Origin: Nostoc carneum NIES-2107
GTDB lineage: Bacteria > Cyanobacteriota > Cyanobacteriia > Cyanobacteriales > Nostocaceae
Direction of reading: 5' to 3'
DNA length: 64,000 bases
NCBI GenBank assembly: GCA_002368155.1
Contig: AP018180.1
Location: forward strand, 1,302,001 to 1,366,000
Position 1 is the stretch's first letter. Every line of letters begins with the position of its first letter. The notes below the pieces were generated by a model, which saw nothing but the letters and a program-made list of their open reading frames with translations, did not search any database and was not told the origin of the DNA. The position numbers and the translations under genes are program-made. Shown piece by piece: positions 1 through 64,000 of the stretch.

Positions 1-1296
1 ACTAACTAACGAAAGTTGTTGCAAACGTGCTAAGCCATCATTAACAGCATCAGGCGCAGAAATCAGCCCAGCTACCTCCGCCACCGCAGCGAGTATGGGA
101 GCATTCGGAAAAATCGCCAGTGACATCAATAATTTGTGGGCTGGCTGTCCCTTAATTCCTTGCACAGATTGCTCAAAACAAAAACGGGCGACATCACCAC
201 TAGCGGAGGCTAAACGCTTCAACACTACGTTGAGAGAATAACCACTTGAGACTTGACCAATCGCATAAACAATTGCTAAGGGAATACCACCAGTGCGATC
301 ATAGAGTAGCTGTGATTCTGTTTCGTTGATAGTAATAGACTTTTCTCCCGCCTGTTGCTGAATCAATCGCAAACCATCATGCACTGGCAAGTTACGCAGA
401 CTAATCGGCAACAAAGCAATGCGTTCACGGGTAGTAATTACTACTTTGACATCAATAGGTAGATTGTAGAGGAACTCTATCACTTCACTTCTATCTTCTA
501 TAGTCTCCATGTTATCTACAATCAGCAGGGTGCGCTGTTTAGAAAGACTTTGACGGACACGGTCAAACTGATCATGGGTGGGAGATTGAAGAATAGTAGG
601 GTTATCTAAGGCATTGGCAATTGCCCGAAAGATATCGCGTAGGTTACGTTGTCCCTGTTGTCGCTGGAAAATTATATTAGGAACGAGTTCCTGTTGTTTG
701 GCAGAAGTAAAAATAATGGCATCAAATTGAGGCGCGTGAGCCAGGTTTTCACAACTCGCTTTTAAACACAAGCGAGCAGCTTCTAGAACCAGTGCTGTTT
801 TACCTACACCACCAATACCATGCACAGTGATCATATGAGCGCCATGATGGGGTGAAAGGCGTTCTAGTAAAGTATTCATCTCCTGTTCCCGACCAATAAA
901 TTCTGTGTAGGTTGGTGATGGTAGGTTGTGCGGGATGAGGCGATTATTAACAGCACAGGCAACAGCACCTTTGCGATATCCATATCTTTCCAGAATGTAA
1001 AGGAGGTTACTAGACCTAACACTGTTGTCTGGTTCTCCTGTCACCGTTTCCAAGTCTCGGTAGATATTGCTCAATACTGTCCTGACAGCTCCATGATCTC
1101 GGTGCAAGTCCTTACCGATTTTCTTTAAGCTATAGCCACATAGCAAGCCGAGTAATAGGTCTTTCTTCTGATTTTGCCTGTATCGCTTTTTGGTTTTAGC
1201 TTCTAAATCAGTCAGTAATCGGTCTATCTCCCAATCTTTTGCCACCTTACGATACCAAGTTTTCGACAGATTCCCACCTTCTGACTGACTTGACAT
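1..1296 (-). CDS. STAND-type NB-ARC ATPase with N-terminal helical adaptor, 3' end outside the window
   Basis: I translated this frame by hand: 432 codons without a stop, from an ATG at 1296 to the window edge, so the C-terminus (probably the sensor repeats) is missing. Residues 1-110 form a basic, helical, HTH-like adaptor with a segment reading YSLKKIGKDLHRDHGAVRTV. An NB-ARC module follows: FIGRE box near 133-137, Walker A GIGGVGKT near 160-167, Walker B-like LLIVDN near 260, and ITTRER just after it. STAND ATPases are signalling switches that oligomerise on ligand binding, often in defence or stress. No effector enzyme is visible in the part present. The family is clear; the function is unknown. 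Confidence 0.8.
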   Translation of the reverse strand, partial: MSSQSEGGNLSKTWYRKVAKDWEIDRLLTDLEAKTKKRYRQNQKKDLLLGLLCGYSLKKIGKDLHRDHGAVRTVLSNIYRDLETVTGEPDNSVRSSNLLYILERYGYRKGAVACAVNNRLIPHNLPSPTYTEFIGREQEMNTLLERLSPHHGAHMITVHGIGGVGKTALVLEAARLCLKASCENLAHAPQFDAIIFTSAKQQELVPNIIFQRQQGQRNLRDIFRAIANALDNPTILQSPTHDQFDRVRQSLSKQRTLLIVDNMETIEDRSEVIEFLYNLPIDVKVVITTRERIALLPISLRNLPVHDGLRLIQQQAGEKSITINETESQLLYDRTGGIPLAIVYAIGQVSSGYSLNVVLKRLASASGDVARFCFEQSVQGIKGQPAHKLLMSLAIFPNAPILAAVAEVAGLISAPDAVNDGLARLQQLSLVS

Positions 1297-1509
1297 AAAT
1301 ATCACCCTCTAAGTCTGTCATCAATTACCTATTAGCAACATTTTAACGAACAAAATTTTGACAGGGTGCTAACAAATTTTTAACTTCGCAATTGCTGGGC
1401 TTTCAGGAATTCGATAGCTTACTCCTAAGTGCTTGACTCTCAGTAGCAGGAGGTTCTAGCTCACAATTCCCAAACTATATTTTTCACAGCTTACTATCAG
1501 GAGACACAA

Positions 1510-2355
1510 ATGTATAGATTGCTCAAATCTCTAAACCTGTTACTAGGACTAAAACAACCCCGTCTTTATTTCCCAGAGGAAAAACAAGTTTGTGTATTTA
1601 ATAAACGTCCAATTCTGTACCGAGGTTTTACACCTAATTCTGTACAAGACTCAATTGATGAACTACAAGCAAGACTGCAAGCTCAGGGTTTTCTCGAAAA
1701 CATTAGTGGCAAATTTGACTTAGAGACCGAAATAGCAGTTATAGAATTCCAGAAAAAAAATAATCTGCAAGTAGATGGAGTAGTAGGGCCACTGAGTTGG
1801 GCTTGCTTGTTCTACCCCAAACTTGAGCGTAGTCACAAAAATATGTCACCAGAATTGAAAGATGCAGTCAAGGAAATGCAAATTATCCTGCATACAGAAG
1901 GCTTTCTCAAAAAAGAACCGGATGGATATTTTGGTGGAGAAACAGAAAGAGCCGTGAAAAACTTTCAAAGAGTTTATGGCTTGAAAGATGATGGTGTCGT
2001 TGGTGCTGCTACTTGGGCTGTATTGTTAGGAATGAGACAGTCCATAGATAAAAGCTTTCCCAGAATCATCTATTTTTTATCACCGCAATCTTGGTTTTTT
2101 TGGCAGCAATTTTTAATGATTTCTTTCATCATTTTAGGTATTTATTGTAGCCCAATCATTGGCCCTCCTCCGAAGTTGAGTGTAGCTTTAGCAACTGCCT
2201 ATGGGCTTACCTGCCTTGTACCTTTTTTATTAGAGTGTTTACCATTAAAACAATCGCAGCAGTCCAACTTCCCATTGTTAAGGTACGCTCCCTACGTATT
2301 AACTGGAATTTTTTGGAAACCAATTATCAATTTCTTGGGAACTGTGTTTAACTAA
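1510..2355 (+). CDS. Two peptidoglycan-binding domains with C-terminal membrane anchor
   Basis: 281 residues. Two PG_binding_1-type repeats are visible, about residues 45-100 (ending VDGVVGPLSWACLF) and 117-173 (ending DDGVVGAATWAVLL). Each has the family pattern of an AVxxFQ helix followed by DGVVG..TW. About 20 residues after the second repeat come two hydrophobic segments (roughly 194-218 and 223-245), which should anchor the protein in a membrane. There is no N-terminal signal peptide, so topology is uncertain. An AGGAG Shine-Dalgarno lies about 6 bases before the ATG. The likely role is attachment to or sensing of the cell wall; no catalytic domain is present. It stands alone, with the neighbour downstream convergent. 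Confidence 0.85.
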   Translation: MYRLLKSLNLLLGLKQPRLYFPEEKQVCVFNKRPILYRGFTPNSVQDSIDELQARLQAQGFLENISGKFDLETEIAVIEFQKKNNLQVDGVVGPLSWACLFYPKLERSHKNMSPELKDAVKEMQIILHTEGFLKKEPDGYFGGETERAVKNFQRVYGLKDDGVVGAATWAVLLGMRQSIDKSFPRIIYFLSPQSWFFWQQFLMISFIILGIYCSPIIGPPPKLSVALATAYGLTCLVPFLLECLPLKQSQQSNFPLLRYAPYVLTGIFWKPIINFLGTVFN

Positions 2356-2526
2356 CAATTGTTATTTGTCATTCATCCTTTGTGCTTTGTTGTAATTTAG
2401 ATGTGTTTTAGCTTAATTAGCATTCCTATTTGATTGGTGAATAGTTGATTTGAACATGAATTATATAGGATTGCTATAGAGCGATCGCGGTGCTGTTTTG
2501 TGTTATTTCAAGTTTCTCAATATGAA

Positions 2527-2544
2527 AGCCTGCTGCAGCAGGCT
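2527..2544. terminator. 18-bp perfect palindrome after the MFS gene
   Basis: AGCCTGCTGCAGCAGGCT is perfectly self-complementary and lies 22 bases beyond the stop codon of the minus-strand transporter gene. In that direction it is followed by TTTCAT, only a weak T-run, so terminator function is likely but not certain. Confidence 0.5.
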
Positions 2545-2566
2545 CTCAATTCTGGGATATAATAGA

Positions 2567-3979
2567 TTACATCTCCTCTAATTCTTTGCCCTTGGTTTCT
2601 CTGATGAAAAAGGCAACGAAAAATATTGAAATTGCCGATGCAATTGTATACAACCCATAGGCAGAACCTAAACCGAAGTATTTTAATAAAGGTGGAAATG
2701 TCGTAGAAACTAGAAAGTTCGCAATCCACTGCACTGCAGCCGCTACAGATAGGGCAGCAGCACGAATTTTATTATTAAATATTTCGCCTAACAGCACCCA
2801 AACAATTGGCCCCCAAGAAAAGCCAAAGAAGACCACATATAGGTTAGCTGCTAACAAGGCAATAATTCCTGCTGTCCCTGGAAGTGTGGGATTACCTGTG
2901 GTGGGATCGATAGCTGCATTAGCAAACACCACAGCCAAAGTACCCAATGTTACAGTCATGCCAATGGAACCTAGCATGAGTAATGGTTTGCGACCAAATT
3001 TGTCAACATAGGCGATCGCAATTAGAGTTGTGACAATATTGACGATTCCCGTAATGACTGTAATTAGTAAAGAATCTCTTTCAGAAAATCCGACTGCCTG
3101 CCACAAAACACTGCTGTAGTAGAAAATAACATTGATCCCTACAAACTGTTGCAAGATAGACAATCCCATCCCAATCCATACAATAGGTAGCAATCCACCA
3201 CTACGACTTAGCAAGTCAGAGAATTTGGGGCGACGTTCTCGTAAAACTGTTTGGCGAATCTCTTCAATTTTGGCTTCAACATTCCCACCCAGAACTTTTG
3301 TTAAGACATTGGTCGCTTCTGTATATCTTCCCTGCGCTGCCAAGTATCGTGGTGACTCAGGAATCACGAGGGCAGCAAATCCATAAATAATTGCTGGTGG
3401 GGCTTCTGTCCAAAACATCCAACGCCAAGCCGGGACACCAAACCAAAATATTCCTTCTGCTGATCCACCTGCACCTAAAGCTATCAAGTAGTCACAAACT
3501 AGGGCTACAAAAATCCCTACTACAATTGCTAGCTGTTGCAGTGAACCAAGTCTGCCGCGCAAATGGGCTGGTGCAACTTCAGCAATGTAAGCGGGTGCAA
3601 TCACACTCGCCATCCCAACCGCCACACCACCTAAAGCGCGCCAAAAAATAAAGTCCCAAATTCCAAATGCAATCCCTGAACCGATCGCACTTAAGGTAAA
3701 GAAAACAGATGCCACCAGCATCGTTTTGAGGCGACCATAGCGGTCTGCGATCGGCCCTGCTACAAAAGCCCCTAAAGCAGATCCTAGCAATGCACAAGAT
3801 ACTGCAAAGCCTGTCATAACGCTGTTAGCATTAAAAGCCTTTGACAAAGCTGAAACAGCACCGTTAATGACAGCAGTATCATAACCAAACAAAAAACCAC
3901 CCAGCGCTGCGGCACTGGCAATCAAAATTACATAGGAAACTGTTTTTCCCTGATTAATAGTAGAGCCTTGTAAAGCCAT
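2567..3979 (-). CDS. glcP: Sugar-porter family MFS transporter (glucose/hexose:H+ symporter type)
   Basis: 470 residues, 12 predicted membrane helices. Sugar-porter signatures are clear: GFLFGYDTAVINGA in helix 1, the RYGRLK loop after helix 2 (GPIADRYGRLKT), PESPRYL before the central loop, the second-half loop DKFGRKPLL, and the C-terminal RETKGKELEEM matching the PETKG motif. The family imports hexoses across the plasma membrane with protons; cyanobacterial GlcP is the closest named relative by architecture. The substrate cannot be read from sequence, so the symbol is provisional. The gene is monocistronic, convergent with its left neighbour and followed upstream by a 1-kb non-coding gap. 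Confidence 0.85.
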   Translation of the reverse strand: MALQGSTINQGKTVSYVILIASAAALGGFLFGYDTAVINGAVSALSKAFNANSVMTGFAVSCALLGSALGAFVAGPIADRYGRLKTMLVASVFFTLSAIGSGIAFGIWDFIFWRALGGVAVGMASVIAPAYIAEVAPAHLRGRLGSLQQLAIVVGIFVALVCDYLIALGAGGSAEGIFWFGVPAWRWMFWTEAPPAIIYGFAALVIPESPRYLAAQGRYTEATNVLTKVLGGNVEAKIEEIRQTVLRERRPKFSDLLSRSGGLLPIVWIGMGLSILQQFVGINVIFYYSSVLWQAVGFSERDSLLITVITGIVNIVTTLIAIAYVDKFGRKPLLMLGSIGMTVTLGTLAVVFANAAIDPTTGNPTLPGTAGIIALLAANLYVVFFGFSWGPIVWVLLGEIFNNKIRAAALSVAAAVQWIANFLVSTTFPPLLKYFGLGSAYGLYTIASAISIFFVAFFIRETKGKELEEM

Positions 3980-5038
3980 TTCTTTGAAAACTTTTCAGGT
4001 TGTTAATTTTTTCGATCCCCACACAGTAATACTCTACGTTCACTTACAATCCCATAAGTTTGGTGGACGCATTTAAATAGAGATATTTACTAATAGGTAG
4101 AGTACTGAAAAACTATTTATATTCACATCTTCCCGCAGTTATGTTTCTTTCTACCGAGAAGACTGAATTATGGAAAGAATTGACTTGGTGATTCAGAAAA
4201 ATCTCGAGATTATAAAATAATTCTTAGCTATTTAATGATGATCCCTATATCATGTATCATTATTGTAAATGCTGTAATTAGTGTTAACTTATGTAAAGTA
4301 GTTGTTTGCTAGCGATCGCAACTACAAACCAGAGTTTGTCTTCAAGACTATAAACTTTATATTTCGTAGTAAAATTGTAAATATTCTTTTCATCAGTGAG
4401 ATGCATTCACCTATAGACTTAGGAAGAAAACATCAAAACCCTAATTTTATTGGGAACTTCATATATAATATTGAGAACAAATATCGCGGCTTAGATATAT
4501 GTCTAAATAAATTTACAATTATTAATCTTTTTCGACTGAATCGCCCTACCATCTTTCTATCTGGTGGGGTTTCTTTTTCCCATGCTTTCAGAATCAACAC
4601 CCATTATGAGCCGCGTAGACAAATAAACGATAGAACTCCTATTTGATGCTTGTGCAGCTATAGCAATCCGTACAAGACTTGCGAAATCACTCTTTCAGGT
4701 AGAGAACAGGAAATATTAGTGCTATAAGTAAATATTTATTCATTTGTCTCTGTTACCTGTTCCTACCTAATTAAATAATTTTAGAAATTAAATCATATTT
4801 CTTGAGCAAACAGCTTAATGAATTTTTACTGTTTTTTCCACTCAGGTTGCTAAAAACAATAAAATCACTAAATAATCGAATGCTAGAGGTATCAAGGATA
4901 CAGAATAGAGCAAAATAAAATATTAATTGAAGAAGTAAGAGCAATCAAACATAAACAGAAGATAATTATAGTTTTACATATTTTGCTTCTAAAACTGAAA
5001 ATATTAAGTTTTAATTGATAATTCATTATCCGAGGTTT
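3980..5038. other. 1-kb gap without a convincing protein gene; holds an orphan terminator
   Basis: AT-rich spacer between the divergent MFS gene and the sensor kinase. The only long open frame (4302-4646, plus) starts at a weak codon, resembles no family I recognise and runs through a terminator hairpin, so I do not call it. The hairpin implies something is transcribed rightwards and ends near 4578. I see no tRNA or riboswitch. Confidence 0.5.
4544..4578 (+). terminator. Intrinsic terminator inside the 1-kb gap
   Basis: CCCTACCA pairs with TGGTGGGG (eight pairs, one G-U) around a 10-base loop and is followed by TTTCTTTTT. No coding gene lies directly upstream on this strand, so it may end a small RNA. 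Confidence 0.65.
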
Positions 5039-7213
5039 ATGTCAGAATTTTGGAACAATTTTTTTAGTTCAGGCTCGTTTATCCCACATGGGCACTGCTA
5101 TCTCTGGCAAACTGATTTAGTTTTGCTACATATAATTTCTGACGCACTCATAGCCCTAGCTTATTACTCTATACCTGCTACACTTTTCTACTTCGTCCGC
5201 AAAAGAGAAGATTTGCCTTTTCATTGGATTTTTCTCTTATTTAGTGGATTTATCGTCGCTTGTGGCACTACTCACCTGATGGAAATTTGGACGCTTTGGC
5301 ATCCAACTTATTGGCTATCAGGATTAATTAAAGCTGTAACTGCCACAATATCTTTATTTACAGCCTTACAACTTGTACCTTTAGTTCCACAAGCATTAGC
5401 ACTTCCTAGTCCATCTCAATTAGAAAAAGCAAATCAAGAATTACAAATACAAATAAAAGAGCGCTTAAACATCGAAGCCCAATTAAGAACATATCAGAAT
5501 GATTTAGAGCAATTAGTTGCTGTTCGCACTAATGAAATTACCAAAACCAACGAGCAATTACAGCTAGAAATTGCTGAACGCCAGCGTATTTTAGAAATTT
5601 TACGGCAAAGTGAAGAGCGTTACCGTTACTTAGCGGAGGCCATTCCTCAACTTGTCTGGACAACTAATGCTCAAGGTGAATGCGATTATTTTAATCAAAA
5701 ATGGTCTGAATATACGGGGCTAACTTTTGAAGAGTCTTTAGGTTCTGGTTGGGTGGCAGCATTACATCCAGATGACGTACAAAATGCATATGACGTGTGG
5801 ATAAATGCTGTCAATACTGGGACAGTATATGAAAATGAATACCGCTTTAAACGAGCATCTGATGGTACTTATCGCTGGCAACTAGCTAGAGGTTTACCCC
5901 TCAAAGATGAACAAGGTGTTGTAGTGAAGTGGTTTGGTACTTGTACAGACATTCAAGAACAAAAACAAATACAACAAGAACGTGCCCAGTTGCTAGAATT
6001 GGAACAAGCAGCAAGAGCAAAAGCTGAAACAGCTAATCGAATTAAAGATGAATTTCTAGCCATACTTTCTCATGAATTACGAACTCCTATAAATACCATT
6101 CTTGGGTGGTCTAGATTATTACAAAGTGGGAGATTAGCACCAGAAAAAATATCTCCAGCCTTGGAAACCATAGAGCGTAATGCCAAGTTACAGACGCAAT
6201 TAATTGAAGACTTACTGGATGTTTCTAGCATTTTGCAGGGTAAACTCACATTACAAACTCAGAGCCTTCATTTAGAATCTATTGTCTTATCTGCAATAGA
6301 TACTATAACTTTAGCTGCACAAACTAAATCGATTCAGGTAAATACCATTTTTGCACCAAATGTAGGGACTGTTTTGGGCGATTCTACCCGCTTGCAACAA
6401 GTTGTTTGGAATCTGCTTTCCAACGCTGTCAAATTTACTCCCCCAGGGGGAAAGGTAGAAGTGCAATTAAACCAAGTAGATGGCTATACTCAAATCATAG
6501 TTAGTGATACAGGTAAAGGAATTAATGCAGAGTTTTTACCTTATGCCTTTGATTACTTCCGCCAAGCTGATAGCAGTTCTACCAGAAAATTTGGTGGATT
6601 AGGTTTAGGGCTAGCTATTGTCCGGAATATAGTCGAGATGCATGGTGGTAGCGTCACAGCAGCCAGTCCTGGTAACGATCTAGGGGCGACATTCACTGTT
6701 TGCTTACCGCTAATCCAAGACAGAAACCTCGCTTTATTTAATGAACAAAATAACTCTTCGTCATTAATTAATAACTCTTTGTCTCTATCTGGAGTGCAAA
6801 TTCTGCTTGTAGAAGATGATGCAGATTCACGAGATTTTTTAGCTTTTGTATTACAACAAGATGGGGCTGAAGTAATTTCAGTATCTTCCGCATTAGCTGC
6901 TTTGCAAGTTCTCGAACAGACAAAGCCAGATGTGTTAATTAGCGATATTGGAATGCCGGATATGGATGGTTATAACCTATTACGTCAGATCAGGGCTAGG
7001 AAAGCAGAATCAGGAGGAAAAATTACTGCGGTAAGCGTTGGCGCAGCCTCTCGTAGAGAAACTATACCGAAGGCGATCGCACTCACTGCTTTTGCTAGTA
7101 GTCAAGATAAGCAGCAAGCACTGCAAGCAGGATTTCAAATGCATTTATCTAAACCCATTAACCCAGAAGAATTAGTTGCAGCGATTATTAAACTTATAGA
7201 GAATAAGGACTAG
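5039..7213 (+). CDS. Hybrid histidine kinase with ethylene-receptor-type sensor domain
   Basis: About 724 residues from the ATG at 5039, which has CGAGG just upstream; a TTG 24 bases earlier is in frame but less likely. Order: three-helix ethylene-binding-like domain (about 1-120), coiled coil (125-185), PAS (190-310), HisKA with SHELRTPINT, HATPase with NLLSNAVKFTPPGG and FGGLGLGLAIV, then a receiver whose phospho-acceptor is in ISDIGMPDMDGY. The sensor keeps the residues that plant ETR1 uses to hold copper and ethylene: Cys and His in VACGTTH, and the Asp in ISDALIALAYYSIP. In the family, ligand binding in the membrane changes kinase output. The receiver carries an unusual in-frame repeat insertion (separate entry). 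A related lone receiver lies convergently downstream. Confidence 0.9.
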   Translation: MSEFWNNFFSSGSFIPHGHCYLWQTDLVLLHIISDALIALAYYSIPATLFYFVRKREDLPFHWIFLLFSGFIVACGTTHLMEIWTLWHPTYWLSGLIKAVTATISLFTALQLVPLVPQALALPSPSQLEKANQELQIQIKERLNIEAQLRTYQNDLEQLVAVRTNEITKTNEQLQLEIAERQRILEILRQSEERYRYLAEAIPQLVWTTNAQGECDYFNQKWSEYTGLTFEESLGSGWVAALHPDDVQNAYDVWINAVNTGTVYENEYRFKRASDGTYRWQLARGLPLKDEQGVVVKWFGTCTDIQEQKQIQQERAQLLELEQAARAKAETANRIKDEFLAILSHELRTPINTILGWSRLLQSGRLAPEKISPALETIERNAKLQTQLIEDLLDVSSILQGKLTLQTQSLHLESIVLSAIDTITLAAQTKSIQVNTIFAPNVGTVLGDSTRLQQVVWNLLSNAVKFTPPGGKVEVQLNQVDGYTQIIVSDTGKGINAEFLPYAFDYFRQADSSSTRKFGGLGLGLAIVRNIVEMHGGSVTAASPGNDLGATFTVCLPLIQDRNLALFNEQNNSSSLINNSLSLSGVQILLVEDDADSRDFLAFVLQQDGAEVISVSSALAALQVLEQTKPDVLISDIGMPDMDGYNLLRQIRARKAESGGKITAVSVGAASRRETIPKAIALTAFASSQDKQQALQAGFQMHLSKPINPEELVAAIIKLIENKD
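7024..7072 (+). repeat. Short dispersed repeat inserted in frame in a receiver domain
   Basis: The receiver reads GGKI, then about 16 extra residues (TAVSVGAASRRETIPK), then AIALTAFAS. In ordinary receivers, including the neighbour at 7350, the order is E/GxIPAIALTA without them. The extra DNA contains GGCGCAGCCTCTCGTAGAGA, a type of short repeat scattered in Nostocales genomes; a similar GCGTAGCGTCTCC sits at 49990-50003. Confidence 0.65.
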
Positions 7214-7235
7214 TAGCGCCGTGAAGTCAAAAGTT

Positions 7236-7263
7236 GTAGAGACGTGATTAATCGCGTCTCTAC
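7236..7263. terminator. Hairpin GTAGAGACG/CGTCTCTAC after the kinase gene
   Basis: A perfect 9-bp stem with a 10-base loop, 22 bases past the kinase stop. It has no long T-run. This sequence type is also a common dispersed palindrome in these genomes, so it may be either a terminator or a repeat. Confidence 0.5.
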
Positions 7264-7349
7264 TCAAAAGTAAGCCGTAACACATTAAAAACTCTGGGAA
7301 AACTGTTGTCATCTCAGGATTAATACAGCGTGTTGTATGTAAATGAAAT

Positions 7350-7799
7350 TTATTTAGTAGTTTGATTTTTGCTAATTAAACGATTTATTTCTGATATTAA
7401 TATAGTAGGTTCTACAGGTTTATTAACATAGCTTTGAAACCCCGATGCCAGAGCAATACTGCGACTTTCATCAGAACTGAGTGCAGTGAGCGCTATAGCT
7501 GGAATTTCTCTTTGTTCGGGAAGCGTGCTGTTTCTAATTTTACGAATTAACGAATAACCATCAATGTCTGGCATAGCAATGTCAGAAATTAAGATATCAA
7601 ATTTTGATTCTTCAATTGTCTCTAGAGCTTGTGTAACTGATGTTGCTGTTGTTACTTGAAATCCTTGATTTTCTAAAATAAACGTAGTGAGAAAAAGGCT
7701 ATCTTCATTATCATCTACTAATAAAACTCGCAAGTTATCTAAAGATGGAAAGTTTTTTGTGTCTTTTTGAGGATGCGGTTCCTCTGTATTTTTTGTCAT
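7350..7799 (-). CDS. Stand-alone response-regulator receiver (CheY-like)
   Basis: 149 residues if it starts at the ATG at 7799, preceded by GGAGG about 11 bases upstream; a TTG at 7832 would add 11 residues. Receiver landmarks: acidic pair in LLVDDNEDS, phospho-acceptor Asp in ILISDIAMPDIDGY, the Thr of AIALTAL and the Lys of YVNKPVEP. There is no output domain, so it should act by protein contact or phosphorelay. Its receiver closely resembles the one fused to the ethylene-receptor-like kinase on the opposite strand, making that kinase a plausible partner (inference from adjacency and similarity). A long inverted repeat lies upstream of its start. Confidence 0.88.
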   Translation of the reverse strand: MTKNTEEPHPQKDTKNFPSLDNLRVLLVDDNEDSLFLTTFILENQGFQVTTATSVTQALETIEESKFDILISDIAMPDIDGYSLIRKIRNSTLPEQREIPAIALTALSSDESRSIALASGFQSYVNKPVEPTILISEINRLISKNQTTK

Positions 7800-7845
7800 G
7801 ATCAGTTGTGCCTCCCTAGTTGCCCTAATCAATTACGGAGGAACT

Positions 7846-7880
7846 CTCCCGATATAGTTATGACATAACTGTATCGGGAG
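7846..7880. promoter_or_regulatory. 35-base near-perfect inverted repeat upstream of the receiver gene
   Basis: CTCCCGATA/TATCGGGAG and AGTTAT/ATAACT pair around GAC with a single T-G in between, giving a 16-pair hairpin. It lies 47 bases before the receiver's ATG, where it could be a leader hairpin or an operator. There is no T-run on either strand. Confidence 0.5.
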
Positions 7881-7985
7881 AATCTATCAACAAACTACCA
7901 CAACATTACGCTTGTTTAACTTGCGAAAATATTTATCTGTTAGCCATCATAGGCAAGACAATAGAGTTCTTGATATGAGGATGCA

Positions 7986-8027
7986 TAAAAAAAGAGCGGT
8001 GCCTACGGTATTAAACTACGCTCTTTT
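7986..8027 (-). terminator. Intrinsic terminator of the Ro / tRNA-like RNA transcription unit
   Basis: Read on the minus strand, AAAAGAGCG pairs with CGCTCTTTT (9 pairs) and the stem runs into TTTTTTT. It lies 40 bases beyond the last tRNA-like RNA, so it is well placed to end the whole unit. Confidence 0.75.
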
Positions 8028-8066
8028 ATACCACTACATTTAAGGTAATCAATAAAAAATCAAAAA

Positions 8067-8173
8067 GGCGGGTGCGGGAATTGAACCCGCTATCCCCAGA
8101 ATGGTGGAGATACAACCGATAACCCTAAGTTCTTCGGCCTCAAAAGGCAAGTTGCGAACCAGGATAACCCGCC
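8067..8173 (-). ncRNA. tRNA-like RNA with Y-RNA-type hairpin, no D arm (element A)
   Basis: A 7-bp acceptor stem (GGCGGGT/ACCCGCC) and a normal T arm (GCGGG TTCAATT CCCGC) are intact. The place of the D arm is taken by an insert starting TCCTGG and holding the Y-like motif GGCCGAAGAA..TAGGGTTATCGG (plus-strand 8117-8139). TATCC beside the acceptor pairs with GGATA next to the T arm. The remaining anticodon-like stem has no regular 7-base loop, so it cannot be a normal tRNA. It lies about 75 bases downstream of the Ro gene and 40 before the terminator. Most likely it is a Ro-binding Y RNA derived from a tRNA (inference). Confidence 0.75.
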
Positions 8174-8248
8174 ATGAAGTATGAGGGTTGAAGAATAAAG
8201 GATGAAAATTTTTGGATTTTACCCTTTATTCTTTATGCTTGACCCTTT

Positions 8249-9853
8249 TTACAGTTCGCCTGTAGCTAGCATCTGGATGATGCGAGGTGTTCCAGGGTCG
8301 AACCCTGCTAAATCCCAAGAAAGAGGATCTTGAGGATCTACTAAGGTAATGTTGTAAGGTGCAAGGGTGACATACACTGCCTTAGCATTAGGGTTTACCT
8401 TCTGGCGATACTGTGCTAATGCTTGACTGGGATGTTTATGACCAGCCCATGACTCATTGTCAGTCCAAAAGCAAACTACATCTGCTTTGAACTTGTTCTT
8501 AATCATCCAGTCGTAAGCCACAGAAGCATCTGTACCACCAAAGTTTTGATTGCTAGCTTTGCGAAGTGCTGAACTAAAAGTATCTTTAGCGGTGATACCT
8601 AGTTCTCTAAATTCGGTTGCAAAGCCACGAATCATGTAATTTTTCTCAGCTTTTGCTGTTACTAGCGCCATTGTAGTAGCTATTTCACAGCAGCTTAAAC
8701 CCACTGAATCCACCACACCCCAAGACATAGAGCCAGAAATATCCACAGCGTGCATGAAAACTTTGCCTGTAGGTTGTACGACATCAAAAGATAGTTCTAG
8801 TGCTTTTTCTAAGATGTCTACAATTCGTGGAACTGGTTCCCAAGTTTTCTGGCTGCGCCCTAATCTACCACCAGATTGATAGGTTTTGAGGGCTTTCAAA
8901 ACATCAATCGGATGTATGCGACCTTTACGCAGATGTTCTTGATGATTGAGAACTGCTTCTACTCGCTGAAGATTGGCACTTTCATCAGCTCGTAGCACGC
9001 CTAGTTCTGTCAAAGAACCAAGGTTACGCAGCATTGCACCGATGGGCATTTCTTGGAAAAGTAGCTGCCAAGCTTGTTTATCCATTTTAGCGACAGGTGC
9101 AGCCATTTCGTGGGTGAGACGACCTTGTGCGATCGCAGTGTGGGTTTCGCTAGGGTTGCGTTTTAACCACTCATACCACCAAATCTGCGCTAAGGCTTCT
9201 GAGGGGATGTCTGCTGGTAAATCTTCCCAACCTTTGACTACCCACTCAAATAGTTCTCGGTGAGTTTCTGTAGGTGGTTTGACATGGAACAACCGCAATG
9301 CATCTCTGTGAGAGAAGCCTTGACGCTGTTGATATTTCAACAGTTGATAAGCTAAACCTTTGACATCTTCACGCGATAGCCAAGTTTTACCAGCTTCGCG
9401 CACCACCTTACCAAATCCCCGCAGAGATTTAGTGTAGTTCAGCCATTCATAGAAGTGGCTACCAGTTCGGACAACTTGCCCAAATATTTCCGCAAATGCC
9501 TTTTTCGCTTCTGGTGTTTCACCCATCGATAGCAAAACTAAAGCCAATATAGGCGCACTGTTATTGATAGCGCGGCCATCGCTAGCATAGAGAATTTCTT
9601 CTGCAACCCGCCCAGGATTTTCTGCTACAGCTTGCTTAACAACATTTACAAAATCTTCTGTTAGTTCCTGTTTGCCAGCATAGTAAGTGCTTTTTGCTGT
9701 CCCAATTAATAGACAACGGCGCAGCATTTTCCAAATACCAGCCTCAAACATATATCCGCCGGAACGCCCCTTAACCATCTCTGCTTCCCGTCCGGTGATA
9801 GGCTGAGTTTGCGGTGTATTTGTTTTCTTTTTAGTAAAGAAATTATAATTCAT
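8249..9853 (-). CDS. rsr: Ro60-family RNA-binding protein (TROVE + vWA), bacterial Rsr
   Basis: 534 residues. Residues about 20-350 are the TROVE HEAT-like ring (family features such as GGYMFEAGIWKMLRRCLLIG, LRGFGKVVREAGKTW, MPIGAMLRNL). Residues 365-534 are a vWA domain whose metal site is VDISGSMS (Asp371, Ser373, Ser375), with FGGTDAS and FWTDNES completing it. Ro60 rings hold misfolded or structured RNAs and bind Y RNAs. In Deinococcus the Rsr-Y RNA complex works with PNPase in RNA processing and stress survival. Here the gene sits within an array of six tRNA-like RNAs bearing Y-type hairpins, all on the same strand, so those are the obvious partners. GGGAG lies 8 bases before the ATG, directly beside a Y-like hairpin. 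Confidence 0.95.
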   Translation of the reverse strand: MNYNFFTKKKTNTPQTQPITGREAEMVKGRSGGYMFEAGIWKMLRRCLLIGTAKSTYYAGKQELTEDFVNVVKQAVAENPGRVAEEILYASDGRAINNSAPILALVLLSMGETPEAKKAFAEIFGQVVRTGSHFYEWLNYTKSLRGFGKVVREAGKTWLSREDVKGLAYQLLKYQQRQGFSHRDALRLFHVKPPTETHRELFEWVVKGWEDLPADIPSEALAQIWWYEWLKRNPSETHTAIAQGRLTHEMAAPVAKMDKQAWQLLFQEMPIGAMLRNLGSLTELGVLRADESANLQRVEAVLNHQEHLRKGRIHPIDVLKALKTYQSGGRLGRSQKTWEPVPRIVDILEKALELSFDVVQPTGKVFMHAVDISGSMSWGVVDSVGLSCCEIATTMALVTAKAEKNYMIRGFATEFRELGITAKDTFSSALRKASNQNFGGTDASVAYDWMIKNKFKADVVCFWTDNESWAGHKHPSQALAQYRQKVNPNAKAVYVTLAPYNITLVDPQDPLSWDLAGFDPGTPRIIQMLATGEL

Positions 9854-9861
9854 AGCTTTAA

Positions 9862-9879
9862 CTCCCGGCCCTTACGGGC
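9862..9879 (-). promoter_or_regulatory. Y-RNA-like hairpin abutting the rsr Shine-Dalgarno
   Basis: Minus strand reads TTGCCCGTAAGGGCCGGGAG: stem GCCC/GGGC with a GTAA loop, then a C in the bulged-C position, then the GGGAG ribosome-binding site (9862-9866). The first 16 bases match element 6 of the array with one difference. Binding of Ro here would cover the ribosome site, suggesting autoregulation (inference). Confidence 0.5.
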
Positions 9880-9891
9880 AAAAATAAAAGG

Positions 9892-10014
9892 TGGCAGGGC
9901 AGGACTCGAACCTGCGACATCCCGCTTGGAAGGCGATAACCCTCATTCTTCGGCCTTTACAGGCAAGGGGTGAACAAGGATGTTTTAGGCGCTCTACCAC
10001 TGAGCTACCTGCCA
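9892..10014 (-). tRNA. tRNA-Gly(TCC) interrupted by a 52-nt Y-RNA-like insert (element B)
   Basis: Splitting the gene as 10014-9988 plus 9935-9892 gives a perfect 71-base cloverleaf. Acceptor TGGCAGG/CCTGCCA, D arm GCTC/GAGC with GG in the loop, anticodon stem CCCGC/GCGGG with loop CTTCCAA (anticodon TCC), variable ATGTC, and T arm GCAGG TTCGAGT CCTGC. The 52-base insert (9987-9936) falls between positions 28 and 29 of the anticodon stem. It contains a GCCT-GTAA-AGGC hairpin and the motif GGCCGAAGAATGAGGGTTAT. ACATCC in the insert can alternatively pair with GGATGT next to the T arm. No CCA is encoded, and U1-A72 with C73 is unusual. It could be a split tRNA needing removal of the insert, or a Ro-binding Y RNA. 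Confidence 0.8.
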
Positions 10015-10090
10015 CATGAAGAATTTTAGATTTTGGATTTTGAATTTTAGATTAGAGATTTGAAATTAAATGTCCAATCAATTGGAATTT

Positions 10091-10232
10091 TGGCGGGTGA
10101 GGTAGGATTTGAACCTACAACCGATGAATTGACGATAACCCTCGACTCGTCGGCCTTTTCAGGCAAGGTTGTGAACCAAGGACTATGGGTAATTAACCCG
10201 TTCATTGCTCTATCCAGTTGAGCTACACACCC
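10091..10232 (-). tRNA. tRNA-like RNA (Asp GTC-like) with Y-type insert and encoded CCA (element 3)
   Basis: Acceptor GGGTGTG/CTCACCC (one T-T mismatch), G73 and an encoded CCA; D arm GCTC AACTGGATA GAGC; anticodon stem ATGAA/TTCAT; T arm GTAGG TTCAAAT CCTAC. Unlike the Gly and Pro members, the insert lies in the anticodon loop, after position 31. It begins with an extra GGGTTAATTACCC hairpin and carries the Y-like motif GGCCGACGAGTCGAGGGTTA (plus strand 10133-10155). The bases before the 3' stem strand read GTCAA, which would be Asp, but the expected U33 is not visible, so the identity is uncertain. Confidence 0.7.
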
Positions 10233-10268
10233 ACGTAACAATTCAAAATTCAAAATTAAGTTTAGGTG

Positions 10269-10402
10269 TGGCGGAGCAGGAATTGAACCTGCAAAACCTT
10301 GCGGTTGCTAGATTACGATAACCCTCAACTCTTCGTCCCTTTCGGGCAAGGTGATGAATTAAGGTTTTTTTCAAGTGCGTTTACCAATTTCGCCATCCGC
10401 CA
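10269..10402 (-). tRNA. Class II (Leu-like) tRNA-like RNA with Y-type insert (element 4)
   Basis: Acceptor TGGCGGA/TCCGCCA, Leu-type D arm GCG AAATTGGTAAA CGC, a long variable arm AACC GCAA GGTT and T arm GCAGG TTCAATT CCTGC. The anticodon stem is CTTGA/TCTAG with one mismatch, and its loop is broken by an insert containing GGGACGAAGAGTTGAGGGTT (plus strand 10316-10339). The loop bases left after the insert (TCGTAA) do not give a clean Leu anticodon, so decoding ability is doubtful. AAAACC in the insert can pair with GGTTTT before the T stem, as in the sister genes. Confidence 0.65.
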
Positions 10403-10471
10403 CATGAACAGTTATGAGTTGTGAGTGCTGAGTTATGAGTAAAAAATTTAAAACTCAGTACTAATTTTGGG

Positions 10472-10592
10472 TGGCGGGGCAGGAATCGAACCTGCGACCT
10501 CTCGAACCCAAATCGATAACCCTCATTCGTCGGCCTTTGCAGGCAAGGGGTGAAAAAGGATGTTTAGCGCTCTACCACTGAGCCACCCGCCA
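10472..10592 (-). tRNA. tRNA-Pro(TGG) interrupted by a 50-nt Y-RNA-like insert (element 5)
   Basis: Joining 10592-10566 to 10515-10472 gives a perfect 71-base cloverleaf. Acceptor TGGCGGG/CCCGCCA, D arm GCTC/GAGC, anticodon stem CTCGA/TCGAG with loop TTTGGGT (anticodon TGG), variable AGGTC, T arm GCAGG TTCGATT CCTGC. The 50-base insert (10565-10516) occupies exactly the same 28/29 position as in the Gly gene and is closely related to it: GCCT-GCAA-AGGC hairpin, bulged C, then GACGAATGAGGGTTAT. No CCA is encoded, and U1-A72 with C73 is shared with the Gly gene. Whether the insert is removed is unknown. Confidence 0.8.
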
Positions 10593-10627
10593 CATAACAA
10601 TTCAAAATTCAAAATTAAGTTTAGGTG

Positions 10628-10756
10628 TAGCAGAGCAGGATTTTCACCTGCACCTCCAGAATTGGAATCAAGGATGTTTTGTGTTATTTGCGGTAACCCT
10701 CGATATGTCGGCCCTTGCGGGCAAGGTGGGCGCTCTGGTATTTGAGCTATCCGCTA
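10628..10756 (-). ncRNA. Degenerate tRNA-like RNA (Trp CCA-like) with Y-type hairpin (element 6)
   Basis: First RNA of the array. Acceptor TAGCGGA/TCTGCTA pairs fully and the D stem GCTC/GAGC is present, but the D loop (AAATACCA) lacks GG and the T loop reads TGAAAAT, so the elbow contacts of a tRNA are lost. The Y-like hairpin (TTGCCCGCAAGGGCCGACAT, then GAGGGTTACCG; plus strand 10691-10714) comes directly after the D arm. A complete anticodon-like arm CTTGA TTCCAAT TCTGG (CCA) follows it. The hairpin is thus placed before the anticodon arm, a different position from elements B and 5. It is probably a Y-type RNA, not a working tRNA. Confidence 0.7.
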
Positions 10757-10799
10757 CGGTTGAAAGCTTACTCCTTTTGGAACATCGCCTTGTATTCTT

Positions 10800-10828
10800 A
10801 ATGTAGTATATGTAATACAATGTGTCAA
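10800..10828 (-). promoter_or_regulatory. Sigma70-type promoter of the tRNA-like / rsr unit
   Basis: Minus strand TTGACA (10828-10823), a 17-base spacer, then TACATT (10805-10800). The start should fall near 10793, about 37 bases before element 6. I see no comparable promoter between the array members, so one transcript may cover all RNAs and rsr. Confidence 0.7.
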
Positions 10829-10990
10829 GTGTTTATTTTGAGAATTAGGATTTGGTATTTGGCAAAGGGAAAAAGAAATAGAAAGTTCGGCAATGAGCGA
10901 TCGCTCTTTCCTTGTAACCGCTGTACTACTACAAGAGATGGACTCCAGCGCGCTTGTTTTTATGGTATTATTTTATACTTTATATTTTTA

Positions 10991-11175
10991 TTTTTGCCTG
11001 TGACAAGACTTTGGCAAAAATGAATTTTCCTGGCAAAAGCTTTGCAATCAGGTCAATTCAAGCTCAAAATTTTGCCGAATCTTGGGGCTATGTACAGTGT
11101 ATAAGAATCACTGATGTTATATTTTTCCAACAAATTTGCCAAAGGATACAAAAAAATGTCACAATTTTTGCCAAG
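10991..11175 (+). promoter_or_regulatory. Cluster of TTTTGCCAA / TTGGCAAAA sites upstream of a membrane HTH-like protein
   Basis: Within 185 bases the motif or its complement appears as TTTTTGCC (10991), TTTGGCAAAAA (11010), TGGCAAAA (11031), TTTTGCCGA (11070), ATTTGCCAAA (11135) and TTTTTGCCAAG (11165). Two more lie just after the gene (near 11978-11996). This density suggests binding sites, but the factor is unknown. The rest of the 10829-11214 gap shows nothing clear. Confidence 0.35.
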
Positions 11176-11214
11176 ATAATAGTTATTTCTTTCCTAACAA
11201 TTCACTTGGCGGCC

Positions 11215-11955
11215 ATGAGCATGAGTGAAAACACATTAGAAGGCAACGGGAAGGCTTTTCTCGTTCTGCTTTTGCCGATTTCGTTTCTGATTATTTTCCT
11301 GGTTTCCACCTGGAAAATTTTGCTGGCTTTCATGCTAGTGATTTTTGCTTTCAATACTTGGCAGCGCATTCAATGGCAAAAATGGTGTCAGCAAGTTAAT
11401 CCTATTTTCAATCGCCTGGTTCTGGAAACTCAGGGTAAAGTCACACCAATGGACTTGGCTATCAAGGGTAATTTTTCTGGCTCTCAAGCCAAACGCTACC
11501 TTGATACTAAAGCCAACGAATTTGGTGCCAGTATTCTGAATTCTGAAGATGAAAGTCCGGTTTATTACTTTATTAATGCCACCATCTTGGGAAGCATACT
11601 CGAAAGTAGTGAACCGCCTGTAAAAGAACTTCCTCCACAACCAGTTGTCCAAACTGCTCAAATGCTACTGGAACCACCACCAGCACAGGAGCAGCAGGAG
11701 GAAGAGACAGAGGATGAATTATTGCCACCAGCAACCCATGAAGAGCCAACAATACCATTGGAAAAACAATTAGTGTTTGGTTCTCTGATTCAATCAGAAT
11801 TAGCTAAACGTCTCAATGTTTATTCCAGTACCGTATATAAACGGAGAAATGATCCTGATTTTCCAGAATGGAGCCGCAGCCGCGATCCTGATGGTATTGC
11901 TTGGTCATTTTCCCGAAAAACCAAAGAGTTTTTCCCCTTGGAAGATAAGGCTTAA
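11215..11955 (+). CDS. Membrane protein with cytosolic winged-helix-like regions, function unknown
   Basis: About 246 residues from the ATG at 11215 (a second in-frame ATG at 11221). The open frame extends upstream to 10954, but that part is low-complexity and poorly coding. Two adjacent hydrophobic helices near residues 15-55 are followed by a soluble part. That part contains ETQGKVTPMDLAIKGNFSGS (about residues 78-97), which looks like a winged helix, then an acidic Pro/Glu-rich linker (about 145-190). The C-terminal part reads IQSELAKRLNVYSSTVYKRR, which looks like a helix-turn-helix. I recognise no named family. A membrane-bound DNA-binding regulator is possible (inference). Repeated TTTTGCCAA sites surround it. 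Confidence 0.6.
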   Translation: MSMSENTLEGNGKAFLVLLLPISFLIIFLVSTWKILLAFMLVIFAFNTWQRIQWQKWCQQVNPIFNRLVLETQGKVTPMDLAIKGNFSGSQAKRYLDTKANEFGASILNSEDESPVYYFINATILGSILESSEPPVKELPPQPVVQTAQMLLEPPPAQEQQEEETEDELLPPATHEEPTIPLEKQLVFGSLIQSELAKRLNVYSSTVYKRRNDPDFPEWSRSRDPDGIAWSFSRKTKEFFPLEDKA

Positions 11956-12079
11956 AGCTAAAAACTCTCTCCTAAGTTTGCCAGGCTTTTGCCAAGACAA
12001 AATCATCAACAATCAGTCAACAGTGAACATTGAGGATTTTTGCATTTGTTAGTCAAATACCCTCATTTCTCCCAATCTT

Positions 12080-12115
12080 AAGTTTGAGTTGAGGTATTAA
12101 TCCCAACTCAAACTT
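12080..12115. terminator. Bidirectional hairpin between convergent genes
   Basis: AAGTTTGAGTTG pairs perfectly with CAACTCAAACTT around a 12-base loop, between the stop codons of the plus-strand membrane protein gene and minus-strand pyrD. T-runs are weak on both sides. Confidence 0.5.
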
Positions 12116-12142
12116 TGAGAACTGATTCAAAAATAACTTTTG

Positions 12143-13285
12143 TTAATTTTTCACTTTTGCTTCTAAACCGATAGCTGCATTAATGGAAGTTAATCCGCTT
12201 TGTTCTAATTTGGAAAGTAATCCTTGAAGAATGCGGCGTACCATTAATGGCCCTTCATAAATCCAGCCTGTATAAACTTGAATCAGGCTGGCACCAGCAG
12301 TAATTTTTTCCCAACCATCTTCAGGTGTAAAGATACCACCAACGCCGATGATGGGCAATTTTCCTTGGGTTTGCTGCCAGATAAAACGAATAACTTCAGT
12401 GGAGCGATCGCATAATGGTGCGCCACTAATTCCACCTGCTTCTTCAGTTACAGGGTTACCAGTTTTTTCAATGATTTGAGTTTTCAGGATATCTCGGCGG
12501 ATAGTGGTGTTAGTAGCAATTAACCCCGCCAATTGGTAGGTATTGGCTAAGGCAATAATATCGGCGATCGCTTCCCATTCTAAATCCGGCGCTATCTTGA
12601 CAAATAGTGGCTTTTGTGTTTTATTCTCTTGTTGTAATAAATCTAAGATTGCGCCGAGCATGGTTGCATCTTGGAGCGATCGCAAACCAGGGGTATTTGG
12701 AGAAGACACATTGACTACAAAATAGTCTCCCAAGTCTTTGAGCAAACGAAAACTATTGAGGTAATCGTTGGCAGATGCTTCTAGGGGTGTTACTTTGGAC
12801 TTGCCTAAATTAATACCAATGGGGATATGCAAGTTAAGTTCTTGTTTCCCTTGTGCTAGCCTGGCTGCCATTGCTGCTGCACCATCATTATTAAAGCCCA
12901 TCCGGTTCAGAACAGCTTTGTCTGATGGTAAGCGAAACAAGCGGGGACGAGGATTTCCAGGTTGGGGAACAAATGTGACAGTTCCCAATTCAGCAAAACC
13001 AAAGCCAAAACTTGACCAAATATTGGCAGCTATGCCATTCTTATCAAACCCTGCTGCTAAACCTAAAGGGTTGGGAAAGTGGAGACCAAATAGAGTTTGT
13101 TCTAGACGTGGATCTTGTAAGCACAATGACTGCGTCAGAACATGATTCACCAATTTAGCAGGTTGGCGATCGTTGGTTTGAGAAAGCCAATCGAGAGTGT
13201 GAACAGCCTGTTCATGTAGCCACTCTGGATCTGTCTTCAACAGATTAAACAAGAGTGGGCGAAGTGCTAGTTGATAAATATCCAT
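12143..13285 (-). CDS. pyrD: Dihydroorotate dehydrogenase (quinone), class 2
   Basis: 380 residues, usual length for the membrane-associated class 2 enzyme. It oxidises dihydroorotate to orotate with FMN and passes electrons to quinone in pyrimidine synthesis. Seen: the N-terminal amphipathic region [20 protein letters not shown] typical of class 2, FMN-binding [10 protein letters not shown], the catalytic-serine segment [18 protein letters not shown], and [15 protein letters not shown] followed by [13 protein letters not shown] for phosphate binding. ATG start at 13285. The gene is divergent from the GAF kinase gene and convergent with its left neighbour, so probably monocistronic. Confidence 0.96.
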
Positions 13286-13428
13286 TCAATTGAGGGTTGC
13301 GAGGAAAAATAGGATTTGAGATTTCAACAGAAAATAACTTTCCGCATTCTCCTATCTATTTTTAGCTGCTATTTTTAAACGCAACTGAGTTTCAGGGTGC
13401 TTTTCTGGGCATTTTATATATTAAAGCA

Positions 13429-16311
13429 ATGTTGACTAATAATCAGATGGGGCCGCCAGAAAAACCTACAGCTGCTGAAAAACAGATTTTTTCCTTGGGG
13501 CGAGTCCTGCAACAACTCCGGGAAGAAAATAATCTTGAGAATCTGATTGAAATTACTCTTTCTTATATTAAAGAGCATTTTGCCTACGAAGTAGTATGGA
13601 TTGCGCTTTACGATCGCCTGAATCATAGATTGTTTGGCAAAGGCGGTATTCTACCTACTAGAGACGGTAATTTTTTATATCAAAAGCTAGCTCTTAGCCC
13701 TGGAGATTTATTAGAGCAAGTAGTAATTGAACAGCGTCCCTTGGGTATAGCTGATTTACAAGGGGAAAATCGCTCGGAAACATTGCAAGAAATAGCTAAA
13801 AAATTCCACATTCAAGGCACAGTTATTTTACCACTGCGCTATCGCGATCGCTGTATGGGTGTGGTATTGCTAGGTTCTAAAAAATGGGGTTACTTATTAT
13901 CTGGAGAAGCCAAAGCCAGACTATTAGTTGTTTTAGCCGAACTAGGAGCAGTACTGTATCACTATGAGATGGATTTGCAGCAGCAGCAAACCAAACACGC
14001 TGAAAAGCCATTGTTGCAATTACTGGAAAGTTTACGCCTGCTCGGTAACTTAGAACAAAGACTAGAAGCAGTAGTAGAAGCCACCCAAGAATTCGTCGCC
14101 CCTTCCCGTACAAGTATTTACTGGTTTGAGAGAGAAGGACGCTACTTTTGGTGTCGGATGAGCAATCAGGTTTCCCCCAGCAGTCGCAATTTTACTCCGC
14201 AACAACCAGCAGTAAAAATTCCCATTCAAGACTTGAGCGAATTTTATTATGCTTTAGCGGTCAACCAAATTGTCTGGATTGGTGAATCCCGGAGTTCCCT
14301 AAATACGCATTTTACTGGCAAGCTACTGCAACGCCTGCGAGTGCGATCGCTTTTGGCAGCTCCCATTATTTGCTACAAGGATTTACTCGGTTTTCTAGCA
14401 GTAGAAGGTAATCAAGCTCGGATTTGGACAGATGCAGACAAAAATTTTGTCCAAGGTGCGGCGGGGTTAATTTCTCTATTAGCTCCTACTGAAAGTATGG
14501 AAACCACCATCAAACAAATTCAAGAGGATGCTCAATTAACTAGCCAAATTGCCCAAGCTATTTATAGCGAACATGACCTTCACGAGACCTTACGCATTTG
14601 CGCGCAAAGAGTTTTAGATAGGCTCGCTACTAGCCGCTTTTTATTGTTGCGCTACGACCCCGACCAAAATCATTATCAAATTGTTCACCAAAGCCAACAG
14701 CCAAATCGCCGACCTTTAAAATTTACCCTGCAAGCCCTCAAAGACTTAGATAGACAACTATTGCAACGGGCAACGGAAGCAGTAGAAATTGAGAATCTAG
14801 ACGAAGATTTGCGCTTTTTTAATTGGCGACCCTTCTTAAGCGAAAATGACATACATTCTCTGTTAATTTGCAATTGCGCTCAAGGTAATTCACCCACAGC
14901 CATTGTGGTGACTGCTCATGAAAGCCATCGCACTTGGACGACTTTAGAAAAAGAACTACTCTGGAGCATCAGCCAACAAATAGGTGTAATTATCCGCCAG
15001 TGGCAGCTACAAGATAATAACGAGCAGCAAAAAACAATTTTACAAAGCTTTCAGCAATCCTTGCTGATTTTGGCACAAACCCAAAGTCAAATCTCCGAAA
15101 TAGAAGAAAATCATTTAGAACGTACAGCCCTGCAACATATTGCATCTGTTCTCGGTTGTCCGCTAGCAATTATGCTATCTTGGTCTGCTGGCAAGGAGCG
15201 AGTAGAAATTATTCCTGGGGTAATTAATGAAGGATTTGAGATTGTTGTTGATGCACCTGTCTTCCTGCAAAGTGAAGCTGTAATTCAGTGGGCTTTGGCG
15301 CAAGCACCTCACCTCAGCGTTACCATAGATGATTTACCTGCACAAACGAGAAGATGGTTAAACGGGGCTGATATTGGGCAAATTTTAGTGATGGTTTTAC
15401 GGACTACAGAGGCTTATCAACCTACAAGTGTAGTGTTATTAGCAGACCATCACGAGCGTTATTGGTCACAGCAAAGCTTAAGTGCAGCGGAAACTCTTGT
15501 TTATCAATTAGCTTGGTTCCACCGACAAAAACGCATCAGCCAAATTCTTGACTCCAAAAACCAAGATTTAAATCAACTCAATTGGTATAAGCATCGCCGT
15601 TTAGAGGAAATTCAAAGAACTGCTACCCTGTTAAGTTCACAACTACATGATTTGGGCATTCCGGCTCAGGAAATGACGCAAATTCGCTCTAAGCCCATAC
15701 TTAGGCAGTTTGAGCAGACAACAGCCTCAATTACGGAACTACTAAAACTAGAGCAATGGCAATTGCAGATTAAATGGGAAACCATTCCCATAGCTAGTTT
15801 GTTAAAGCGTGCAATGGAAAGAGTAGAGAGTTTACGCCAACAACACAAGCTATGGATAGGTGTACATGGTTTAGGACAATCAGAGACAACTCAGGATGCA
15901 ACTAAAAGTACTGGAGATTTTAACAGTACTCAAAATTCCGCAAATTTATCCACAATGGCGATCGCTGGTGATATTGTCAAAATCGAAATGGTGCTGCATG
16001 AATTGTTGGTTACAGCCTGTAACCGTAATGCATCTGGCGGCAGAATTGATATTTGGTGTCGCCGTGTAGATCAACGCACCTTAGATATTTCGATTACAGA
16101 TAACGGTGAGATTGACGCGCAACTATTGGCAGAACTCAATCAAAATATCCCCAAGGATTTGCTCGCTATTTCTTCCCTAGATCAACCACCTGGTTTGCAT
16201 CTATTAATCTGTCAAAATGTCATGCAGCAACTACAAGGAGAGTTGCACATTTATCAATTACCCGACCGCCGAGTAGTCAGTCGGTTATTGTTACCTTTAG
16301 TGGTTCATTGA
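13429..16311 (+). CDS. Multi-GAF sensor protein with degenerate histidine-kinase-like C-terminus
   Basis: 960 residues with no membrane segments. About four GAF-like domains follow one another (roughly 30-180, 195-345, 370-520, 545-690), none with an obvious chromophore cysteine motif. A helical dimerisation region (715-765, TATLLSSQLHDL) and an HATPase-like fold (845-955) come next. The N-box is HELLVTACNRNASGG instead of the usual NLLxNAxKF, and the lid lacks a GLGL motif, so kinase activity is doubtful. The likely role is cytosolic signal sensing; no cognate regulator is adjacent. The ATG at 13429 is chosen; an in-frame ATG 18 bases later is possible. Confidence 0.8.
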   Translation: MLTNNQMGPPEKPTAAEKQIFSLGRVLQQLREENNLENLIEITLSYIKEHFAYEVVWIALYDRLNHRLFGKGGILPTRDGNFLYQKLALSPGDLLEQVVIEQRPLGIADLQGENRSETLQEIAKKFHIQGTVILPLRYRDRCMGVVLLGSKKWGYLLSGEAKARLLVVLAELGAVLYHYEMDLQQQQTKHAEKPLLQLLESLRLLGNLEQRLEAVVEATQEFVAPSRTSIYWFEREGRYFWCRMSNQVSPSSRNFTPQQPAVKIPIQDLSEFYYALAVNQIVWIGESRSSLNTHFTGKLLQRLRVRSLLAAPIICYKDLLGFLAVEGNQARIWTDADKNFVQGAAGLISLLAPTESMETTIKQIQEDAQLTSQIAQAIYSEHDLHETLRICAQRVLDRLATSRFLLLRYDPDQNHYQIVHQSQQPNRRPLKFTLQALKDLDRQLLQRATEAVEIENLDEDLRFFNWRPFLSENDIHSLLICNCAQGNSPTAIVVTAHESHRTWTTLEKELLWSISQQIGVIIRQWQLQDNNEQQKTILQSFQQSLLILAQTQSQISEIEENHLERTALQHIASVLGCPLAIMLSWSAGKERVEIIPGVINEGFEIVVDAPVFLQSEAVIQWALAQAPHLSVTIDDLPAQTRRWLNGADIGQILVMVLRTTEAYQPTSVVLLADHHERYWSQQSLSAAETLVYQLAWFHRQKRISQILDSKNQDLNQLNWYKHRRLEEIQRTATLLSSQLHDLGIPAQEMTQIRSKPILRQFEQTTASITELLKLEQWQLQIKWETIPIASLLKRAMERVESLRQQHKLWIGVHGLGQSETTQDATKSTGDFNSTQNSANLSTMAIAGDIVKIEMVLHELLVTACNRNASGGRIDIWCRRVDQRTLDISITDNGEIDAQLLAELNQNIPKDLLAISSLDQPPGLHLLICQNVMQQLQGELHIYQLPDRRVVSRLLLPLVVH

Positions 16312-17125
16312 TTGGGGATTGGACTCGACTTTAGCCATTAGGGTAGAGAGGAAAGAGTAAAGAAACAAAATGTAAAGAAAATGGAGTTCAAGAAGTCGGG
16401 TATCTGAATGGCCTATGCGATCGCCCGTGAGGGGCTAACTTTAAAATGGGGCGTTGGAAATTTTTAGAGGTGGGGAAATCTCGCCCACCTATAGCAACCA
16501 TTCATGACACGCAATTATGAATTCAAGTCGCTGAAATAGCAATTGTAGTATTAAAAGCAGCAATTGTAGTCTCGAAAGCAGCAATTGTAGTCTCGAAAGT
16601 AGCAATTGTAGTATTAAAAGCAGCAATTGTAGTATCAAAAGCAGCAATTGTAGTCTCGAAAGTAGCAATTGTAGTCTCAAAAGCAGCTATTGCGTAGATG
16701 TATTAGGTTTTTCGTGAATTGGTAATTTACTCTGTCGGGACTATAGATGTTTATACTTCTCAGTAATTATTCTTGATAAAAAAGTTTTTATAATTACAAA
16801 AAATTCTTACTGCATTTATGAGGGGTTAGACCCACAAAATTATTGCCTTTTTGCTAATCGCAAATCCCTACACGCACTGAGATTTTACTTTGTCTGTATA
16901 GTTGCTCATGTAGCCAAAATCTTACTCTAGAGAGACATTAACGACTGATTAAGAGCCGCAAAATCTGCCAATCGTCTGCAATCTCCCCCTTGGATGACTA
17001 TAAATAACCCTATAGGGGGATTAACCCCACATTTGTTCGCCAAAAGTATCCCCCCGTTGTAACAATTTAGTTATAATAATTTTCCATCGCTCTCGCAATT
17101 TTTTTCTCATCTGCACAGTATTAAT
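16312..17125. other. 0.8-kb spacer with a tandem repeat, no gene seen
   Basis: Between the GAF protein gene and the DUF2256 gene. It contains the 21-base tandem repeat described separately and otherwise AT-rich DNA. The minus-strand frame across the repeat only reads a repeated LQLLLSR/ILQLLL heptad and is not credible. Confidence 0.5.
16538..16684. repeat. Seven tandem copies of a 21-base unit
   Basis: Unit AGCAATTGTAGTCTCGAAAG plus C or T, in seven full copies at exact 21-base spacing. Two sub-types alternate (GTAGTCTCGAAAG and GTAGTATTAAAAG). A degenerate eighth copy (AGCTATTGCG) follows. There are no spacers, so it is not CRISPR. Confidence 0.9.
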
Positions 17126-17296
17126 ATGGGGCGTACAAGTTCTAAATCTGACCTGCCTACAAAAATCTGTCCGGTATGCGAACGTCCCTTTACCTGGCGT
17201 AAGAAATGGCAAGATTGCTGGGACGAAGTGAAATACTGTTCAGAACGTTGTCGCCGTCGGCGTTCTAACGTTAAAAATCAAACTGACTCAAACTAA
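17126..17296 (+). CDS. DUF2256 small zinc-ribbon-like protein
   Basis: 56 residues; translated by hand from ATG 17126 to TAA 17294-17296. The core [14 protein letters not shown], followed by [11 protein letters not shown], has four cysteines in two CxxC/CxxxC pairs and the tryptophan- and arginine-rich sequence typical of the DUF2256 family, which is widespread in cyanobacteria and proteobacteria. Function is unknown; the cysteines suggest zinc binding. It lies 32 bases before the isoaspartyl peptidase gene on the same strand, so the two may be co-transcribed. Confidence 0.85.
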
Positions 17297-17328
17297 AACC
17301 ACCCAGACGCAAATAGCGCAAATAATAT

Positions 17329-18315
17329 ATGAAGTTACAGGTGCAGCCAAAATTAATTATTCATGGAGGGGCTGGAAGTTCACTACACGGGAAAGGTGGA
17401 GTGGAGGCGGTGCGCCAAGCGCTGTATACAGTGGTGGAGGAAGTCTATTCTCTCCTAATTTCTGGAGCCAGCGCTTCTGAGGCGGTTGTGCAAGGATGCC
17501 AATTATTGGAAGATAACCCCCGCTTTAATGCTGGTACTGGTTCGGTGCTGCAATCTGATGGTCAAATCCGCATGAGTGCGTCTCTAATGGATGGGACATC
17601 AGGACGCTTTAGTGGTGTCATTAATATTTCACGGGTGAAGAACCCAATTCAGTTGGCACAATTTCTTCAAACCTCACCCGACCGAGTACTTTCAGATTAC
17701 GGTTCCGCAGAACTAGCGCGGGAGTTGCAGATTCCTAGCTATAACGCTTTAACGGATTTGCGCTTGCAGGAATGGATACAAGAGCGTCAGGATAATTTCA
17801 AAAGTACAATGGCTGGGGTGGTGGCAGAACCCGAACTAGTGGAAACCAGCAATGCCGGACGCGGTACGATAGGTGTTGTAGCTTTAGATACTTATGGCAA
17901 AATAGCTGCTGGCACATCTACAGGCGGTAAGGGCTTTGAGCGGATTGGCAGAGTCAGTGATTCTGCGATGCCTGCGGGTAATTATGCTACTACAAAAGCA
18001 GGTGTAAGTTGCACTGGAATTGGTGAAGACATTATTGATGAGTGTCTAGCTGCCAAGATTGTAGTACGTGTAACTGACGGGATGTCGCTCAAAGAAGCAA
18101 TGCAACGCTCATTTGCAGAAGCACATAATAATCAGCGGGATTTGGGTGCGATCGCACTCGATGCTACTGGTGCGATCGCTTGGGGTAAAACCAGTCAAGT
18201 CTTACTTGCTGCTTACCACGATGGTCACAGAATTGGTGATACCTTAGAACTGCCATTGGCTACCAATGTTGGCTGTATTGTCAGTCCAGAGTCTTCAGTA
18301 GTGAGTGCTGAGTAA
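17329..18315 (+). CDS. iaaA: Isoaspartyl peptidase / L-asparaginase (Ntn hydrolase)
   Basis: 328 residues. Plant-type asparaginase that cleaves beta-aspartyl dipeptides and asparagine and may also process cyanophycin-derived dipeptides. The autocleavage site is visible at GRGTIGVVALD, making Thr180 the nucleophile of the beta subunit. The N-terminal IHGGAGSS, the segment LEDNPRFNAGTGSVL, and GERIGRVSD/STGGKGFERIGRVSDSA in the beta subunit are typical. The precursor should split into alpha and beta chains. ATG start at 17329, close behind the DUF2256 gene. A MITE-like element and repeats follow its stop. Confidence 0.93.
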   Translation: MKLQVQPKLIIHGGAGSSLHGKGGVEAVRQALYTVVEEVYSLLISGASASEAVVQGCQLLEDNPRFNAGTGSVLQSDGQIRMSASLMDGTSGRFSGVINISRVKNPIQLAQFLQTSPDRVLSDYGSAELARELQIPSYNALTDLRLQEWIQERQDNFKSTMAGVVAEPELVETSNAGRGTIGVVALDTYGKIAAGTSTGGKGFERIGRVSDSAMPAGNYATTKAGVSCTGIGEDIIDECLAAKIVVRVTDGMSLKEAMQRSFAEAHNNQRDLGAIALDATGAIAWGKTSQVLLAAYHDGHRIGDTLELPLATNVGCIVSPESSVVSAE

Positions 18316-18436
18316 GTTATCAACTCTCCAGGGAACTCCAAAAAATAATTAATTGTTGACGGTTGACAGTTAACAGTCAACTGTCAACAGTTAACAATAG
18401 CAATGGAATATTTTTTTACTTGGAAGTCCCCAACTC

Positions 18437-18585
18437 ATACCAATTTCATGTGAAGTTGCACATATTTAGATCCCCCTAAATCCCCCTTAAAAAGGGGGAC
18501 TTTGATAGATTTCTTCCGGTTCCCCCTTTTTTCAAGGGGGGCTAGGGGGGATCGAATTCTATGCAGCTTCATAAAGAATTGGTAT
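18437..18585. mobile_element. MITE-like element, 149 bp
   Basis: Outer ends ATACCAATTTCATGTGAAGT and the complement of its partner (ATACCAATTCTTTATGAAGC) match as imperfect terminal inverted repeats. Inside are CCCCCTTAAAAAGGGGG and a second G/C-run palindrome. No coding capacity. Just before it (18356-18398) lies a run of GTTGACAGTTAAC-type palindromes. Confidence 0.75.
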
Positions 18586-18598
18586 CAGCACTCATAAT

Positions 18599-19957
18599 TC
18601 ATGACTGAGCACTCTTATTGCGCCAACCAGGTTTAATTACCTGGCGCGCACGGGCAATCACTAAAGAATCATCAGGGACATCTTCTGTGACAGTGGAACC
18701 GGCGGCGACATAGACATCATTGCCTAAGGTGACTGGTGCAACTAAGACGCTATTGGAACCAGTTTTAGTGCGATCGCCAATTTTGGTACGGTGCTTTTTC
18801 ACGCCATCGTAATTGGCGGTAATTGTCCCCGCACCAATGTTAACCTTGGTACCTGCTGTTGTGTCGCCTAAATATGATAGATGCGCCACATTAGTGCGAT
18901 CGCCTAATTCTGTATTTTTTAATTCCACAAAATTCCCTATCCGACAGCCAGCACCAATTTGCACTTGACCGCGTAAATGAGTGTAGGGCCCTAGTTGGGT
19001 GCCAGCTTGCACGCTGCTACCCTTGACTACAGAATATAGCACTGTGACATTTGCACCTATCTGGCTATTTTCAATTAAACTTCCTGGGCCAATATGACTT
19101 CCGGCTTTAATGACTGTATTACCGCGCAGGTGAGTTTGGGGTTCAATAATTACATCTGGCTCTAATTCTACAGTGTCATCAATGGTAATACTGTTAGGGT
19201 CGATGAGGGTTACGCCCGCTAACATCCATTTTTCCTTAATTCGCTTTTGTAAAATCTCGTATGCCTTGGCTAGTTGTAGGCGATCGTTGATGCCCAGAAT
19301 TTCTTGATAGTCTTCCACATCTACCGTCATCACTTTTCCAACTTGACTTACAGCGTCAGTGAGATAGTATTCTTTTTGATTATTATTGGCTTCTAAGTGA
19401 GGTAAGACCTGAGCTAAATTTTGCCAGCGGAAGCAATAAACCCCAGCATTAACTCGCCGATTATGTTTTTGGGCAGTAGTGCAATCTTTGTCTTCAATGA
19501 TATGTTGCAGGATATTTTCACTATCACAAAACACCCGCCCGTAACCTCGCGGATCGGGCAAATATGCTGCGAGGATGGTGGCGGCGTTTTGATGTTCTTG
19601 GTGAGTTTGCCACAGATTTTGCAGAGTTTGAGCGCTTAACAATGGCACATCACCGTTTAGTACCAATAAATCCCCACTGTAACCCTCCAGATGCGGAAGT
19701 AATTGCTGGATGGCATGACCTGTTCCCTGCTGTACAGTCTGTTCCACAAACTCTAAATTGGGCACAGACTGCATGGCTGCTTTCACTTCCTCAGCCTGAT
19801 ACCCCACAATCACTAACCGCCTTGAAGGTGAAAGTGGTTCTACACTTTCCAGCACTCTCTCAATTAGCGATCGCCCACCCAAAGAATGTAACACCTTGGG
19901 CAGCTGTGATTTCATCCTTGTGCCGCGTCCCGCCGCTAGAATTGCTACAACTACCAT
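18599..19957 (-). CDS. glmU: Bifunctional GlcN-1-P acetyltransferase / GlcNAc-1-P uridyltransferase
   Basis: 452 residues, normal for GlmU, which makes UDP-GlcNAc for peptidoglycan and lipopolysaccharide. Residues 1-230 are the nucleotidyltransferase ([33 protein letters not shown]). From about 250 the left-handed beta-helix hexapeptide repeats begin ([41 protein letters not shown]). The acetyltransferase catalytic segment NYDGVKKH is intact. ATG start at 19957. No partner gene is adjacent; the 3' side borders a MITE. Confidence 0.96.
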
Positions 19958-20831
19958 AATTTAGCTATCAGCTATAAATGAATTGCGCTATTGCGCTTGG
20001 CCTTTTAAGATTTAGGCTTCAAATAATACCAGCTAATCATCACAGACTGAAATGTCAAATCTTGTGGGTAATTCACAATACCTTGACTAAAACAGCCTCT
20101 TGTCTGTGTACAACCATAAATTGACCATGCTGATTTTAGATTTTTTTTGTTGATAGTTCATCCCTTGAGGGTAGAAAAATCTCACATTGGGCATTGGGCA
20201 TGGGGCATTGGGCATGGGGCATTGGAAAGACAGATTGTCATGCTTGGTTGTGCCAAAATCTGGCGTGAATGGACGTGAATAGAATGGGATTTTTACTCAG
20301 CACTCTTGTACAGACACTATTAATCGCGTCTGTTGCAACTCCTGACTCAGCACTTTCAAGCTTAGTAAAAGAAAATATTAAAAATCAGGGATTGTAACAG
20401 TAGGTTAGGCACTCATCATCTAGGTTTGAGCGAAAGAACTCGCAGTGCTTACCCTCAAAGAATTGCTTGTGTTTTAGGAATTTGATTTTTGCTTAGAAGA
20501 GACGTTTCTCATTCACATGAGGCTTGATCTGGAATTTGGAATTCTCACTACTCAGGTAAGTCGGTGGAAGTCAACCAAACTATGTTACGAAACGTAAATG
20601 GGCTTCAACCCTTACAAATGATCTAAACGCGCTAACCGCTTACCGCAGAGTAGGACAAAAACAAATAACAGACTCCGCTAGTTATTTTCAATTGCACCAA
20701 CCTAATTACTATTTAAGTTAAGTTGGTGGAAATAAACAAAACTATTTTAAGAAACGTAAATAGGCTTGAAATCCTTACCAATGACAAAGGACAAATGACA
20801 GCCTCAGCCAGTTATCTTTCATTTCGCCGAC
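19958..20831. other. 0.87-kb spacer filled with repeats
   Basis: No gene seen. It contains GGGCATTGGGCATG tandem repeats near 20190-20224 and two adjacent copies of a MITE-like family (separate entries). Confidence 0.6.
20557..20704. mobile_element. MITE-like family, copy 1 (148 bp)
   Basis: Starts TAAGTCGGTGGAA and ends with TTGCACCAACCTA (complement TAGGTTGGTGCAA), imperfect 13-base terminal inverted repeats. Interior shared with copies 2 and 3: CCAAACTAT..AA..AAGTAAA..GGCTT..ACCCTTAC. Confidence 0.65.
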
Positions 20832-20834
20832 CTA
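20719..20834. mobile_element. MITE-like family, copy 2, overlapping the stop codon of the HD-GYP gene
   Basis: Starts TAAGTTGGTGGAA and ends TTTCGCCGACCTA. The last three bases (20832-20834) are the TAG stop of the minus-strand gene. The interior is nearly identical to copy 3 (AATAGGCTT.AAATCCTTACC, GACAGCCTCAGCCAGTTATC). Confidence 0.65.
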
Positions 20835-22055
20835 TTTAGTTTGTGTCTTGATAAACTCTGCAAACTTTTGCATCAGTTGCGGATTGCGCCAACCTAAATC
20901 AGTTTCCTCTAGCATTACTGTTAATGCTTCCTCGGAAGTAAAACTTCTTTTATAAGGACGTTCGCTGGTCAAAGCATCATAAATGTCGATAATTTGAAAT
21001 ACCTGTGCCAGGTAGGGAATTTCTTCACCTTTGAGTCCATCGGGGTAGCCTGAACCATCCCAACGTTCGTGGTGATGGCGAATAATTGGAATCACACCCC
21101 ACATACTGCGTAATGGCTGGCAGATTTTTTCGCCAATCACCACGTGCTGTCTCATAATTTCCCACTCTTCGGCGGTGAGTTTACCTTTTTTTAGTAGTAC
21201 TGCATCAGGAATACCTACTTTGCCAATATCGTGGAGGTAGCCACCCCACATCAAATCTTTAATTTGGTTGCGTGTGAGATTCAAATATTCACCAAAAGCT
21301 TGTCCTAGTTTTTGCAAGCGTTCGCAATGATCGCCAGTATTTGGATCGCGGCTTTCAATGGCCATAGCTACAGAAAATAGCACTTGTTCGGCATGATCTA
21401 AGTCTTCATTAAGACGCTTCTGGCGCACTAAGGACTTAACACGCGCTATTAGTTCTACACGGTCAAAAGGTTTAGTCAGAAAATCATCTGCGCCAACTTC
21501 AATACCGCGAATCCGCGATCGCCTATCGTTTAAAGCTGTAATAAAAATCACTGGAATCAGTCTGGTATGCTCATTTTGTTTGAGGATTTGGCATACTTCA
21601 AAACCATCCATTCCAGGCATCATGACATCTAGCAAAATCAGGTCTGGTTGCTTTTGTTTGACTATATCCACTGCCATTGCGCCACTGTCGGCTTCTATTA
21701 CTTCGTACCCTTCCATTGCCAACAGTGCTACAGCGGTCATGCGACTTGCTGCATGGTCATCAACTACTAAAATTTTTGGCAGATCTACAACAGGGTTATT
21801 TCCTTCTGAACCTTGGTTTTTTAGGGTTTTCGAGTCTAAGGAATCACCAGAATTAAAATTTGGCTGTTCTGTTAAAGAGGATAATGATGCAGGTTTTTCA
21901 AGCATCAACTCTCCTGGAGATAAATTCATTGAATTACCCTCTACGTTTTGTAATTTTAATGAATCTTTTGCACTGACATTAGGCAATTTGTTGAGGGGGT
22001 TAGACCCACTACCAAGCTTGTCTATAGGGTTTGTATGCTTGAGTTCCCATTGCAT
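20832..22055 (-). CDS. Response regulator with HD-GYP phosphodiesterase domain (RpfG type)
   Basis: 407 residues from the ATG at 22055; a GTG one codon upstream is also possible, and GGAG lies 10 bases before the ATG. A 90-residue low-complexity N-terminus precedes a receiver (about 94-215; acidic VVDDH, phospho-acceptor in ILLDVMMPGMDG, Lys in LTKPFD). An HD-GYP domain follows, with HDIGK and HHERWDGSGYPDGL intact, so c-di-GMP hydrolysis is expected. No kinase is adjacent. Its stop codon coincides with the end of a MITE copy, suggesting the original C-terminus may have been altered by the insertion. Confidence 0.92.
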   Translation of the reverse strand: MQWELKHTNPIDKLGSGSNPLNKLPNVSAKDSLKLQNVEGNSMNLSPGELMLEKPASLSSLTEQPNFNSGDSLDSKTLKNQGSEGNNPVVDLPKILVVDDHAASRMTAVALLAMEGYEVIEADSGAMAVDIVKQKQPDLILLDVMMPGMDGFEVCQILKQNEHTRLIPVIFITALNDRRSRIRGIEVGADDFLTKPFDRVELIARVKSLVRQKRLNEDLDHAEQVLFSVAMAIESRDPNTGDHCERLQKLGQAFGEYLNLTRNQIKDLMWGGYLHDIGKVGIPDAVLLKKGKLTAEEWEIMRQHVVIGEKICQPLRSMWGVIPIIRHHHERWDGSGYPDGLKGEEIPYLAQVFQIIDIYDALTSERPYKRSFTSEEALTVMLEETDLGWRNPQLMQKFAEFIKTQTK

Positions 22056-22550
22056 CACAAAGTTACTCCGGTTTGTTAAATAAAATTTAAGAATTCAGCA
22101 AGCAAAAATGTAACTTTAGTTTTTGATTGAATACATTCGGCAGACCTCAAATCTTCAAAAGATAGCTGCATCATTTATAATATATTTTTTGATTTATTTT
22201 GCTGACACACTTAAATAATATTCAAATGTCTCGCTATTATTTCGTGAGATTATGAGGATGCGATACAAATATTAAGTCAGGTATTCTACTGAAGACTGGC
22301 TAAAATAGGAAGGCAGAAAAGTTTAGCTTTTCCAAATACTCATAGAGAAGTTGATTTTTGAAGTGAAAATTTTAATTTTTATATAGTATTATTAAGTATT
22401 TCTGCCTGCTGCCTGTAAAGCATTATCTACTAAATACAGATGAAGCTTGAGTGATTTGGAACACAAAAATTAATGATCCTTATTACCTAAAATCAAGCTA
22501 GATGGTCATGCGATCAAGACCACAACAAGGGTCTGAAAAACTGCTTTTCT
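22056..22550. other. 0.5-kb AT-rich spacer, nothing recognised
   Basis: Upstream region of the HD-GYP gene and 3' side of the methyltransferase gene. I see no gene, clear hairpin or promoter consensus worth naming. Confidence 0.4.
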
Positions 22551-23471
22551 CTAGGCTTGAGCCGCTGATTCTGCACCTGCATTTTTTAACAACCACCTTT
22601 TTCTCCAATGAGAGGTAGGTTCTAGAGTGCAAGTTTGTTGCTCTTGTTGTCGCCGCAAAATAATGACATCAGCAGTATCATGCAATTGCGGATCGCGGTA
22701 AGGAATCGCCGCACGAGTTAGCAAATGTTCTTGTTCTTCTTGAGAGAGAGGGGGAAGTATGCAATGATCTTTTGCATTTGCACTTTCAGAATGAACTGCT
22801 ACTGTACCAGGCGATCGCCTACCGACTGGTGGAGTCGAACCTATTTTGAAGCCAGCACTCAAAAATGCGGCGCGGACAGCCGCAGCACAGGAATATGTGG
22901 CGATAATTCCCTCAGCGTCTAAACATGATGAGATTTGCTGAATAAACTCGACAGTCCATAACTGAGGACATTGAGGTGGTGAAAACGGATCGAGAAAAAT
23001 CGCATCAGCCTGAAACCCTGACTGCTGAATTAATTTCATCGAGTTTCTCGCATCACCTATGAACAGTTCAGCCTGTAAGTTATCTTGTCGCACCTGATAC
23101 TTATAGGCTAGCTCCGTCAAGATTTCGTTATACTTGTAGTCCCAGTTATCGAATAGGCGATGAGCGATCGCAGCTTGCGGTACAGCAGCATTTAGTTCTA
23201 AAGCCATAACTTCCACATGACAATCGGGATTTACTTCCCAAATTGTCTGCAAAGCTGCTGCTGTGTTGTATCCTAGACCATAACAAATGTCTAATAGTCG
23301 TAAGGCTGGTTTTTGGGCGCGTGCAGCTAGTTGGGTAGGTACAGCAAACTTGAGAAAACTCTCTTGCTTTGCTCCGTAATGACTGTGAAAGTCTTCGCCA
23401 AATTCTTGGGAGGTAAAAGTAAAGGAACCATCCGCAGTTAGTTGTGGGACAAATTGCTCAAAGTCTGGCAT
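22551..23471 (-). CDS. mnmD: MnmD-type tRNA (mnm5s2U34) methyltransferase
   Basis: 306 residues. SAM-dependent methylase related to the N-terminal half of MnmC (DUF752): SAM-binding LDICYGLGYNTAAAL (about 58-72), then LDPFSPPQCPQLWT (about 159-172), which corresponds to the family's LDGFxPxxNPxMW signature. The FAD-oxidase half of MnmC is absent, as in MnmD proteins of plants and cyanobacteria. Those complete 5-methylaminomethyl-uridine at the wobble position of some tRNAs. It is divergent from the rhodanese gene 52 bases away; a sulfurtransferase beside a 2-thiouridine pathway enzyme is suggestive but not proof of a link. Confidence 0.85.
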   Translation of the reverse strand: MPDFEQFVPQLTADGSFTFTSQEFGEDFHSHYGAKQESFLKFAVPTQLAARAQKPALRLLDICYGLGYNTAAALQTIWEVNPDCHVEVMALELNAAVPQAAIAHRLFDNWDYKYNEILTELAYKYQVRQDNLQAELFIGDARNSMKLIQQSGFQADAIFLDPFSPPQCPQLWTVEFIQQISSCLDAEGIIATYSCAAAVRAAFLSAGFKIGSTPPVGRRSPGTVAVHSESANAKDHCILPPLSQEEQEHLLTRAAIPYRDPQLHDTADVIILRRQQEQQTCTLEPTSHWRKRWLLKNAGAESAAQA

Positions 23472-23523
23472 TTTCTCTAGAAAACTGATAATAAATATTT
23501 GCTAATTAATTTAATAATGACTA

Positions 23524-24345
23524 ATGACCAATGACCAATTAGTTGTTTCACCAGCATGGTTGTTTGAACATCTTGACGATCCGCAAGTTGTGATTGTAGA
23601 TTGTCGCTTTTCTTTAGCAGATCCACAACTAGGGCGACAGCAGTACCAAGTTAGCCATATCCAGGGGTCACACTACCTAGATTTAAATCAGGATCTATCT
23701 AGTCCAGTCGGAGAACATGGGGGAAGACATCCTTTACCTAATCCTGCTGATTTAGCCAATAAATTATCAGAAATAGGCGTAAATTACCAAAAAAGTTTAG
23801 TCGTTGCCTATGATGATTCTCGCTTTGCCTTTGCATCTCGGTTATGGTGGCTATTGCGTTATTTAGGACATCAACGAGTAGCCGTATTAGATGGCGGCTT
23901 TGCTGCATGGCAAAAAGCTGGTTATCCTGTCACAAATATTATTCCTCAACCTCAACCTGCTACTTTTATTCCTCAAGTAAAAATAGATAAAGTAGTAGAT
24001 ATTGAAAGCGTCAAACAGAAAAAAGACTTACCAGATGTCGTATTAGTAGATTCCCGAGAGGGCGATCGCTATCGAGGTGAACGAGAGTCAATTGATAAAA
24101 TTGCTGGTCATATTCCTGGTGCGGTGAACTATCCTTGGTCTGAAGTTACAGATTCATCAGGTTATCTGCTTCCCCCAAGCGAACAACTTCGCCGCTGGGA
24201 AAAGCTAGAAACAGCCAATGAGATTTTAGTTTATTGTGGTTCTGGTGTGACTGCTTGTGTGAATCTACTTTCTTTAGAAATAGCAGGTATTTCTCAAGGA
24301 AAACTCTATGCTGGTAGCTGGAGCGATTGGATTAGTTATATGTAG
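23524..24345 (+). CDS. Two-domain rhodanese sulfurtransferase
   Basis: 273 residues: an inactive N-terminal rhodanese domain (1-125) and an active C-terminal one (about 150-273) with the cysteine loop VYCGSGVTAC. This layout is that of thiosulfate or 3-mercaptopyruvate sulfurtransferases (SseA/TST type), which move sulfane sulfur to cyanide or thiols. The loop CGSGVTA matches the 3-mercaptopyruvate type more than the thiosulfate type CRKGVTA. The ATG at 23524 lies inside a TGACCAA heptamer repeat, so the first codons are repeat-derived and no Shine-Dalgarno is visible. Confidence 0.9.
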   Translation: MTNDQLVVSPAWLFEHLDDPQVVIVDCRFSLADPQLGRQQYQVSHIQGSHYLDLNQDLSSPVGEHGGRHPLPNPADLANKLSEIGVNYQKSLVVAYDDSRFAFASRLWWLLRYLGHQRVAVLDGGFAAWQKAGYPVTNIIPQPQPATFIPQVKIDKVVDIESVKQKKDLPDVVLVDSREGDRYRGERESIDKIAGHIPGAVNYPWSEVTDSSGYLLPPSEQLRRWEKLETANEILVYCGSGVTACVNLLSLEIAGISQGKLYAGSWSDWISYM

Positions 24346-24584
24346 GCAGCATTAATTTTCTATATTAGAATGAATAGGGTTTTTGGCATTAGGTGTTTGG
24401 TTTTTTCCCATTACCAATTACCAATTACCAATTACCCAATCCCCTTAATAAAAGCTATTTTGCTACAAAAAATTTAAGATATAATCAAGTAAATTTTTTC
24501 AGCTTTTTTAATTTTCTTTTGTAAAATATTTCCACCTGAAACTGTAGTAGAAGTATTAGCTAATATTATTTAAATTAAAAGCAA

Positions 24585-25349
24585 ATGAGCCAAACTAACC
24601 AGCGTCGAATTGTAATTGGGGATGTACATGGTCATTACGAAGGATTAATGACTTTGTTAACAGCAATTGCCCCATCATCCAACGATCAACTATATTTTTT
24701 AGGAGACTTAATCGATCGCGGCCCTCAAAGTGCACAAGTAGTTAATTTCGTCAAGGAAAATAACTATCCTTGTTTGCTAGGAAATCATGAGCAAATGTTA
24801 TTAAACGTGCTGAACAATGGTGGAGCTACTTCCACACCAGCAATGCAAGCATGGTTATACAGTGGCGGACAAGCGACCATCGCTAGTTACCAAGAAGCGA
24901 CAATTCCCCAAGAGCATATCGATTGGTTCACAGCTTTACCTACATATCTGGATTTAGGCGATATTTGGCTCACCCATGCTGGACTCGACCCTGTAATTCC
25001 TTTATCAAAACAAACTGCTGAGCAATTTTGTTGGATCAGAGAAGAATTTCACGGCATGGAAAAACCCTACTTCCCTGATAAGTTAATTATTATTGGTCAC
25101 ACCATTACCTTTACTTTACCTGGCGTTAATCCTGGTCAACTGGCGCAAGGGCGAGGTTGGCTGGATATAGATACAGGCGCTTATCATCCCCGCAGTGGTT
25201 GGTTGACAGCTTTAGATGTCACAAATAACTTGGTTTACCAAGTTAATGTGTTTAGAAAGCGTGTCCGTAGCCTACCTTTAGCAGAAGCAACCGTGAAGAT
25301 CAATCCGGCGGAAATTAAAGGCGCTCGCCACAACAAGCAGCGAGCATAA
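24585..25349 (+). CDS. PPP-family metallophosphatase (Ser/Thr phosphatase / PrpE-ApaH type)
   Basis: 254 residues. All metal-binding motifs are present: GDVHGHYEGL (about 12-21), GDLIDRGPQS (40-49), LLGNHEQM (64-71), a His in LTHAGLDPV and a final GHT. The compact size and DVHG/GNHE spacing fit bacterial PPP phosphatases acting on phosphoproteins or dinucleoside polyphosphates; substrate is not readable. It starts at the ATG 24585 after an AT-rich leader. A MITE copy lies just downstream, between this gene and the convergent M48 gene. Confidence 0.88.
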   Translation: MSQTNQRRIVIGDVHGHYEGLMTLLTAIAPSSNDQLYFLGDLIDRGPQSAQVVNFVKENNYPCLLGNHEQMLLNVLNNGGATSTPAMQAWLYSGGQATIASYQEATIPQEHIDWFTALPTYLDLGDIWLTHAGLDPVIPLSKQTAEQFCWIREEFHGMEKPYFPDKLIIIGHTITFTLPGVNPGQLAQGRGWLDIDTGAYHPRSGWLTALDVTNNLVYQVNVFRKRVRSLPLAEATVKINPAEIKGARHNKQRA

Positions 25350-25394
25350 TGACATATAAGTAATAGCTGGATTGAACAAAAGCGAGTGAGTCTG

Positions 25395-25530
25395 CACAGC
25401 GTGGTAATTGACCAAACTATTTTAAGACAAGTAAATAGGCTTAAAATCCTTACCAATGACAAACGACCAATGACAAATGACTAAAGACAAATGACAGCCT
25501 CAGCCAGTTATCTTTAATTTTGCTGACCTA
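25395..25530. mobile_element. MITE-like family, copy 3, ending one base before an M48 stop codon
   Basis: The right end TTTTGCTGACCTA and interior (ACTATTTTAAG, AATAGGCTTAAAATCCTTAC, GACAGCCTCAGCCAGTTATC) match copy 2 closely. The left end is diverged (GCGTGGTAATT), so its exact border is approximate. It stops right beside the stop codon of the minus-strand protease gene, as copy 2 does with its gene. Confidence 0.6.
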
Positions 25531-25531
25531 C

Positions 25532-26383
25532 TTACGATAATGCGCGAATATTAGCTTTATAAGCAGCATTATCTAATCCATAACGTCCATCGGTAGGTTG
25601 AGCATTAATAGCTTTTTTGAGAGCATTAATGCGATCGCTCGTTGCTGGGTGAGTACTCAAAAATGTGGGTGTAGAACCCTTTCCTAACAGCTTTTGCATA
25701 AAAGAAACCATCCCAGACTGAGCATAACCGCTACGGCTTAAGGTTCTTAACCCGCGTTTATCGGCATCAAACTCATCTTGACGACTGCGGGGAAGATTAA
25801 GTGCTAGTTGGACACCAAGTCCTACCGCCGTATTGCGATCTAAACCCGCTGCTGTGGCTACACCACTAGCCAGCGCCTGTTGTCTCATCTGCTTGACTAA
25901 ATGTTTACCACCAATGTGACCCATTTCATGGGCGATCACACTGGCTAATTCCGCTTCATTGTCTGCGGCTTGCAGTAACCCAGTGTGGACGTAAACATAG
26001 CCGCCTGCAGTAGCAAAAGCATTGATCGCCTTATCGTCAACTACTTGGAAAGTATAGGGCAGATTGGGGCGATCGCTATTCGCCACTAAACGCTGACCAA
26101 TTTGTTCCACGTAGCGAGTAATGGCTGCATTACGGTAAAGCCGAACTTCACCCTGCAATTCCTGATTCATCTGCTTACCCAGATCAACTTCTTGGCGATC
26201 GGATATATTAGATAGCTGAAATATCTGGACTCCCTGGAATAGAAGCGGTAGTAAATCAAATGCCCTTCCGGGAAGGGGTGTAGTCAGGCACACACTCAGG
26301 GCGACTACCACAGAAATTAACGGATAAAACCAGCGCCGCCGCCACAAACGATAATTTGTCAAAAAGGCTTTCCAAGCAAACAT
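25532..26383 (-). CDS. M48-family metalloprotease (Oma1/BepA/LoiP type)
   Basis: 283 residues from the ATG at 26383; an upstream in-frame GTG would add 11. One N-terminal hydrophobic segment (about 19-38) works as signal or anchor, so the enzyme is periplasmic or membrane-bound. The zinc site is HEMGH (152-156), with the third ligand in DEFDADKRG near 204. The domain sits in the middle and is followed by a helical tail (STHPATSDRINALKKAI) typical of M48C proteases in envelope quality control. The terminal codons border MITE copy 3. Confidence 0.92.
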   Translation of the reverse strand: MFAWKAFLTNYRLWRRRWFYPLISVVVALSVCLTTPLPGRAFDLLPLLFQGVQIFQLSNISDRQEVDLGKQMNQELQGEVRLYRNAAITRYVEQIGQRLVANSDRPNLPYTFQVVDDKAINAFATAGGYVYVHTGLLQAADNEAELASVIAHEMGHIGGKHLVKQMRQQALASGVATAAGLDRNTAVGLGVQLALNLPRSRQDEFDADKRGLRTLSRSGYAQSGMVSFMQKLLGKGSTPTFLSTHPATSDRINALKKAINAQPTDGRYGLDNAAYKANIRALS

Positions 26384-26774
26384 AATCCCGTGTTTTGGAT
26401 AATCGTGGAAGAACACAAAATATGGGACGCATTTGGGGCTTTCTATGTTGCATTTTCAACTTAAAGACGAAATTGCAATTGCCCAGATCACGCCCATCAT
26501 TTTTGATGATTCTCCTGGAAATATAGAGAATTATTCTTAGCTTCCTACATTTTCCTTCCCCTATACCACCCGAGTCCAGGTTGTTTTAGCCACAGATCAA
26601 AACAACAATAATTCCGGAACTTGATTGCCTAGTCCCGTAATTTCAGAAGTCATGATACACTGTCGCATGACTATAGCCCCTAGCCGCTTGCTTACCAAGT
26701 AGGGAAGATTGCCATTACTCTAGTCAAGCCTGCTACTCAACTCAATTACTCCGCTCACATCTGGAAAACTTGTT
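26384..26774. other. 0.39-kb divergent spacer
   Basis: Upstream regions of the M48 protease and DUF4330 genes. AT-rich, with no hairpin or consensus promoter that I can defend. Confidence 0.4.
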
Positions 26775-27305
26775 ATGGCTATTTTAGATACCAAAGGCCG
26801 CTTGTTCGGCAAAATTAATCTCCTAGATTTAGGTGCTTTACTAGTTATTGTGCTAGTTATCTTTGGCATCTTCGTCTTTCCCGGTACTTCCGGTTCTGTA
26901 GCCCAAGTCGGTGCTAAAACAGTACCTATAGAAGTAGATCTAGTAGTTCGTGGCTTAAATGTCCGTAATCCTCAGCAGTTATATGACAAAGGGCTGAAAG
27001 CAGGTGGTAAGACTAACGTGATTATCCGCAATCAACCTCATGGTGAGATTGCAATTAAATCTATGCAACAACTACCAAGAACAATTAATGTTCCTCAACC
27101 TGACGGTTCTATTAAAGAGTTACCAGATCCAAAAAGCAACAATTTTAGTACAGATATGCTGTTGACTTTAGAAGGCAAAGCACAAATCACTCAAAATGGC
27201 CCAGTTCTAGGTAACAGCAAAGTGAAAATTGGAATGCCCTTTGAATTAGAAGGTTTCAACTACAACTTTAATGCCACTGTCATCGATTTAAGATTGAAAG
27301 GTTAA
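26775..27305 (+). CDS. DUF4330 membrane-anchored protein
   Basis: 176 residues. The start MAILDTKGRLFGKINLLDLG, followed by a single membrane helix (about 17-37, ALLVIVLVIFGIFVFPG), is characteristic of the DUF4330 family, found across cyanobacteria and some Firmicutes. The rest is a soluble beta-rich region that should face the periplasm, containing VRGLNVRNPQQLYDKGLKAG and ending NFNATVIDLRLKG. Function is unknown. It has its own start region and is followed by a MITE-bearing spacer, so it is probably monocistronic. Confidence 0.85.
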   Translation: MAILDTKGRLFGKINLLDLGALLVIVLVIFGIFVFPGTSGSVAQVGAKTVPIEVDLVVRGLNVRNPQQLYDKGLKAGGKTNVIIRNQPHGEIAIKSMQQLPRTINVPQPDGSIKELPDPKSNNFSTDMLLTLEGKAQITQNGPVLGNSKVKIGMPFELEGFNYNFNATVIDLRLKG

Positions 27306-27877
27306 TAAACTTGTTACCAAAGCCAGTCTCAAATTAGACCTTACATAACATAGTGGTCTATTGCCAAAATTTTGATAAGTTCGTAGTGAGTTAGCGCAGT
27401 CTTCAGGGTTTCACGGGAGCGAATCCAGCAGCGCAATTTTCAGCAGTCTATTGCTTGAAAATTCCAGCTACAGTCTTGACTACGAACTTATTCGCACATC
27501 ATGACTCGCAAGATAAATCACTAGTTATTAGTGCTAATTTCTACGTTAAAATGTACACTAGTTTTGGCTATGCTCAGCCAGCAAATTTGATGTGCTGATG
27601 CAAAATCAAAATGTATAAAAGTATCGGAAATTAATAGAGAAACTGCCGATACTGAGTAGGATGATACATCGACAATTAAAAATGAAAGTGTTAAAACCCC
27701 TTTAGAAAGAAATAAGTTTAGTAAACTTTCTCCCTTAGTCTCTCTAGACTAGGAGCCGAGAGAGGAGTAAGGTAGAAATCAGGGTTTTTAGCTTCTACTT
27801 TTACAGTCAAGAGGTTAAATCACATTCATCTAACTTGCATTCCATGAGTTTTCAGGGAAAAATCCCCAAATTTATAT
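27306..27877. other. 0.57-kb spacer with one MITE, no gene seen
   Basis: Contains the 117-bp inverted-repeat element below and a CTCTCTAG..GAGAGAGG hairpin-like stretch near 27740-27765. No RNA gene recognised. Confidence 0.45.
27375..27491. mobile_element. MITE-like element, 117 bp with 13-bp perfect terminal inverted repeats
   Basis: ATAAGTTCGTAGT at the left end is exactly complementary to ACTACGAACTTAT at the right end. The inner parts also partly pair (TTTTCAG.., TTGAAAATT). No coding capacity. Confidence 0.8.
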
Positions 27878-28543
27878 TTGGTAAGATTTTTTTATAACTC
27901 TACTAACTTAGATAATTATTGTTTTTCTTTTATTCAAAGAAAACTTGGAATCAGTAAACGAAGTATTAGAGCCTTGAATAAGCTATTGTTTACAGGTAAA
28001 TCTTTTCGGTTTATGGCGTTTACCCTCCCGCTGTTAATGTGGTTGGGATATAAAGAAGTCAAAAGCCAAATGGTGGAACCGCAAGCAGTCTTAGTGTTAG
28101 GCGGTTCAACGAAGAATCTAGAGCGAGAAAAGTTTACAGCAGATTTTGCTAAGAGGCATCCAAATTTACCTATTTGGATCAGTGGTGGCAGTCCACCTAG
28201 ATCTACACAAAAGGTGTTTTCCAAGGCAGGAATAGATCCTGAACGCTTACACTTGGATTACGAAGCAGTAGATACAGTTACTAATTTTACTACGCTGGTT
28301 GATGATTTGCAAGCACACGGAATCAAGAGCGTCTATTTGATTACGTCCGATTTCCATATGCGTCGGGCTAGCGTGATTGGTGAGATTGTTTTAGGTAGTC
28401 GCGGTATTGAGTTTAAAACAATACCAGTTCCTTCTAAAACATCACCTGAACCACTAGAAAAATCTCTCCGCGATGGCGCTAGAGCTATTCTTTGGGTAGC
28501 AACTGGTTACACTGGTGCAGAGGATACGTTGCATAGGAAGTGA
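27878..28543 (+). CDS. YdcF/ElyC/SanA-family (DUF218) protein
   Basis: Up to 221 residues from a TTG at 27878. The next in-frame ATG (28013, MAFTLPLL) would start right at the hydrophobic segment, giving 176 residues; the true start is unsure. The DUF218 core is clear: VLVLGGSTKNLEREKFTADF, IWISGGSP, the acidic-aromatic segment RLHLDYEAVDTVTNF, YLITSDFHMRRA, and a C-terminal region with PVPSKTSPEP. Related E. coli proteins act in envelope or peptidoglycan maintenance, but biochemical activity is unclear. One N-terminal membrane helix is predicted. Heptamer repeats begin at its stop codon. Confidence 0.82.
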   Translation: MVRFFYNSTNLDNYCFSFIQRKLGISKRSIRALNKLLFTGKSFRFMAFTLPLLMWLGYKEVKSQMVEPQAVLVLGGSTKNLEREKFTADFAKRHPNLPIWISGGSPPRSTQKVFSKAGIDPERLHLDYEAVDTVTNFTTLVDDLQAHGIKSVYLITSDFHMRRASVIGEIVLGSRGIEFKTIPVPSKTSPEPLEKSLRDGARAILWVATGYTGAEDTLHRK

Positions 28544-28628
28544 TTGGGGATTGGGGATTGGGGATTGGGGATTGGGGATTGGGTAATGGGTAATGGGTAA
28601 TGGGTAATGGGTAATGGGTAATGGGTAA
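28542..28628. repeat. Short tandem heptamer repeats (GATTGGG then GGGTAAT)
   Basis: About five copies of GGGGATT followed by seven of GGGTAAT, beginning at the YdcF gene stop. Such STRR arrays are typical of heterocystous cyanobacteria. Confidence 0.9.
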
Positions 28629-28654
28629 AAAAATAATAACAATAGTCCTGTTCC

Positions 28655-28697
28655 CTTTGACCTTTGACCTTTGACCCTTGACTTTTGACCCTTGACT
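28655..28697. repeat. Heptamer repeats of TTTGACC / CTTGACT type
   Basis: Six imperfect TTGACCT/TTGACTT units fill the space up to the proA stop codon. Confidence 0.8.
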
Positions 28698-30005
28698 TTA
28701 AATTAAATTCCGATGGGTAAATGACTTAGCATTTGCGCCAGTGTAGCTCGCTACAATATGACCGTCGCCTGTCATTTGATATTTGTAGGTGACTAACCCT
28801 TCTAAGCCAACAGGGCCTCTTGGGGGCATTTGTTGAGTACTAATACCAACTTCGGCACCAAAGCCGTAGCGGAAACCATCAGCAAAGCGGGTGGAACAGT
28901 TGTGATAAACTCCAGCTGCATTCACTAATCCTAAGAAAGTTTCTGCTGCTGCTAAATCTTCGGTGACGATCGCTTCTGTATGGCGAGAACCATATTCATT
29001 AATATGGGCGATCGCATCTTCGATGGAATCTACAATTTTAATTGCCAAAATCAAATCGCTGTATTCTGTTTCCCAGTCTTGTGCTGTAGTAGCGGTAAGA
29101 TGATGCAAAATTTTAGCGGTGCGTTCATCACCTCTTAATTCCACATGATTGGCTTGCATGGCTGTGGCTAGCTGTGGTAGATACTCTGCGGCTATGCTGG
29201 CATGAACTAGCAAGGTTTCAATAGCATTACAAGCTGCGGGGTATTGGGTTTTGGCATCAACAGCAATGGTAACTGCTTTGGTAATATCAGCGCCTTTATC
29301 TATATATAGATGACAAATGCCATCTGCATGACCAAGTACGGGAATGCGGGTATTGTCCTGCACAAACCGCACAAACGAATTAGAACCTCTGGGAATAATC
29401 AAATCCACATATTTATCTAACTGCAAAAGTTCAATAGTTTGTTCTCTCGTTGTCAACAACTGCACGACATCGGGGTTGACAGCAGTGTGAGATAAGCCTT
29501 GCTTAATTGCTTTGACTATCGCCTCACAAGAGTGGATGGCTTCTTTACCACCTTTGAGGATTACGCCATTACCTGACTTGATTGCTAAAGAGACAATTTG
29601 AATTGCGGCTTCGGGACGTGCTTCAAAAATAATGCCCAAAACTCCTAAGGGACAAGTAATCCGCTTGAGAATTAAGCCTGTGTCAATTTCGCGATGAATT
29701 TGGACTTTCCCGACTGGATCGGCTAGTTTACCAACATCTCTGACTCCCGCGATCGCATCTCTCAATTTATGCTCATCCAACTGCAAGCGTTTATAAAGTG
29801 GTTTGGCAATTCCATCAGCAGTGGCGGCTTCACAATCAGCGATATTGGCTTGCAAGATTTCTGCTCTTGCTGATTCTAAAGCTTGGGCGATCGCTTCGAT
29901 AGCTTGATTTTTCACCTCAGAGGAGAGAACAGCCAACTTACTAGCAGCAGAGCGGGTTTTTTGAGCAATTCCCATCAAAGGAGAAGCAATGTCAACAATA
30001 GTCAT
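28698..30005 (-). CDS. proA: Gamma-glutamyl phosphate reductase (glutamate-5-semialdehyde dehydrogenase)
   Basis: 435 residues from the ATG at 30005; the open frame extends four codons to a TTG that is less likely. It reduces gamma-glutamyl phosphate with NADPH in proline synthesis. Seen: [30 protein letters not shown], the catalytic-cysteine segment [16 protein letters not shown], the family C-terminus with [20 protein letters not shown] and GLVTYKY. All are intact. proB is not adjacent. The gene is single, with repeats downstream and a hairpin-bearing spacer upstream. Confidence 0.96.
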
Positions 30006-30438
30006 AGCAAACAACAACTTTCCAGTACGGCCACAATCTTTGTCTTTTCCCTATCCTACCAACCTTAGTTCATGTTTTTCGGCAAGACTTTTGAATCAGG
30101 ATGAGCAATTTTCATGTCTAGAGACTAAAGCCACAGAAGCAAGATTTTCAATTTAATACCACCAAAAATGGTGGGGGCACAACAATGTTGTACCCCCACA
30201 AATGATATAAGTTACACACAATGGAAAATGACTATAAATTGCTTATTTTCATCTCCAATTATCAAAAGTCTACGTGAAGTTTACTCAATTTTGATCCCAA
30301 TACATAAATTGGCTATATTCACCATTATTTAGATTTTGGTTTGCATAATTCAACCAAGTTACTCACGAAGTTTAGTTTGATTGTCAATCGAAAATTAAAA
30401 ATCAAAAACACAAAATCCAAAATCTAAAGTTGATAACT
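30006..30438. other. 0.43-kb spacer with two hairpins
   Basis: CCACCAAAAATGGTGG at 30158-30173 and, overlapping it, GTGGGGGCACAAC paired with GTTGTACCCCCAC at 30171-30199. The latter forms a strong hairpin without a T-run. No gene seen. Confidence 0.5.
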
Positions 30439-30705
30439 TCAACCATGTTGAACACGCTGTTCAAATTGCTCGCGAGTTTGTTCAACTACGTCAACAGCAG
30501 CAGAATAGATATCATTATGTTCTTGTTGCAGCCAGGTCAAAAGGCTAGCAATCTGAGCATTTCTTAAATCTAGATCTGTCTGAAAAATAATTGAAGTTGC
30601 CATCAATTGCGCGTATTGAGGTTGATGTCCTTGTTGCACTAAATGAGCAATTAAGCCTGCTAAAGCTTCTTGTCGAACTGGATCTGTATTTGCTTCCTTA
30701 TACAT
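30439..30705 (-). CDS. Conserved small cyanobacterial protein, function unknown
   Basis: 88 residues, helical and rich in Gln; no signal peptide or cysteines. Segments such as EALAGLIAHLVQQGHQPQYA and QIASLLTWLQQEHNDI read like a compact helical bundle. The ATG at 30705 is clear, and codon use looks like that of its neighbours. I recognise no named family. It is divergent from the gas vesicle cluster (396 bases between starts); whether that is meaningful cannot be judged here. Confidence 0.6.
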   Translation of the reverse strand: MYKEANTDPVRQEALAGLIAHLVQQGHQPQYAQLMATSIIFQTDLDLRNAQIASLLTWLQQEHNDIYSAAVDVVEQTREQFEQRVQHG

Positions 30706-31101
30706 GGTTTCTAGACAAAGATATTTGTTGCAATCATCCTATTTCATGTAAGTGACTATTTTGTATCCGTAGTTTTACCGAAATTAGTACGTAATTGTGC
30801 CTTATAATAAGGGTTCTTTTTTAACTCTAGATTTTTATTCTGAGTTTTGTAACAAGACAAAATAATACAAAACAAACAATAGAGGATTTAACACATACAA
30901 CTCAAATATCATCAGCGTTTTGACAATATACAAGTTAAACATCTGTAAGTATTTATGTTGTATCTTCTTAAACGTTGTTATATTTGTTTACAGTATTTTG
31001 GTTGTAATTCTCTTTACATTTCAATCTGGTGTTAATAGTATTGTTTTAGTGATTGAGAAATCAATCCGAAAAACAACAACAATGAGTTAAGGTTCAAATT
31101 T
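30706..31101. promoter_or_regulatory. gvpA upstream region
   Basis: 396 AT-rich bases between the divergent small gene and the first gvpA, the natural place for the gas vesicle operon promoter. I can point to no convincing -35/-10 pair; TTGTAT near 30958 with TATATT 15 bases later is the best, and it is weak. Confidence 0.35.
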
Positions 31102-31317
31102 ATGGCAGTCGAAAAAACTAATTCCTCTTCAAGCTTGGCAGAAGTTATTGATCGTATCTTAGACAAAGGTATCGTTGTAGATGCTTGGGTACGTGTATCT
31201 CTAGTTGGTATTGAATTACTTGCTATTGAAGCTCGGATCGTTATCGCTTCTGTTGAAACATATTTGAAATATGCAGAAGCTGTTGGTCTAACTCAATCTG
31301 CAGCTATGCCTGCTTAA
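31102..31317 (+). CDS. gvpA: Gas vesicle structural protein GvpA, copy 1
   Basis: 71 residues, the standard cyanobacterial GvpA: the N-terminal [20 protein letters not shown], then [20 protein letters not shown] forming the amphipathic beta-hairpin of the gas vesicle wall, and a short C-terminal helix. GvpA subunits stack as ribs to make the hollow, gas-permeable shell that gives buoyancy. The protein is identical in sequence to copy 2, but the genes differ at several third positions. First gene of the cluster; followed by a 14-bp hairpin. Confidence 0.98.
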
Positions 31318-31334
31318 TTATTAAGTAAATAGAA

Positions 31335-31369
31335 AACATGAGAATTAGCGCTGATCTAATTCTCATGTT
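31335..31369 (+). terminator. 14-bp perfect hairpin between the two gvpA genes
   Basis: AACATGAGAATTAG pairs completely with CTAATTCTCATGTT around a 7-base loop, 17 bases after the first gvpA stop. There is no T-run, so it may stabilise the abundant gvpA mRNA or partly terminate it. Confidence 0.6.
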
Positions 31370-31422
31370 AACAAGTCGTCCAGATAATCTCAACAAACAA
31401 CAATAGGTTAAGGTGCAATCAT

Positions 31423-31638
31423 ATGGCAGTTGAAAAGACTAATTCCTCCTCTAGCTTGGCAGAAGTTATCGACCGTATTTTAGACAAAGGTATCGTTGTA
31501 GATGCTTGGGTACGTGTTTCTTTAGTTGGTATTGAACTACTTGCTATTGAAGCTCGGATCGTTATCGCTTCCGTTGAAACATACTTGAAGTATGCAGAAG
31601 CTGTTGGTCTAACTCAATCTGCTGCTATGCCTGCTTAA
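31423..31638 (+). CDS. gvpA: Gas vesicle structural protein GvpA, copy 2
   Basis: 71 residues, same amino acid sequence as copy 1. The nucleotide sequences differ at silent sites (for example TCTTCAAGC versus TCCTCTAGC for Ser-Ser-Ser), so the duplication is not very recent or is kept at protein level by selection. The leader of each copy repeats AAACAACAA..AGTTAAGG / AACAACAATAGGTTAAGG before the ATG. Several gvpA copies per cluster are common in filamentous cyanobacteria and raise the dose of the main wall protein. Confidence 0.98.
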
Positions 31639-31656
31639 TCATTAAGCAGAGTCCAT

Positions 31657-31691
31657 AATATCAGAATTGCTAACTCAGCAGTTCTGATATT
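31657..31691 (+). terminator. Hairpin after the second gvpA
   Basis: AATATCAGAA pairs with TTCTGATATT, with inner GCT/AGC pairs. It lies 18 bases past the stop; no direct T-run follows. It is placed like the hairpin after the first copy. Confidence 0.55.
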
Positions 31692-31852
31692 TATACTGCT
31701 TTTCTCTCATTATCCAAAGATATTTCTCACAAGATTTATCCCAGGATAACAGGAAAAAGGCAGATATTGCTTGAACCACATTTACTGGAGATTCAGTCAT
31801 CCAGAAAATGTGGTTGATTCACAGTGATTTTAGTATGATTGCGGAGAAAATC

Positions 31853-32347
31853 ATGACTCCTTTAATGATCAGAATCCGGCAAGAGCATCGGGGAATAGCA
31901 GAGGAAGTAACTCAACTATTTAAAGATACTCAAGAATTCTTGTCCGTGACCACAGCACAAAGAACAGCGCAAGCTAAAGAGCAAGCTGAAAATCTGCATC
32001 AGTTCCATAAGGATCTGGAAAAAGACAGCGAGGAGTTTTTAACAGAGACAGCTAAAGAAAGAATGGCTAAGGCCAAACAGCAAGCTGAAGATCTGTTCCA
32101 ATTCCATAAGGAAATGGCAGAAAACACCCAAGAGTTTTTGTCAGAAACAGCTAAAGAAAGAATGGCGCAAGCTCAAGAGCAAGCTCGACAACTGCGCGAA
32201 TTCCATCAAAACCTTGAGCAAACAACCAACGAATTTTTAGCCGACACAGCTAAAGACAGAAAGGCGCAAGCTCAAGAGCAAAGAGAACAGCTACATCAAT
32301 TCCGTCAGGATTTGTTTGCTAGCGTTTTTGGCTTTGGCACACTCTAG
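31853..32347 (+). CDS. gvpC: Gas vesicle outer-surface protein GvpC with 33-residue repeats
   Basis: 164 residues from the ATG at 31853, chosen because GGAG lies 7 bases before it and the N-terminus [19 protein letters not shown] matches known GvpC starts; the frame opens earlier. Four consecutive 33-residue repeats follow, each of the form xxEFLxxTAxxRxAQAxEQAxxLxxFHxxL. The C-terminus [12 protein letters not shown] is also typical. GvpC lies on the outside of the ribs and strengthens the vesicle against collapse; the number of repeats affects vesicle width and critical pressure. Confidence 0.95.
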
Positions 32348-32711
32348 TCGTTTATTAATGCTCCCAACTAATAGATTTTATCTGTTGAAGAATGGGGCTA
32401 AATAGTAAAACCCCCTAATCTTACAGGTAAAAACTGGTAAGACCAGGGGGTAGTCAAATTCAACAATGAGTTTTAGCACGAAACTTAAATAACACATATT
32501 GCCACTGATTACAAGGCTTCAGTAAAAAAAAACTAACAACCTGTATCTCGTTTCCACCAGTGAACAATAAATAACTCTAACGAATATTGATGGTAACAAC
32601 AATCGATAGAGCTTTATTTATAGTTTCTATCCCCATAATACCACATTGATGTCATTTAGGCATCGAATGTTGTGTTTTTTTTGCAAAGTTCTCTTCCCAC
32701 ATCATTAACTT
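32348..32711. other. 0.36-kb spacer between gvpC and gvpN
   Basis: Holds one long hairpin (32411-32450: CCCCCT, TCTTAC, then GTAAGA, AGGGGG), possibly a partial terminator that separates abundant gvpA-gvpC mRNA from the assembly genes. A fresh promoter before gvpN is possible but not identified. Confidence 0.5.
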
Positions 32712-33758
32712 ATGACTAATACCGAAAATCATAAAAAAAGAGCTGTCCTCCGAGTCCGTCCTGGTCAGTTTGTAGTCACACCCGCTATTGAGAAAATAGC
32801 AATTCGGGCGTTACGTTATCTCACTTCAGGATTTGCTATTCATTTACGCGGGCCAGCTGGGACAGGTAAAACGACCTTAGCTATGCATTTAGCTAATTGT
32901 CTAGATAGACCAATCATGTTGATTTTCGGAGATGACGAATTTAAAAGTTCTGATTTAATCGGCAGCGAATCTGGCTATACACATAAAAAATTATTAGACA
33001 ATTACATTCACAACGTTCTGAAAGTTGAAGATGAACTCAAACAAAATTGGGTTGATTCTCGCTTAACATTAGCTTGTCGGGAAGGTTTAACCTTAGTCTA
33101 CGACGAGTTTAACCGTTCACGTCCAGAAGTAAATAACGTTTTACTATCTGCCTTAGAAGAAAAAATTCTCACTCTTCCGCCTAGCAGTAATCAGCCAGAA
33201 TATTTACACGTTCACCCCAAATTCCGGGCTATTTTTACCTCCAATCCAGAAGAATACTGTGGAGTTCACTCCACTCAAGATGCTTTGATGGATCGGTTAG
33301 TAACTATTAATATGCCGGAACCAGATGAGCAAACTCAGATTGAAATCTTAACTCATAAAACAGGTATTCATCGCGAATATGCACAGTTAATTGCACGCTT
33401 AGTAAAAGCATTCCGTGCGGCGACTGGTGCTGAAAAAACTTCTGGATTGCGGTCTTGTTTGATGGTTGCAAAAGTGTGTGCAGAACATGAAATTTTAGTC
33501 ACACCTGAAAATGCAGATTTTAGAGAAATTTGTGCAGATGTTTTATTTAATCGCACCAATTTATCTGCAAGTGATGCTACAACACTGTTTCTGGAATTGC
33601 TCAACCACGTACAAGTAAAACCAGTAGAGCCAGTTGATGATAGCGATCCCTATGATGTGGCAGAGGCCGAAATAGTTGGTGAAGCAGAACCACAAACAGA
33701 TGCGATCGCAGAACCAGTGACACTAGACGAAAGCTTATTAAGCGACCAACCCAACTAA
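32712..33758 (+). CDS. gvpN: Gas vesicle AAA+ ATPase GvpN
   Basis: 348 residues. MoxR/NorQ-like AAA+ fold: Walker A GPAGTGKT (47-54), Walker [13 protein letters not shown] (about 130-141), sensor 1 in [12 protein letters not shown], and the arginine region [15 protein letters not shown]. The last 45 residues are an acidic tail. GvpN is needed in many species for full-sized vesicles, probably remodelling assembling shells. ATG at 32712 without a strong Shine-Dalgarno; gvpJ follows 70 bases later on the same strand. Confidence 0.95.
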
Positions 33759-33828
33759 TGTTTTCCTCAAATAAAGCTTAGTACTCAATCAAGACTGTGG
33801 TTAATTTCATTCAAGAGTTTAATTCATC

Positions 33829-34272
33829 GTGACTACTACACCCATCCTGCCAACACGTTCTCAATCTAACTCCAGTCGAGCGATTACTACATCTACTCAA
33901 GGTTCTACCTTAGCAGATATTCTCGAGCGGGTTTTAGATAAAGGAATTGTGATTGCTGGTGATATTTCTGTATCTATCGCCTCTACCGAACTGCTGCATA
34001 TCCGTATCCGCTTATTAATTTCCTCCGTTGATAAAGCCAAAGAGTTGGGCATTAATTGGTGGGAAAATGACCCTTACCTCAGTAGCAAATCTCAACGTTT
34101 AGTTGAGGAAAACCAACAGCTTCAGCAGCGATTGGAAAGTTTAGAAGCACAGTTACGTTCGCTAACTGCTGCTAAGATAAACAACCCTGAGCTATTTCCA
34201 GTCAATGCTGAAGATAATGGCCAAAGCGATGCAGAAAATGTGCCATTGCCCATGAATCAGCCTAATGCATAG
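33829..34272 (+). CDS. gvpJ: Minor gas vesicle protein GvpJ
   Basis: 147 residues, starting with GTG. Residues about 25-85 are homologous to GvpA (TLADILERVLDKGIVIAGDI, then VSIASTELLHIRIRLLISSV). A coiled-coil-forming segment (QRLVEENQQLQQRLESLEAQ) and a polar tail follow. The N-terminal 24 residues are Ser/Thr-rich and extra. GvpJ is a GvpA-like minor component thought to act at nucleation. The neighbours fix its identity: gvpN upstream, gvpK downstream. Confidence 0.93.
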   Translation: MTTTPILPTRSQSNSSRAITTSTQGSTLADILERVLDKGIVIAGDISVSIASTELLHIRIRLLISSVDKAKELGINWWENDPYLSSKSQRLVEENQQLQQRLESLEAQLRSLTAAKINNPELFPVNAEDNGQSDAENVPLPMNQPNA

Positions 34273-34334
34273 GCTAAGTAGACTTACATCCCAACAATTC
34301 AAGCGCTGCAAAACAATTAACAAAAGGTGGCATC

Positions 34335-34817
34335 ATGGCAATGGTTTGCACTCCAGCTGAAAATTCCCACGATTTGCTAGCTACCAATTCTAAAGCTAAT
34401 AACCAAGCTGGCTTAGTTCCTTTACTCTTAACTGTAGTGGAACTAATCCGTCAGCTGATGGAAGCTCAAGTAATCCGACGGATGGAAGAGGAGTGCCTTA
34501 GTGAATCTGACTTAGAGCGAGCTGCAGAAAGTTTGCAAAAGTTAGAGGAACAAGTTTTAAATTTATGTCAGATTTTTGAGATTGATCCAGCAGATTTAAA
34601 TATCCATTTAGGAGAGCTTGGTAGTCTTTTACCTGCTGCTGGATCTTATTATCCCGGTGAAACTGGAAACACTCCGTCTGTACTAGAACTGTTAGACCGT
34701 CTATTAAACACCGGAGTTGTGGTAGATGGAGAACTAGATTTAGGCGTTGCTCAACTCAATTTAATTCACGCTAAATTGCGGTTAGTTTTAACCTCAAAAC
34801 CTTTAAATAGAAAGTAA
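34335..34817 (+). CDS. gvpK: Gas vesicle protein GvpK
   Basis: 160 residues. The GvpK core is visible: LVPLLLTVVELIRQLMEAQV, RRMEEECLSESDLERAAESL, then LCQIFEIDPADLNIHLGELG. A C-terminal part LLDRLLNTGVVVDGELDLGV resembles a GvpA-like (GvpS/J) motif, which is normal in cyanobacterial GvpK. The protein is essential for vesicle formation in several systems, with an undefined role in assembly. An AAAGGTGG ribosome site precedes the ATG; gvpF follows 6 bases after its stop, so translation is probably coupled. Confidence 0.93.
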   Translation: MAMVCTPAENSHDLLATNSKANNQAGLVPLLLTVVELIRQLMEAQVIRRMEEECLSESDLERAAESLQKLEEQVLNLCQIFEIDPADLNIHLGELGSLLPAAGSYYPGETGNTPSVLELLDRLLNTGVVVDGELDLGVAQLNLIHAKLRLVLTSKPLNRK

Positions 34818-34823
34818 TTTTTT

Positions 34824-35558
34824 ATGGATGCTGGTCTTTATTTGTACGGTATTTTTTCTGATCCAATTCCCTCGACAGCTAGCCTGAAAGGATTAGATTC
34901 CCAACCTGTTCATAGCCAAGTAATTGAAGGTTTTACCTTTTTATACTCAGATGCTAAACAAGAAAAATATTTAGCTTCACGGCGGAATTTAATCAGCCAT
35001 GAAAAAGTTTTAGAACAAGCAATGCAAGAGGGATTTCGGACTCTGCTACCTCTGCGGTTTGGATTAGTTGTGAAAAATTGGGAAACAGTAATTTCACAAC
35101 TAATCCAACCATGTGAGCGACAGTTGCGAGATTTGTTTCAAAAATTAGCAGGTAAACGCGAAGTCAGTGTCAAGATTTTGTGGGATACCAAAGCGGAATT
35201 ACAAGCAATGATGCAGTCTAATCCCGACTTGAAGCAAAAGCGCGACCAGATGGAAGGTAAAAATTTGAGTATGGAGGAAGTAATTGAAATTGGGCAGTTA
35301 ATTGAAAGTAATTTACAGCAGCGTAAAGCAGATGTAATTAAAACTTTCTTTGATGAACTCAAACCCTTGGCAGAAGAAGTTGTAGAAAGCGAACCGATGA
35401 TGGAAGAAATGATCTACAACGCTGCTTTTCTCATCCCTTGGGATCAGGAAGCTTTATTTAGCCAACGTGTGGAAGCTATAGACAAACAATTTGGCGATCG
35501 CTTACGTATTCGCTACAACAATTTTACTGCACCTTATACATTTGCTCAGATTTCTTAA
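34824..35558 (+). CDS. gvpF: Gas vesicle protein GvpF (GvpF/L family)
   Basis: 244 residues, the two-domain GvpF/L fold. Seen: N-terminal LYLYGIF, the conserved LPLRFGLVV segment near 75, a long helical part (FQKLAGKREVSVKILWDTKA), and the C-terminal VEAIDKQFGDRLRIRYNNFT. GvpF binds GvpA and is thought to help nucleate or stop uncontrolled aggregation on the gas side of the wall. It is coupled to gvpK (6 bases) and gvpG (15 bases to its ATG). Confidence 0.94.
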   Translation: MDAGLYLYGIFSDPIPSTASLKGLDSQPVHSQVIEGFTFLYSDAKQEKYLASRRNLISHEKVLEQAMQEGFRTLLPLRFGLVVKNWETVISQLIQPCERQLRDLFQKLAGKREVSVKILWDTKAELQAMMQSNPDLKQKRDQMEGKNLSMEEVIEIGQLIESNLQQRKADVIKTFFDELKPLAEEVVESEPMMEEMIYNAAFLIPWDQEALFSQRVEAIDKQFGDRLRIRYNNFTAPYTFAQIS

Positions 35559-35573
35559 TCGGAGGTGATGATT

Positions 35574-35963
35574 ATGCTTGGCAAAATTTTACTATTTCCT
35601 GTGATGGGGCCAATTAGTGGGCTGATGTGGATTGGCGAACAAATTCAAGAGCGTACTGAAACAGAATTTGACGCGCAGGAGAATTTACATAAACAATTAC
35701 TCAGCCTGCAACTTTCTTTTGATATTGGCGAAATTTCTGAAGAGGACTTTGAGGAGCAAGAAGAAGAACTTCTGCTGAGAATTCAAGCTTTGGAAGAAGA
35801 AAAAGCCCGTTTAGAAGCTGAATCTTTAGAAGAAGAGGAGGAAGAAGAAGAATTAGCGCCAACTTATTTCATTACTGAAGAGGAAGAAGATAAAGTACTG
35901 GCAGAAGTATTCCGGGGCAATAAAAAATATGAGGATAATGAAAATCTAGTATTATCGCCCTAA
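35574..35963 (+). CDS. gvpG: Gas vesicle protein GvpG
   Basis: 129 residues from the ATG at 35574, chosen because GGAGG ends 8 bases before it and MLGKILLFPVMGPISGLMWI matches GvpG starts; the frame opens 9 bases earlier. The N-terminal half has WIGEQIQERTETEFDAQ and QLSFDIGEISEEDFEEQEEE, while the C-terminal third is unusually acidic (a run of ten acidic residues near 90). GvpG is required for vesicle production and interacts with GvpF in other systems. Last plus-strand gene of the first block, ending at a terminator-like hairpin. Confidence 0.93.
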   Translation: MLGKILLFPVMGPISGLMWIGEQIQERTETEFDAQENLHKQLLSLQLSFDIGEISEEDFEEQEEELLLRIQALEEEKARLEAESLEEEEEEEELAPTYFITEEEEDKVLAEVFRGNKKYEDNENLVLSP

Positions 35964-36002
35964 AATTATTAGCCAATTACTTTTATAGATAATTAAATTA
36001 AA

Positions 36003-36020
36003 AACCCGCATTTGCGGGTT
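36003..36020 (-). terminator. Terminator between convergent gvpG and gvpV
   Basis: AACCCGCA/TGCGGGTT forms an 8-bp hairpin. On the minus strand it is followed by TTTTT, so it mainly ends the gvpV transcript; it may also slow plus-strand readthrough. Confidence 0.65.
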
Positions 36021-36074
36021 AATAATTTAATGTTACTAGTTCTAATATTAGCTAACTACTGAAAAATTTGAAGG

Positions 36075-36392
36075 TTAATATTCAATTTCAAAAGCTTGGT
36101 AATTGTTAGTTTCAAAAAAGATATTAGGACGCTTGGGTAAATTTGGATGTCTATGGTCAGATTGGCGTAATTTATTAATATTTTGTTCTGTTTCTGCTAT
36201 CTGGTCTTTTAGAGTATTCAAACGCTGTTTTAAAATGGTTGTGCGCTGTTCTATAAAATGTAATTCCTGCTTAATTCTTTGCTGTTCTGTTACAAGTTTA
36301 TAGAGTTCTAATTGACTAGAAGCTTCAGATTTACTACGAGGCATAGTAGTTACTTTAGGTCTAATTGTGCCGCGATTACGAAGATTTTTCAT
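36075..36392 (-). CDS. gvpV: Gas vesicle protein GvpV
   Basis: 105 residues. The basic N-terminus followed by TMPRSKSEASSQLELYKLVT and a coiled coil (about 35-80, ending LKDQIAETEQNINKLR) is the layout of cyanobacterial GvpV proteins. It is divergent from gvpW and convergent with gvpG, the only gvp gene on this strand. The role is unknown; a GvpV is found in many cyanobacterial and proteobacterial gas vesicle clusters. Identification rests on similarity of the core and position; I am fairly but not fully sure. Confidence 0.8.
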   Translation of the reverse strand: MKNLRNRGTIRPKVTTMPRSKSEASSQLELYKLVTEQQRIKQELHFIEQRTTILKQRLNTLKDQIAETEQNINKLRQSDHRHPNLPKRPNIFFETNNYQAFEIEY

Positions 36393-36485
36393 TTAATTTA
36401 CCTGAACAATTGATTGTATTATAACCAAGAAAATCGGATTGTAAAGGATAAAAATATATTTAATATTTCTTTAGTTTGTGTCAGT

Positions 36486-37223
36486 ATGAATGCACTAAAA
36501 ACAAATAAAAATCTCACTCAATTTGATTTGGTTACCAGCATGGAATCATTAAATATCTACACTTATGCTTTTTTTAAAACTCCCGATATTCCCTTACATT
36601 TACCAGAGGGTAATGCTGGTAAATTATTCTTGATTCATAGCTCTGGTATTTCAGCGGTTATTGAACCAGGAATATCTTTAGAATCAGTGCAAAATAACGA
36701 TGAACAAGTTATCAAAATGGTTTTAGCTCACGATCGCATTATTCGTGAGCTATTTCAACAAACCACTGTGTTACCTTTGCGTTTTGGTACTTCTTTTGCT
36801 TCTTCAGTTAGCTTGCTTAAACATATAGAATCTCATGCTGAAGAGTATCATGCAAAATTAGCTTATATTCAGCGGAAAACTGAATATAATTTAAAACTCC
36901 TACCTCGGATTTTTCAAGAACCTTTAAAATCCCCTGTAGGTGGAGGTAGAGATTATTTCTTAGCCAAAAAACAGCATTTTGAAAATCAAAAATTTTTCAT
37001 GATTGCACAGGCTGATGAAAAATCCAGCCTGATTAATCTCATCACCGAAATTTATCAATCTGCCGTGATTGTTCAAGATAAAGGCGAAGAACTTAGGGTT
37101 TACTTTTTAGTTGCCCATGAAGATAAACCTTTGTTTTTAGAACAATTTTTAACTTGGCAAGATGCTTGCCCCCGTTGGGATTTTTGCTTAGGAGAAGGAT
37201 TACCTCCTTATCACTTTGTTTAA
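36486..37223 (+). CDS. gvpW: GvpF/L-family gas vesicle protein GvpW
   Basis: 245 residues from the ATG at 36486; a TTG at 36414 extends the frame and an ATG at 36540 (MESLNIYTYAFF) is the alternative start closest to the family's usual N-terminus. GvpF/L features: IYTYAFF, VLAHDRIIRELFQQTTVLPL, then RFGTSF, and a C-terminal half with SAVIVQDKGEELRVYFLVAH. GvpW is the second F/L-type protein in cyanobacterial clusters. Divergent from gvpV; the ArsA-like gene follows 37 bases after its stop on the same strand. Confidence 0.85.
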   Translation: MNALKTNKNLTQFDLVTSMESLNIYTYAFFKTPDIPLHLPEGNAGKLFLIHSSGISAVIEPGISLESVQNNDEQVIKMVLAHDRIIRELFQQTTVLPLRFGTSFASSVSLLKHIESHAEEYHAKLAYIQRKTEYNLKLLPRIFQEPLKSPVGGGRDYFLAKKQHFENQKFFMIAQADEKSSLINLITEIYQSAVIVQDKGEELRVYFLVAHEDKPLFLEQFLTWQDACPRWDFCLGEGLPPYHFV

Positions 37224-37260
37224 CTATTATTTACCAGCTTTGCTATAAATTTCTAGGTTT

Positions 37261-39168
37261 ATGATGAACCACTACGACTTACTTAATTTAGTCATGTTCA
37301 GCGGCAAAGGTGGGGTTGGTAAAACCACCATCTCTTGCAGTTTTGCACGTTATTGGGCTAAGAAATTTCCTCAAGAAAGAATTTTGTTACTTTCTACAGA
37401 TCCAGCACATTCTTTAGGCGATGTCTTACTTTCAGAGGTGAACGACACAGCTTTACCCTTAGCCGATTTGCCTAATTTGAGCGTGCAAGCATTAGATGCC
37501 CAAAAGCTGCTGTTGGAATTTAAAGCAAAGTATAGCCGTTTTTTAGAATTATTAGTTGAGAGAGGCAGTTTAGCAGACGGTGAAGACTTAGCGCCAGTTT
37601 GGGATTTAAATTGGCCGGGTTTAAACGAACTCATGGGTTTGCTAGAAATCCAACGCCTACTTTCAGAAAAGCAGGTGGATCGGGTAGTTCTTGATATGGC
37701 TCCTTCTGGGCATACATTAAATTTATTACGATTAAAAGATTTTTTAGATGTTATTTTAAATTCCTTTGAATTATTCCAAGAAAAGCATCGAGTGATTACC
37801 AAAAGCTTCACGGGTAATTACACAGAAGATGATGTTGATCGCTTCTTGGTTGAGATGAAGTTTCAATTAGCAGAAGGCAGACGCTTACTGCAAGATGAGA
37901 AATTTACTGGCTGTCTAGTAGTCGCAGTTTCAGAACCCATGTGTTTGTTAGAAACTGAGCGCTTTTTAGCTAGTTTAAAAGATTTAGAAGTTCCCTATGC
38001 AGGATTATTTGTCAATCGTTGTTTGACAGATGATGAATTAGAAACAGACCGTTATGCCGAACAGCAAAATTTGCTCAACAAATACTTACAGATAGCGCCT
38101 GAAAAACCTGTATTCATCGTACCTCAACAACAAGCACCTCCCTTAGGTAGTTTGTTGTTAGATAGTTTAGCTGCCCAAATTCAAATCATCGACCATGTTG
38201 AAATTGCACCACCACCAATAATTCAATGGCCAAATAAAATCTTGCCTAATTTTGCTGATTTTTTGGCTCAAGGATGTCAACTAATTATTGTGGGTGGTAA
38301 AGGAGGTGTAGGTAAAACCACAGTCGCAGCCGCTATAGCTTGGGCTTGTGCTCAGCATTATCCCCATAAAAAAATTCGAGTAATTTCTATAGATCCGGCT
38401 CATTCTTTAGGAGATGCTTTTGGGCAAACTTTAGGTCATGAGCCTGTAATGCTAACTGCGAATTTGAGCGGACAGGAAGTTGATGAAACTAAAGTTATCG
38501 ACAAATTCCGTTCAGATTATCTGTGGGAATTAGCAGATATGATTAGTGGGGAAGGCTCGCAAACAGATTCCACAGTGAATGTTGCTTACTTACCAGAAGC
38601 TTGGCGGCAGATTATGTCTCAAGCTTTACCTGGTATTGATGAGATATTATCTCTGGTCACTGTGATGGATTTATTAGATAGTAACCAAGCAGATTTAATT
38701 ATTTTAGATACAGCACCTACAGGCCATCTCCTGCGCTTTTTGGAAATGCCATCAGCTTTAGGAGATTGGTTAACCTGGATATTTAAGCTGTGGATGAAAT
38801 ATCAAAATGTTTTGGGTCATGTAGATGTAATTGGGCGGTTACGGGGTTTACGGCAACAAGTTGTACAGGCACAAAAGAAGTTAAAAAATCCCCGAGATAC
38901 ACAATTTATTGGTGTAATTCAGGCAGAAGCGGCAATTATTGCTGAACATATTAGATTAACAGAATCTTTGAAAAAGATGGGAGTTAATCAACCTTATGTG
39001 GTGCAAAATCGCTACAGTTCACAAGCGGAAATTGATGGCAGTTTGTTTCCCGAACAAACAATTATCCGCTTACCGAATTTACCACGTTCTGTAGAGCCGG
39101 TGGTGAGAGTTCAATGTGCAGCACATCTGTTATTTGAATTTGAAGAATTAATTGCCAATAACAGCTAA
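37261..39168 (+). CDS. Two-domain ArsA/Get3-like ATPase linked to the gas vesicle cluster
   Basis: 635 residues made of two homologous ArsA/TRC40 halves. Each has a deviant Walker A: SGKGGVGKTT at about 14-23 and GGKGGVGKTT at about 345-354. Each also has STDPAHSLGD or SIDPAHSLGD and an A-loop-like D(M/T)APSGHTL / TAPTGHLLRFLEMP. There is no cysteine-rich arsenite site, so arsenite export is unlikely. Get3-type proteins shield and deliver hydrophobic segments. It lies between gvpW and a Cdc48-like gene with short spacings, suggesting a role in handling the small hydrophobic GvpA subunits (inference). Confidence 0.85.
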   Translation: MMNHYDLLNLVMFSGKGGVGKTTISCSFARYWAKKFPQERILLLSTDPAHSLGDVLLSEVNDTALPLADLPNLSVQALDAQKLLLEFKAKYSRFLELLVERGSLADGEDLAPVWDLNWPGLNELMGLLEIQRLLSEKQVDRVVLDMAPSGHTLNLLRLKDFLDVILNSFELFQEKHRVITKSFTGNYTEDDVDRFLVEMKFQLAEGRRLLQDEKFTGCLVVAVSEPMCLLETERFLASLKDLEVPYAGLFVNRCLTDDELETDRYAEQQNLLNKYLQIAPEKPVFIVPQQQAPPLGSLLLDSLAAQIQIIDHVEIAPPPIIQWPNKILPNFADFLAQGCQLIIVGGKGGVGKTTVAAAIAWACAQHYPHKKIRVISIDPAHSLGDAFGQTLGHEPVMLTANLSGQEVDETKVIDKFRSDYLWELADMISGEGSQTDSTVNVAYLPEAWRQIMSQALPGIDEILSLVTVMDLLDSNQADLIILDTAPTGHLLRFLEMPSALGDWLTWIFKLWMKYQNVLGHVDVIGRLRGLRQQVVQAQKKLKNPRDTQFIGVIQAEAAIIAEHIRLTESLKKMGVNQPYVVQNRYSSQAEIDGSLFPEQTIIRLPNLPRSVEPVVRVQCAAHLLFEFEELIANNS

Positions 39169-39216
39169 ATGCTAGAAAAAATTGGGATTTTTTAAGTCAA
39201 CTATCTGAGGTATTTT

Positions 39217-41079
39217 ATGAGTGAGTTATTTAAGGGATTTGAGCAATTCTTAGAGTTAGTAAAAACTCTAGAAGAAAAAGTAGAAAAGGGCGAGATTAAA
39301 ACAGATGTGCAAATAAACTCTCGTCCGATGAGCAGTATTCCTCGTTATGGGAATGTGCCACGCCCCAATAATATGGCGAATGATGTTGGTACTAGTCGCT
39401 TCCGCACTCAACCTCCGGCTAATTCTGGTGGTGGTGGTAGCAGTGGCGGTGGCGGTAATGGCGGAAGTTCTGAATCTGTGATTCCACCTGATGCACCTTC
39501 AGGTTATAGCCTCAAAGATGTGGGTGGATTGAGTGAAGTTCTCAAAGAACTCAAAGAACTGATTGCTATTCCTTTAAAACGTCCCGATTTATTAGCAAAG
39601 CTGGGCCTAGAACCTACCAGGGGTGTATTGTTAGTTGGGCCTCCGGGGACAGGTAAAACTCTCACCGCCCGCGCCTTAGCTGAAGAACTCGGTGTTAACT
39701 ATATCGCCCTCGTTGGGCCAGAAGTCATCAGTAAATATTACGGTGAAGCCGAGCAAAGACTACGGGGAATTTTTGAGAAAGCTGCTAAAAATGCTCCCTG
39801 TATTATCTTTATTGATGAAATTGATAGTTTAGCTCCAGACCGTAGCGCTGTAGAAGGGGAAGTTGAAAAACGCCTGGTAGCGCAACTATTGAGTTTAATG
39901 GATGGTTTCTCCCACAGCCAAGGTGTAATTGTCCTAGCCGCGACAAATCGCCCCGACCATCTTGATCCAGCTTTACGCCGCCCAGGAAGATTTGACCGGG
40001 AAGTTCAGTTCCGCATTCCCGACTGTAACGGGCGTAAAGAGATTTTGCAAATTCTCACCCGCGCAATGCCTTTAGATGGGACAGTTGACCTGGATTTCAT
40101 TGCTGAAAGAGCAGTGGGATTTGTGGGGGCTGACTTAAAAGCTGTTTGTCAAAAAGCTGCTTATACTGCGTTACGTCGTCATGTTCCTTCGATTGAGGAA
40201 AAAGTTCCAGAAAATATGACTGTTAACCAGTCAGACTTTTTACAAGCCCTGAAGGAAATCAAACCTGCGGTACTGCGGAGTGTAGAAGTTGAAGTTCCCC
40301 ATATAGCTTGGGAAGATATCGGTGGTTTGGAATCAATTAAACAAACCCTGCGCGAATCAGTAGAGGGAGCGTTACTGTATCCAGAACTGTATCTGCAAAC
40401 CAAAGCCCTAGCGCCCAAAGGCATATTACTGTGGGGGCCTCCGGGGACTGGTAAAACCTTATTAGCCAAAGCTGTTGCTTCCCAAGCCAGAGCCAACTTT
40501 ATTGGTGTCAACGGCCCAGAATTACTTAGCCGTTGGGTAGGAGCCAGTGAACAAGCAGTACGGGAATTATTTGCCAAAGCCAGACAAGCAGACCCCTGCG
40601 TAGTATTCATTGATGAAATTGATACCTTAGCCCCAGCCAGAGGCAGCTACAATGGTGATTCTGGAGTAAGCGATCGCGTAGTTGGTCAATTACTCACTGA
40701 ATTAGATGGTTTACAAGTGGGAACTACTATCTTAGTAATTGGTGCCACCAATAGACCTGATGCTCTAGATCCAGCTTTATTACGTGCTGGACGCTTAGAT
40801 TTACAAATGAAAGTAGATCTACCAGATCTCAGCAGCCGTCTGTCAATCTTGAAAGTTCATAGCCAAGGCCGACCTCTGCAAGATGTGGATTTGGAATATT
40901 GGGCAGAGATGACCAAAGGCTGGAATGGTGCAGACTTAACATTGCTGTGTAATCAAGCGGCTGTAGAAGCAATTCGCCGTTTCCGTTCCCAAGGGCAAAC
41001 AGTACCCGCAGATATCAGAATCACTACTGATGATTTTAATTATGCTTATCAGGTTTTGACTGAGCAGCGGCCTGGATAG
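39217..41079 (+). CDS. Cdc48/p97-like double AAA+ ATPase linked to the gas vesicle cluster
   Basis: 620 residues. Two AAA domains: Walker A GPPGTGKT near 141-148 and 407-414, Walker B CIIFIDEIDSLAP and CVVFIDEIDTLAP, and arginine fingers in RRPGRFDRE and RAGRLDLQ. The usual p97 N-domain is replaced by a helical start (1-35) and a flexible Gly/Ser linker (about 70-90). Such enzymes pull apart or extract proteins. The gene begins 48 bases after the ArsA-like gene and looks co-transcribed with it, hence probably a partner in assembly or turnover of vesicle proteins (inference). Confidence 0.88.
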   Translation: MSELFKGFEQFLELVKTLEEKVEKGEIKTDVQINSRPMSSIPRYGNVPRPNNMANDVGTSRFRTQPPANSGGGGSSGGGGNGGSSESVIPPDAPSGYSLKDVGGLSEVLKELKELIAIPLKRPDLLAKLGLEPTRGVLLVGPPGTGKTLTARALAEELGVNYIALVGPEVISKYYGEAEQRLRGIFEKAAKNAPCIIFIDEIDSLAPDRSAVEGEVEKRLVAQLLSLMDGFSHSQGVIVLAATNRPDHLDPALRRPGRFDREVQFRIPDCNGRKEILQILTRAMPLDGTVDLDFIAERAVGFVGADLKAVCQKAAYTALRRHVPSIEEKVPENMTVNQSDFLQALKEIKPAVLRSVEVEVPHIAWEDIGGLESIKQTLRESVEGALLYPELYLQTKALAPKGILLWGPPGTGKTLLAKAVASQARANFIGVNGPELLSRWVGASEQAVRELFAKARQADPCVVFIDEIDTLAPARGSYNGDSGVSDRVVGQLLTELDGLQVGTTILVIGATNRPDALDPALLRAGRLDLQMKVDLPDLSSRLSILKVHSQGRPLQDVDLEYWAEMTKGWNGADLTLLCNQAAVEAIRRFRSQGQTVPADIRITTDDFNYAYQVLTEQRPG

Positions 41080-41084
41080 GGTTG

Positions 41085-41147
41085 GGGACTGGGGACTGGG
41101 GACTAGGGAATGGGGAATGGGGAATGGGGAATGGGGAATGGGGAGGG
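41085..41147. repeat. Heptamer repeats GGGGACT / GGGGAAT
   Basis: Three GGGGACT-type then five GGGGAAT units directly after the AAA+ gene stop; any frame across them is spurious. Confidence 0.85.
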
Positions 41148-41218
41148 GTTGAAAAATTGTTTCCCTTTTCCCTTTTTCCCTATCAAAGGGAGAAACTCAT
41201 TATTCTCCAAATAAGATT

Positions 41219-41344
41219 AGGACTTACGCAAGTAGTTTTGTCCAGGGTCAAATGTCAAGAGTCCAAAAAACCTAAATTTTGACCTTTGACTCTTGACTCT
41301 TGACTCTTATGCCAGAGGATTAGTGTACCAGTTGCGTAAGTCCT
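41219..41344. mobile_element. MITE-like element with AGGACTTACGCAA ends, 126 bp
   Basis: AGGACTTACGCAA at 41219 is complementary to TTGCGTAAGTCCT ending at 41344. The interior has TTGACTC heptamers. Non-coding. The end sequence is a familiar one in Nostocales spacers. Confidence 0.8.
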
Positions 41345-41492
41345 GAAGATTTTTGATTAACCGGGATAAACACCTCTTCAAGAAGACTCGCTTTTTCGGA
41401 AAAGTTCTGATTTTCTCTGTATTTATATTTAGTGAACTTGGCTTGCGGGTTCGATTTTATTCTTTGGTTATCGAATATCTTGTGGAGAATTT

Positions 41493-42032
41493 ATGAGTTT
41501 AATCAAAAAGCTAACGGTGGGATTTTTAACTGTTGGCGCATTAATGAATACAGTATTGCCTGCAATGGCTCGTCCGGCAACCTTGACGACTGACAGTAAT
41601 TTGCGAACTAGTGCATCTTTAACAGCCTCTGTAGAAGAAGTCTTACCATTGGGCAGTAATGTAGAGGTTTTAAACATTACCTATGGCGATGATGGCGATT
41701 ACTGGTACTATGTGCAGCCAACAGTGGAAGGAACAGCAAACGGTTGGATACGAGGAGATTTAGTTAAGTTTCAGCCAAGCAAGAAGCGTTATGCAACTAT
41801 AGTTGGGGAGCGTGGATATAAAATTAACGTGCGTTCCTCTCATAGCTTAAACAGCAAAGTGCTGCACAGTGCGCTGTCAGGTGATTTGGTGACAGTGGAA
41901 GATTCCTACCAAAATGCAGGTGAATATCGTTGGTATCGTGTCAAGTTCCCAAATAATGCGAGTGGTTGGGTAAGAGAAGACTTGCTATCGATATGGCCCC
42001 AAGGATGCATTATTACTTGTCCTGCACATTAG
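41493..42032 (+). CDS. Exported protein with two bacterial SH3 (SH3b) domains
   Basis: 179 residues. Signal peptide: KK charge, hydrophobic core VGFLTVGALMNTVLPAMA, then a cleavage site after AMA near residue 26. Two SH3b-like domains follow, about 28-90 (LRTSASLTASVEEVLPLGSN, then WIRGDLVKF) and 100-165 (INVRSSHSLNSKVLHSALSG, then WVREDLL). SH3b domains bind peptidoglycan or proteins in the periplasm. There is no catalytic domain. ATG start at 41493; the next gene on the strand begins 177 bases after its stop. Confidence 0.85.
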   Translation: MSLIKKLTVGFLTVGALMNTVLPAMARPATLTTDSNLRTSASLTASVEEVLPLGSNVEVLNITYGDDGDYWYYVQPTVEGTANGWIRGDLVKFQPSKKRYATIVGERGYKINVRSSHSLNSKVLHSALSGDLVTVEDSYQNAGEYRWYRVKFPNNASGWVREDLLSIWPQGCIITCPAH

Positions 42033-42208
42033 GCGATCGCATCACCAACCCACAACCAGCAATCCTCACAACTATATTTAATTCCCAATTCCCAGTCCCC
42101 AATCCCTAATCCCCAGTCCCCTTTTTAAGTTTTACGAAATGGCAATGACGAATCCTGGATCTATGAGTATTGATCGATCAATTACTACTCCTTTACTAAG
42201 GAGATACT

Positions 42209-44203
42209 ATGTCATTGCAATCAGGATTAGATGCCTTTAACCAAGGACGTTATTCCGAAGCTGTTGAAATCTTGGAACAAGTCAGCCGGAATGCTGTAGA
42301 CCAAAATTCTTCAGATTATCTTTCAGCACAAATGTGGCTGATGAAAGCTTATCAAGGCACAGGACAGATTGAAAAAGCTTCAATCCTGTGTCAACGGCTA
42401 ATGATGAGTGATAATCCTCAGGTGCGGAGTTGGGCTGAACAAGCGCGTCAAACTCTCCCGCAAGCACCAGTTACACAACCCAGAACTGCACCACCAGCCG
42501 GACGTGCGGCGGCTGGTGTCAAATTAGCAATGGGTGGTGTGGGTGGAAGTCTGGCTTTAGCTTCTGGTGTTACCATTACCTTGTTGTTTGGGATGGTATT
42601 AGCTTTAGGCTTGAGCTTAGTATTTATTTTAGGTAGCGATAATCCAGTACAAGGATTAGCGATCGCTATTACCATCACTTTAGTTTTTAATCTGGCTGCG
42701 TTTTTCCTGTCGCCTTATTTGATGGACTTAACCCAAAGTTGGCTTTATCAAACTCGCTGGGTAGAGTTGGCGGAAGTAGAAAGCCTCAGTCCAGAAACAG
42801 CGAGAGTGATTCAGCAAGTCTGTCAACAGAAGAACCTCAAAACCCCACGACTGGGTATTATCAACGACCAAAACCCTACGGCTTTTACTTATGGCTCATT
42901 GCCTAACAGCGCCCGGTTAGTCGTCAGTCAGGGGCTGTTCACATATTTAGATGATGATGAAGTTGCTACTGTTTACGCCCATGAATTAGGGCATATTGTT
43001 CACTGGGACTTTGCAGTGATGACAGTAGCTTCTACCTTAGTGCAAATTTGCTACTTAATTTACAGCACAGCTAGTAGGTTTGGTCGTGGCGGCGGCGATA
43101 GTAAAATCAAAGACGCGATGCAGACTGCTGCCCTTGTTGCCTATATTTTCTATATTGTTGGTACATACTTGCTACTGTATCTCTCCCGTACCAGAGAATA
43201 CTTTGCTGACCACTTTGCTGCGGAAACCACTGGTAACCCCAATGGTTTATCTCGTGCTTTGGTCAAAATTGCTTACGGGATACTAGAAGAAGGTCAAAGG
43301 ACAAAAGAACCGAGTCGTTTGATTGAAGGAACCCGCGCCTTGGGTATTTATGACCCCAAAGCCGCCACTTCCACAGGAACCGCCTACCGCATTGCTTCCG
43401 ACCCGCAAAAAATTGGTCGCGTCTTTTTGTGGGATATGTTTAACCCCTGGGGTTGGTGGATGGAGTTAAACTCTACTCACCCGCTAACTGGTAAACGAGT
43501 TCGCGCCCTTAGCACCTATGCAGAACAGTTGGGTTTACCCACTGAGTTTGATATGGGGCGAGTCATTGGGGAAGGAAAGAGTCTCAATAGAAGTAGGCTT
43601 TACGGTAATTTCTTCTTAGATGTAGTGTTGTATGGTGCGGAAACTATCGGCTTTTTAGCTGGCTTAGTTTTAGGCGTGATTGTGTTGTCTAGTTCTTCCC
43701 ATTCTGGTTTGATATTTGGCGCACCACTCATCGGCTTAGGCGTAGGAATTTTGATCAAAGCTTTGGTGATGTTCCCCGACTATAAACAAGCAGCAGATAC
43801 CGATATTCTGACTCTCATGTCAGACCCTTACGCCAGCCCCTTGCGCGGACAACCCGCAAAACTCGAAGGACAATTGATTGGGCGTGGTGATGCTGGTTAT
43901 AAATTTGGTTCTGATTTAAAAATTCAAGACCGTAGTGGAATGTTATATCTGCACTACGCCTCACGCTTCGGCCCTATTGGGAATTTCTTGTTTGGGATGA
44001 AGCGAGTTCAAAGCTTACTGGGCGAACAAGTTGAGGCTGTGGGCTGGTTCCGTCGCGGCGTTGCGCCTTGGATGGATTTGATTCAGCTTCAAAGTGAGAA
44101 TGGTACGGTTGTCAATAGTTACCATCGTTTCTGGTCATTTATACTGGGTGGCGGGGTAATTATTTTAGGAGTAGCCTTGACGATATTTGTCAGCAGCAGT
44201 TAG
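42209..44203 (+). CDS. Membrane-bound M48 metalloprotease with N-terminal TPR-like region
   Basis: 664 residues. Residues 1-85 are TPR-like helices (LDAFNQGRYSEAVEILEQVS). A Pro-rich linker, two membrane helices (about 120-175) and an HtpX-like M48 domain follow, with zinc site YAHELGHIVHWD (His258, His262 approximately) and third ligand in TREYFADHFAAE. Further membrane helices (about 470-520) and a C-terminal beta domain (GRGDAGYKFGSDLKIQDRSG) end in a last hydrophobic helix. Likely membrane-protein quality control. AAGGAG precedes the ATG, and a strong terminator follows the stop. Confidence 0.92.
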   Translation: MSLQSGLDAFNQGRYSEAVEILEQVSRNAVDQNSSDYLSAQMWLMKAYQGTGQIEKASILCQRLMMSDNPQVRSWAEQARQTLPQAPVTQPRTAPPAGRAAAGVKLAMGGVGGSLALASGVTITLLFGMVLALGLSLVFILGSDNPVQGLAIAITITLVFNLAAFFLSPYLMDLTQSWLYQTRWVELAEVESLSPETARVIQQVCQQKNLKTPRLGIINDQNPTAFTYGSLPNSARLVVSQGLFTYLDDDEVATVYAHELGHIVHWDFAVMTVASTLVQICYLIYSTASRFGRGGGDSKIKDAMQTAALVAYIFYIVGTYLLLYLSRTREYFADHFAAETTGNPNGLSRALVKIAYGILEEGQRTKEPSRLIEGTRALGIYDPKAATSTGTAYRIASDPQKIGRVFLWDMFNPWGWWMELNSTHPLTGKRVRALSTYAEQLGLPTEFDMGRVIGEGKSLNRSRLYGNFFLDVVLYGAETIGFLAGLVLGVIVLSSSSHSGLIFGAPLIGLGVGILIKALVMFPDYKQAADTDILTLMSDPYASPLRGQPAKLEGQLIGRGDAGYKFGSDLKIQDRSGMLYLHYASRFGPIGNFLFGMKRVQSLLGEQVEAVGWFRRGVAPWMDLIQLQSENGTVVNSYHRFWSFILGGGVIILGVALTIFVSSS

Positions 44204-44248
44204 CCTGTTCGCAGAGCATTTCTAATTATCCAAGCTGTAATTTGCCAA

Positions 44249-44279
44249 GGAGGTGGTTATTTACCACCTCCGTTTTTTT
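44249..44279 (+). terminator. Strong intrinsic terminator
   Basis: GGAGGTGGT pairs with ACCACCTCC around a 5-base loop, followed by G and TTTTTTT; 46 bases after the M48 gene stop. Confidence 0.9.
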
Positions 44280-44322
44280 GTTGTTCAAAAGAATTTGGGG
44301 CGTTGCATAAATGCGGGATGAA

Positions 44323-44614
44323 TCACCTAAATACAGGTATTTCTCTATACTTAAGATAATGTAGTAACAATTTAATTGAGGACTTAAGCATATCTACAGA
44401 TTTGGAGTAACATAATGTTTTGCGATGTAGACGTGCCAGATAATGGCGTAAACGTGTATTTTCTCCTTCTACTCTTGTCATATATGTTTTGCTAATAATA
44501 TGGTCTCCTGGGTTAATGAAACTAGCGTAAACAGGCCATCCATCTGTGACGTAAAAATAGCATCCCCATAAGCTAACAATAGACATCTCCAAAATAGTAA
44601 TATTCTGTGGTAAA
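44323..44614 (-). pseudogene. IS1-family transposase C-terminal remnant
   Basis: About 89 residues remain (44592-44323), containing YFYVTDGWPVYASFI, TYMTRVEGENTRLRHYLARL and HRKTLCYSKSVDMLKSSI, the DDE-domain C-terminus of IS1-type InsB transposases. The N-terminal part and InsA are missing; the fragment is cut off where the IS4-type element begins. The sequence GTTGCATAAATGCGGGATGA beyond its stop probably belongs to the old IS end. Not functional. Confidence 0.85.
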
Positions 44615-46064
44615 CAATACTGTAGCCAAATTACGAGGGTTCAACGGCTGTAGAAGCATTGTGAATACGACCAAGAGAGGTAAGCTTGGCAAAAATCTGG
44701 GATAATAAAATAGGCTCTGGTGGTTCTGGAAGCATTTTTAACATTTCCCGAACATATCGAAAACCACGACAATAAGCCAGAAGATCAACAATGCCAGAGC
44801 CAGGATTATCTTGACGGAACTGAGCTAGAAGATAATGAGATAAATTGACCATAAAAAATGAAAGGTTGACAGCATTAGTCACAGCAGTTTGACCCCTGTT
44901 CATGAAATCTTCCAATCCCCAAAATTGTTTGGCATCACGAAAATTAAATTCGATTTGGAAGCGCAGTTTATAGTAGTCGATTATTTTCTCGTATGATAAA
45001 CTTAGGTCACTAGAAAACAAAATTATGTGACTGCGATCATCTGTTTTCAGATTAGTTCTTACCAAAATCACTACATTCAGAGGCTGGGCAAATTCTTTGT
45101 GAAGGAGAGTGCATTGATAAGTATCTGTTTGGATATCTTCTTCAATACTACTTTGATGCAAATATTCCTGGGGAATATTACGCCAGTCCAGCTTATCACC
45201 GTATTTACGACGAGAACGATGATTGGGGTCAGAATGTTGGTAAGGTATATATAACGCAGAATCGTGGCGCAACTTGGAAATTATGTGTAACTTTACCTGC
45301 CTAGCCATCTGCAAAGCATTATTGTTCCCAAAGTGACCATCTACGACTAAGTAAGTGAGAGGAAGAAAGTTAGCTATTAACTTAAATAGCTCATTAATCA
45401 TCTTCTGAATTCTTAGTAATTCAGCTGTAAAAATCACCTCCTGTTTATTTTTGTTCTTACTTCCTTTTGGTCGTCCGCGCCCACGTTTTTCTTGTGGTTT
45501 TATTTCTGGGCTTGGTGAGACAATACTTTTTTCTACATCGCTCTTGATTACCTGTTCTATCTGAATCGGAAATGAGTGTCTTTTTTGAACACTGACTAAT
45601 GATAATGTAAAAAAAGAAAGACCCGATATTGGTTTACTTATTAGACTGGAAAAGAACCTATCTAATCCATAAGTTTTTTTCCCGGCTTTGCTTATTACTA
45701 CTTCGTCTCCTGCCAACAAATAAACATCATTTGGGCAAAACAAATGCCGTCGAAAAAATACCCACAACACCGTTGCCCACGGTATGACTGTACGAAAGAA
45801 TCTGATTACCGACCGATAACTACCACCACTAAGCGTCCAACGCGAAATTCCCAACATCGTTACTCGCCCACTCATGGCTAACATCACCATAATGATCTGG
45901 CTCAATTGCCGCATCGTCGTCACTTTTATTTCTGGTAGCAGGCATTGCAAAAGTGCTAGTATGTCAAACATGGGCTGTGTGTGGCTTTCGAGTTGTTGTT
46001 TTGGAAGACTATAACTCTACTACATCAGCCCTCTTTTTATACTCTTTTTTTGGCTACAGTATTG
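44615..46064. mobile_element. IS4-family insertion sequence, 1450 bp with 16-bp perfect ends
   Basis: CAATACTGTAGCCAAA (44615-44630) is exactly complementary to TTTGGCTACAGTATTG (46049-46064). Between them lies one transposase gene filling most of the element. No clear target duplication: flanks are GGTAAA on the left and CAAAAT on the right. It interrupts or abuts an IS1 remnant. A third copy of the end sequence lies at 46323-46338. Confidence 0.85.
44631..45971 (-). CDS. IS4-family DDE transposase
   Basis: 446 residues. Catalytic signatures: first Asp region YLLAGDEVVISKAGK, second in YLVVDGHFGNNN, and the IS4 C-terminal Y-(2)-R-(3)-E-(6)-K motif in YYKLRFQIEFNFRDAKQ. A basic stretch RGRGRPKGSKNKNK in the middle probably contacts DNA. 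ATG at 45971, stop 16 bases inside the left terminal repeat border. The frame is intact, so the element may still be active. Confidence 0.92.
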   Translation of the reverse strand: MFDILALLQCLLPEIKVTTMRQLSQIIMVMLAMSGRVTMLGISRWTLSGGSYRSVIRFFRTVIPWATVLWVFFRRHLFCPNDVYLLAGDEVVISKAGKKTYGLDRFFSSLISKPISGLSFFTLSLVSVQKRHSFPIQIEQVIKSDVEKSIVSPSPEIKPQEKRGRGRPKGSKNKNKQEVIFTAELLRIQKMINELFKLIANFLPLTYLVVDGHFGNNNALQMARQVKLHIISKLRHDSALYIPYQHSDPNHRSRRKYGDKLDWRNIPQEYLHQSSIEEDIQTDTYQCTLLHKEFAQPLNVVILVRTNLKTDDRSHIILFSSDLSLSYEKIIDYYKLRFQIEFNFRDAKQFWGLEDFMNRGQTAVTNAVNLSFFMVNLSHYLLAQFRQDNPGSGIVDLLAYCRGFRYVREMLKMLPEPPEPILLSQIFAKLTSLGRIHNASTAVEPS

Positions 46065-46531
46065 CAAAATAAGAGGGTAAACAAATTTTGGCAAAAATGC
46101 CTACTTGACCCATATATAAGCGTTCAGCTTACAAGGGAGGTTGTCAGATCAAACCCTTTATACTGCGACAATAGGCCAAAAAAATCCTTGTGGGAAACCT
46201 GGAGGGAATTTTTAGGACTTATTGTTTTTGCCAAACATTAGATAACAGCGAGTTAATGGTGAAAGCATCATCAACCCACCCTCGTAAATTGGCAACGGTA
46301 TTGATTTTGGCAAAGGTATTGTTTTGGCTACAGTATTGTTATTTGGAGAATATAATCAAGCTGTACAAACCGATGTTGTGGCAAGGCAACATTTTGAAGA
46401 GGTGACAGCAATAACAGTTTTACCTGTATTCTGTTTGTATCACTCTCTGGCGCTTTTGAGCCTACCGCTCAATGCTTCAAACTCCCAAAAAGTAGCTTGG
46501 CTCACATTGTGTTAACATCAACCAAGAAAAG
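46065..46531. other. 0.47-kb rearranged spacer, no gene seen
   Basis: Open frames here (45981-46241, 46190-46405, 46324-46515) are short, mutually overlapping and resemble nothing. The region has several TTTTGGCAAA words and a solo copy of the IS4 end at 46323-46338, so it is probably debris of earlier insertions. Confidence 0.5.
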
Positions 46532-49252
46532 ATGCAGAAATGGGCAGAACACACTCCCATGAATTATCTACATAAATTTCATCTAGTCGAGGCAGAAAAA
46601 GCGCGAGTCTTAGGGCAATTTTTTGAGGCTGAAGAGTTTTACGAGCGAGCGATCGCTCTTGCTGCTGAAAATGAGTTTATCCAGGAAGAAGCACTCGCCT
46701 ATGAATTAGCAGCAAAGCATTATCTGGCGCGAGGGCGGTCAAAAATTGCTGAAATTTACATGAAAGAGGCGCACTATTGCTATGATCGCTGGGGCGCAAC
46801 CGCTAAAGTTAAAGATTTAGAAAAACGCTATCCACAACTCCTCAACACCAACCTAGTTCGGCAATCACATTCAATCGTGACCGATGAAACGCTCCGTCAT
46901 CCGACTGCGGCGATCGATTTGGCTGCGGCGATGAAAGCGGCTCAAGCCATCTCAGAAATGATCCATCTCGATCAATTAACTGCAACGTTGATGCAGGTGG
47001 TGATAGAAAATGCAGGAGCCGAAACTGGCGCTCTGGTTCTCCTGGAAGATGATCGGCTCACTGTTGTGGCTCAGTGCAGTGGGAGTAAACAGTGTAACCT
47101 GGAAAAGATCGCTGTTGCTGGCTGTGCAACAATTCCTGTCTCCGTCATCCAATCAGTAGAATGGACATCTGAAACTTTGGTGTTTGATGATGCAATTAGC
47201 GAACCGTCTTTTTTGACTGATCGGTATATTCAAAACCAACAAACGCGATCGCTCCTGTGTATGCCCATTCTTAAGCAAAATCAGCTGATTGGCATACTTT
47301 ATCTGGAGAACAATCTCAGTACCGGAGTGTTTACTAGCGATCGCTTACAAGTCCTGAAACTGTTGATTGCTCAGGCAGCAATTTCACTGGAGAATGCTCG
47401 GTTATATGAACGGTTATCGAATTATTCCGAAACACTGGAAAGGAAGGTAGAAGAGCAAACTCAAGCTTTGCAGCAGGAGATCGCGGAACGTCAACAAACC
47501 GAAGCCGCATTGAGACAAAGTGAAGCAAATTATCGCAACCTGCTACAAACCGCGAATTCCGTGATCATTCGCTATGATCCGCAAGGACGGATTCGCTACA
47601 TCAATGATTATGGGGTAAAACTTCTTGGCTATGAAGAACATCAGATTTTAGGGCGAACCTTATTTGAAACAATCATTCCAGACATCGAAATCTCTGGACG
47701 CGATGTCAAACCCTTTGTCCATGATTTACTTCGTAATCCTCAATCGTACCCGCAAGGTGAGGGTGAAAACCTGTGTCGAGACGGTCGGCGAGTTTGGGTT
47801 GTTTGGTCAAATCAAGCCATCTTCAATGAACAAGGAGATGTCGTTGAAATCTTATCGGTTGGCAATGACACCACCCAGCGTAGACAAGCAGAAGAGGCAT
47901 TACAACGCAGTGAAGCCAAGTTCCGAACTATTTTTGAAAACTCACAGGTTGGTATCTACCGAACCCGCACCTATGATGGCTTAATTCTCAATGCCAATCA
48001 ACGCTTTGCCGATCTGTTTGGTTTTGATTCACCCCAAGAGATTATTGGAATTGAACACACTATAGGCTATTGGGTCAATCCCAGCGATCGCGAACAAGGC
48101 ATTGAGGTGATGAAGCGGGATGGGGAAGTGCGAAGCTTTGAAACACAGATGCGAAAACGAGATGGGACACTGTTTTGGGGGCTTTTCTCTTCTTATTTGA
48201 ATGCAGCCGATGACTACATCGAAGGGGTGATTGCAGATATTAGCGAACTTAAGCAGGCAGAAGTAGCATTGCAAGCCTCTGAAGCAGAGCTACGGGCGCT
48301 CTTTTCAGCTATTCCCGATCCAATGTGTATCTTCAATGGTGAGGGACAATTGATCTGTGCAATCAAAGGGAATCCGTCCTATGGAGAGTTGCATAGAGAG
48401 GAGTATTTTGGTAAAACACTGCATCAACTCTATGATACGGAACAAGCTGATGAATTCCTGAGTTACATTCAGCAGGTGCTGAGAACCCAACAAGTACTCA
48501 CAGTTGAATACAGCCAGTGGATAGCTGAACGAGAAATCTGGTTTTCAGCGCGCATTGCACCGATTCGGCACGAACAGGTGATTTGGATAGCGCGAGATAT
48601 TACGCTGCAAAAGCGAGCAGAAGCAGCCTCAATTTTGGAAGAACGCAACCGCATGGCGCGTGAAATTCACGACACACTCGCTCAGGCGTTTACAGGCATT
48701 CTGGCTCAGGTAGGAGCGGCAAAACAGGTGTTAACGGATGATTTAGAAGCAACTGAGGCACACCTAGACCTGATCAAAGAATTGGCGCGAACTGGACTGG
48801 TTGAAGCGCGGCGATCGGTAGTAGCGCTCCGTCCTCAGCTTTTGGAGGAAGGCAGTCTACAGAGCGCTCTACATCGTCTCGTCGCTCAACTCAGAACTGC
48901 CGCAATGGATACCACTTTATATTATGAGATTGAGGGTGCAGTATATTCTCTGCCGACTGAAGTCGAGAGTAATCTACTGCGGATTGGGCAGGAAGCCTTA
49001 ACCAATGCGATTCGACACGCCAATGCTGATGAAATTCGAGTGGAGCTAATCTACGATCGCGATCAGTTTTGCTTGCGCGTGAGAGACAATGGACAGGGCT
49101 TTGGAGTTGGGAGTATTTCAGCCTCTCTTGGTTTTGGCTTACTAGGCATGAGCGAACGGGCAGAGCGCATCGGCGCACAACTCACGATTCGGAGTCAACC
49201 TGGAGAAGGAACAGAGATGATTGTTACCGTCGATCGGGAGGCATCACAATGA
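46532..49252 (+). CDS. NarL-type sensor histidine kinase (TPR-like + GAF + three PAS + HisKA_3), probably 5'-truncated
   Basis: 906 residues, soluble. Order: TPR-like helices (1-105), GAF (about 130-295), coiled coil, three PAS domains (about 335-440, 463-580, 590-700), HisKA_3 with MAREIHDTLAQAF, and HATPase with ALTNAIRHA and DNGQGFG. The first 105 residues (VEAEKARVLGQFFEAEEFYE, EEALAYELAAKHYLARGR) match the segment that in large cyanobacterial multi-sensor kinases comes after a Ser/Thr kinase and AAA ATPase. This looks like the rear part of such a protein made into a gene by rearrangement. Its stop overlaps the regulator start (ATGA), so the two are a translationally coupled pair. Confidence 0.9.
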   Translation: MQKWAEHTPMNYLHKFHLVEAEKARVLGQFFEAEEFYERAIALAAENEFIQEEALAYELAAKHYLARGRSKIAEIYMKEAHYCYDRWGATAKVKDLEKRYPQLLNTNLVRQSHSIVTDETLRHPTAAIDLAAAMKAAQAISEMIHLDQLTATLMQVVIENAGAETGALVLLEDDRLTVVAQCSGSKQCNLEKIAVAGCATIPVSVIQSVEWTSETLVFDDAISEPSFLTDRYIQNQQTRSLLCMPILKQNQLIGILYLENNLSTGVFTSDRLQVLKLLIAQAAISLENARLYERLSNYSETLERKVEEQTQALQQEIAERQQTEAALRQSEANYRNLLQTANSVIIRYDPQGRIRYINDYGVKLLGYEEHQILGRTLFETIIPDIEISGRDVKPFVHDLLRNPQSYPQGEGENLCRDGRRVWVVWSNQAIFNEQGDVVEILSVGNDTTQRRQAEEALQRSEAKFRTIFENSQVGIYRTRTYDGLILNANQRFADLFGFDSPQEIIGIEHTIGYWVNPSDREQGIEVMKRDGEVRSFETQMRKRDGTLFWGLFSSYLNAADDYIEGVIADISELKQAEVALQASEAELRALFSAIPDPMCIFNGEGQLICAIKGNPSYGELHREEYFGKTLHQLYDTEQADEFLSYIQQVLRTQQVLTVEYSQWIAEREIWFSARIAPIRHEQVIWIARDITLQKRAEAASILEERNRMAREIHDTLAQAFTGILAQVGAAKQVLTDDLEATEAHLDLIKELARTGLVEARRSVVALRPQLLEEGSLQSALHRLVAQLRTAAMDTTLYYEIEGAVYSLPTEVESNLLRIGQEALTNAIRHANADEIRVELIYDRDQFCLRVRDNGQGFGVGSISASLGFGLLGMSERAERIGAQLTIRSQPGEGTEMIVTVDREASQ

Positions 49253-49872
49253 GCCAAGCCATTCGGGTTCTGATTGCAGACGATCATGCTATTTTTCGGC
49301 AAGGATTAGCCACTATTATTAACCGTGACCCAGATATGCAGGTGATTGCCCAAGCCGAAAATGGGGAACAAGCGATCGCTCTATTTGGGGAACACCAACC
49401 GGATGTCACGCTCATGGATCTGCGAATGCCTGAAGTGGAAGGAGTTGCCGCCATCGGTGCAATTTGTGCTACTGCTAAATCTGCTCGGATTATTGTACTG
49501 ACCACGTATGATAGTGACGAAGATATTTATCGGGGATTGCAGGCAGGCGCAAAAGGATATCTGTTGAAAGAAACTGAACCTGACGAGCTTCTGAATGCTA
49601 TTCGTACCGTTCATCGGGGTCAGAAGTATATTCCGCCTGATGTGGGAGCAAAGTTGGTACAGCGCCTCAGCAATCCAGAACTGAGTGAAAGAGAACTAGA
49701 AGTACTCCGCTCACTGGCGCAGGGAATGAGCAATGCCGATATTGCAGCTGCTTTGAGTATTGGTGAAGGCACTGTCAAATCTCATGTCAATCGAATTTTG
49801 AATAAATTGGATGTTAGCGATCGCACCCAAGCTGTAATTGTTGCCGTTAAACGCGGCATTGTTAATTTATGA
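49249..49872 (+). CDS. NarL/FixJ-family response regulator
   Basis: 207 residues from ATG 49249, four bases overlapping the kinase stop. Receiver: LIADDHAIFRQGL, phospho-acceptor Asp in VTLMDLRMPEVEG, Lys in YLLKETEPDE. LuxR-type HTH: LSERELEVLRSLAQGMSNAD, then GTVKSHVNRILNKLDVSDRTQ. It should bind DNA when phosphorylated by the kinase encoded just upstream. Targets are unknown. Its last 49 bases are duplicated at 52397-52445, recording a local rearrangement. Confidence 0.95.
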   Translation: MSQAIRVLIADDHAIFRQGLATIINRDPDMQVIAQAENGEQAIALFGEHQPDVTLMDLRMPEVEGVAAIGAICATAKSARIIVLTTYDSDEDIYRGLQAGAKGYLLKETEPDELLNAIRTVHRGQKYIPPDVGAKLVQRLSNPELSERELEVLRSLAQGMSNADIAAALSIGEGTVKSHVNRILNKLDVSDRTQAVIVAVKRGIVNL

Positions 49873-49883
49873 GTCGTGATGCG

Positions 49884-51269
49884 TAAAATCCCCGTATTTT
49901 TAATCGGGGGATATAAGCGAACAGGACAAATTTATTTCTCTGTCTTATGCTGAGCGTGTTAGCACAATATTGTGGTTAATTGGTCGTTCGCGTAGCGTCT
50001 CCTCCAGGAGAAAGCCATGATTGTTTACGAGTTCAAAGTCAAGGGGAAAGACGGGCAATATCGCGCTATTGATGAAGCTATTCGCACATCGCAATTCATT
50101 CAAAACAAGTGCTTGCGCTACTGGATGGATAACAAAGATTCAAAAGTAGATAAGTACGCATTGAATAAGTATTGCGCGGTATTGGCTGCTGAATTCGCCT
50201 TTGCTGATGAACTCAATTCAATGGCTAGACAATCTGCTGCTGAACGTGCTTGGGGTGCAATAGCTCGGTTTTACGATAACTGTAAGCGCAAGATTAAAGG
50301 TAAAAAAGGTTTTCCTAGGTTCAAGAAAAACTGCCGTTCGGTTGAATACAAATCATCTGGATGGAAGCTTTCAGAAACAAGAAAAGCTATAACTTTCTCA
50401 GACAAGAAGGGCATCGGTACTCTCAAATTAAAAGGAACCTATGACCTTAATTACTTTTGTCTCAAGCAAATTAAGCGAGTGCGCCTAGTGCGTCGTGCTG
50501 ATGGGTATTACGCCCAATTTGCAATTGATGTCAACGTCAAAATTGAAAGTCAGCCCACTAATCAAGTAGTAGGTATTGATTTGGGATTAAAGTACTTCAT
50601 TGCCGACAATAAAGGCAATGTTGAGCAATCCCCGCAGTTTTATCGCAAAGCAGAGAAACAACTAAACCGTGCTAACCGCAAGAAGTCCAAGAAGTTTAGC
50701 AGCGAAAGAAAGAAAGCCAAGCAGAGACAATCGAACAATTACCACAAAGCTAGAAATAGATATGCCCGTAAACATTTAAGGGTAAGTAGGCAACGAAAAG
50801 AGTACTGCAAGAGATTAGCGTACTCCGTCATCCAATCTCACGATTTGGTAGCCTATGAAGATTTAAATGTGAAAGGGTTGGCACGGAATCGACATCTAGC
50901 TAAATCAATTAGTGATGCTGGTTGGTACACTTTCTGCAGATGGTTAGAGTATTTTGGTTACAAATATGGGAAGGCAACTGTTGCAGTTCCTCCCCATCAC
51001 ACAAGCCAAAATTGTTCTAGCTGTGGCAAGAAAGTGAAAAAATCTCTATCTACTAGAACTCATGTTTGCCCTCATTGCGGATATGTGGAAGATAGAGATA
51101 TCAATGCAGCAATCAATATTTTGAGACTAGGACTCAGTACGGTAGGGCATACCGGAACTCACGCTGGGGGAGATTTGCCCTCTTGGGCGATTGGTGCAAA
51201 CCTGTCGTCTAACGGCGAGTCATTGAACCTAGAATCCCCGTCACTTTAGTGCGGGGAGTGTCAAGAGGC
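49884..51269. mobile_element. TnpB-only IS200/IS605-type (IS1341-like) element
   Basis: Left end hairpin TCCCCG..CGGGGG (49889-49910) and right end hairpin CCCCG TCACTTTAGTG CGGGG (51236-51256) flank a single tnpB gene; no tnpA is present, so it depends on another element to move. The uninterrupted target exists at 52397-52618, where the same left and right flanks are joined directly. This places the borders within a few bases of 49871-49885 and 51269. Confidence 0.85.
50017..51249 (+). CDS. tnpB: TnpB RNA-guided nuclease of an IS200/IS605-type element
   Basis: 410 residues. RuvC residues: Asp in VVGIDLGLKYFIAD, Glu in VAYEDLNVKGLAR, Asp in DRDINAAINIL; zinc ribbon CSSCGKK...CPHCGY. N-terminal WED-like region YEFKVKGKDGQYRAIDEA and a basic helical bundle rich in Lys/Arg. 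TnpB cuts DNA using an omega RNA derived from the 3' end of its own gene and the right end, and so helps the element persist. AGGAG lies 6 bases before the ATG, within a dispersed GCGTAGCGTCTCC-type repeat. All catalytic residues are intact. Confidence 0.93.
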   Translation: MIVYEFKVKGKDGQYRAIDEAIRTSQFIQNKCLRYWMDNKDSKVDKYALNKYCAVLAAEFAFADELNSMARQSAAERAWGAIARFYDNCKRKIKGKKGFPRFKKNCRSVEYKSSGWKLSETRKAITFSDKKGIGTLKLKGTYDLNYFCLKQIKRVRLVRRADGYYAQFAIDVNVKIESQPTNQVVGIDLGLKYFIADNKGNVEQSPQFYRKAEKQLNRANRKKSKKFSSERKKAKQRQSNNYHKARNRYARKHLRVSRQRKEYCKRLAYSVIQSHDLVAYEDLNVKGLARNRHLAKSISDAGWYTFCRWLEYFGYKYGKATVAVPPHHTSQNCSSCGKKVKKSLSTRTHVCPHCGYVEDRDINAAINILRLGLSTVGHTGTHAGGDLPSWAIGANLSSNGESLNLESPSL

Positions 51270-51275
51270 GTACTT
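51150..51275 (+). ncRNA. Probable omega (right-end) RNA region of the TnpB element
   Basis: By analogy with IS200/IS605 elements, the guide-scaffold RNA should cover the tnpB 3' end and the right-end hairpin at 51236-51256, with the guide read from the adjacent flank (from about 51270). The hairpin is seen; RNA production and the 5' limit are inference. Confidence 0.4.
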
Positions 51276-51436
51276 TCGATAGAATTGGGATTCTAACTTG
51301 AGTTAGAACTAGCCTTCTACTCCACGATGGCATGGTTGCTCTATCAATTTATACTGTAAAAATTTTAACTTGCTATAGACGACAGCTTGAAGGCGATCTC
51401 CTATATTGAGTTTATGCAAATAGAAGTGCATCCAAT
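51270..51436. repeat. 167-bp direct repeat, left copy
   Basis: From GTACTTTCGATAGAATTGGG to the ATGCAAATAGA..TGCA..CAAT stretch; about 90 percent or more identical by eye to 52452-52618. Non-coding. Confidence 0.9.
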
Positions 51437-51670
51437 CAGGCAAATCATGCTCCTTGAGAGCGGTAAGAGGCTGTCTCTAAAGAAATGCAAAGGGGACGGA
51501 AGCGGGCGATCGCAAACGCTCAAATCCATAGTTTAAGCGAATTACTGGAATGACACCAAAGCGGGTTCGTTAATTCCACAAGAATCTGACAAATCATTGT
51601 AAGAATTTGAAAGAAGTCGAGCCTTGGAACTCAATACACTTTAAATAAATAGAACTAGGAGAATCCAATC

Positions 51671-52264
51671 ATGGTCAAACAGCAATCTGTAGACGAACAA
51701 GCAAATGGAAAGGCAACTAGCAACCTGACACCAGCCCAGGAGTTTTTGCAAGAACTCTGGGATGAGCATCTGCGGCTTGAGTTTGACGCTCACAACACTG
51801 AAGATACCCTCGCCACGATGGTTGAGGATGCTTACGTTAACGGCATTCCGGTAATGATTGGGGGAGTAGGGAAACCGGCACTGCGCGAGTTTTATTCCAA
51901 GTATTTCATTCCACAGATGCCGCCGGACATGGAGCTGACTCCGGTCTCGCGCACGATCGGGAGCAATCAACTCGTCGATGAAATGCTAGTTAAGTTCACT
52001 CATACCATCCAGATGGACTGGATGCTACCTGGCATTGCTCCGACTCTTAAACGGGTTGAAGTGGCATTGGTAGTAATTGTTCAGTTTCGTGACGACAAGC
52101 TAGCCCACGAACACCTCTACTGGGATCAGGCGAGTGTATTGGTTCAACTCGGTATGCTTGATCCGGGTACACTGCCCGTTGTAGGGGTTGACAGTGCGCG
52201 CAAGGTACTTGATCCGAGCTTGCCCTCAAACGCACTGATCGATCGTGCCAGCGATCGCGACTAA
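51671..52264 (+). CDS. NTF2-like (SnoaL-type) protein
   Basis: 197 residues. A single alpha+beta cone domain about residues 20-160: FLQELWDEHLRLEFDAHNTE, DTLATMVEDAYVNGIPVMIG, FYSKYFIPQMPPD, LVDEMLVKFTHTIQMDWMLP and HEHLYWDQASVLVQLGML. This resembles SnoaL-like proteins that accompany dienelactone-hydrolase-type enzymes; no catalytic role can be assigned. GGAGAATCC lies before the ATG. The gene lies between two copies of a 167-bp direct repeat, suggesting it entered as a cassette. Confidence 0.8.
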   Translation: MVKQQSVDEQANGKATSNLTPAQEFLQELWDEHLRLEFDAHNTEDTLATMVEDAYVNGIPVMIGGVGKPALREFYSKYFIPQMPPDMELTPVSRTIGSNQLVDEMLVKFTHTIQMDWMLPGIAPTLKRVEVALVVIVQFRDDKLAHEHLYWDQASVLVQLGMLDPGTLPVVGVDSARKVLDPSLPSNALIDRASDRD

Positions 52265-52396
52265 GTGCAGGAGCCAGCAAATATCAATGCCTAAACCCGC
52301 CATTTTGCAACCAGGATCGTACTCATCCTGGTTGTAGGAGACGCTTCTTATTGCTAGTTAGATGTGAGCGATGCCTACGGCAACGTCAAGGACGAA

Positions 52397-52445
52397 CGCA
52401 CCCAAGCTGTAATTGTTGCCGTTAAACGCGGCATTGTTAATTTAT
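52397..52445 (+). pseudogene. Duplicated 3' tail of the NarL-type regulator gene
   Basis: 49 bases identical to the end of the regulator gene at 49822-49870 (from CGCACCCAAGC to GTTAATTTAT), without the rest of the gene. It is followed within 7 bases by the right copy of the 167-bp repeat. Confidence 0.9.
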
Positions 52446-52451
52446 TAGGAT

Positions 52452-52618
52452 GTACTTTCGATAGAATTGGGATTCTAACTTGAGTTATAACCAGCCTTCT
52501 ACTCCACGATGGCATGGTTGCTCTATCAATTTATACTGTCAAAATTTTAACTCGCTATAGACGACAGCTTGAAGGCAATTTCCTATATTGAATGTATGCA
52601 AATAGAGATGCAGTCAAT
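52452..52618. repeat. 167-bp direct repeat, right copy (TnpB empty-site version)
   Basis: Matches 51270-51436 but here joined to the regulator gene tail, with no TnpB element between. It differs by scattered substitutions (for example TTAGAACTAGCC versus TTATAACCAGCC). Confidence 0.9.
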
Positions 52619-52669
52619 GGATTGAGCAAGTCAATTGCAAATTTCTATACTGGCTGCAAACATAAAAAA

Positions 52670-53227
52670 ATGAACGACGATCGCAGCTACAGTTCCTTAC
52701 TTGTACCCCCTTCAACTCAAGATTGGATGCAAGGTGTGCTGAGTGCCAAGGTCGTGCTGGTGATGTATGGAGACTATCAATGCTCTAGAAGTGCGGACGT
52801 TTACAGGATAATTCAAAGAATCAAACAAGAACTGAGTGCTTCTTTTGGAGAAGATGATTTATGCTTTATCTTCCGTCATTTTCCGCAAATACAGATTCAT
52901 CCTCATGCTCAACGAGCCGCCGAAGTCGCTGAAGCCGCCGCTGCCCAAGGACAGTTTTGGCCAATGCATGATACTTTATTTGTTTATCAACAGAAGTTAG
53001 AAAATGGTTATCTTGTAGAGTACGCCAATGATTTAGGGCTTGATATCCCTCAATTTCTTAAAGAGTTGTCTAAACAAGTGCATATCGATCGTGTCAATGA
53101 AGATATCGAAAGTGGATGCAAGAGTGGAATAACGGCTACTCCAGCCCTATTTATCAATAACATTCGATATAGTGGGCGCTGGAAAATGGCAGAGTTGATA
53201 ACAGCCATTGTTGCTGCAAGTCACTAA
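52670..53227 (+). CDS. DsbA-family thioredoxin-fold protein, cytosolic type
   Basis: 185 residues from the ATG at 52670; the frame opens at 52592, but those codons belong to the duplicated repeat. Thioredoxin-like DsbA domain: VVLVMYGDYQCSRSADVYRI, IFRHFPQIQIHPHAQRAAEV, GQFWPMHDTLFVYQQ, then the cis-Pro loop ITATPALFINN. The usual CxxC is CSRS, with a single cysteine, so it cannot act as a standard dithiol oxidase. It could use the one cysteine for glutathione-type chemistry. No signal peptide. Confidence 0.88.
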   Translation: MNDDRSYSSLLVPPSTQDWMQGVLSAKVVLVMYGDYQCSRSADVYRIIQRIKQELSASFGEDDLCFIFRHFPQIQIHPHAQRAAEVAEAAAAQGQFWPMHDTLFVYQQKLENGYLVEYANDLGLDIPQFLKELSKQVHIDRVNEDIESGCKSGITATPALFINNIRYSGRWKMAELITAIVAASH

Positions 53228-53477
53228 GCTCTATTCATATCTGACACCAATTTGAAAAAAGAATGCGACAGATACACAGACCCAAAGCTTTATCCTGTCT
53301 AGATTCTTAATTTTGAATTTTGAATTGGTATGACTTGTTTGTTAATGCTAGTAAGCTATCGAATGCGTGATGACTAGCTTTTGTCTGTTTTGTTGAACTT
53401 AAGCGCCTCACTGGAATGACCCCAAAACAGGTTCGCTAACACGATACGAATTATTCATAGCGACAAACAGGAGAAAG

Positions 53478-53936
53478 TTGATGAAATTAACTACAACACG
53501 ACGCTCAATTTCTAGAATCACTGGGATGTTTGCTAAAACCACTCTATCAATCATCGTTATAACGGGAGTAGGTGGGGTTTTGCGAATGCATCCGGCGATC
53601 GCTACCCCTCCACCTCAACAATCTCCTATTCTTGTTGCAACCGCCTACACGGATCTCACATTGCCAACCTTGAGACGGGGCGATCGCGGTAGAAGAGTGC
53701 AAATGTTGCAGCAAATTCTCTTAGATAATGGGTTCTTAAATGCTGCTGGAGTCAGGTTGGGAAATCCGAGGGGTGCGGTTGTTGATGGTGCATTTGGCGC
53801 GATTACAGAATCTGCGGTGAGAGATTTACAACGACGCTACAACATCCCCGTTACAGGACAGGTTAACCCTGTGACTTGGGAAGTGCTGGATATGCGGGAG
53901 AATCCTTATCGATCGCCGCTCCCCTGGAAAGTGTAA
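53478..53936 (+). CDS. Exported peptidoglycan-binding-domain protein
   Basis: 152 residues. A long signal region (ending near AIATPP, about residue 45) with hydrophobic TTLSIIVITGVGGVL is followed by one PG_binding_1 domain (about 63-140: RRGDRGRRVQMLQQILLDNG, AVRDLQRRYNIPVTGQVNPV, TWEVLD). Small secreted proteins of this type attach to the cell wall, often as targeting modules; no enzyme domain is present. AGGAG precedes the ATG. The last gene of AT-typical composition before the GC-rich CPBP block. Confidence 0.85.
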   Translation: MMKLTTTRRSISRITGMFAKTTLSIIVITGVGGVLRMHPAIATPPPQQSPILVATAYTDLTLPTLRRGDRGRRVQMLQQILLDNGFLNAAGVRLGNPRGAVVDGAFGAITESAVRDLQRRYNIPVTGQVNPVTWEVLDMRENPYRSPLPWKV

Positions 53937-54003
53937 GCGTCCTCCCAGGTAACTGGCGGTCAGATCCAAGCACTACATCCACGCACAAATCAAGGAGACA
54001 CAG

Positions 54004-54951
54004 ATGAGGATTAAAGCAACCCAAGGACATCAGGGAAGCGGAACGGAAGTGAAAGACACGACTTACGTCGAGGCTGCTGGGTGGGGTAAGTATCGGTGGT
54101 GGCGGTATGTTCTGGGGCTGATGATCATCCTCTTTGCCTGGATGGTCGTCGCCAACTTTGTTAGTGCGCTCGTCGCGCTTGCGCTCGGCGGCAAAGAGGG
54201 TGTCGCAGCATTCGGTCGGCTGGATTACGCCGCATTCGGTCGGGTGGGGGGCTTTGTCGTGGTCATGGCAGGTTTTCCGGTGTTCCTCGCAGGAATTCTC
54301 ATCGCCGTCACCCTGATCCACCAGCGTCATCCCCAAACGCTCGTGACGGCGCGGGAGAGGATCAGTTGGACTCGCATCGGTCACGGCTTCGTGGCTGGGT
54401 TCGTGCCGTGGGTTCTGCTCGGCGGGCTGGGGCAGTACCTCCTCTACCCCAATAGCTTCTCCTTCAACTCAGACCTTAAGACGTTCGCGCTCTTCGTGCC
54501 TTTGGCACTAGTTATCACCGCAATCCAGACGACCACCGAGGAGCTTTTCTTTCGCGGGTACATCGTGCAGGGTGCGAGCCTGATCTGGTCGAACCGTGTG
54601 TTTCTGGCGATCGTCTCAGCCGTGATCTTCACCCTGCCGCACGCCACCAACCCAGAGTCACAGGAGGGTGGCTGGATCGGGATGTTCCTCGGCTACTTCG
54701 TCGGCACAGGTCTATTGTATGCGGTCGTTTCATTGATCGACGGCACTACCGAGCTTGCGATCGGCGCGCACTTCGCCAACAATCTCGCGTACTTTCTCTT
54801 GTTCAACTGGTCTGGAAGCTTCTTCACCACGCCAGCCCTGTTCAGCATCAGCGAGTACCATGCGAGATTCTATGACATCACCTCTCTCGTGCTGATTCCT
54901 GTTTTCCTGGTAATCGTTTTCTGGGTGTTCAAACGCAATAAGGCATCTTAA
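54004..54951 (+). CDS. CPBP-family intramembrane metalloprotease, GC-rich paralogue 1
   Basis: 315 residues with about eight membrane helices. CPBP (Abi) motifs: TTEELFFRGYIVQ (about 177-189; EExxxR), VIFTLPHATN (FxxxH type) and ELAIGAHFANN (HxxxN). The family includes Rce1-like proteases and bacteriocin-immunity proteins; the actual substrate is unknown. Codon use is strongly GC-rich (39 of 60 in 54181-54240), unlike the flanking genes, which points to acquisition from a high-GC donor (inference). It is 50-60 percent identical by eye to the next gene, including the leader AAGGAGA..AGATGAGGAT. Confidence 0.88.
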   Translation: MRIKATQGHQGSGTEVKDTTYVEAAGWGKYRWWRYVLGLMIILFAWMVVANFVSALVALALGGKEGVAAFGRLDYAAFGRVGGFVVVMAGFPVFLAGILIAVTLIHQRHPQTLVTARERISWTRIGHGFVAGFVPWVLLGGLGQYLLYPNSFSFNSDLKTFALFVPLALVITAIQTTTEELFFRGYIVQGASLIWSNRVFLAIVSAVIFTLPHATNPESQEGGWIGMFLGYFVGTGLLYAVVSLIDGTTELAIGAHFANNLAYFLLFNWSGSFFTTPALFSISEYHARFYDITSLVLIPVFLVIVFWVFKRNKAS

Positions 54952-55072
54952 CTCGTTTCCCAGAGCTACCGGAACGCTCTTCGGTAATCCCGTCAAATCC
55001 TGAAAACAATCGCAAAGGCAACTAGCGACCAGATCCAAGTAACACATCCACGCACCGGTAAAGGAGATAAAG

Positions 55073-56032
55073 ATGAGGATCAAAGCAACTAAAGGAAAGC
55101 AGGGAATCGGGACGGAAGTGAAAGACGCGACTTATGTGGAGGCTGCCCATTGGGGCAAGTATCGGGGGTGGCGGTATGTTCTGGGATTGGTGGTCATACT
55201 CTTTTCGTGGCTGGTTATCGGGAGTCTCGCCAGCGTACTCGTCGCGTTCGCGTTCAGCGGCCAGCCGGATTACTCCGTGCTTGATCCCTTTGGGAAGTTC
55301 CTGTTTGTTATGTTAGGTTTCCCGTTTTTTCTCGCGGGGGTTCTCATCGCCGTTACCCTTATCCACCGCCGCCACCCCCGAACGCTGATTACGGCGCGGG
55401 AAAAAATTAGCTGGCGGCGTGTCGGTCACGGGTTTGTGGCGTGGTTCATGCCATACTGCCTGATCGGTGGGCTGGGACAGTACCTCTTCTACCCTGACAC
55501 CTTCTCCTTCAACTCCGACCTCACGACATTCGTGCGCTTCGTGCCGATCGCACTGGTTCTCACCGCGATCCAGACCACCACTGAAGAGCTTTTCTTTCGC
55601 GGATACATCGTGCAGGGCGCGAGCATTGTTTGGACTAACCGCATCTTTCTGGCGCTCGTATCAGCCGTCATATTCACCCTGCCGCACCTCCTCAACCCGG
55701 AGGCGATCGCAGGCGGTTGGCTCACGGTCTTTTTCAGCTACTTCCTCGTTCCGGGTCTGCTGTGGACCATAATCTCGTTGATTGACGGAACCACTGAGCT
55801 TGCCATCGGCGTACACTTCGCGAACAACATTGGCGGCATACTCGTGATCAACGCAGCCGGAACCGTCGTGACCACGCCAGCCCTGTTCACAGTCAGCGAG
55901 TACCATGCGACCTATGGGGCGTTATCGGTGCTGGTTGCAATACCTGTGTTCCTAGCGATCTCTTACAAGGTGTTCAAACGCGACGAGGCATCCAAACCCG
56001 TTTCCCAGAGCCACCGAAAGGGGTGTCGGTGA
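55073..56032 (+). CDS. CPBP-family intramembrane metalloprotease, GC-rich paralogue 2
   Basis: 319 residues, tandem paralogue of the preceding gene with the same order of helices and motifs: TTEELFFRGYIVQ, VIFTLPHLLN, ELAIGVHFANN. Both start MRIKATxGxQGxGTEVKDxT, and the leader sequence is duplicated too, so the unit arose by tandem duplication, probably before transfer since divergence is considerable. The N-terminal 25 polar residues are not a signal peptide. Same GC-rich codon use. The two may have different targets or immunity specificities. Confidence 0.88.
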   Translation: MRIKATKGKQGIGTEVKDATYVEAAHWGKYRGWRYVLGLVVILFSWLVIGSLASVLVAFAFSGQPDYSVLDPFGKFLFVMLGFPFFLAGVLIAVTLIHRRHPRTLITAREKISWRRVGHGFVAWFMPYCLIGGLGQYLFYPDTFSFNSDLTTFVRFVPIALVLTAIQTTTEELFFRGYIVQGASIVWTNRIFLALVSAVIFTLPHLLNPEAIAGGWLTVFFSYFLVPGLLWTIISLIDGTTELAIGVHFANNIGGILVINAAGTVVTTPALFTVSEYHATYGALSVLVAIPVFLAISYKVFKRDEASKPVSQSHRKGCR

Positions 56033-56083
56033 TCTCGTCGGTACGTAAAACCATCAGCAAGTGTATCAAAAGGGTTAATCACC

Positions 56084-56797
56084 ATGTCTAAAGTGTCTTC
56101 TGACCGCCCACAGAAACCCCCTGCCGCGTTCGCACCAAACAAAGTCTCCTGTCCAGGCTGGCTTGAGACCATTGTGGGTCTTGTCGTTTTCGAGATCGTC
56201 GGATTCGGGGTTGGTTCGCAACTCAAGCGGCTCGGTCTTGACCCCGTGGTCTACGGATTGGTCTTCACCTCGCTCTCCGGGATTGCCGGGTTTGCAGCGG
56301 TAGCACTACTACGGATTCGATCCGTGAGTGCCTTTGGCGTGCGCCGAGTTTCCAGACGCTGGCTGCTCATCGCGATCGGAGTCGGACTGGTTGCCTTCGT
56401 ACTCAAGGGATTGGCAGTTCTGGGCTGGATTCAGATCACCGGGAACACCAACAATGTTCAGGGTGTGTACACAGAGGGCGGCAGCGGCGGAGTACTATCC
56501 CTGGTTTTAGCCGCGTTGTTCCTCGGAATCGTCACGCCTCTTGGTGAGGAGTTGCTCTTTCGGGGTGTCGTCGCTAACGCGCTGCTGCGCTACGGTTCGT
56601 TCATCGGGGTCGTGGGTAGCACCGTGATCTTTGCCCTTGGTCACGGCATCAACATCGTCTTTCCCGCAGCCGTAGTCGCTGGTCTCGCCACTGCCGAGGT
56701 CTTCCGCCGCAGCGGCTCGGTCTGGACTGCTGTTATTGTTCACGTCGTTTTCAACTTGCCCACAATTCCAGTGATGGTAGCTGCTGGCATGGGCTGA
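56084..56797 (+). CDS. CPBP-family intramembrane metalloprotease, GC-rich paralogue 3
   Basis: 237 residues, a more distant member: PLGEELLFRGVVANALLRYG (EExxxR), VIFALGHGIN, and final VWTAVIVHVVFNLPTI (HxxxN). Six to seven helices. Not a recent copy of the other two, but equally GC-rich and on the same strand 52 bases behind, so the three probably arrived together. ATG at 56084. An upstream gene encoding a toxin or peptide substrate is not visible in the island. Confidence 0.88.
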   Translation: MSKVSSDRPQKPPAAFAPNKVSCPGWLETIVGLVVFEIVGFGVGSQLKRLGLDPVVYGLVFTSLSGIAGFAAVALLRIRSVSAFGVRRVSRRWLLIAIGVGLVAFVLKGLAVLGWIQITGNTNNVQGVYTEGGSGGVLSLVLAALFLGIVTPLGEELLFRGVVANALLRYGSFIGVVGSTVIFALGHGINIVFPAAVVAGLATAEVFRRSGSVWTAVIVHVVFNLPTIPVMVAAGMG

Positions 56798-56825
56798 TAG
56801 GAAGGATCATCTGGAGGTTAAATCA

Positions 56826-56991
56826 ATGGCAATTCTGAAACAATTCGGGATTTTATTTGTATTGGGCAGTGTGGGAATTGCATTTGGCTGGCTCTTTTGG
56901 CAATATTCGCACTAATGCTGCAATGTTAGCCCATATCAGCTTTCATGTTTTTGCCTCTGTTCTTAGCAGTTTACTGGCAAGGTGGGCTTAA
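56826..56991 (+). pseudogene. Frameshifted C-terminal fragment of a CPBP-type protein
   Basis: ATG 56826, with GGAGG 8 bases upstream, opens a 29-residue frame ending FGWLFWQYSH-stop. In another frame the DNA continues TNAAMLAHISFHVFASVL to a stop at 56991. Read together, GIAFGWLFWQYS..TNAAMLAHISFHVF resembles the last motifs (GxxxGxLxW...MLxHxxFH) of CPBP proteases. Composition is AT-typical here, so it may be a native relic, not part of the GC-rich block. Confidence 0.5.
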
Positions 56992-57119
56992 GTTTTGGAA
57001 TAGATATCGTAGGGCTAGCACTGCCCACAAAACTTTACTGTGAAAGGTTTTAAAAATGGTGGGCATTGCCCACTACTTGAATTGATGCTCAACTCTACAG
57101 TTTTAAGGTGGTAAATCAA

Positions 57120-57407
57120 ATGATTCAGTGCAAAGATTTTGCGCCTCGGATTACTGAACGAGGGCCCTTCGGCGGAGCTTCCGATTATGAATCCTTCTCT
57201 GAGGTTGTGAGTGAGGTCAATCAGTGGATTGAAAATACAACGATACAGGTGATCAATGTTGAAACTGTTGTTTTACCAGATAGTTTGAAAAGCACAAGTG
57301 ATGGTGTCTACGGCGTGACAGTCAGTAATGGGGTCTACCCAGTGATGATCAGCCAGGGCGTTACAGTCAATTGCTTTCAATGTGTGCGTGTGTGGTACAG
57401 AGAATAA
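57120..57407 (+). CDS. Small conserved protein of unknown function
   Basis: 95 residues from the ATG at 57120, with AAGGTGG 8 bases before it. No signal peptide or membrane helix. It begins MIQCKDFAPRITERGPFGGA and contains SFSEVVSEVNQWIENTTIQV and VINVETVVLP, a pattern of a small alpha/beta domain ending in FQCVRVWYRE. I recognise no named family. The next gene starts 21 bases later; the two may share a transcript. Confidence 0.6.
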   Translation: MIQCKDFAPRITERGPFGGASDYESFSEVVSEVNQWIENTTIQVINVETVVLPDSLKSTSDGVYGVTVSNGVYPVMISQGVTVNCFQCVRVWYRE

Positions 57408-57427
57408 GCTTCACCGGAGAAGAAATA

Positions 57428-57805
57428 ATGAAACGATTTACCTTGTTTACTTTTCTTTACCTCGCGCTCGGAGTTTGCCTGAGTGCGATCGCACTTGGAT
57501 ACCCAAACCTGCCTTCGGGTCTTCAAAGAAGCTTGTTCATCAGTGCAGGAACCTCCTACATTTTTTGTCTCCTCAGCACCTTCCCATTTTGGCGCGAGAG
57601 GACGATCCGCTTCTATCGCAGACGGAATTCAGCGGTAATTCTACCCTGGTTGGTGATTGGAGTGAACATTGTTTGGATGATCTGGGAGGTTCAGAGTCAG
57701 AACTGGACGATGGAAGCCATTTTAGGAGCTTTTTCGCGGCTAATAGTTGTCTTACCGTTTGTAGAACTCATTGTGATTACATGGCAAGTGAATTCTGAGC
57801 ATTAG
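57428..57805 (+). CDS. Small four-helix membrane protein, function unknown
   Basis: 125 residues from the ATG at 57428, with a Shine-Dalgarno-like GGAGAAG 8 bases upstream. Four hydrophobic segments (about 5-25, 36-52, 68-87, 95-115) with short polar loops and a WRERTIRFYRRR basic loop that should face the cytoplasm. No known family recognised. The overlapping frame 57382-57798 is a shadow. Confidence 0.65.
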   Translation: MKRFTLFTFLYLALGVCLSAIALGYPNLPSGLQRSLFISAGTSYIFCLLSTFPFWRERTIRFYRRRNSAVILPWLVIGVNIVWMIWEVQSQNWTMEAILGAFSRLIVVLPFVELIVITWQVNSEH

Positions 57806-57943
57806 TGTCTAAATCGGATGGCACTAAGAAAAGCTCTAAGCTATATGGAGTAAGGGCTACAGCTTTAATGCCCACTACCGGAGTCATGGTATGAGTCAGG
57901 CGATCGCTTAGGTCGGGATGATGTACAGTGGTCTAAAAAATTT

Positions 57944-58207
57944 TTGGAGGTAGAAAAAGCTTACTCGTTCATGAAATACTTTCAAAAAGACGAGCAAGCA
58001 AGCGGTACTAGTAGTCAAAAAGAGGGATGTGGCTTTCCAATTGCTAAAATTGGTGTGACATTCAGTTTGGTGACGGGAGCCGCTGTTGCTTTATGTATCG
58101 ACGTTCCGAACACTCATGATATTAAGTTAGCGAGAAAAATGTACAGCTTTCTCAAAAGTTTTACTTATTTAAACTTGCTCAAGGGTTTTTCCAAAGAATG
58201 TATCTAA
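57944..58207 (+). pseudogene. IS4-family transposase fragment
   Basis: About 70 residues containing EGCGFPIAKIGVTFSLVTGA, then AVALCIDVPNTHDIKLARKM, a stretch typical of the first-Asp region of IS4-type transposases different from the one at 44.6 kb. The beginning is a weak TTG, the end is frameshifted or truncated, and no terminal repeats are seen. Debris of a degraded insertion at the right edge of the accessory region. Confidence 0.75.
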
Positions 58208-58756
58208 GAATACGGTTTTTTTGACAATGATCAATTTTATAGGTATCTTTCTGTGCGCGATCGCAGAACTTTTAGGTCTACTGACAGTATTTCTAGCTGT
58301 GATGGTGTTAGATATCTGATTGTTTCGTCACTTTTATGCTCGCCTTTTTCTCGGTCACAAGTTCGGTGTTTTAATCCCCTAATGGGGTTAAATTTTATAT
58401 AACCTTGCTCTACGGCAAAATTTAGTAGGCTTTGCAGTATTGCTTGAATGCTTCTTCATCTCAATCTTGCTCAGCTTTCATAAAGAGGATCGCATTCTAC
58501 TTTGAGCATTCCTGTTTCGTTCTCAATTACAGCCACTTCAGACAGAGTAATATAATTTTCTTGAAAAACTCCATGTTTCAAGATGGATGAGGTTTAGTTG
58601 AACTTTATCAAATACAGTTGCATCGATTTTCATAAATCCAATCAGCGAATTACCAGCCATGATATTAAAATCAATATTAGGCAATGGTTATAATTGATTC
58701 ATATCATTGCCTTATCTCAATGACAAATATTCACGCCGACTTACTTAAATATTCTT
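58208..58756. other. 0.55-kb spacer, no supported gene
   Basis: A 30-codon hydrophobic frame at 58227-58319 exists but has no supporting evidence. The rest is likely IS debris and the upstream region of the ATPase gene. Confidence 0.4.
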
Positions 58757-60166
58757 ATGAGATCTTTCGGCATAGAAGAGTCCATAAAAGTGGCAAATCA
58801 AGTAATTTTTCAGAAATTTAACAGAAATTTAACAGATGTTGAGATAATTGTTCTTAAAGGAGCATGGCAGCGAGAAGAATATGATGACATTGCTGCCAAA
58901 CATCAGTATGCAACTACTTATATTAGCCAGGATGTCGCACCAAAACTCTGGAAAATACTAAGTGATTCTTTAGGGGAGAAAGTAAAAAAAAGTAATTTTA
59001 GGGAAGCACTCAAACGCAAATGGGAACAATTAATATCTCAAGATTTAAATACACAGTTGATTAGGGAGCATGATGCTAAAGAACAAAATGCAATAGTAAC
59101 AAATAATCTCAGTAACCAAATTCAGGTTAATTTATCACTTCAGAAGGAATCTTTAAAAGAATGTAGTAATGAGATTTATGTGAAACGAACCGATATAGAA
59201 AACATTTGTTATGAAACAATTTTACAACCTGGTTCTCTAATTAGAATTAAAGCTCCAAGTTTGATGGGTAAAACATCATTGATAATCCATGTTATCAATC
59301 AGTTAAATATAAAAGGTTATTGCAGCGTTATTTTAAGCTTTGAACTAGCAGATAGGAATAGCCATTTTACTCAACTAAATAAATTTCTGCGCTGGTTTTG
59401 TAGTAATATTAGCCGAGAAATAGGATTATCTAGTGAGCTAGATGAATATTGGGATGAAGAAGGTATGGGAGCAAAAGTAAGTTGCACTACTTACTTTGAA
59501 GAATATCTATTAGCTGCTATTGATACCCCTCTGGTTTTATGCTTAGATAATGTTGATTTACTCTTTCCCTATCCAGAAATTTACGAAGATTTTTTTGGAT
59601 TGTTGCGTTCTTGGTATGAAAAGGCAAGAAGTCGGAAAATTTGGAAGAAGTTACGATTGGTACTAATCCATTCTACTGATGTTTATATTCGACTCAATAT
59701 TAATCAATCCCCCTTTAATGTGGGATTACCTCTAGAACTAACGGAATTTACCCGCGAGCAAGTACAAGATTTTGCCCAGCAACATCAACTTAATATTAAT
59801 CTAGATACAAATATCATAGATTCTTTAATGGATTTAGTAGGAGGACATCCTCATTTGTTAGAAATGGCTTTTTCCTACCTAAAAGCTCATCCCAATGTTA
59901 CCCTAGAAAAGATATTAACAGAAGGCACTACAGAAACTGGGATTTATGCACATCATTTACGTGAACATTGGTTGAATTTACAAGCACATCCAGAATTAGC
60001 AATTGCTTTCAAAAAAGTTGTTAATTCTAATATTCCTGTACTATTAGAGCCGATATTAGCTTATCAGTTACAAAGTATGGGTTTGGTGAAACTTTCTGGT
60101 AATTTGGTAGAGATTCGCTGCCATTTATATCGTCAATATTTTCGCATCCGTTTGCTAGATAAATAA
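58757..60166 (+). CDS. AAA-like (STAND-type) ATPase with N-terminal vMAP-type HTH domain
   Basis: 469 residues. The N-terminal 90 residues (LTDVEIIVLKGAWQREEYDD, IAAKHQYATTYISQDVAPKL) match the helical module that cyanobacteria place in front of AAA_35 and vWA-MoxR-associated proteins. The ATPase has Walker A APSLMGKTS (about 167-175), Walker B-like LVLCLDNVD (about 257-265) and a helical lid (LTEFTREQVQDFAQQHQLNI, GGHPHLLEMA). The C-terminus ends without WD40 or TPR sensors, so it is a short form. Role probably regulatory or stress/defence signalling; partners unknown. It is convergent with the lipoprotein gene. Confidence 0.82.
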   Translation: MRSFGIEESIKVANQVIFQKFNRNLTDVEIIVLKGAWQREEYDDIAAKHQYATTYISQDVAPKLWKILSDSLGEKVKKSNFREALKRKWEQLISQDLNTQLIREHDAKEQNAIVTNNLSNQIQVNLSLQKESLKECSNEIYVKRTDIENICYETILQPGSLIRIKAPSLMGKTSLIIHVINQLNIKGYCSVILSFELADRNSHFTQLNKFLRWFCSNISREIGLSSELDEYWDEEGMGAKVSCTTYFEEYLLAAIDTPLVLCLDNVDLLFPYPEIYEDFFGLLRSWYEKARSRKIWKKLRLVLIHSTDVYIRLNINQSPFNVGLPLELTEFTREQVQDFAQQHQLNINLDTNIIDSLMDLVGGHPHLLEMAFSYLKAHPNVTLEKILTEGTTETGIYAHHLREHWLNLQAHPELAIAFKKVVNSNIPVLLEPILAYQLQSMGLVKLSGNLVEIRCHLYRQYFRIRLLDK

Positions 60167-60201
60167 CGTTTGACAAGTATCTTGCCCACTCCACAACATT
60201 T

Positions 60202-61227
60202 CTAAAATGAACCCCATTTGACTGTCTGCTGGTCTTTTTGGGTAGTTTTAACCACTCTATACCCTCTAGCAGTTGCCCAATCCTGAGCAGCTTTTTCTAG
60301 TGTGGATTCACCACAATTGAGGTAGGCTAGAGCTAGGTTTTTGTTGCCTTGTTCTTTCAACACTTTAACCAATGTTTCTGTCGTATCTTTGCCACCAATA
60401 CTAATAAAAGAATAGAGGGCGTAATATATCGTCCGTGGCTCTTTTGATTCTAAATCTTTGAGCAAAACATTTTTCGTCATTTCCCAATTGTTGCGTAAAT
60501 CTTCCCCTTTGCTTTTAGCTATCAATAAATGCACTTTATCTGCGTCAGATACAGGTTGCCAATTGAGTTTTTCTAAAGCTATACCAACCATTGGACTAGA
60601 TGCCCAATCAGTTAAATTTTTGGTTAATGGTGCGATCGCTTTTGGATCGCCAATATCTGCCAATACGCTAGCTGCATTCGTCCTCGTCCTTGCGTCAGGT
60701 TCCTTGAGTGCCAATAGCATTGGTTCTAGTGCAGGTTTACCGATCGCACCCATAGCAATTACAGATGCAGGATCATCCTTTTTAAAGCCAGGTAGCACCT
60801 GATCAACTATCTTAGGATTTGTGGTGGCGATATCTTTCAGCCCAGTTTTAGCGGCGTTGGCGATGCGGGAACTGGGATGGTTGACATTAGCGACTAAAGG
60901 CTTAACTGCACGGGTATCTTTGAGTTTTCCCAATGCGATCGCAGCTGCTGCATGAGTTTTAATTTCTGCAGAAGATGCAGAGGCTTTCACGGGAGTATTT
61001 AGCACTGCAATTAAAGGTTCGACAGCTTGCTTATCTCCTAGATTTCCTAATGCTTCTGCTGCTTGATCTGTGCCAAAAGTTGGAGACTTTTGGATGTAAG
61101 CGGCTATCAGTTCTTTGACATTTTTTTCATCTGCTAGACGCTGAACTTTAGAATCTTTTACCGAGTCCAGATTGCAAGCGCTGAGAGTGAGAAAAAGTAG
61201 ACTAGTTGCAATTATATAATGTTTCAT
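60202..61227 (-). CDS. HEAT-repeat lipoprotein
   Basis: 341 residues from the ATG at 61227. Lipoprotein signal: MKHYIIATSLLFLTLSAC, lipobox LSAC with Cys18. The rest consists of HEAT/PBS-lyase-like repeats (EALGNLGDKQAVEPLIAVLN, AIALGKLKDTRAVKPLVANV, SVLADIGDPKAIAPLTKNL), the fold used for protein-protein scaffolds. It should sit on the periplasmic face of a membrane. There is no enzymatic motif. Upstream on the same strand lies the heme-oxygenase-like gene, 100 bases away, so co-transcription is possible. Confidence 0.85.
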   Translation of the reverse strand: MKHYIIATSLLFLTLSACNLDSVKDSKVQRLADEKNVKELIAAYIQKSPTFGTDQAAEALGNLGDKQAVEPLIAVLNTPVKASASSAEIKTHAAAAIALGKLKDTRAVKPLVANVNHPSSRIANAAKTGLKDIATTNPKIVDQVLPGFKKDDPASVIAMGAIGKPALEPMLLALKEPDARTRTNAASVLADIGDPKAIAPLTKNLTDWASSPMVGIALEKLNWQPVSDADKVHLLIAKSKGEDLRNNWEMTKNVLLKDLESKEPRTIYYALYSFISIGGKDTTETLVKVLKEQGNKNLALAYLNCGESTLEKAAQDWATARGYRVVKTTQKDQQTVKWGSF

Positions 61228-61327
61228 AATCAATAGTATTTCGGTTATGCAGATATGATATTTAAGCTTTTTTTGGTGAAACCTGCTTGGGAGAAAAAAC
61301 AACGCAGAAGTCTAAAGATTTCACACC

Positions 61328-62071
61328 TTATACATCAAAATCTTTGGTTTCTTGGAGATGAGAAACTATCGTCTCATGCTCATAGTTGAGGTTTTCATAG
61401 GCATAAGCTAATAATTCTTCTGTCCATTCTTTAAATAAAGCAAATACCAAATTGACTTTTTTAATTGCCTCATTCCGTGTTTTTTCATCCATTTCGATAT
61501 TTGCCAGCATTGTATGGTCACTTGTCATCGCATGACCAGATTCTTTACTAAAATGGAACTCTCCACAGTAACGCAAATTAATCCCCATTTCTTGTTCAAT
61601 TTGGACTGCGAGGTTTCCCATTAACTTAAATAAGACGTTCCCAGTTTCTTCAATAGCTTCAATAATTGCTAGGCGGACAATACTAGATGAACTATAAATT
61701 AAAGATGCTAGTTTGTGAGATAACATCCGGTTTACGGCAGTGCGATCGCTGTAGAAAAACTCTAAATATTCTGTAGGTGAAATTTTTTCGCGATCAAAGC
61801 CCAATTTGATATAGTCTTCTAAATACCAAGGCCAGTGATGATCGTCTTCATAGGAATGTTCGTTTACCATAGCCTGATATGGGTCTGAGGTTGGTTCTTG
61901 ACGCATAACATAGCGATTCATGTCACCAAAGCTCATAATAAAAGGAGCCATACAAGGATAAAATTCTAAACGCTGACGTGCTGATAAACTCTCATCCCGT
62001 AAAAAATCAAAAAATGGCAATTGGCTGTACTGTTTCTTAAGTTTGAAAATGTGAATTAATATAGATTTCAT
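61328..62071 (-). CDS. Helical protein resembling the heme-oxygenase-like (HDO/TenA) fold
   Basis: 247 residues, all-helical. Hydrophobic-acidic segments FYPCMAPFIMSFGDMNRYVM, EDDHHWPWYLEDYIKLG, YSSSSIVRLAIIEAIEETGN and GEFHFSKESGHAMTSDH hold Glu and His residues at spacings like those in heme-oxygenase-fold diiron oxidases (E..H...E..H). A role in oxidative chemistry on peptide or fatty substrates is possible. GGAG precedes the ATG. It is followed upstream on the same strand (525 bases) by a lanthipeptide synthetase; whether it modifies the product is inference. Confidence 0.6.
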   Translation of the reverse strand: MKSILIHIFKLKKQYSQLPFFDFLRDESLSARQRLEFYPCMAPFIMSFGDMNRYVMRQEPTSDPYQAMVNEHSYEDDHHWPWYLEDYIKLGFDREKISPTEYLEFFYSDRTAVNRMLSHKLASLIYSSSSIVRLAIIEAIEETGNVLFKLMGNLAVQIEQEMGINLRYCGEFHFSKESGHAMTSDHTMLANIEMDEKTRNEAIKKVNLVFALFKEWTEELLAYAYENLNYEHETIVSHLQETKDFDV

Positions 62072-62595
62072 CTTTTATCTCCGAAGATTACAAGTAATAG
62101 TAATTCGTAGTTCGTAGTTAATTTGGATTTAGCAGGAATTATTGGTACACTTTGATTTTTGGGAAAAGGCAGAAGAAAAATTTTTCTCCTGCCTAATTCT
62201 GTAGTTAGGAAGCATGTTTTAACGCTAAGTACCGGAGCAATACTACTCGGTTAAGAGCTTTGAATTCAAAGTTCAAAGTTGGTTTTTGGGAAAAGGTTAA
62301 AGGTTTTTTCTTTCCCTTTTCCCATTCCCCTTTTTTCCCTGCACCGACAAGTATTTAGTACCTGTCAATTCAGATAAAACTATATGCATCTTGGGGCTAA
62401 AAAAGAGTTGTGGTGACTAATATCATCACAATCACTTATTTCAGCTTATTTGTATTTTCTCTAATAAACTCATTCCATAGTTGAGTCTAAATCAGGGATA
62501 TTTTCAGCATATTGAAATTGCTAGATTCAGTGTGATTGAGTGAAACTCAGTTAAATTCAGGTAAATTCAGATGTAGGATGCTTTACTAACGCATC
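62072..62595. other. 0.52-kb spacer, no gene seen
   Basis: AT-rich DNA with CTCAGTTAAATTCAGGTAAATTCAG-like short repeats near 62545-62570 (read in pieces) and pyrimidine-rich tracts. I looked for a short lanthipeptide precursor (leader plus GG or GA and Ser/Thr/Cys-rich core) and saw none. Confidence 0.4.
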
Positions 62596-64000
62596 CTACT
62601 TTGGCGGTTCTAAAACTAGAACTGAAGGAACTTGATCAGGCGCGGCTAAACGTAGCAATCCATAACCAATACCTGCCAATCCAGTCATTAAACCTGGAGT
62701 TTCCACGCCGGAAGGAACGCCGCAAAGCCAACCATGTTGATTAATGCTTTCGAGAATAATTGCCGCAAAGCGATTAACTTGAGGTTGCCATTGGGGATGA
62801 TTGAGAGTGAGGCTAGCTTGCAAAAGCAATTCCAAGTTACCTAAATCACCGTGACAAAGTGAGTGATTCTGCCCAAATCCCTCAGCTACAGTTGTTTTCA
62901 AAGCTGTGTTGATTTCCGATCTAATTTTCGCGTCATCAAGGTAAGGCAGACTACGTAGACGCGCTAAACCAATTCCTGTAGCACCGTGACACCAAGCACA
63001 CATACAACTAAGCTGATTGTCTTTGTCTGCTAAGACTGTATTGCTGAAATTGCGTATATCTAACCAATTTCCTACTTTTGGCAGAAAAAGACTGTCCTCG
63101 TATTCCAAAGCAGCTTTAGCTGCATTACTAAAACGCTGTTCTCCTGTGATTGATGCCAACTCCAATAGCGCCAAAGCTATCCCAGCTACACCATGAGAAA
63201 AACCTGTGAGTGGTTTTTCTGCAAACATCTGATTTTTCCATCTCCAACCAATGCCACGAGGCATTTTTTCGGCACAAGCAAGTAACCGATTGCCACATTG
63301 GATGGCGACAGCCAGGGTATTATCGTTTGGTTGACGGCGATATAGTCCTAACAAGCTGACAATACATCCAGCTGCACCGCTAATAATATCAAATTCCTCA
63401 TCTTGCTCAATGAGATTGGGGAGATGGTTAACTATCTTTTGGGTTTCAGTTAACAGTTCTGGTTGATCCCACAACACACCCAAATGAGTGAAAGTATAAA
63501 TTATGCCTCCCCATCCCCCAAAAGCACCAATAGATTTGATATCTGAGCGAAACTTTTCCGCTAGGTAGCGCATTGTTCTCAGCGCTGCTTGGGCGAGATT
63601 TGTATAACGTTGCTCGCCTGTGACAGCACCTAGATGAGCTAAGAATAAAATTATTCCTGGTAAACCATCGTATAAATCTAATCTTAAAGATACTAGCGAC
63701 CATTGACGCTCGTCTTTGAATGTCAAACCAATCCAGGAAGCATCTTTTTCGCCACGTATTGCTAAAAAATCTAAGCGATCGCCAATTTCACAAGCCGCCG
63801 CTAAGATTTGATCGCGGTTAACTGTTGTCTGTGGTTCTGCGATCGCGTAGCTGGGAAAAGCAGTGTCAGATAATCCTAGATGCACTGTTGCTAAAGAAGC
63901 ACGGATAAACCATTGCTGTTGTGCCATATCCCAATCGCTGAATTTTTCCAAGCGACGGTACACCGTATCAATGCTGGTTTCTTCTAGAAAATCAGGGATA
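62596..64000 (-). CDS. Class II lanthipeptide synthetase (LanM), C-terminal part; 5' end outside the window
   Basis: The frame is open to the window edge (upstream of the GTG at 63963 it still reads PDFLEETSIDTVYRRLEKFS), so this is a partial gene of which about 468 codons are visible. The first part ends in QQQWFIRASLATVHL, typical of the end of the LanM dehydratase domain. The rest is a LanC cyclase with zinc ligands in CAWCHGATG and LCHGDLGN and the repeated GxxGI segments (LYDGLPGIILFL, FSHGVAGIALALL, LMTGLAGIGYGLL). LanM dehydrates Ser/Thr and forms thioether rings. No precursor peptide is in view. Confidence 0.93.
   Translation of the reverse strand, partial: IPDFLEETSIDTVYRRLEKFSDWDMAQQQWFIRASLATVHLGLSDTAFPSYAIAEPQTTVNRDQILAAACEIGDRLDFLAIRGEKDASWIGLTFKDERQWSLVSLRLDLYDGLPGIILFLAHLGAVTGEQRYTNLAQAALRTMRYLAEKFRSDIKSIGAFGGWGGIIYTFTHLGVLWDQPELLTETQKIVNHLPNLIEQDEEFDIISGAAGCIVSLLGLYRRQPNDNTLAVAIQCGNRLLACAEKMPRGIGWRWKNQMFAEKPLTGFSHGVAGIALALLELASITGEQRFSNAAKAALEYEDSLFLPKVGNWLDIRNFSNTVLADKDNQLSCMCAWCHGATGIGLARLRSLPYLDDAKIRSEINTALKTTVAEGFGQNHSLCHGDLGNLELLLQASLTLNHPQWQPQVNRFAAIILESINQHGWLCGVPSGVETPGLMTGLAGIGYGLLRLAAPDQVPSVLVLEPPK

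Follow-up and report, generated by a model that had tools for sequence, protein, structure and literature searches.

An array of directly ordered tRNA-like RNAs with Ro60-type helices at the rsr locus of Nostoc carneum: a candidate Y RNA family

Chen, in 2014, reportedly described probable Y RNAs in the neighbourhood of Ro60 for over 250 species, among which cyanobacteria may be included. The bacterial Y RNA YrlA is described as a small RNA encoded beside rsr, in which tRNA-like D, T and acceptor elements are joined to an Rsr-holding stem (PMC8394870); its tRNA-like part is circularly permuted, so that the Rsr stem lies at the 5' and 3' ends of the RNA (PMC11472068, PMC8394870). In Salmonella, damaged tRNA regulates the rsr-yrlBA-rtcBA operon, and YrlA has been suggested to act as a decoy (PMC7790460). 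From cyanobacteria, inserts in tRNA-Gly(TCC) of Nostoc PCC 7107 and in tRNA-Lys(CTT) of Gloeocapsa PCC 73106 were published in 2017 as group I introns (PMC5733544).

The locus considered here lies in Nostoc carneum NIES-2107 (GCA_002368155.1, contig AP018180.1, 1,302,001-1,366,000); the whole analyzed stretch of 64,000 nt is termed the window, and its coordinates are used throughout. We document the sequence, conserved structure, rsr linkage and spread of an RNA array that, judged from comparative sequence analysis, likely encodes a family of several directly ordered Y RNAs that would tether Rsr.

The rsr locus and its tRNA-like RNAs

Six tRNA-like RNA genes flank rsr on the minus strand (8066-10756), five before the gene and one after it, all in the places given in the preliminary description; they span less than 2.7 kb and share the strand of rsr. 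The rsr reading frame (8249..9853, minus strand) encodes a Ro60 orthologue of 534 aa, identified by its TROVE and vWA domains (Pfam TROVE 5.2e-19, vWA_Ro60 8.6e-39) and by its similarity to known Rsr and Ro60, including a match to Deinococcus radiodurans Rsr (2NVO) at 2.6e-79. No RtcB match was found beside rsr; three occur elsewhere in the host genome. Just upstream of the array, TTGACA-17-TACATT (10800..10828, minus strand; 10/12 consensus bases) is a possible sigma-70 promoter, a weak candidate since the region holds three promoter-like sites against a shuffle mean of 5.1.

Each RNA was taken to begin with the first base of its acceptor and to end one base beyond the 3' strand of that stem, and was scored with R2, a covariance model of the Ro helix, and with R1; counting relied on R2, since ordinary tRNAs reach as much as 44 bits under R1. 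Classes refer to a curated set, obtained with the motif UUG...[AC]CGA plus a near match to GGTTAYC, framed by an acceptor and T-arm search; of 88 matches so framed, eight were removed manually, three as spurious and five because the frame was wrong although the hairpin was plausible, and the remaining RNAs comprise 52 'main', 15 'Z' and 13 'one' members.

All six genes are on the minus strand. Y RNA 1 (10627..10756; R2 24.1 bits, R1 42 bits) belongs to class 'one' and has an acceptor and a D arm; its Ro hairpin lies inside 10690-10744, and its upper stem finds the partner strand CCUUGAU downstream, not upstream (in the 13 class 'one' RNAs, 89/91 cells are paired). The next four are of class 'main'. 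Y RNA 2 (10471..10592; Ro helix 10513-10566; R2 71.2 bits, R1 126.2 bits) has, after the helix, an anticodon-like hairpin with a stem of 4 bp, TCGA-TTTGGGT-TCGA; its acceptor reaches 8 bp counting G-1:C73, and CCA is encoded after C73. The pair G-1:C73 recurs in 40/52 'main' and 12/13 class 'one' RNAs, which makes tRNA-His mimicry a candidate. Y RNA 3 (10268..10402; Ro helix 10315-10370; R2 62.3 bits, R1 105.1 bits) has a tRNA-Leu-like 5' end and a long variable region. Y RNA 4 (10094..10232; Ro helix 10132-10187; R2 61.5 bits, R1 96.5 bits) still has its insert enclosed by an anticodon stem of 5 bp (ATGAA/TTCAT), and Y RNA 5 (9891..10014; Ro helix 9933-9986; R2 74.8 bits, R1 130.2 bits) has the anticodon-like hairpin TCGC-CTTCCAA-GCGG. 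Downstream of rsr, the class 'Z' Y RNA 6 (8066..8173; Ro helix 8116-8170; R2 65.7 bits, R1 58.1 bits) consists of an acceptor, the Ro helix, a hairpin in the place of the variable arm and a T arm, without a D arm. A U-rich run directly 3' of its acceptor (8051..8065, minus strand) could end the transcript; a terminator scan found none.

Inspection of the arms bore out the earlier claim that every array RNA keeps the tRNA acceptor and T arms; a D arm is kept in five. The order acceptor-D-insert-T-acceptor is that of a normal tRNA. Irregularities include an abnormal T loop in Y RNA 1 (TGAAAAT), a D stem of 3 bp in Y RNA 3 and an acceptor with 6/7 pairs in Y RNA 4; ARAGORN reported no tRNA in the window. 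The proposal that several different tRNAs served as parents is supported by the Leu-like 5' end of Y RNA 3 (85%), on Y RNA 5, both halves of which are 85% identical to host tRNA-Ala(TGC), and on the anticodon stem of Y RNA 4, but it is unproved; such identities are indicative only, and duplication and drift are a possible alternative. The tRNAs used for this comparison came from ARAGORN runs on small overlapping loci, whose 155 calls are redundant (70 distinct sequences).

The Ro60-type helix and its linkage to rsr

The helix in each array RNA comprises UUG/CGA pairs, a bulged base, a stem of 3 bp with a cap, an upper stem and UUAUC, replaced in one RNA by UUACC; the bulged base is C in five RNAs and A in one. 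The insert consensus of the preliminary description holds in part: GGCCGA stands in five of the six RNAs, the third having GGGACGA with the bulged A, and further exceptions are GGTTACCG in the first RNA and CTTAGGGTTATCG in the last. Similarly, the GCCT-GNAA-AGGC cap is present in the second, fourth and fifth RNAs, and GCCC-GCAA-GGGC, GCCC-GAAA-GGG and GCCT-TTTG-AGGC occur in the other three.

In the curated RNAs the bulge is C in 73/80 and A in 7/80, under a motif that allowed A or C alone; with any base allowed, other bases appeared only in matches judged spurious. The bulge register rests on the A members, because RNAalifold pairs the neighbouring C instead. TTATC follows the upper stem in 74/80 curated RNAs, a near match to it having belonged to the search motif; as motif and frame required such features, their conservation in this set is partly a product of selection. 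The fold of the array-type RNAs is supported by covariation, with compensatory changes in the acceptor, the T arm and the Ro helix in an alignment of 37 hand-picked RNAs.

With any base allowed at the bulge, the full motif of hairpin and tail matches eight times in the window, six times within the array; in the other two matches, at +41438 and -9414, the bulged base is T and G. A looser tail motif (up to two mismatches) matches 24 times, six of these being the array RNAs. That the six copies beside rsr exceed chance, as had been argued, is settled by genome-wide tests that link the helix to rsr. Across 386 genomes of the cyanobacterial phylum, 40 of them with rsr, R2 matched 37: 33/40 with rsr and 4/346 without it (Fisher p 1.8e-36, kinship ignored). 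A covariance search of the kind proposed earlier recovers the helix in most rsr neighbourhoods, and the insert is not widespread in genomes without the gene; judged by sequence, the four exceptions divide into two apparent relics and two apparent chance matches. Within about 4 kb of rsr lie 107 of the 112 R2 matches. The seven rsr-positive genomes without R2 matches include five of other classes, one with a divergent Rsr (G127) and one with rsr at a contig end (G030). Of the 40 rsr loci, 12 gave nothing to the curated set, and R2 matches five of these (L043, L055, L059, L064, L070).

Strand and side relative to rsr are constant over 28 loci, and a single locus (L040) carries up to seven RNAs. 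A pattern scan of genome contigs returned at least 115 matching stretches at no fewer than 80 loci; seven non-cyanobacterial loci are among the matches listed, three with a clear R2 match and rsr and four without. In one order of Bacillota, R2 matches beside rsr in 4/42 genomes, all four among the five with rsr; in Chloroflexota it does so in two genomes, with no further match among 251. In some lineages rsr lies among ordinary tRNAs, and in another class tRNAs with T-arm inserts occur beside rsr.

The anticodon region and alternative readings

An anticodon-like hairpin (stem of at least 4 bp, 7-nt loop) directly follows the Ro helix in 24 of the 52 'main' RNAs, against 7.7 expected (sd 2.2, never more than 16 in 1000 rounds) after reassignment of 5' and 3' strands among the RNAs with the frame chosen afresh; in a fixed frame, 23 hairpins compare with 7.3 expected, and T33 and R37 are found in 38/52 and 44/52, respectively. 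In the 37 chosen RNAs, 24 of which were picked for having this hairpin, its pairing reaches 91%, with covariation at the inner pair (CG 18, AU 13, UA 2). Together with the score of Y RNA 4 under the Rfam tRNA model (48 bits with lax filters; family cut-off 29), anticodon-like loops in nearly half of the 'main' RNAs would also be compatible with a translation-related role, a point against the Y RNA reading. The RNAs could be Rsr-linked decoys or sensors for tRNA-damaging enzymes, with the hairpins baiting anticodon nucleases and Rsr handling the cut product with a ligase or nuclease; this proposal overlaps with a Y RNA family and differs from it in function. The damaged-tRNA regulation of the Salmonella operon and the decoy suggested there for YrlA (PMC7790460) count in its favour, as do the RtcB matches elsewhere in the host genome. 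Yet the latter are not near rsr, the hairpin result covers the 52 'main' RNAs among the 80 curated, and no fixed anticodon is kept, because the loop sequence differs between relatives; we regard such a decoy or sensor function for tRNA-damaging enzymes as rather unlikely.

The same hairpin could be read as an anticodon-loop intron of tRNA genes whose spliced product is a working tRNA. The inserts of 38 and 49 nt reported in tRNA-Gly(TCC) and tRNA-Lys(CTT) share the motifs TTxxC, CTTGxCT, AAGxC, GAAGAAT and GG (PMC5733544), all five of which occur in Y RNA 5 in the same order; by these motifs, the two inserts are very probably members of the array-type RNAs. TCC and CTT also occur among the anticodon-like loops of array-type RNAs, CTT only in loops on a 2-bp stem. 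An anticodon stem with 4 or 5/5 pairs is rebuilt at the canonical place in 15/52 'main' RNAs (all five pairs in seven; 14.4% of shuffles reach 4 or 5/5), Y RNA 4 with its 48-bit tRNA score among them. However, 37/52 'main' RNAs cannot rebuild even 4/5 pairs and so lack the anticodon arm of a functional tRNA, and linkage to rsr would not be expected of an intron; mainly on these two grounds the intron reading was rejected as very improbable. In addition, the Rfam group I intron model found nothing in the window at default settings or in 7900-11000 with lax filters, ARAGORN called no tRNA in the window, class 'Z' RNAs are missing the D arm (n=15; 14/15 aligned), and the host genome has ordinary tRNAs elsewhere. 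Least credible of all is an array of decaying, functionless tRNA pseudogenes with a repeated insert, to which worn members such as Y RNA 1 with its T loop and relic-like copies in G385, G048 and G143 might point, but which is contradicted by the compensatory changes, by the constant orientation and side relative to rsr, and by the spread across one class and into another phylum.

The preliminary description knew of no such array in cyanobacteria; this stands insofar as no title among the literature matches listed for Y RNA, Ro60 or Rsr in cyanobacteria presented array-type RNAs as Y RNAs, but two very probably appear as introns in PMC5733544, where the term Y RNA is absent from the accessible text. 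Priority of description is uncertain, and the published intron reading of such inserts would probably be corrected.

A Y RNA family compared with known Ro60 RNPs

As a member of a Y RNA family, each RNA would be a tRNA-like molecule in which a Ro60-type helix with an asymmetric internal loop interrupts the anticodon region or takes its place. Processing like that of tRNAs would release the RNAs from the rsr transcript, and the helix would dock on Rsr; the tRNA-like body, left free, might offer enzymes that handle tRNA, or a nuclease such as PNPase, a handle or a decoy, and may act as a gate between Rsr and damaged structured RNA or tRNA. With several variants in one genome, Rsr would have several handles. 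Ro60 RNPs would thereby extend to many cyanobacteria, with several Y RNAs per genome. The cyanobacteria concerned include genera amenable to laboratory culture and manipulation.

The arrangement is shared by many cyanobacteria and by a few bacteria unrelated to them, a hint that tRNAs can give rise to Y RNAs. A tRNA-ordered Y RNA is the form expected before circular permutation, so that the way in which bacterial Y RNAs arose can be put to the test. Tentatively, Y RNAs might arise from tRNAs in rsr-linked arrays, entry of the helix into the anticodon region giving the direct order and cutting of head-to-tail units in another register giving the permuted YrlA, with animal Y RNAs using the same module of bulged C, opposite bulge and UUAUC, kept or re-evolved. 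If so, bacterial Ro60 would at root be a tRNA-array-linked protein, and the T-arm-insert tRNAs of another class a second, independent solution.

The array RNAs resemble YrlA (RF02553; Salmonella structure 6CU1) as rsr-adjacent RNAs that combine tRNA-like elements with a stem. A default Rfam scan of the window found nothing, and identity with YrlA was rejected: with lax filters, its two weak hits (24.2 and 21.1 bits; cut-off 69) each extend from within one RNA into its neighbour, in permuted register. In the YrlA consensus the terminal stem runs for 6 bp without a break, and UUAUC is absent; the array RNAs are not permuted, their 5' and 3' ends pairing as a tRNA acceptor stem and their Ro stem being capped and internal. 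This placement speaks against a Y RNA assignment, since the ends of described Y RNAs form the Ro stem. Like the Rsr RNPs of Deinococcus radiodurans and Salmonella (RYPER; rsr-yrlBA-rtcBA), the locus joins an Rsr orthologue to neighbouring putative Y RNAs, but with up to seven RNAs per rsr locus among the loci compared and no adjacent RtcB match. Vertebrate Y RNAs and nematode sbRNAs likewise have a single bulged C in the lower stem, then an upper stem; neither is known to have a tRNA body. Their lower stem is made by the RNA ends, whereas the module of the array is closed by a small loop inside a tRNA, and the unpaired bases on its opposite strand, beside the CGA/UUG pairs, are mostly 5 nt (5-7 columns) against a single base (alignment A1). 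A bulge on the opposite strand is common to the array RNAs and vertebrate Y RNAs; UUAUC after the upper stem is common to the array RNAs and nematode sbRNAs. The array RNAs are thus bacterial RNAs with the bulged-C and UUAUC layout of nematode sbRNAs and, in part, of vertebrate Y RNAs.

Organisation and anatomy of the array

Read in transcription order on the minus strand, the array consists of a possible promoter (10828-10800), five tRNA-like RNAs (10756-9891), the Ro60 orthologue gene rsr (9853-8249), encoding a 534-aa protein with TROVE and vWA domains, and a sixth tRNA-like RNA (8173-8066), behind which lies a U-rich run; apart from small corrections, this is the order of five RNAs before and one after a TROVE and vWA gene that the preliminary description had proposed. 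The Rsr protein is related to those of D. radiodurans (2NVO; 2.6e-79) and Xenopus (Ro, 1YVP; 4.5e-72). ARAGORN called no tRNA over the whole window, and the default Rfam scan of the window returned no family; when the Rfam filters were relaxed for the array region, the tRNA model gave the fourth RNA 48 bits (cut-off 29), and the model of YrlA, a known bacterial Y RNA, scored 24.2 and 21.1 bits (cut-off 69), spanning the gap between adjacent RNAs. Elsewhere, the genome (G000) carries another array, with 25 tRNAs and no rsr (L251, G000:C1:4301656-4304278), and three RtcB matches on G000:C1 (7139148, 4652766 and 402394), none of them near rsr.

The acceptor stem comprises 7 bp in all six RNAs, except for 6/7 pairs in the fourth, and the T arm is present in six of six, as had been claimed; both elements served to frame the RNAs, and their presence is partly by construction. 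Acceptor ends with G-1:C73, a mark of tRNA-His, together with U1-A72 occur in 40 of the 52 RNAs of the class termed 'main' and in 12 of the 13 of class 'one', which includes the first RNA of the window; CCA is encoded in 10 of the 52. The shared insert consensus holds for four of the six RNAs with minor departures (CCUUNUUC - 5 to 7 nt - UUG - CCY - NNNN - RGG - (C/A) - CGA - N - GARUNAGG - GUUAUCG), and variants of it occur in the first and sixth RNA. Set against a published description of animal Y RNAs (PMC4030889), the insert can be read as a candidate Ro60 site in which CGA/UUG pairs, a single bulged base, a short stem and an asymmetric loop are followed by the upper stem and UUAUC; in nematode sbRNAs, the last motif occupies the loop's 5' end (PMC4450293).

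The alignment of this Ro helix comprises 67 sequences, of which 63 are distinct; 93.2% of its cells are paired, compared to only 33-60% when the register is slid, and two-sided change occurs in 29 cells vs. 11.8 in shuffles; one upper-stem pair (columns 11 and 47) is broken in 29 of 63. When RNAalifold was run unguided on 37 of the 52 'main' RNAs, selected by us at full length, its fold contained the acceptor, the D and T arms, the capped stem and the upper Ro helix; 15 of its 28 pairs show two-sided change. The capped stem was paired as GCCY/RGGC, so that the bulge in C members may be either of two adjacent C; the register that agrees with animal Y RNAs is fixed by the 7 A members. In class 'one' (13 RNAs, among them 10627-10756 of the window), the upper stem is completed by a partner strand located downstream, not upstream; this swapped stem, whose second strand comes after the Ro hairpin, is paired in 89 of 91 cells over the 13 RNAs, shows a C-G to U-A change in two, and drops to 30-57% paired when slid.

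Linkage to rsr within and beyond cyanobacteria

The covariance model of the Ro helix (R2; matches counted at E 0.01 or less) was run on 386 genomes of the cyanobacterial phylum and matched 37, of which 33 fall within the 40 genomes with rsr (Fisher 1.8e-36, kinship ignored); by our tally, 107 of 112 matches are no more than about 4 kb away from rsr. An insert common in genomes without rsr, which the preliminary description had named as evidence against its reading, was not what the 386 genomes yielded, with only four such cases; two look like worn copies (G385:C1:2448129-2448182 and G048:C483:7323-7376) and two like chance (G010 and G152). An extra partial copy, far from rsr, occurs in G143 (G143:C3:861365-861420). 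R2 found no match in 7 of the 40 rsr-bearing genomes: five belong to other classes, one has a divergent Rsr (G127), and one a contig ending in rsr (G030).

Scanning named genome contigs for the exact pattern gave at least 115 matching stretches. Of the 80 loci among the matches listed, 73 are cyanobacterial by title, with Nostoc and Calothrix at one end of the range and Pseudanabaena and a Gloeobacterales MAG at the other; the remaining 7 are not. Three of these seven combine clear R2 matches with rsr: two from Chloroflexota (L101, L175) and one from Lihuaxuella thermophila, Bacillota (L174); the examined stretches of the other four contain no rsr, and no R2 match except a weak one (L149, 22.8 bits, E 0.014). 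Among 251 Chloroflexota genomes, no R2 match was found beyond the two known ones. In the order of Lihuaxuella, R2 matches 4 of 42 genomes, all within the 5 that have rsr (hypergeometric 4.5e-5), with one to four matches each (E 0.01) directly upstream of rsr; since the Rsr of this order is also 67-76% identical to that of the window, transfer between phyla is likely.

The anticodon region and the intron reading

In 24 of the 52 'main' RNAs, the insert end (UCGN) takes part in a hairpin resembling an anticodon arm, with 4 bp or more in the stem and 7 nt in the loop, vs. 7.7 (sd 2.2, maximum 16 in 1000) when strands were dealt among RNAs and the frame rechosen; in one fixed frame, U33 occurs in 38 of 52 loops and a purine at position 37 in 44. 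The hairpin is absent from the unguided fold of the 37 chosen RNAs, 24 of which had been picked for it; with hairpin and Ro register specified, 95.9% of cells in this set are paired, 92 cells show two-sided change vs. 25.8 in shuffles, and the inner hairpin pair covaries (CG 18, AU 13, UA 2). As the loop letters vary among relatives, we read the hairpin as a probable structural remnant or bait, not a decoding device.

Two tRNAs, the tRNA-Gly(TCC) from Nostoc PCC 7107 and the tRNA-Lys(CTT) from Gloeocapsa PCC 73106, have been reported to carry short 'group I introns' (PMC5733544), and the motifs given for these introns recur, in the same order, in the fifth RNA of the window; to judge from these motifs, we think that they are probably the same inserts. 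That the array RNAs are tRNA genes interrupted by such introns is nevertheless very improbable: 37 of the 52 'main' RNAs do not allow even 4/5 pairs of the canonical anticodon stem to be restored, and an intron leaves the linkage to rsr unexplained. The remaining 15, seven of them with all pairs restored, are roughly double the 14.4% seen in shuffles, an excess that fits descent from tRNAs.

Origin, possible function and comparison with known Y RNAs

Other rsr genes also lie within or next to long runs of ordinary tRNAs: beside 29 ARAGORN calls and three R2 matches (30.7, 18.8 and 15.5 bits) in a genome of another class (L070/G044), beside 15 tRNAs and two R2 matches in the Chloroflexota locus L101, and, as the divergent rsr of L041/G127, amid 21 tRNAs with no R2 match. 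In two of three rsr-bearing genomes of another family, tRNAs with an insert in the T arm precede rsr, with eight copies in L068 (L068:5250-6986, G038) and three in L065 (L065:5915-6300, G018); the 6.7-kb contig of the third (L067) has none. This different tRNA insertion beside Ro60, a repeated 24-25 nt with two hairpins (TTGCTTCGCAATCCGC...), separates the 5' T stem from the T loop, and the anticodon arms look intact. YrlA has been described as a circular permutation of tRNA (PMC11472068). Based on rsr among tRNA arrays and on tRNA inserts beside rsr, a bold reading would derive Y RNAs from array tRNAs, with YrlA as an array unit of this kind in a shifted register.

By analogy, the array RNAs could act as in RYPER, where a Y RNA serves as the tether between Rsr and PNPase (PMC8394870), or as decoys in a tRNA damage response, modelled on the Salmonella operon that is controlled by damaged tRNA and for which a decoy role was suggested (PMC7790460). 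Erythromycin dramatically raises TROVE transcripts in C. fritschii PCC 9212, a rise that its authors describe as unexplained (PMC6424891) and that hints at a cyanobacteria-specific clue to function; PCC 6912, a named relative, has two strong and one weak R2 match directly upstream of rsr.

Four features support the Y RNA interpretation of the preliminary description: a bulged base, a bulge on the opposite strand, UUAUC and a location next to rsr. A terminal Ro stem is not among them, as the stem is internal here: in animal Y RNAs the lower stem is formed by the RNA ends, whereas in the window RNAs it is capped by a small loop and its other end opens into the tRNA. The array RNAs fall outside YrlA by both model and topology, and on these sequence comparisons we file them as a putatively new variant of bacterial Y RNA outside YrlA.
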